DNA of 11,954 bases from Anaerolineaceae bacterium (GTDB lineage: Bacteria > Chloroflexota > Anaerolineae > Anaerolineales > Anaerolineaceae), in NCBI GenBank assembly GCA_028714615.1, contig JAQTMA010000122.1, positions 1-11,954 of the forward strand. The letters run 5' to 3'. Positions within the stretch are counted from its first letter, which is position 1. Every line of letters begins with the position of its first letter. The position numbers were made by a program, and so were the translations under genes. Below are positions 1 through 11,954 of this stretch, one piece after another. The notes under the pieces are model-generated. The model searched no databases, had not been told where the DNA came from, and worked only from the letters and a program-made list of their open reading frames with translations.

Positions 1-588
1 CTCATCCCGCCGGCGTTCTGGGGAAATCCTGCTGATTTGGGGCGCCGCTAATTTCATATTGCGAAGTGTATCCGGAAGGATGCGCAGCCCATAGGTCAGG
101 GCGAGGCGCACTCCCCGTAAAACTCGCAAAGGATCATCCTCGAAGGATGTGGAGGAGCATTCCCGCAAGACCTTTTTGCGTAAATCCTCCGCGCCTCCCA
201 GCGGATCGATTAGCCGCTGCAGGTCTCCGAGGGGTATTGCCATAGCATTCACGGTAAAATCCCGTCCGACCAGGTCTGTTGTCAGATCGGTCCCTCGGAA
301 ACTGGCAAAGTCCAGGATCGTGTCCCTTGCCTGAGCAGAGCGCAACACCACCCGGGATGTCAGGCGTGCTTCATCCATCACAAAGTAGGCGCCGCCAAGC
401 GCATTCGCTACGCGGCGGGCGACGGGACGGGGATCGGATCCCAATACAAAATCGAGATCGTGTGAGTCGATCCCAAGCAGGGCATCACGAACAGCCCCAC
501 CCACCAGGTACACATCGGCGACATTTTGGATTGCCTGGCAGGTGCGCTTGAGGAGCTCTGTAGAGAAAATGGCCTGCGAATTTCTCAA
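1..588 (-). CDS. cca: CCA-adding tRNA nucleotidyltransferase / poly(A) polymerase family, 3'-truncated by window edge
   Basis: This is the N-terminal 196 codons of a class II nucleotidyltransferase of the CCA/poly(A) polymerase family, which adds or repairs the 3' CCA of tRNA in the cytoplasm. The reading frame shows the family landmarks in order: LVGGAVRDALLG at residues 28-39, the metal-binding DLD at 44-46, GRDFTVNAMA near residue 105, RLIDPLGG, EDDPLRVLRGVRLA and finally ERRRDE at 191-196 at the edge. The gene continues outside the window, so the C-terminal domains cannot be judged. The proposed start is a TTG at 588-586 that overlaps the hpt stop as TTGA. No clear ribosome binding site sits at the right distance, so translation is probably coupled to hpt; a later start would still keep the catalytic motifs only if placed before residue 28. 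Family assignment is firm; CCA addition versus A-addition only, or poly(A) tailing, cannot be separated here. Confidence 0.88.
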   Translation of the reverse strand, partial: MRNSQAIFSTELLKRTCQAIQNVADVYLVGGAVRDALLGIDSHDLDFVLGSDPRPVARRVANALGGAYFVMDEARLTSRVVLRSAQARDTILDFASFRGTDLTTDLVGRDFTVNAMAIPLGDLQRLIDPLGGAEDLRKKVLRECSSTSFEDDPLRVLRGVRLALTYGLRILPDTLRNMKLAAPQISRISPERRRDE

Positions 589-1142
589 GGGTGGCTCTGA
601 TACTTCTCCAGGTTCACAACGCCGATGAAAGGTAGGTTGCGGTAGTAATCATCGATGTCCAGACCATAGCCAAACACGAACCGATCGGGGATCGAAAAGC
701 CACAATAGCCAACCGGTACGTGCACCTCACGCCGCGAGCTTTTATCCAACAAGGTACAGACCGTCAATGATTTGGGCTTGCGCGTGGAGAGGAAATCGAG
801 CACGCTGGCGATCGTCCGCCCACTATCGATAATATCCTCGACCAGGATAACATTTCGACCACTGACGATCGAGTTTAAATCCAGGGTTATTCGCACCTGT
901 CCGGATGATGACCTATTCCCGACCCCATACGAAGAGACAGCCATGAAATCAATGCTATGCGGGATAGTGATGTGGCGCATCAGATCCGTCAGGAACATGA
1001 CCCCGCCCCGCAGGATACAGACCAATAAGAGATCTTCTCCGGCATAATCGCGACTGATCTGTTCGCCTAATTCAGCGATGCGCCGCTGTAACGGCTCGGG
1101 CTCGATCAACACATCCCCCAGGAATTCATGATAATCTTGCAT
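585..1142 (-). CDS. hpt: Hypoxanthine (guanine) phosphoribosyltransferase
   Basis: This 185-residue cytoplasmic enzyme joins hypoxanthine or guanine to PRPP, giving IMP or GMP in purine salvage. Visible motifs are LRGGVMFLTDL at 44-54 (PPi-binding loop), the SSYG flexible loop near 70-73 with the following polar stretch, and the PRPP signature LVEDIIDSGRT at 100-110, with the acidic pair E102/D103 and the catalytic base D106. DRFVFGYGLD near the C-terminus is typical of the family's base-binding region. Length matches bacterial family members. A longer frame runs up to 1232, but I chose the ATG at 1142 because AGAGG lies 5 nt before it, and the 30 extra residues would lie inside the upstream tdk gene and lack family similarity. 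The start falls one base after the tdk stop, and its own stop overlaps the cca start, so tdk, hpt and cca are probably translated as one coupled unit. Confidence 0.95.
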   Translation of the reverse strand: MQDYHEFLGDVLIEPEPLQRRIAELGEQISRDYAGEDLLLVCILRGGVMFLTDLMRHITIPHSIDFMAVSSYGVGNRSSSGQVRITLDLNSIVSGRNVILVEDIIDSGRTIASVLDFLSTRKPKSLTVCTLLDKSSRREVHVPVGYCGFSIPDRFVFGYGLDIDDYYRNLPFIGVVNLEKYQSHP

Positions 1143-1143
1143 T

Positions 1144-1740
1144 TCAACCTCTAGTTCGAGATTCGGGATCCCCCCGGGGAACTTCGTGATGCTCACGACA
1201 GCGAGCTTCATACATCTCCGCGGCGCCAACAATCACAACTGGGTCATTGTACCGAGCGGGTTTCCCATTTACCAGGCGCTGGGTGCGAGTCGCTGGTTCT
1301 CCACAGACCATGCAAATCGCTTGCAGTTTGTCGACCTTTTCGGCCTGAGCCATCAACTGCGGCATCGGGCCAAAGGGTTCATGACGGAAGTCGGTGTCTA
1401 AGCCGGCAATGATAACCCGCAAGTTTTTTTGCGCCAGGATCTGTACAATGTTAATGATCTCATCATCGAAAAACTGCGCCTCGTCGATCCCGACCACGGT
1501 GGTATCCGCATCCAGGCGGTTAAGGATTTCAGCCGCACAGTCGATCGGCAACGCATCGAAGTCGCTTCCGGCGTGAGATTTCACTTTTTGAATATCGTAC
1601 CGGTTATCGATGGTGGGTTTGAACACCTGAACTTTTTGCCGGGCAATCGTCGCCCTCCGAAGACGGCGAATCAGCTCATCGGTCTTCCCACTAAACATGG
1701 ATCCACAAACGACTTCGACAACGCCAGAATGATGTATCAT
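1144..1740 (-). CDS. tdk: Thymidine kinase, type II (zinc-containing)
   Basis: This 198-residue protein phosphorylates thymidine with ATP to give dTMP for DNA precursor salvage. The P-loop GSMFSGKT is at 13-20, and DEAQFF at 86-91 holds the metal-binding D86 and catalytic-base E87. A structural zinc site is seen as C143-x2-C146 with C181 and H184 in the lasso/C-terminal region, as expected for the human TK1/E. coli Tdk type rather than the viral type. A longer frame starts at 1797, but the family begins close to the P-loop, and ATG 1740 gives the usual length. An AAGGAGG lies 14 nt before this ATG, a little far but with no other start codon between. It follows a hairpin that separates it from rpmE, and hpt begins one base after its stop. 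Confidence 0.95.
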
Positions 1741-1814
1741 TGCTTTTTGTGGAGCCTCCTTGTGCTGAAATTGGAGTTGGAAGTGAGACACACACATTCC
1801 AGGGATTGGACAAG

Positions 1815-1844
1815 AACAGGCAGATGCGTATGCATCTGCCTGTT
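1815..1844 (-). terminator. 13-bp perfect hairpin between rpmE and tdk, terminator-like
   Basis: A perfect inverted repeat has arms at 1815-1827 and 1832-1844 around a 4-nt loop. On the minus strand the second arm ends in GTT and continues CTTGTCC, a mildly U-rich tail rather than a true T-tract. On the plus strand no T-tract follows. It begins 34 nt beyond the rpmE stop, so it could terminate or partly attenuate the ribosomal protein transcript, or stabilise its 3' end. I see no convincing sigma-70 promoter between the hairpin and tdk, so some read-through into tdk-hpt-cca is likely. Confidence 0.6.
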
Positions 1845-1878
1845 AAGTGTACATGATAAGTACCCGATTCGGTAAGGG

Positions 1879-2355
1879 TCAGACAGTAATTTCCTCAGCC
1901 GCGGCGGGAAGGTCATAGCCGAGCTGGCGGAGATGTTTCTTCAAGTCGATCAACGACTTGCGGCCAAATCCTTCCACTGCGAGAAGTGCATTCTCGCCCT
2001 GGTTGAGTCGATCGAGCACCTGGCCAACGGTTGTCAGGCCAGCTTTGACCAAAGCATCGGTTGGACGATTTCCTAACCCTATTTCAGCTACGGGCCGAGC
2101 AGGGGAGGTGCGCTCGTTCTCACGGGCGGATTGCTGGTCGACAAAGCTCTGGCGGGCTTGTAGCTTCTTGTAGAAGCGGTCCACCTGGCCTTCGATGTCG
2201 ATCAAACGCTGCTGTTGGCCGGTAAAGAATGGATGACACTTGGAACAAACTTCTGTGCGGATTACCTTGCGGGTAGAACCCGTAGTCCAGGTATTCCCGC
2301 AGGCGCAGATCACCTGTGCATCCGGATAGAACGTTGGGTGAATGCCATTTTTCAT
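1879..2355 (-). CDS. rpmE: Ribosomal protein L31 (bL31, zinc type) with C-terminal alpha-CTD-like domain
   Basis: Residues 1-70 are bacterial L31, a 50S protein near the intersubunit bridge: the start MKNGIHPTFYPD is typical, C17-x-C19 and C37-x2-C40 form the zinc-type (C+) set, and HPFFTG follows. L31 normally ends at about 65-90 residues, whereas this frame reaches 158. After a polar linker (about 71-86), residues 87-150 closely follow the RNA polymerase alpha C-terminal domain: RPV, then NRPTDAL, AGLTTVGQVL, GFGRKSL and a final LKKHLRQLG helix. By eye, the positions matching E. coli alpha R265, G296, K298 and S299 are kept as R97, G131, K133 and S134; N268 and E302 become D100 and D137. 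One uninterrupted frame joins both parts. AAAGGA lies about 12 nt before ATG 2355. L31 identity is very secure; the alpha-CTD homology is strong by pattern, its function unknown. Confidence 0.93.
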   Translation of the reverse strand: MKNGIHPTFYPDAQVICACGNTWTTGSTRKVIRTEVCSKCHPFFTGQQQRLIDIEGQVDRFYKKLQARQSFVDQQSARENERTSPARPVAEIGLGNRPTDALVKAGLTTVGQVLDRLNQGENALLAVEGFGRKSLIDLKKHLRQLGYDLPAAAEEITV

Positions 2356-2443
2356 TTTCTAACACAATCCTTTCCCCTTGAAGAACGCCTCAGCTCTCGC
2401 TTGGGAATCTATTCCTGAAACAAAAGCTCGTCAGCCGAATTCG

Positions 2444-2722
2444 TTATCCAGCCGCCGGTTCAGTTATTTCAGCCGGGACAACATGGACGCGTTTTTGGCC
2501 GTTCGGAAGGGTCTCGAAAACCACCACACCATCCGAGACCGCGAACAGGGTATCGTCCTTACCAATATCGACATTCGCACCGGGTTTAATATGGGTACCC
2601 CGTTGGCGAACCAGGATGTTCCCTGAAATCACAATTTCGCCGCCATATTTCTTTACACCCAGGCGTTGGCCGTTTGAATCACGGCCGTTACGAACAGAAC
2701 CACCACCTTTTTTATGCGCCAT
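2444..2722 (-). CDS. rpmA: Ribosomal protein L27 (bL27)
   Basis: This 92-residue 50S subunit protein has an N-terminal tail that reaches towards the peptidyl transferase centre and contacts tRNA. The start [16 protein letters not shown] and the following [11 protein letters not shown] are diagnostic, as is [19 protein letters not shown] in the middle. The protein begins directly at MAHKKGGGS, so there is no cleavable N-terminal extension of the kind removed by the Prp protease in Firmicutes. GGAG lies 8 nt before the ATG. Only 5 bp separate it from rplU, the usual bacterial rplU-rpmA pairing. A gap of 88 bp without a recognised promoter or terminator separates it from rpmE, which is most likely on the same transcript. 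Confidence 0.98.
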
Positions 2723-2727
2723 GTTTG

Positions 2728-3045
2728 CTACTCCACAGAAATTGATTCGATCTTCAGGCGGGTATATTTCTGGCGATGTCCTGTCTTGACCCGGTAGCGC
2801 TTCTTGGGGCGATACTTGAAGACAATCAGCTTGGGACCCTTGGTTTGCTCCACTACTGTGGTCATCACCCGTGCGCCCGATACCAGCGGCGTTCCAACGG
2901 AAACCGATTCTCCGTCGACAAACAGCAGAACGTCCATCAGTTCCACCTGCTCACCGGCCTGCAGCGGCAACACATCGACTTCGATGGTACCACCCTCGGC
3001 GACGCGAAACTGTTTGCCGCCGTTTTCAATAATCGCATACTTCAT
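2728..3045 (-). CDS. rplU: Ribosomal protein L21 (bL21)
   Basis: This 105-residue 50S subunit protein binds 23S rRNA. The start [15 protein letters not shown] is typical, and the C-terminal part has the [18 protein letters not shown] stretch characteristic of the family. The frame is open to 3156, but ATG 3045 is the right start: it gives the normal family length and has GGAGAG a few bases upstream, whereas the extra 37 residues would be translated 5' leader. The gene is first in the rplU-rpmA-rpmE unit and follows a perfect consensus promoter and a leader of about 110 nt that can fold into hairpins. Confidence 0.98.
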
Positions 3046-3157
3046 CGATTCTCTCCAATCTTCACTTCGCCGGGCGACCCGCGCAGGTTGCGCAAGAGCA
3101 CGGGGAAGTTGGGGATACATGTAGATACCCCAGCAAATCCTGCCGGGGCAAGGCAAG
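3046..3157 (-). promoter_or_regulatory. Structured 5' leader of rplU, possible ribosomal-protein autoregulatory RNA
   Basis: About 110 nt lie between the predicted transcription start and the rplU ATG. Hairpin A has arms 3148-3142 and 3134-3128 (7 bp with one G-U). Hairpin B has arms 3096-3090 and 3084-3078 (7 bp with two G-U). A third small hairpin, 3081-3071, shares bases with the second arm of B, so B and C exclude each other. C lies just upstream of the ribosome binding region. This arrangement could serve translational or attenuation control by L21, as in other ribosomal protein leaders, but I cannot match it to a known leader class by eye. Confidence 0.4.
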
Positions 3158-3162
3158 GATAC

Positions 3163-3191
3163 ATTATACCGGCCTAATCCGAGTCTGTCAA
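3163..3191 (-). promoter_or_regulatory. Perfect sigma-70 consensus promoter for rplU-rpmA-rpmE
   Basis: Read on the minus strand, TTGACA (3191-3186) and TATAAT (3168-3163) are separated by exactly 17 nt, an exact match to the housekeeping consensus in both boxes and spacing. AT-rich sequence just upstream (about 3215-3197) resembles an UP element. Transcription should start near 3156-3157, giving a leader of about 110 nt before rplU. The position, right after the selB stop, marks the start of a separate, highly expressed unit. Confidence 0.88.
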
Positions 3192-3225
3192 CAACCAGTT
3201 TTACAAAATCAATTCCGAACCGGGT

Positions 3226-5136
3226 TCAGGTCTCTTTATGGGCTGTTCTCAATTTACGAGCGTCCCCTTCTCGAACGGTCACCCCGGCCTGGTCTAAATG
3301 CTCCAGAAAAGCCTGGGCATATTTGCGCGTGGTGCCAAACCGGTCGCGGAACTGTGCTAGTGTAATTGAACCGTTTTGCTCGATGTGCCGGCGCACTCCC
3401 TCGGCCATCTGCAAATAATCTACACTCCGAAACACTACCTCTGAGGAGACGGGCGTCAACTGCCCAGCCTCGACCAACGCGTTATACACGTCCTCCCCCA
3501 CTTCCGACTGGAGGACCTGGATGGTCGGTGGTGCGAAGGGCGAGGAGGCAAACTGATCCAGGCAAATCTGCACTCTTTCCTGCTGTGCAGGTGTGAAGCG
3601 TACCTGAAAGTCCGGTCTGGACAGGATAACACCCATCTCCACCACTTGCTGCGCTTGCACCAAAGTCCGCACGATGGCGTTGCTGACCCTGGTTGTCAGT
3701 TTCATGCGGCTCTTGAACTCTTCCCGGGGCATTCCCCGCCGGAGTGGGAAGCTGTGGTGGTATGCCTCGATAAGCTCGAGCGCCTTGACAGCCAAACGCT
3801 CCCATTGATGATGAGCCAATGCCAAACCGTCCGCATCCGGCGAACCATTTCCACCTTCCAGGAGCAACAGACTCCCCGCTGCAATGAGAGCCGTCAGGGC
3901 TTGAGAAGCTACCTCGGAATCCAGGCGGGCGCGCTGTACGATCTCGCGTAGTGGGGCGGGGCCAAGGGCAGCACTAGCTTCTAACAGTACATCCTCTGGG
4001 GAACCTGCACGCAGAGCTTGCAAGCTCGCCAGTACCGCTGGAGAGAAACGTTTATGCCGCTCTTGCGGCCGCGGATCTAGAACCATCCCGCCTCCCAATG
4101 TTTCACCCGGGGACGGTCGCCGCAGGATATACCGGTCGCCACGCTGTGCCACGACTGGTTCCCGTAATTCCAGTTGCAGCCCACCTTCCTGGCCAGGTTC
4201 TAGCACATCCACCCCGAGCAGGCGCACCCGAGCCAGTACCTCGGCAGTGCCCAGGAAGAGTTTGACCTCGCTGGAATGCTTCAGGGCTCCTGCAGCATCA
4301 GGTAGCAGGCGGAACTGTACATCCAACCAGCGTGCAGACTGGTAGCGTCCAGGTTGGGCAATCACCGCTCCGCGAGCGATCTGGTCGACATTCACTCCGG
4401 CGATATTGATCGCTGTCCGGCTACCCGGGACAGCGGTTTCGACTTTGCGATTGTGGGTTTGTAAACCACGAATGCGCCCGTGGATACCACTAGGCAGGAT
4501 CTCGACCTCCTCACCCACTTGGAAATGCCCATCCGTCAACGTGCCGGTCACGACCGTGCCGAAACCCGGCATGATGAAAACACGATCCACCGGTAAGCGT
4601 GCCCGTCCCAGGTCGGCGCGCGGCTCGCTTTGCGCCAACACTTCACTCAGGCGGTCCAGCAGTTCCCCTAACCCCGCACCGGTGCGGGCAGAGATGCGCA
4701 CAATCGGGGCTTGCGCAAATACCGTTCCCTGGACGATCTGCTTCACATCTAACTCCACCAGGTCGACCCATTCCTCATCCTCAATTAGGTCGATCTTGGT
4801 CAGCACAATCACCCCGCCCGGCACTTGCAGCAGATCAAGGATGGCCAGGTGCTCGCGTGTTTGCGGCATAACGCCTTCATCTGCTGCAACCACGAACAGC
4901 GCCGCATCAATTCCCCCAACGCCAGCTAACATGTTCTCGATAAAGTCGCGATGGCCGGGCACATCCACGATGCCGATGGTTTCCCCCCCGGGCAGCGTGA
5001 GAGAGGCAAACCCCAGGTCGATGGTCATCTCCCGGGCGCGTTCTTCCTTTAACCGGTCGGGGTGGGTACCGGTTAAAGCAGCGATGAGGGTCGATTTTCC
5101 GTGATCGACATGTCCGGCGGTGCCAACTACACGCAT
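3226..5136 (-). CDS. selB: Selenocysteine-specific translation elongation factor SelB
   Basis: This 636-residue translational GTPase delivers Sec-tRNA(Sec) to UGA codons marked by a SECIS element. The GTPase domain shows G1 GHVDHGKST (8-16), G2 around REMTIDLGFA (35-44), G3 DVPGH (58-62) and G4 TKID (113-116). EF-Tu-like beta-barrel domains follow, with VDRVFIMPGFGTVVTGTL typical of SelB. The last 250 or so residues look like the winged-helix repeats that bind the mRNA hairpin, ending with TLAQFRDRFGTTRKYAQAFLEHLD. Length fits bacterial SelB (about 610-640). I chose ATG 5136 over the longer frame at 5196 because it starts right at the GTPase domain and has GAGGT 7 nt upstream. It follows the coiled-coil gene by 17 bp and is probably co-transcribed with it. 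No selA, selC or selD is in the window. Confidence 0.96.
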   Translation of the reverse strand: MRVVGTAGHVDHGKSTLIAALTGTHPDRLKEERAREMTIDLGFASLTLPGGETIGIVDVPGHRDFIENMLAGVGGIDAALFVVAADEGVMPQTREHLAILDLLQVPGGVIVLTKIDLIEDEEWVDLVELDVKQIVQGTVFAQAPIVRISARTGAGLGELLDRLSEVLAQSEPRADLGRARLPVDRVFIMPGFGTVVTGTLTDGHFQVGEEVEILPSGIHGRIRGLQTHNRKVETAVPGSRTAINIAGVNVDQIARGAVIAQPGRYQSARWLDVQFRLLPDAAGALKHSSEVKLFLGTAEVLARVRLLGVDVLEPGQEGGLQLELREPVVAQRGDRYILRRPSPGETLGGGMVLDPRPQERHKRFSPAVLASLQALRAGSPEDVLLEASAALGPAPLREIVQRARLDSEVASQALTALIAAGSLLLLEGGNGSPDADGLALAHHQWERLAVKALELIEAYHHSFPLRRGMPREEFKSRMKLTTRVSNAIVRTLVQAQQVVEMGVILSRPDFQVRFTPAQQERVQICLDQFASSPFAPPTIQVLQSEVGEDVYNALVEAGQLTPVSSEVVFRSVDYLQMAEGVRRHIEQNGSITLAQFRDRFGTTRKYAQAFLEHLDQAGVTVREGDARKLRTAHKET

Positions 5137-5153
5137 ACTGCCGACCTCACTCG

Positions 5154-6332
5154 TTAGCTGGAGTGATTGAAGGTCTTTTCGTAAGTAGCCATCCACTCAT
5201 GCGCCAGGGTCAATAAGGCTTGCAAGCGTTTCTCTGTTTCTTCATTAATCAAGACGATCGCATCTTGCAACTCCTGGGTAGCATCTTCCAATCCGGCAAA
5301 TCGCCCAATGATCTTCTCGAACTGGCGTCCCACATCCCGTCCTTGTTCTTCGTGAGCGATGGAATAATTTGTCCACCGTTTCTGATCGTCTGCTTTGAAA
5401 GAGGTCCAATCCTGACGGAAGCGGTCTTCCGATAATCGCTGCATCTCGGTGATTTCATTGATCCGTCGCTCGATACGATTGGTGACCTCATCCAAGGCAT
5501 CCTGGGAGTGTTTCACAGCTCGGTGAGTAGCATCCAAACTTTGAAGTTGAGTATCCAGCCCGGATGCCCGTTTCTCAACTGCTTCGAAACGCACCAACCA
5601 ATCTTTCCAGGCTCTTTCGCGCTCAGCCTGGATGAGGGTTTGTTTTTCAAGGAAAGTAGCCTGGGCAGCGCGGCGTTCATTTTCCGCGACAGCCAGTTCA
5701 CTCATGCGGGTTTCGAGCTTGCGTAATTGGTCGGAGGTAAGATCTACTTTCCCCCGCTGTTCTTCTGTCCGTTTTCGCAAGGCAGAGACTTCACCCAGCA
5801 GATCATTCAAGCGTTTATTTTCTGTTCGCTGCCCTTCTTCAAGCAGCCGCAACATGCGCTTATACTCATCGTCATTCCTACGGTTTTCCACCACCTTAAC
5901 CCCGGTCTCTTCGATGAGGCGGGTTAAGCGGTAGTCCTCTTCTAACCGGGCCTGAACTGCCTTTTTGAGCTCGGGAATGGGATCCAATCCCTTCCTGACC
6001 TCATTAATCGATTTGGTCAGGGCATCAATTTCCACACGGCGCACCTTTTCAGTCTCGCGTTCGTGTTCGCTGCGTAACCTCTCAATCGCTTCCAGGTTAC
6101 GATTCGCATCCACCCGAATCTGAACAAGGTTACCTTCCAGGGAATCAAGCCGTGAAAGGCTAGCCGCCAGACGAGAGATTTCCCCACTAACCTGCTTGAT
6201 CCCTTGGCTGAGCGCCGGTAGCCCCCCTTCCATTTCGGCTATGCGCTTCTCCAGGGTGGCGATGGCGGTTTTATCTCGGCGATGTTCGTCATCCAGCCAC
6301 TCCAAACGCTTGATGATTTGTTCCAGGTCCAT
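5154..6332 (-). CDS. Long coiled-coil protein of unknown function
   Basis: I do not recognise a family. The 392-residue product is almost entirely charged heptad-like helix from residue 1 to about 300 (for example MDLEQIIKRLEWLDDEHRRD, and repeated LEKR, LRKL and IERRIN patterns). It has only three prolines (39, 118, 120) and no cysteine. There is no signal peptide or membrane segment, so it should be cytoplasmic, probably a rod-like homo-oligomer or scaffold. The C-terminal part is richer in aromatics (W309, W320, Y323, W380), hinting at a small folded end. It lacks P-loop or SMC head motifs. AAAGGA lies 6 nt before the ATG and an extended -10 promoter lies about 50 nt upstream. selB begins 17 bp after its stop, so the two probably share a transcript, but a functional link to selenocysteine insertion is only a guess. 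Confidence 0.8.
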   Translation of the reverse strand: MDLEQIIKRLEWLDDEHRRDKTAIATLEKRIAEMEGGLPALSQGIKQVSGEISRLAASLSRLDSLEGNLVQIRVDANRNLEAIERLRSEHERETEKVRRVEIDALTKSINEVRKGLDPIPELKKAVQARLEEDYRLTRLIEETGVKVVENRRNDDEYKRMLRLLEEGQRTENKRLNDLLGEVSALRKRTEEQRGKVDLTSDQLRKLETRMSELAVAENERRAAQATFLEKQTLIQAERERAWKDWLVRFEAVEKRASGLDTQLQSLDATHRAVKHSQDALDEVTNRIERRINEITEMQRLSEDRFRQDWTSFKADDQKRWTNYSIAHEEQGRDVGRQFEKIIGRFAGLEDATQELQDAIVLINEETEKRLQALLTLAHEWMATYEKTFNHSS

Positions 6333-6380
6333 TCTGCATCCTTTATGGATAAGCGGGGTAAGTAAGTTCGATCTACGAAA

Positions 6381-6389
6381 ATTATACCA
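6381..6389 (-). promoter_or_regulatory. Extended -10 promoter upstream of the coiled-coil gene and selB
   Basis: On the minus strand a perfect TATAAT lies at 6386-6381, preceded by TG and one base (TGGTATAAT). No good -35 hexamer is found at 16-18 nt, which is compatible with an extended -10 promoter. Transcription would start near 6374, about 42 nt before the ATG at 6332. The element lies about 20 bp beyond the stop of the NuoN-like gene, and no terminator hairpin is visible between them. Confidence 0.6.
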
Positions 6390-6404
6390 TCCGCCATATT
6401 CTAC

Positions 6405-7802
6405 CTATGGTAACAGGTTGGTGTAAGCTTTTGCGATGTTCAACATCGCTGGAAAAAACCACTGTGGTTGGATACCCACAATCAAAATCGCCAGGCACCC
6501 AACCGCAATCAGGCTATACCGGACCCACGGAAGATGGTGATCGACAGGCCAACTTTCCCCGGAGAATAAGAAGACGATTGACCGTAACGATCCGATTCCC
6601 AGACCCAGCATACCGACCAAAGACCAGGTGACTGCCTGGGTGGATTGCTGAGCAAGATTCTCCCAAAGAGCGAGCCGAGGTGGGAAGCCCGCCAAGAGGG
6701 GAAGACCCACCACCGACAGGCTGGCTAGAATGACGCTACTGGCCAGGAATGGATCTTTTCGGCCATAACCTGAGATCCTCGAAAAGTTGAGCGATCCTAC
6801 CCTTTCGCGAAGTAGGGAGAGCGCCAGCGCCCATACCCCTAAGCCGAGCGCCCTGGGCAGGAACAGCATGCTGAACACCAATAACCCATTCTTCGGTCCC
6901 AAACCTAGAGCCAAGAGCGAAGTCCCGGTTTCCATAATGGTCGCGTACCCGAAAATGCGGCCCAGATGGCGTTGGAAGGCAGCCCAAGCTCCACCGGTGA
7001 CGATCATGATTACCCCGGTTAGGCGGAGAACGTCAAACAGTTGGGGGTAATCACGTAACCAGGAGTATTGATCCAGGAAGTCCACCCCGAAAAGCAGCAC
7101 CACTGTGGAAAGGATCAGTAAAACAAAACCAGCCACGTAGGGGTGATTTTGTTCTGCCAGTAGTGGTATCCACGCGTAAAATGGAAAAATCGCCAGGAAG
7201 AAAGCAAAGCCCAAACCCAGCAGGGCCACCACCCGTAGGGTAATCGCCACGTCTGTATTCCCGGCCTCCAATCCAGAGAGCATCCATCCGGTGAACAAAA
7301 TGAAGGGCATTGCCAGGGTTTGGAAGATCAGATACCGCAGAACGCCCTGGTGGACCGGTTCACCTGGAGGCGCCAGCATCGGGATGCTAACCAGAACCGC
7401 AATTTCGATCAGCAACGCCGCATATAAGAAGGGCTCAACCGCCAGCGCAGCAACTAGAAGGGCCACCATTCCAAGCGCAAGCGGGGCAAACAGGTTGTTC
7501 ACATGGGCGGTGAGTGCACCAATGAACCAGAATGCTGAAATCAAGTAAATCAAGACCAACAGGTAGCGGTCTGTCGATGGGAGGATAAAACGCCGCCCCA
7601 GCAGGGTAAACGTATCGCTTATCCGCAGTGATATCGGACCCAACGTCAGTGTTTCGCCAATTGGCAAAATGTAGGCCAGACCTGCCAGAGTCAAGAGGAT
7701 GATAATGCCAAGGTCGAGGCTGAACCTCCTGAACCGATTGAGAGCAAATAACCCTATGGCAACGATTGCCGGGACAAGTATCCAGATAATCGGGGCACTC
7801 AT
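6405..7802 (-). CDS. NuoN-like proton-conducting antiporter subunit, divergent
   Basis: This 465-residue integral membrane protein has about 13-14 hydrophobic helices and belongs to the NADH-quinone oxidoreductase/Mrp antiporter superfamily (NuoL/M/N, Proton_antipo_M type). Family marks are the TM5 glutamate E133 in LIEIAVL, the PFYAWIPLL segment (207-215, compare PFHxWxPD), SGYGRKDPFLASSVILASLS (344-363) and LPLLAGFPPRLALW (367-380). The canonical lysines are missing: the position before the PF motif is F202 in GFAFFLAIFPF, no lysine occurs in the following helix, and the late lysine of the GFxxK region is R376. This suggests altered or lost proton pumping, though E133 is kept. The ATG overlaps the preceding gene's stop as ATGA. 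It is the last gene of a three-gene membrane module without hydrophilic subunits. Superfamily assignment is fairly firm; assignment to NuoN rather than NuoM or HyfF is tentative. Confidence 0.82.
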   Translation of the reverse strand: MSAPIIWILVPAIVAIGLFALNRFRRFSLDLGIIILLTLAGLAYILPIGETLTLGPISLRISDTFTLLGRRFILPSTDRYLLVLIYLISAFWFIGALTAHVNNLFAPLALGMVALLVAALAVEPFLYAALLIEIAVLVSIPMLAPPGEPVHQGVLRYLIFQTLAMPFILFTGWMLSGLEAGNTDVAITLRVVALLGLGFAFFLAIFPFYAWIPLLAEQNHPYVAGFVLLILSTVVLLFGVDFLDQYSWLRDYPQLFDVLRLTGVIMIVTGGAWAAFQRHLGRIFGYATIMETGTSLLALGLGPKNGLLVFSMLFLPRALGLGVWALALSLLRERVGSLNFSRISGYGRKDPFLASSVILASLSVVGLPLLAGFPPRLALWENLAQQSTQAVTWSLVGMLGLGIGSLRSIVFLFSGESWPVDHHLPWVRYSLIAVGCLAILIVGIQPQWFFPAMLNIAKAYTNLLP

Positions 7803-8389
7803 GCCGGCTCCTCGGGACCATTGAGACCCATCAGATAACTGCCGGCTAACGCAAGCCCAAGCGTGACCGCCGCTAACAATCCTGCCACCAGCACTGAAAA
7901 CTCGACGGCTGCATAAAGCACCTCAAAACCAGCCAGCACAGTCAATAAACCTAGCGTTACTCGAAAAGGACGGGCGGTCATCCCTAACTGCAGCAAGCCA
8001 ATCCCAATTAAGGTCAGGCCACCCTGAAGCGTGGTAATGTCGATCCCGGGCAGCCACGCAGAGACTTTTGGAGCCACTGAGAACGCGATCAATAAAACCA
8101 TCCCTGCCGCCAACAAGCGGAAGATACGACCGGTGCGCAGCCCGGACTCTTCTTCCATCACACGTTCTCCAATCTGGCTCAAGCCAAGAACGGCGCCAGC
8201 CATCCAGCCGGCCACCAGTTTGACCACCGCCAGACCCAGCGGCCAATGCTGCATAACCAGGATCATCACAACCAGGTATTGCAATGAGAGAGCCCCAATA
8301 CTCCAGCGCCAGTCCTGGCTGATTAAGATCACCAACGAAGTCACGACCAACACACCCACCAACAAGGCGCTAATCAATCCTGGGATCAT
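7799..8389 (-). CDS. Small membrane subunit resembling HyfE/NuoK/MrpC
   Basis: The 196-residue product has about six predicted membrane helices. The second half (about 125-187) resembles the HyfE/NuoK/MnhC type: a glycine-rich helix (GLTLIGIGLLQLG), a short MTARPFRV turn, GLLTVLAGFEVLYAA with E156, E163 in the next stretch, and a last helix rich in Ala, Gly and Leu. NuoK-family subunits carry membrane glutamates on the proton path, so E156 and E163 are the residues to compare. The first helices plus a charged loop (residues 72-92, ERVMEEESGLRTGR) are not assigned. The frame is open up to 8446, but ATG 8389 overlaps the stop of the upstream gene as ATGA and gives a sensible membrane start. Its own stop overlaps the next gene's start in the same way, so the three subunits are probably made in fixed ratio. 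The family call rests on pattern and neighbours. Confidence 0.7.
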   Translation of the reverse strand: MIPGLISALLVGVLVVTSLVILISQDWRWSIGALSLQYLVVMILVMQHWPLGLAVVKLVAGWMAGAVLGLSQIGERVMEEESGLRTGRIFRLLAAGMVLLIAFSVAPKVSAWLPGIDITTLQGGLTLIGIGLLQLGMTARPFRVTLGLLTVLAGFEVLYAAVEFSVLVAGLLAAVTLGLALAGSYLMGLNGPEEPA

Positions 8390-9996
8390 GGGTTCCGGCT
8401 TCCTTGCAAGAAAGTAATCACCAGGGTGAGCAATAATAACGCCCACAGAACTGCCCCATCTCCTTCCAGGATGGCTGTTAGTCCATCAATAACCTTCCCT
8501 AACCCGGTAAGCGCCAGCCAGATCAAGCGGTAGAACCATTCCAACCGAAAAAGAGCGTTAAACCCACGTAAAAGGCCACCAAACAGAGGGTTTACCCAGG
8601 CTACCATTGGGGAGGTGGTCAAGATGGGCATCCATGCTGGTTGAAAAATGCGGAGAACGAGGGATGTGGCGAGGAGCGCACTTGCTATCACCCCTGCCCA
8701 CCACACACCCGGTTCACGAGACCCGGGCCAGCCTGCAATGACCTGGATTACCTGAACTACCGGGATCACCGAAAGGCCAAGGGGATAAATCCCCCGCACC
8801 CATGGTTCCATTGTGCCCAAAGAGTCACCTGGCCGCAACGCCTGGCGCGCATAACCAAGCATAAATAGGAGAACAGAGATAAAAAACAAGCCACCCAGCT
8901 CAGGCAGCGGTCCTGCTATCAAAAGTCCATGCCATCCACTGGCAGCAGGTGAGTAAGGAACGCCGGAGAGTCCCCATAGTCCCAAAATCCACCAGAAAGA
9001 TAGCCTCGGGGATCGTGCTGAGTACAGGAAGAGCAATCCCCCGGGGAGAAGGAGAACAGTCCCCCAGGCCATACTACCGGCTGAGTCACTCCGGATAACG
9101 CAGGCGACAGCCAGAGCTGCAAACCCGATCATCCAATAAGGCCGCCCATCAATTTCGTCAGAGGCAGTGATCCACATCAAACTACTGAACAAAGCGGCGA
9201 TAACGGTCAGGGTCAGCAAGGAGGGCATCCACTCCAGTGGAACCAGCCTGTCAGGCAGGCGAGCCAGCATCGCGAGGGCGGAGGCAGCGGGGATCAGGCG
9301 CAGCAGGCTGCCGATCCCTCGACGCATGCGTGGTTCTGAAGCAAATGGCAAGTGCAATGGAAAAACTCCCAGGCGCAGCCCGGCTCCCAAGAGGAAAAAC
9401 AATCCCGAACCGGGTTGGATGGCCGAATATTCAAGCGGTTCCCCAGGCAGGTGGCTGATGATAATCCCCCAGAGGACGAAAATGCTTCCGAGTGTGCGCG
9501 CGGCATAAGCAATGACGCTGCGCGTGCTGATTCTCTGAGTGGAATCGCTTCGTAGCATGATGGCGAGTTCCACCAGATCGAAGATCGTCCAGGTCATCAG
9601 TAGGGTGACCGGATTGGCAGCCATGATACTTAGCATGCCCAGGGCGCCTAATATCAACGCTCCAGACCAGGCCACCACACTACTTTGGTACTGCCCGCGC
9701 GCAGAAGCTGTTAGAATAACCGCCAATACCAAAGAGAGGACGCTGAGGCCATAAGCCCAGGCGACTCGATCTAGGGTAAACGTCGGGGTAACTTCGAGCA
9801 ATGGCGCAGGCTGCCAGGCCGGCAATGTCACCATCAACGGAAGGTTCAAGCGCAAAGCGGCTACGCCGATCCAGCTCACCAGAGCAGCTACCACGGCGAT
9901 CACCCAGAAGAACGTAAATTCAGGGCGCATCCAGCGGATCAAGAGGAGCGCAACAGCAGTAACCAGCAGCAGGATGACCGGCAGCAGAATTAGCAT
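8386..9996 (-). CDS. NuoL/NuoM-like proton-conducting antiporter subunit, divergent
   Basis: This 536-residue protein has about 14 or more membrane helices and is the first gene of the three-gene module. The TM5 region WTIFDLVELAIML (136-148) carries D140 and E143, matching the conserved glutamate of antiporter-like subunits. GAGLRLGVFPLHLPF (204-218) matches the region usually reading GxxxKSxxxPxHxWLP, but with R208 in place of lysine and without the WLPD signature. The C-terminal segment (about 495-530) has an amphipathic stretch and a last helix, EGDGAVLWALLLLTL, as in NuoL-type proteins that end in an extra anchored helix. No ribosome binding site precedes ATG 9996: the preceding bases read TTTTTCATATACCAC and come straight from the upstream terminator. 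The frame upstream contains no other start codon before a stop. Superfamily membership is likely; transported ion and partner complex are unknown. Confidence 0.8.
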   Translation of the reverse strand: MLILLPVILLLVTAVALLLIRWMRPEFTFFWVIAVVAALVSWIGVAALRLNLPLMVTLPAWQPAPLLEVTPTFTLDRVAWAYGLSVLSLVLAVILTASARGQYQSSVVAWSGALILGALGMLSIMAANPVTLLMTWTIFDLVELAIMLRSDSTQRISTRSVIAYAARTLGSIFVLWGIIISHLPGEPLEYSAIQPGSGLFFLLGAGLRLGVFPLHLPFASEPRMRRGIGSLLRLIPAASALAMLARLPDRLVPLEWMPSLLTLTVIAALFSSLMWITASDEIDGRPYWMIGFAALAVACVIRSDSAGSMAWGTVLLLPGGLLFLYSARSPRLSFWWILGLWGLSGVPYSPAASGWHGLLIAGPLPELGGLFFISVLLFMLGYARQALRPGDSLGTMEPWVRGIYPLGLSVIPVVQVIQVIAGWPGSREPGVWWAGVIASALLATSLVLRIFQPAWMPILTTSPMVAWVNPLFGGLLRGFNALFRLEWFYRLIWLALTGLGKVIDGLTAILEGDGAVLWALLLLTLVITFLQGSRNP

Positions 9997-10006
9997 GTGG
10001 TATATG

Positions 10007-10033
10007 AAAAATAGACCGGGGATCCCCCGGCCC
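10007..10033 (-). terminator. Rho-independent terminator after the hydantoinase gene
   Basis: On the minus strand a GC-rich stem (core arms 10030-10025 and 10021-10016, CCGGGG/CCCCGG, 3-nt loop) extends by three more pairs, two of them G-U, and is followed by A and a run of five T (10011-10007). It lies about 20 nt beyond the hydantoinase stop. The T-run ends only 10 nt before the NuoL-like start codon, so it separates the two units or gates read-through into the membrane module. Confidence 0.8.
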
Positions 10034-10051
10034 TATCGGTTTTGATCTGGT

Positions 10052-11473
10052 TTACAGTACCGGCGCATACGGAAGTCGCTTTAGAAACCTACCCATCCCA
10101 GGGCTGCCAAACCAGCGATCACCATCAACAATCAGGGCGCCGCGCAGGAATACTTTTTCTGGATAGCCGACCAGGTCCCAGCCCTCGTACAAATTGTAAT
10201 CCGTCCGGTGCCTGGCATGGGCGACGCCATAAGTGACCCGTTTCTCCGCATCCCAAATGACCACGTCGGCATCTGAGCCGGGCGCCAGAGTTCCTTTGCG
10301 TGGATACAAACCGAAGATTTTCGCCGGGTTGGTGCAGTTGAGCGCGACGAATTGGTTGGGGGTCAGATGGCCAGCCCGCACGCCATAAGTCCACAGCACC
10401 GGCAAGCGATCGCCCACCCCGGGCAGGCCGTTGGGAATCATGGTGAAGTCATTCTTGCCAAGTTCTTTTCCTGGGATTGCGACCGGGTTGCCCTCATACA
10501 GAATTGGCTCCGTCCCATTGTAAAAGAAGGGGCAATGATCCGTCCCAATGCTCTGGATGGTGCCATCCTCCAGGCCTTTCCAGATGCGCATATTATCTTC
10601 CTGGGTACGCATGGGTGGGGAGCAGATCCATTTGGCGCCGTCCGGCCGGCGTAGCTCATCGATGGTGAAGAACAAATATTGCGGACAGGTTTCACCCATA
10701 ACCGAGACGCCCTTCTCGCGGGCGTAGCGGAGCTGGTCAACTTCTCCAGCAACGTTCACGTGCACGATGTAGAGAGGCGCATTGCCAGCCTGAGCTGCTA
10801 GAGCAGATGCACGCAAAACCGCTTCGACGGCCCCCCAGGCTGGACGTGTGAGAGCATGCCATTCGGGGGTAATGTAGCCCTGCGCCAGAGCATCTTCAAC
10901 CAGTTGTTCGATGACATCACCATTTTCGGCATGAACCATAGTTAGGAGACCGTGCTCTCTGGCGATGCGCAGGACTTTAAATATCTCCCCATCTTGTAAC
11001 CGTAGCCGGTGATTATATGCAGTGAAGACTTTCAGGCTGGTGATACCCTCCTGCACCAGGCCCGGAATCTGGGCGGCGATATCGCGATCCAGGTGGGTGA
11101 TATTCATGTGAAAGCCGAAATCGACAGCGGCTTTATGATCGGCTTTGGCGTGCCAGGCAGCTACATTAGCAGACATGGAAGGGGTGTCTTGCGAGACGAA
11201 GTCCAGAACGGTGGTGGTCCCTCCGAAAGCTGCCGCCTTGTGGCCGGTATAATGGTCATCGGAGGATACTGTGCCGAACATGGACAGCTCAAAATGAGCG
11301 TGCGGATCAACCCCTCCTGGAAGAATGAGCTTGCCGTCTGCGTCAATGACCTCATCGGCAGAGGTGATGAGATTTTGCCCGATTGCGGCAATCCGTTCAC
11401 CTTCGATGCGGATATCGGCCTGAAACGTTTCTGCGGCAGTGATCAGTGTACCATTTTTTATCACAATCGTCAT
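10052..11473 (-). CDS. hydA: Dihydropyrimidinase / D-hydantoinase
   Basis: The 473-residue cytoplasmic amidohydrolase opens the ring of dihydropyrimidines or 5-substituted hydantoins, giving N-carbamoyl amino acids. The TIM-barrel metal site is complete: H58 and H60 in DPHAHFELS, the carboxylated lysine K148 in TSLKVFTAY, H181 in VHAENGD, H238 in YIVHVN, and D312 in GTDHCPF. Y153, after the lysine, matches the transition-state tyrosine of the family. WICSPPMR (282-289) and FGLYPRKGTLAPGSDADVVIWD further support the cyclic-amidase group over dihydroorotase or allantoinase. Length fits the usual 450-480. The start ATG 11473 has GAAGG 6 nt upstream and overlaps the upstream stop as ATGA. Natural substrate (dihydrouracil/thymine, hydantoin or other cyclic imide) cannot be read from sequence. 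A terminator follows. Confidence 0.93.
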   Translation of the reverse strand: MTIVIKNGTLITAAETFQADIRIEGERIAAIGQNLITSADEVIDADGKLILPGGVDPHAHFELSMFGTVSSDDHYTGHKAAAFGGTTTVLDFVSQDTPSMSANVAAWHAKADHKAAVDFGFHMNITHLDRDIAAQIPGLVQEGITSLKVFTAYNHRLRLQDGEIFKVLRIAREHGLLTMVHAENGDVIEQLVEDALAQGYITPEWHALTRPAWGAVEAVLRASALAAQAGNAPLYIVHVNVAGEVDQLRYAREKGVSVMGETCPQYLFFTIDELRRPDGAKWICSPPMRTQEDNMRIWKGLEDGTIQSIGTDHCPFFYNGTEPILYEGNPVAIPGKELGKNDFTMIPNGLPGVGDRLPVLWTYGVRAGHLTPNQFVALNCTNPAKIFGLYPRKGTLAPGSDADVVIWDAEKRVTYGVAHARHRTDYNLYEGWDLVGYPEKVFLRGALIVDGDRWFGSPGMGRFLKRLPYAPVL

Positions 11474-11954
11474 AGAGCGCCTTCATCACGAGCGGGCTTT
11501 TTCGCTTTCCCCGGAGGATAAACAAATCCAAACAATTCCAGGATAGCCGGGTCCAGGGCAAGCTCAGGTAACTCGTTAGTGTGGTAGCTGCCACCCTGCA
11601 ACGCACGCTCGCGCAATGAAGACCATAGCACTTCACGTTCATCCGAGTGCACAACCAGGTCGTTGATTGACCGCGCGAGCCGCAAGTACTCACCGGTAGT
11701 ATAGAAAAATGTAATCCGGCGCCAACGACCCGCGGGAATCGGTTCAGGAAGGGTGACCAATGCCCCCAATTGAATCTTGTAGTACTCTTCACCAGCTCGC
11801 GGATGATTGCTTTCATTACGGAGCAGATCTTCGCGAGTGGTCAGCTCGTGCCCGCACACTGGAGCGATATGCCGGATTTGCCAGCGCTGCTCTTCACCAA
11901 AGGCTGCCGTCTGGTAGAACGCCAAGTAATCCACATCGACCACCTTGGGAGCCC
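11470..11954 (-). CDS. Unrecognised protein, 5' end outside window
   Basis: The last 160 residues of a protein are seen; the frame is open to the window edge. A GTG at 11943 could be a start, but the bases before it show no ribosome binding site and the frame continues upstream as APKVVDVDYLAFY, so I treat the gene as partial. The product is soluble, mixed alpha/beta in look, with conserved-looking segments LAFYQTAAFG, QIRHIAPVCGHE, EEYYKIQLG, PIPAGRWRRITFFYTTGEYL and a helical C-terminus ending in a basic tail (GKAKKPARDEGAL). No catalytic motif is identifiable. It overlaps the hydantoinase start by ATGA, indicating translational coupling, but the sequence itself does not suggest a pyrimidine-related role. 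Confidence 0.75.
   Translation of the reverse strand, partial: APKVVDVDYLAFYQTAAFGEEQRWQIRHIAPVCGHELTTREDLLRNESNHPRAGEEYYKIQLGALVTLPEPIPAGRWRRITFFYTTGEYLRLARSINDLVVHSDEREVLWSSLRERALQGGSYHTNELPELALDPAILELFGFVYPPGKAKKPARDEGAL

Follow-up and report, generated by a model that had tools for sequence, protein, structure and literature searches.

A ribosomal protein bL31 fused to an RNA polymerase alpha-CTD-type domain is fixed in a group of Chloroflexota

Introduction

Escherichia coli bL31 places its N-terminal domain on the central protuberance and its C-terminal domain on the 30S head; in the excerpted text of PMC9966373, the C-terminus passes uS13 and uS19 to reach uS14 and binds helix 41 (h41) of the 16S rRNA, with the last eight residues contributing to subunit association. 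The C-terminal domain (CTD) of the E. coli RNA polymerase alpha subunit, RpoA, uses R265 and N268 to bind the DNA backbone and minor groove; according to excerpts of the same report (PMC11434276), the N268D substitution lowered lacZ expression, and N268A and N268W abolished UP-element activation. Hairpins of the GhG type contact DNA via backbone amides (PMC3783174, in excerpt).

Here we describe a gene that joins these two systems, found in the window, the whole 11,954-nt stretch of Anaerolineaceae DNA that was analysed. Compared with the zinc form of bL31 (rpmE, bL31A; PF01197), its product is alike in residues 1-65, in the four cysteines and in being encoded by a single gene, and it is extended at the C-terminus by a longer helix and a folded domain of about 65 residues. 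Compared with the RNA polymerase alpha-CTD (PF03118), this added domain is alike in its profile score above cut-off, in its fold, and in largely keeping R265 and G296; it differs in following bL31 without an alpha N-terminal domain, in lacking a complete six-residue DNA-contact set, and in a fixed K/R at position 305. A ribosomal protein that bridges the subunits has thus acquired part of the transcription machinery and retained it across whole bacterial orders. We found no published description of an L31/alpha-CTD fusion in the open-licence PMC literature; the architecture is already visible in databases, as Pfam assigns both domains.

Domain composition of the fused protein

The initial annotation reported an L31/alpha-CTD fusion at 1879..2355. 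Its coordinates are correct and both Pfam profiles score above cut-off; the strand, which it did not give, is minus. The open reading frame (2355..1879) encodes 158 residues, and the plus strand over the same stretch contains stops. Ribosomal_L31 (PF01197) matches residues 1-65 of the product (1.9e-25, 89.3 bits, cut-off 27), the NCBIfam bL31 models cover residues 1-69, and all four zinc-ligand cysteines (C17, C19, C37 and C40) are present. A Pfam check of the C-terminal residues, suggested with the annotation, bears out the second domain: RNA_pol_A_CTD (PF03118) matches residues 79-143 with 29.4 bits on the whole protein and 28.6 bits on the last 74 residues alone (cut-off 23.8). The NCBIfam rpoA models also match the C-terminal part, far under their full-length cut-offs, and a PDB sequence search with the last 74 residues returns 20 sequences at E <=1, all of them RNA polymerase alpha (best E 4.3e-4). 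The C-terminal domain has the alpha-CTD fold; the AlphaFold2 model of the fused protein (pTM 0.41) does not fix the relative orientation of the two domains. Set against helix-hairpin-helix (HhH) domains, such as the Rad51/Dmc1 N-terminal domain and HHH_5, the window protein matches the HHH_5 profile at E 0.067 and 14.1 bits, under the cut-off of 27. The window gene encodes bL31 plus a domain that is homologous to the alpha-CTD by profile and fold.

Table 1. Features of the fused L31 gene and its upstream neighbourhood in the window.
Feature	Position	Strand	Basis
rpmE: bL31 fused to alpha-CTD-type domain, 158 aa	1879..2355	-	ORF and profiles
bL31 domain, residues 1-65; four cysteines C17, C19, C37, C40	2161..2355	-	PF01197 1.9e-25, sequence
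Connector, residues 66-84; modelled helix spans 57 to 82	2104..2160	-	AlphaFold2 model
alpha-CTD-type domain, residues 85-150	1906..2103	-	
GhG hairpin G129-F130-G131, RpoA positions 294-296	1963..1971	-	alignment with RpoA CTDs
Last-helix basic stretch K139, K140, R143, RpoA positions 304, 305, 308	1927..1941	-	alignment
rpmA (bL27), upstream neighbour	2444..2722	-	ORF
rplU (bL21), first gene of the group; start 3045 picked by eye	2728..3045	-	ORF, gene order
sigma-70-type promoter-like site before rplU, 12/12 consensus bases, 17-nt spacer	3163..3191	-	sequence

Distribution and copy number

A search for the same architecture across genomes, also suggested with the annotation, shows that the fusion recurs. 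When relatives' contigs were searched and the best 80 of 582 relatives were analysed, the top 35 loci encoded full-length fusions of 152-175 aa, all titled as Chloroflexota groups, and the remaining 45 encoded L31s of 65-108 aa. A draw of 400 genomes from the phylum gave an L31 match in 397, and 40 of the matches listed reach at least position 145 of 158. Order-level searches from genomes G001, G378 and G246 covered 218 genomes (121, 56 and 41, respectively) and found L31 in 196 (106, 53 and 37); in 22 of the 218, L31 was not found at 1e-15. The CTD is present on L31 in 195 of the 196 L31-positive genomes (106, 52 and 37), a count that includes G460, where the gene is split on two contigs, G541 and G582, where it begins at a contig start, and G565, where the match ends at 135/158. 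In the single L31-positive genome without the CTD the contig stops, and the match with it, after profile position 78, and none of the 196 has an unfused L31 as its sole L31. The G378 order was taken whole (56 genomes) and has no genome in common with the G001 and G246 draws; these two share no genome with each other, yet could be one order. A frameshift artefact or a one-off event was rejected on these counts (35 of the best 80/582 loci and 195/196 order genomes), and the fusion is lineage-fixed in a group of Chloroflexota. A few rows of the phylum and order searches contain a stop codon within the alignment.

Protein searches give a similar picture: the best 120 of 7,879 matches to the fused protein all carry both Pfam labels, one of them being the window's own protein. 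A zinc-less form also exists, in that two fused L31s (L149:1-444 and L150:1-444, from genomes G150 and G378) keep the CTD and have lost the zinc-ligand cysteines. The best 120 of 2,044 protein matches to this form are all labelled L31, 101 of them (our own count) also carry PF03118, and some are named Candidatus Promineofilum. Thirty L31s without a CTD from the same phylum (L151-L180) are 66-138 aa long, and in several the site of the CTD is taken by a low-complexity tail that is acidic or rich in Lys/Arg. Such charged tails, in unfused Chloroflexota and Patescibacteria L31 alike, share with the fused form the attachment point after a VDRF-type helix, several of them being Lys/Arg-rich; unlike it, they are of low complexity and, by eye, without a recognisable folded domain.

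Each of the 40 fused genomes was inspected for further copies. The fused L31 is the sole PF01197 match above cut-off in 40/40, with a second, below cut-off, in G343, so that a paralogue beside a normal L31 was rejected for these genomes. All 40 also have a separate frame of RpoA length (322-367 aa) whose CTD match is stronger; 30 of these frames were confirmed as RpoA, and 10 were assigned from their length and score. A misplaced RpoA tail was rejected on this ground. The L31 CTD itself scores above the PF03118 cut-off in 39/40, the exception being G246 at 21.7 bits. One fused genome of the order searches has an extra short unfused L31 match (G498:C19:415-627), which is a paralogue or contamination.

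Origin and selection

A 16S tree sets 11 fused genomes apart, with a support of 0.999, from 11 unfused ones and from E. coli; E. coli is the only outgroup, and the genomes come from outside the order searched from G246. From this separation we infer a single gain of the fusion. The L31 CTDs cluster with a support of 0.41, or of 0.73 when the cluster includes one bactofilin-like domain, values too weak for a claim of descent from the host's RpoA.

Sequence pairs were compared for rates of change. The CTD has a higher pN than the bL31 part in 10/11 pairs and a lower one in L007/L008, and its dN/dS is 0.04-0.14 in the 8/11 pairs where it could be computed. By these measures the CTD is under purifying selection, weaker than that on the bL31 part. 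It is conceivable that the domain is a neutral passenger, fused without a role and not yet lost, as it evolves more rapidly than the bL31 part in most pairs and as an unfused L31 suffices elsewhere in the phylum. The low dN/dS values, the presence of the fusion in 195/196 genomes, and three positions that are basic in 75/75 CTDs speak against such a passenger, which we regard as scarcely credible.

Residues kept and changed relative to the RpoA CTD

We aligned 75 distinct fused L31 CTDs (the window's, 35 from loci and 40 from whole genomes, with one duplicate removed) with 30 RpoA CTDs from 30 of the 40 fused genomes. The N-termini of L105 and L108 were left untrimmed, for which reason L108 fails the cysteine count; the CTDs of both are unaffected. 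The sequences are related by descent, and the counts that follow are therefore not independent events. The DNA-contact set of R265, N268, G296, K298, S299 and E302 is complete in 30/30 RpoA CTDs and in 0/75 L31 CTDs. R265 is found in 68/75 L31 CTDs, G296 in 73/75, K298 in 46/75 and S299 in 47/75, compared with 30/30 RpoA CTDs at each position. The main losses are at N268 (11/75 vs 30/30), where the residue is acidic in 49/75 L31 CTDs, and at E302 (3/75 vs 30/30), where the replacement is mostly D or A. The window protein keeps 4/6, exactly as first annotated: R97, G131, K133 and S134 are kept, and N268 and E302 are replaced by D100 and D137.

Two features set the L31 CTDs apart from those of RpoA. 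Position 294 is G in 71/75 L31 CTDs and N in 30/30 RpoA CTDs, completing a GhG hairpin that in the window protein reads G129-F130-G131. In addition, K/R occurs at 304, 305 and 308 together in 75/75 L31 CTDs and 0/30 RpoA CTDs; singly, RpoA is basic at 304 in 27/30, at 305 in 0/30 and at 308 in 17/30. Basic residues are thus common at 304 and 308 of RpoA as well, and 305 is the one clear novelty. The mean domain charge is +1.2 for L31 CTDs and -1.0 for RpoA CTDs. The interval between VDRF and position 265 measures 35 residues in 71/75 proteins, 33 in 3 and 36 in 1.

These counts do not sustain the expectation in the initial annotation that the domain would work on UP elements and activators as the alpha-CTD does, given that the contact set is complete in 0/75 L31 CTDs as against 30/30 in RpoA and that position 268 is acidic in 49/75; the E. 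coli effects of N268D, N268A and N268W, as excerpted from PMC11434276, weigh the same way. The retention of R265 and G296 nevertheless suggests that the L31 CTD likely retains some nucleic-acid binding.

A proposed role on the 30S head

The location of the E. coli bL31 C-terminus, together with the near-fixed connector, implies that the added domain should lie on the 30S head. Four features favour a structural role, with the domain anchored on rRNA or a ribosomal protein: the lost DNA-contact set, the GhG hairpin, the basic helix and the single gene copy. We propose that the captured HhH-type module would be no transcription factor and would serve to anchor bL31's C-terminal arm (bridge B1b) to the 30S head. 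This is a tentative reading, which we consider quite possible. A Chloroflexota ancestor would have gained an alpha-CTD-type domain at the C-terminus of its sole bL31, and the fusion would have become fixed. The promoter-DNA contacts may then have been given up, N268 giving way mostly to D/E and E302 mostly to D/A; the domain would have acquired the GhG hairpin, and three positions of its last helix, including a new one, would have become basic without exception. A helix from bL31's 30S-binding tail would hold the added domain at a near-constant distance, so placed that it could clamp the rRNA backbone or a ribosomal protein near uS14/h41 and strengthen bridge B1b. We infer that the domain would be present in ribosomes at this location, with an RNA contact and a bridge role. 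Were the role structural, a DNA-binding domain would have been remade as a ribosomal domain, and a folded element added to bridge B1b.

For a matching change in rRNA, 16S sequences were found in 12/18 fused and 11/20 unfused genomes; with G126 (a 1,244-nt match) and second copies left out, 11 fused genomes were compared with 11 unfused, using assumed helix limits. No matching h41 change was found, h41 being 55-56 nt in the 11 fused and 55-57 nt in the 11 unfused genomes, and the lengths of h41, h42 and h43 do not separate the two sets. Helices 33, 39 and 40 vary more among the unfused 16S, with no expansion confined to the fused. Under a filter of at least 10/11 fused and at most 2/11 unfused, 13 head positions separate the sets, none of them within 1241-1296 (h41); positions 1224 and 1367 are T in 11/11 fused vs 2/11 unfused. 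Helix 39, under the same assumed limits, is 23-26 nt in all 22 Chloroflexota 16S compared (L181-L191 and L194-L204) and 38 in E. coli.

The absent h41 change across these 11 and 11 genomes counts against the anchor reading, as do the faster change of the CTD than of the bL31 part in 10/11 pairs, the basic helix being only partly new, and the retention of R265 and G296 in most CTDs, which could still bind DNA. The fold might instead be used for protein contact only, as a docking site for an assembly, hibernation or regulatory factor. Alpha-CTDs bind many proteins, for example Spx in 1z3e, and a similar domain occurs on a membrane protein resembling bactofilin, for which a nucleic-acid partner is less to be expected. 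On the other hand, basic residues occupy the positions that look exposed and are most conserved, which suits nucleic acid better, and we consider a docking site unlikely.

It has also to be asked whether the ribosome-borne CTD docks RNA polymerase, NusA/NusG or adjacent DNA and so tethers the polymerase to the 30S head. In favour are the domain's homology to a polymerase module and its expected place on the 30S head (PMC9966373, in excerpt), the binding of E. coli RNA polymerase core to the 30S subunit according to the excerpted PMC5655137, and a PF03118 domain on NusA, which Pfam reports in one fused genome and which was read by eye in another. Set against this are the DNA-contact set, complete in none of the 75 L31 CTDs, and a near-fixed spacing instead of a variable tether; the CTD, S14 and L31 go unmentioned in PMC5655137. 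Tethering of this kind strikes us as decidedly unlikely. If the domain did reach RNA polymerase, coupling would be hard-wired: by way of a core ribosomal protein, the 30S head would permanently carry an arm of polymerase origin in contact with RNA polymerase, its factors or its DNA, a picture that seems to us quite improbable.

Gene neighbourhood and possible autoregulation

The genes rplU and rpmA precede the fused L31 gene on the same strand in 35/35 fused loci, and thymidine kinase and phosphoribosyltransferase homologues lie downstream in 29/35, some of the other loci being near a contig end. The rplU promoter with an AT-rich upstream element that was initially annotated is present, with 12/12 consensus bases at 3191-3163 and A/T-rich sequence upstream of it. 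This strong promoter-like site, together with repression by E. coli bL31 of its own mRNA (PMC10931766, in excerpt), would suit a free fused L31 that uses its CTD to bind the DNA of its own promoter or the RNA of its leader. In the excerpted text of PMC10931766, the known bL31 repression uses the N-terminal segment on the rpmE leader in gamma-proteobacteria, which makes autoregulation through the CTD less likely; the DNA-contact set is lost in the L31 CTDs, and Rfam at gathering scores found no family in the window. We judge such autoregulation very unlikely. Further upstream, the window encodes a 392-aa coiled-coil-like protein (5154-6332, minus strand) that overlaps the selB start and has no Pfam match above cut-off; its homologues lie upstream of rplU in 8/35 fused loci.

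Other proteins carrying alpha-CTD-type domains

Alpha-CTD-type domains were also seen on other proteins. NusA of the fused genome G150 (L215:1663-3693, minus strand) carries PF03118 above cut-off on its C-terminal side, and NusA of the fused genome G378 (L216:814-2871, plus strand) carries an alpha-CTD-type domain in the same region by eye. The former resembles the fused L31 in bearing such a domain on another gene-expression component of a fused genome; it differs in being non-ribosomal, and its domain has a mean identity of 0.30 to the L31 CTDs. A 442-aa bactofilin-like membrane protein in genome G349 (L217:1182-2507, minus strand) has PF03118 at its end and a Bactofilin match just below cut-off, and G174 has a similar match. 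As this protein's domain falls among the L31 CTDs in the weakly supported tree, the module may have moved. Two proteins of 278 and 268 aa (L218:452-1285, minus strand, and L219:1002-1805, plus strand) have an N-terminal alpha-CTD/HhH-type domain followed, by eye, by a HEAT-like region.
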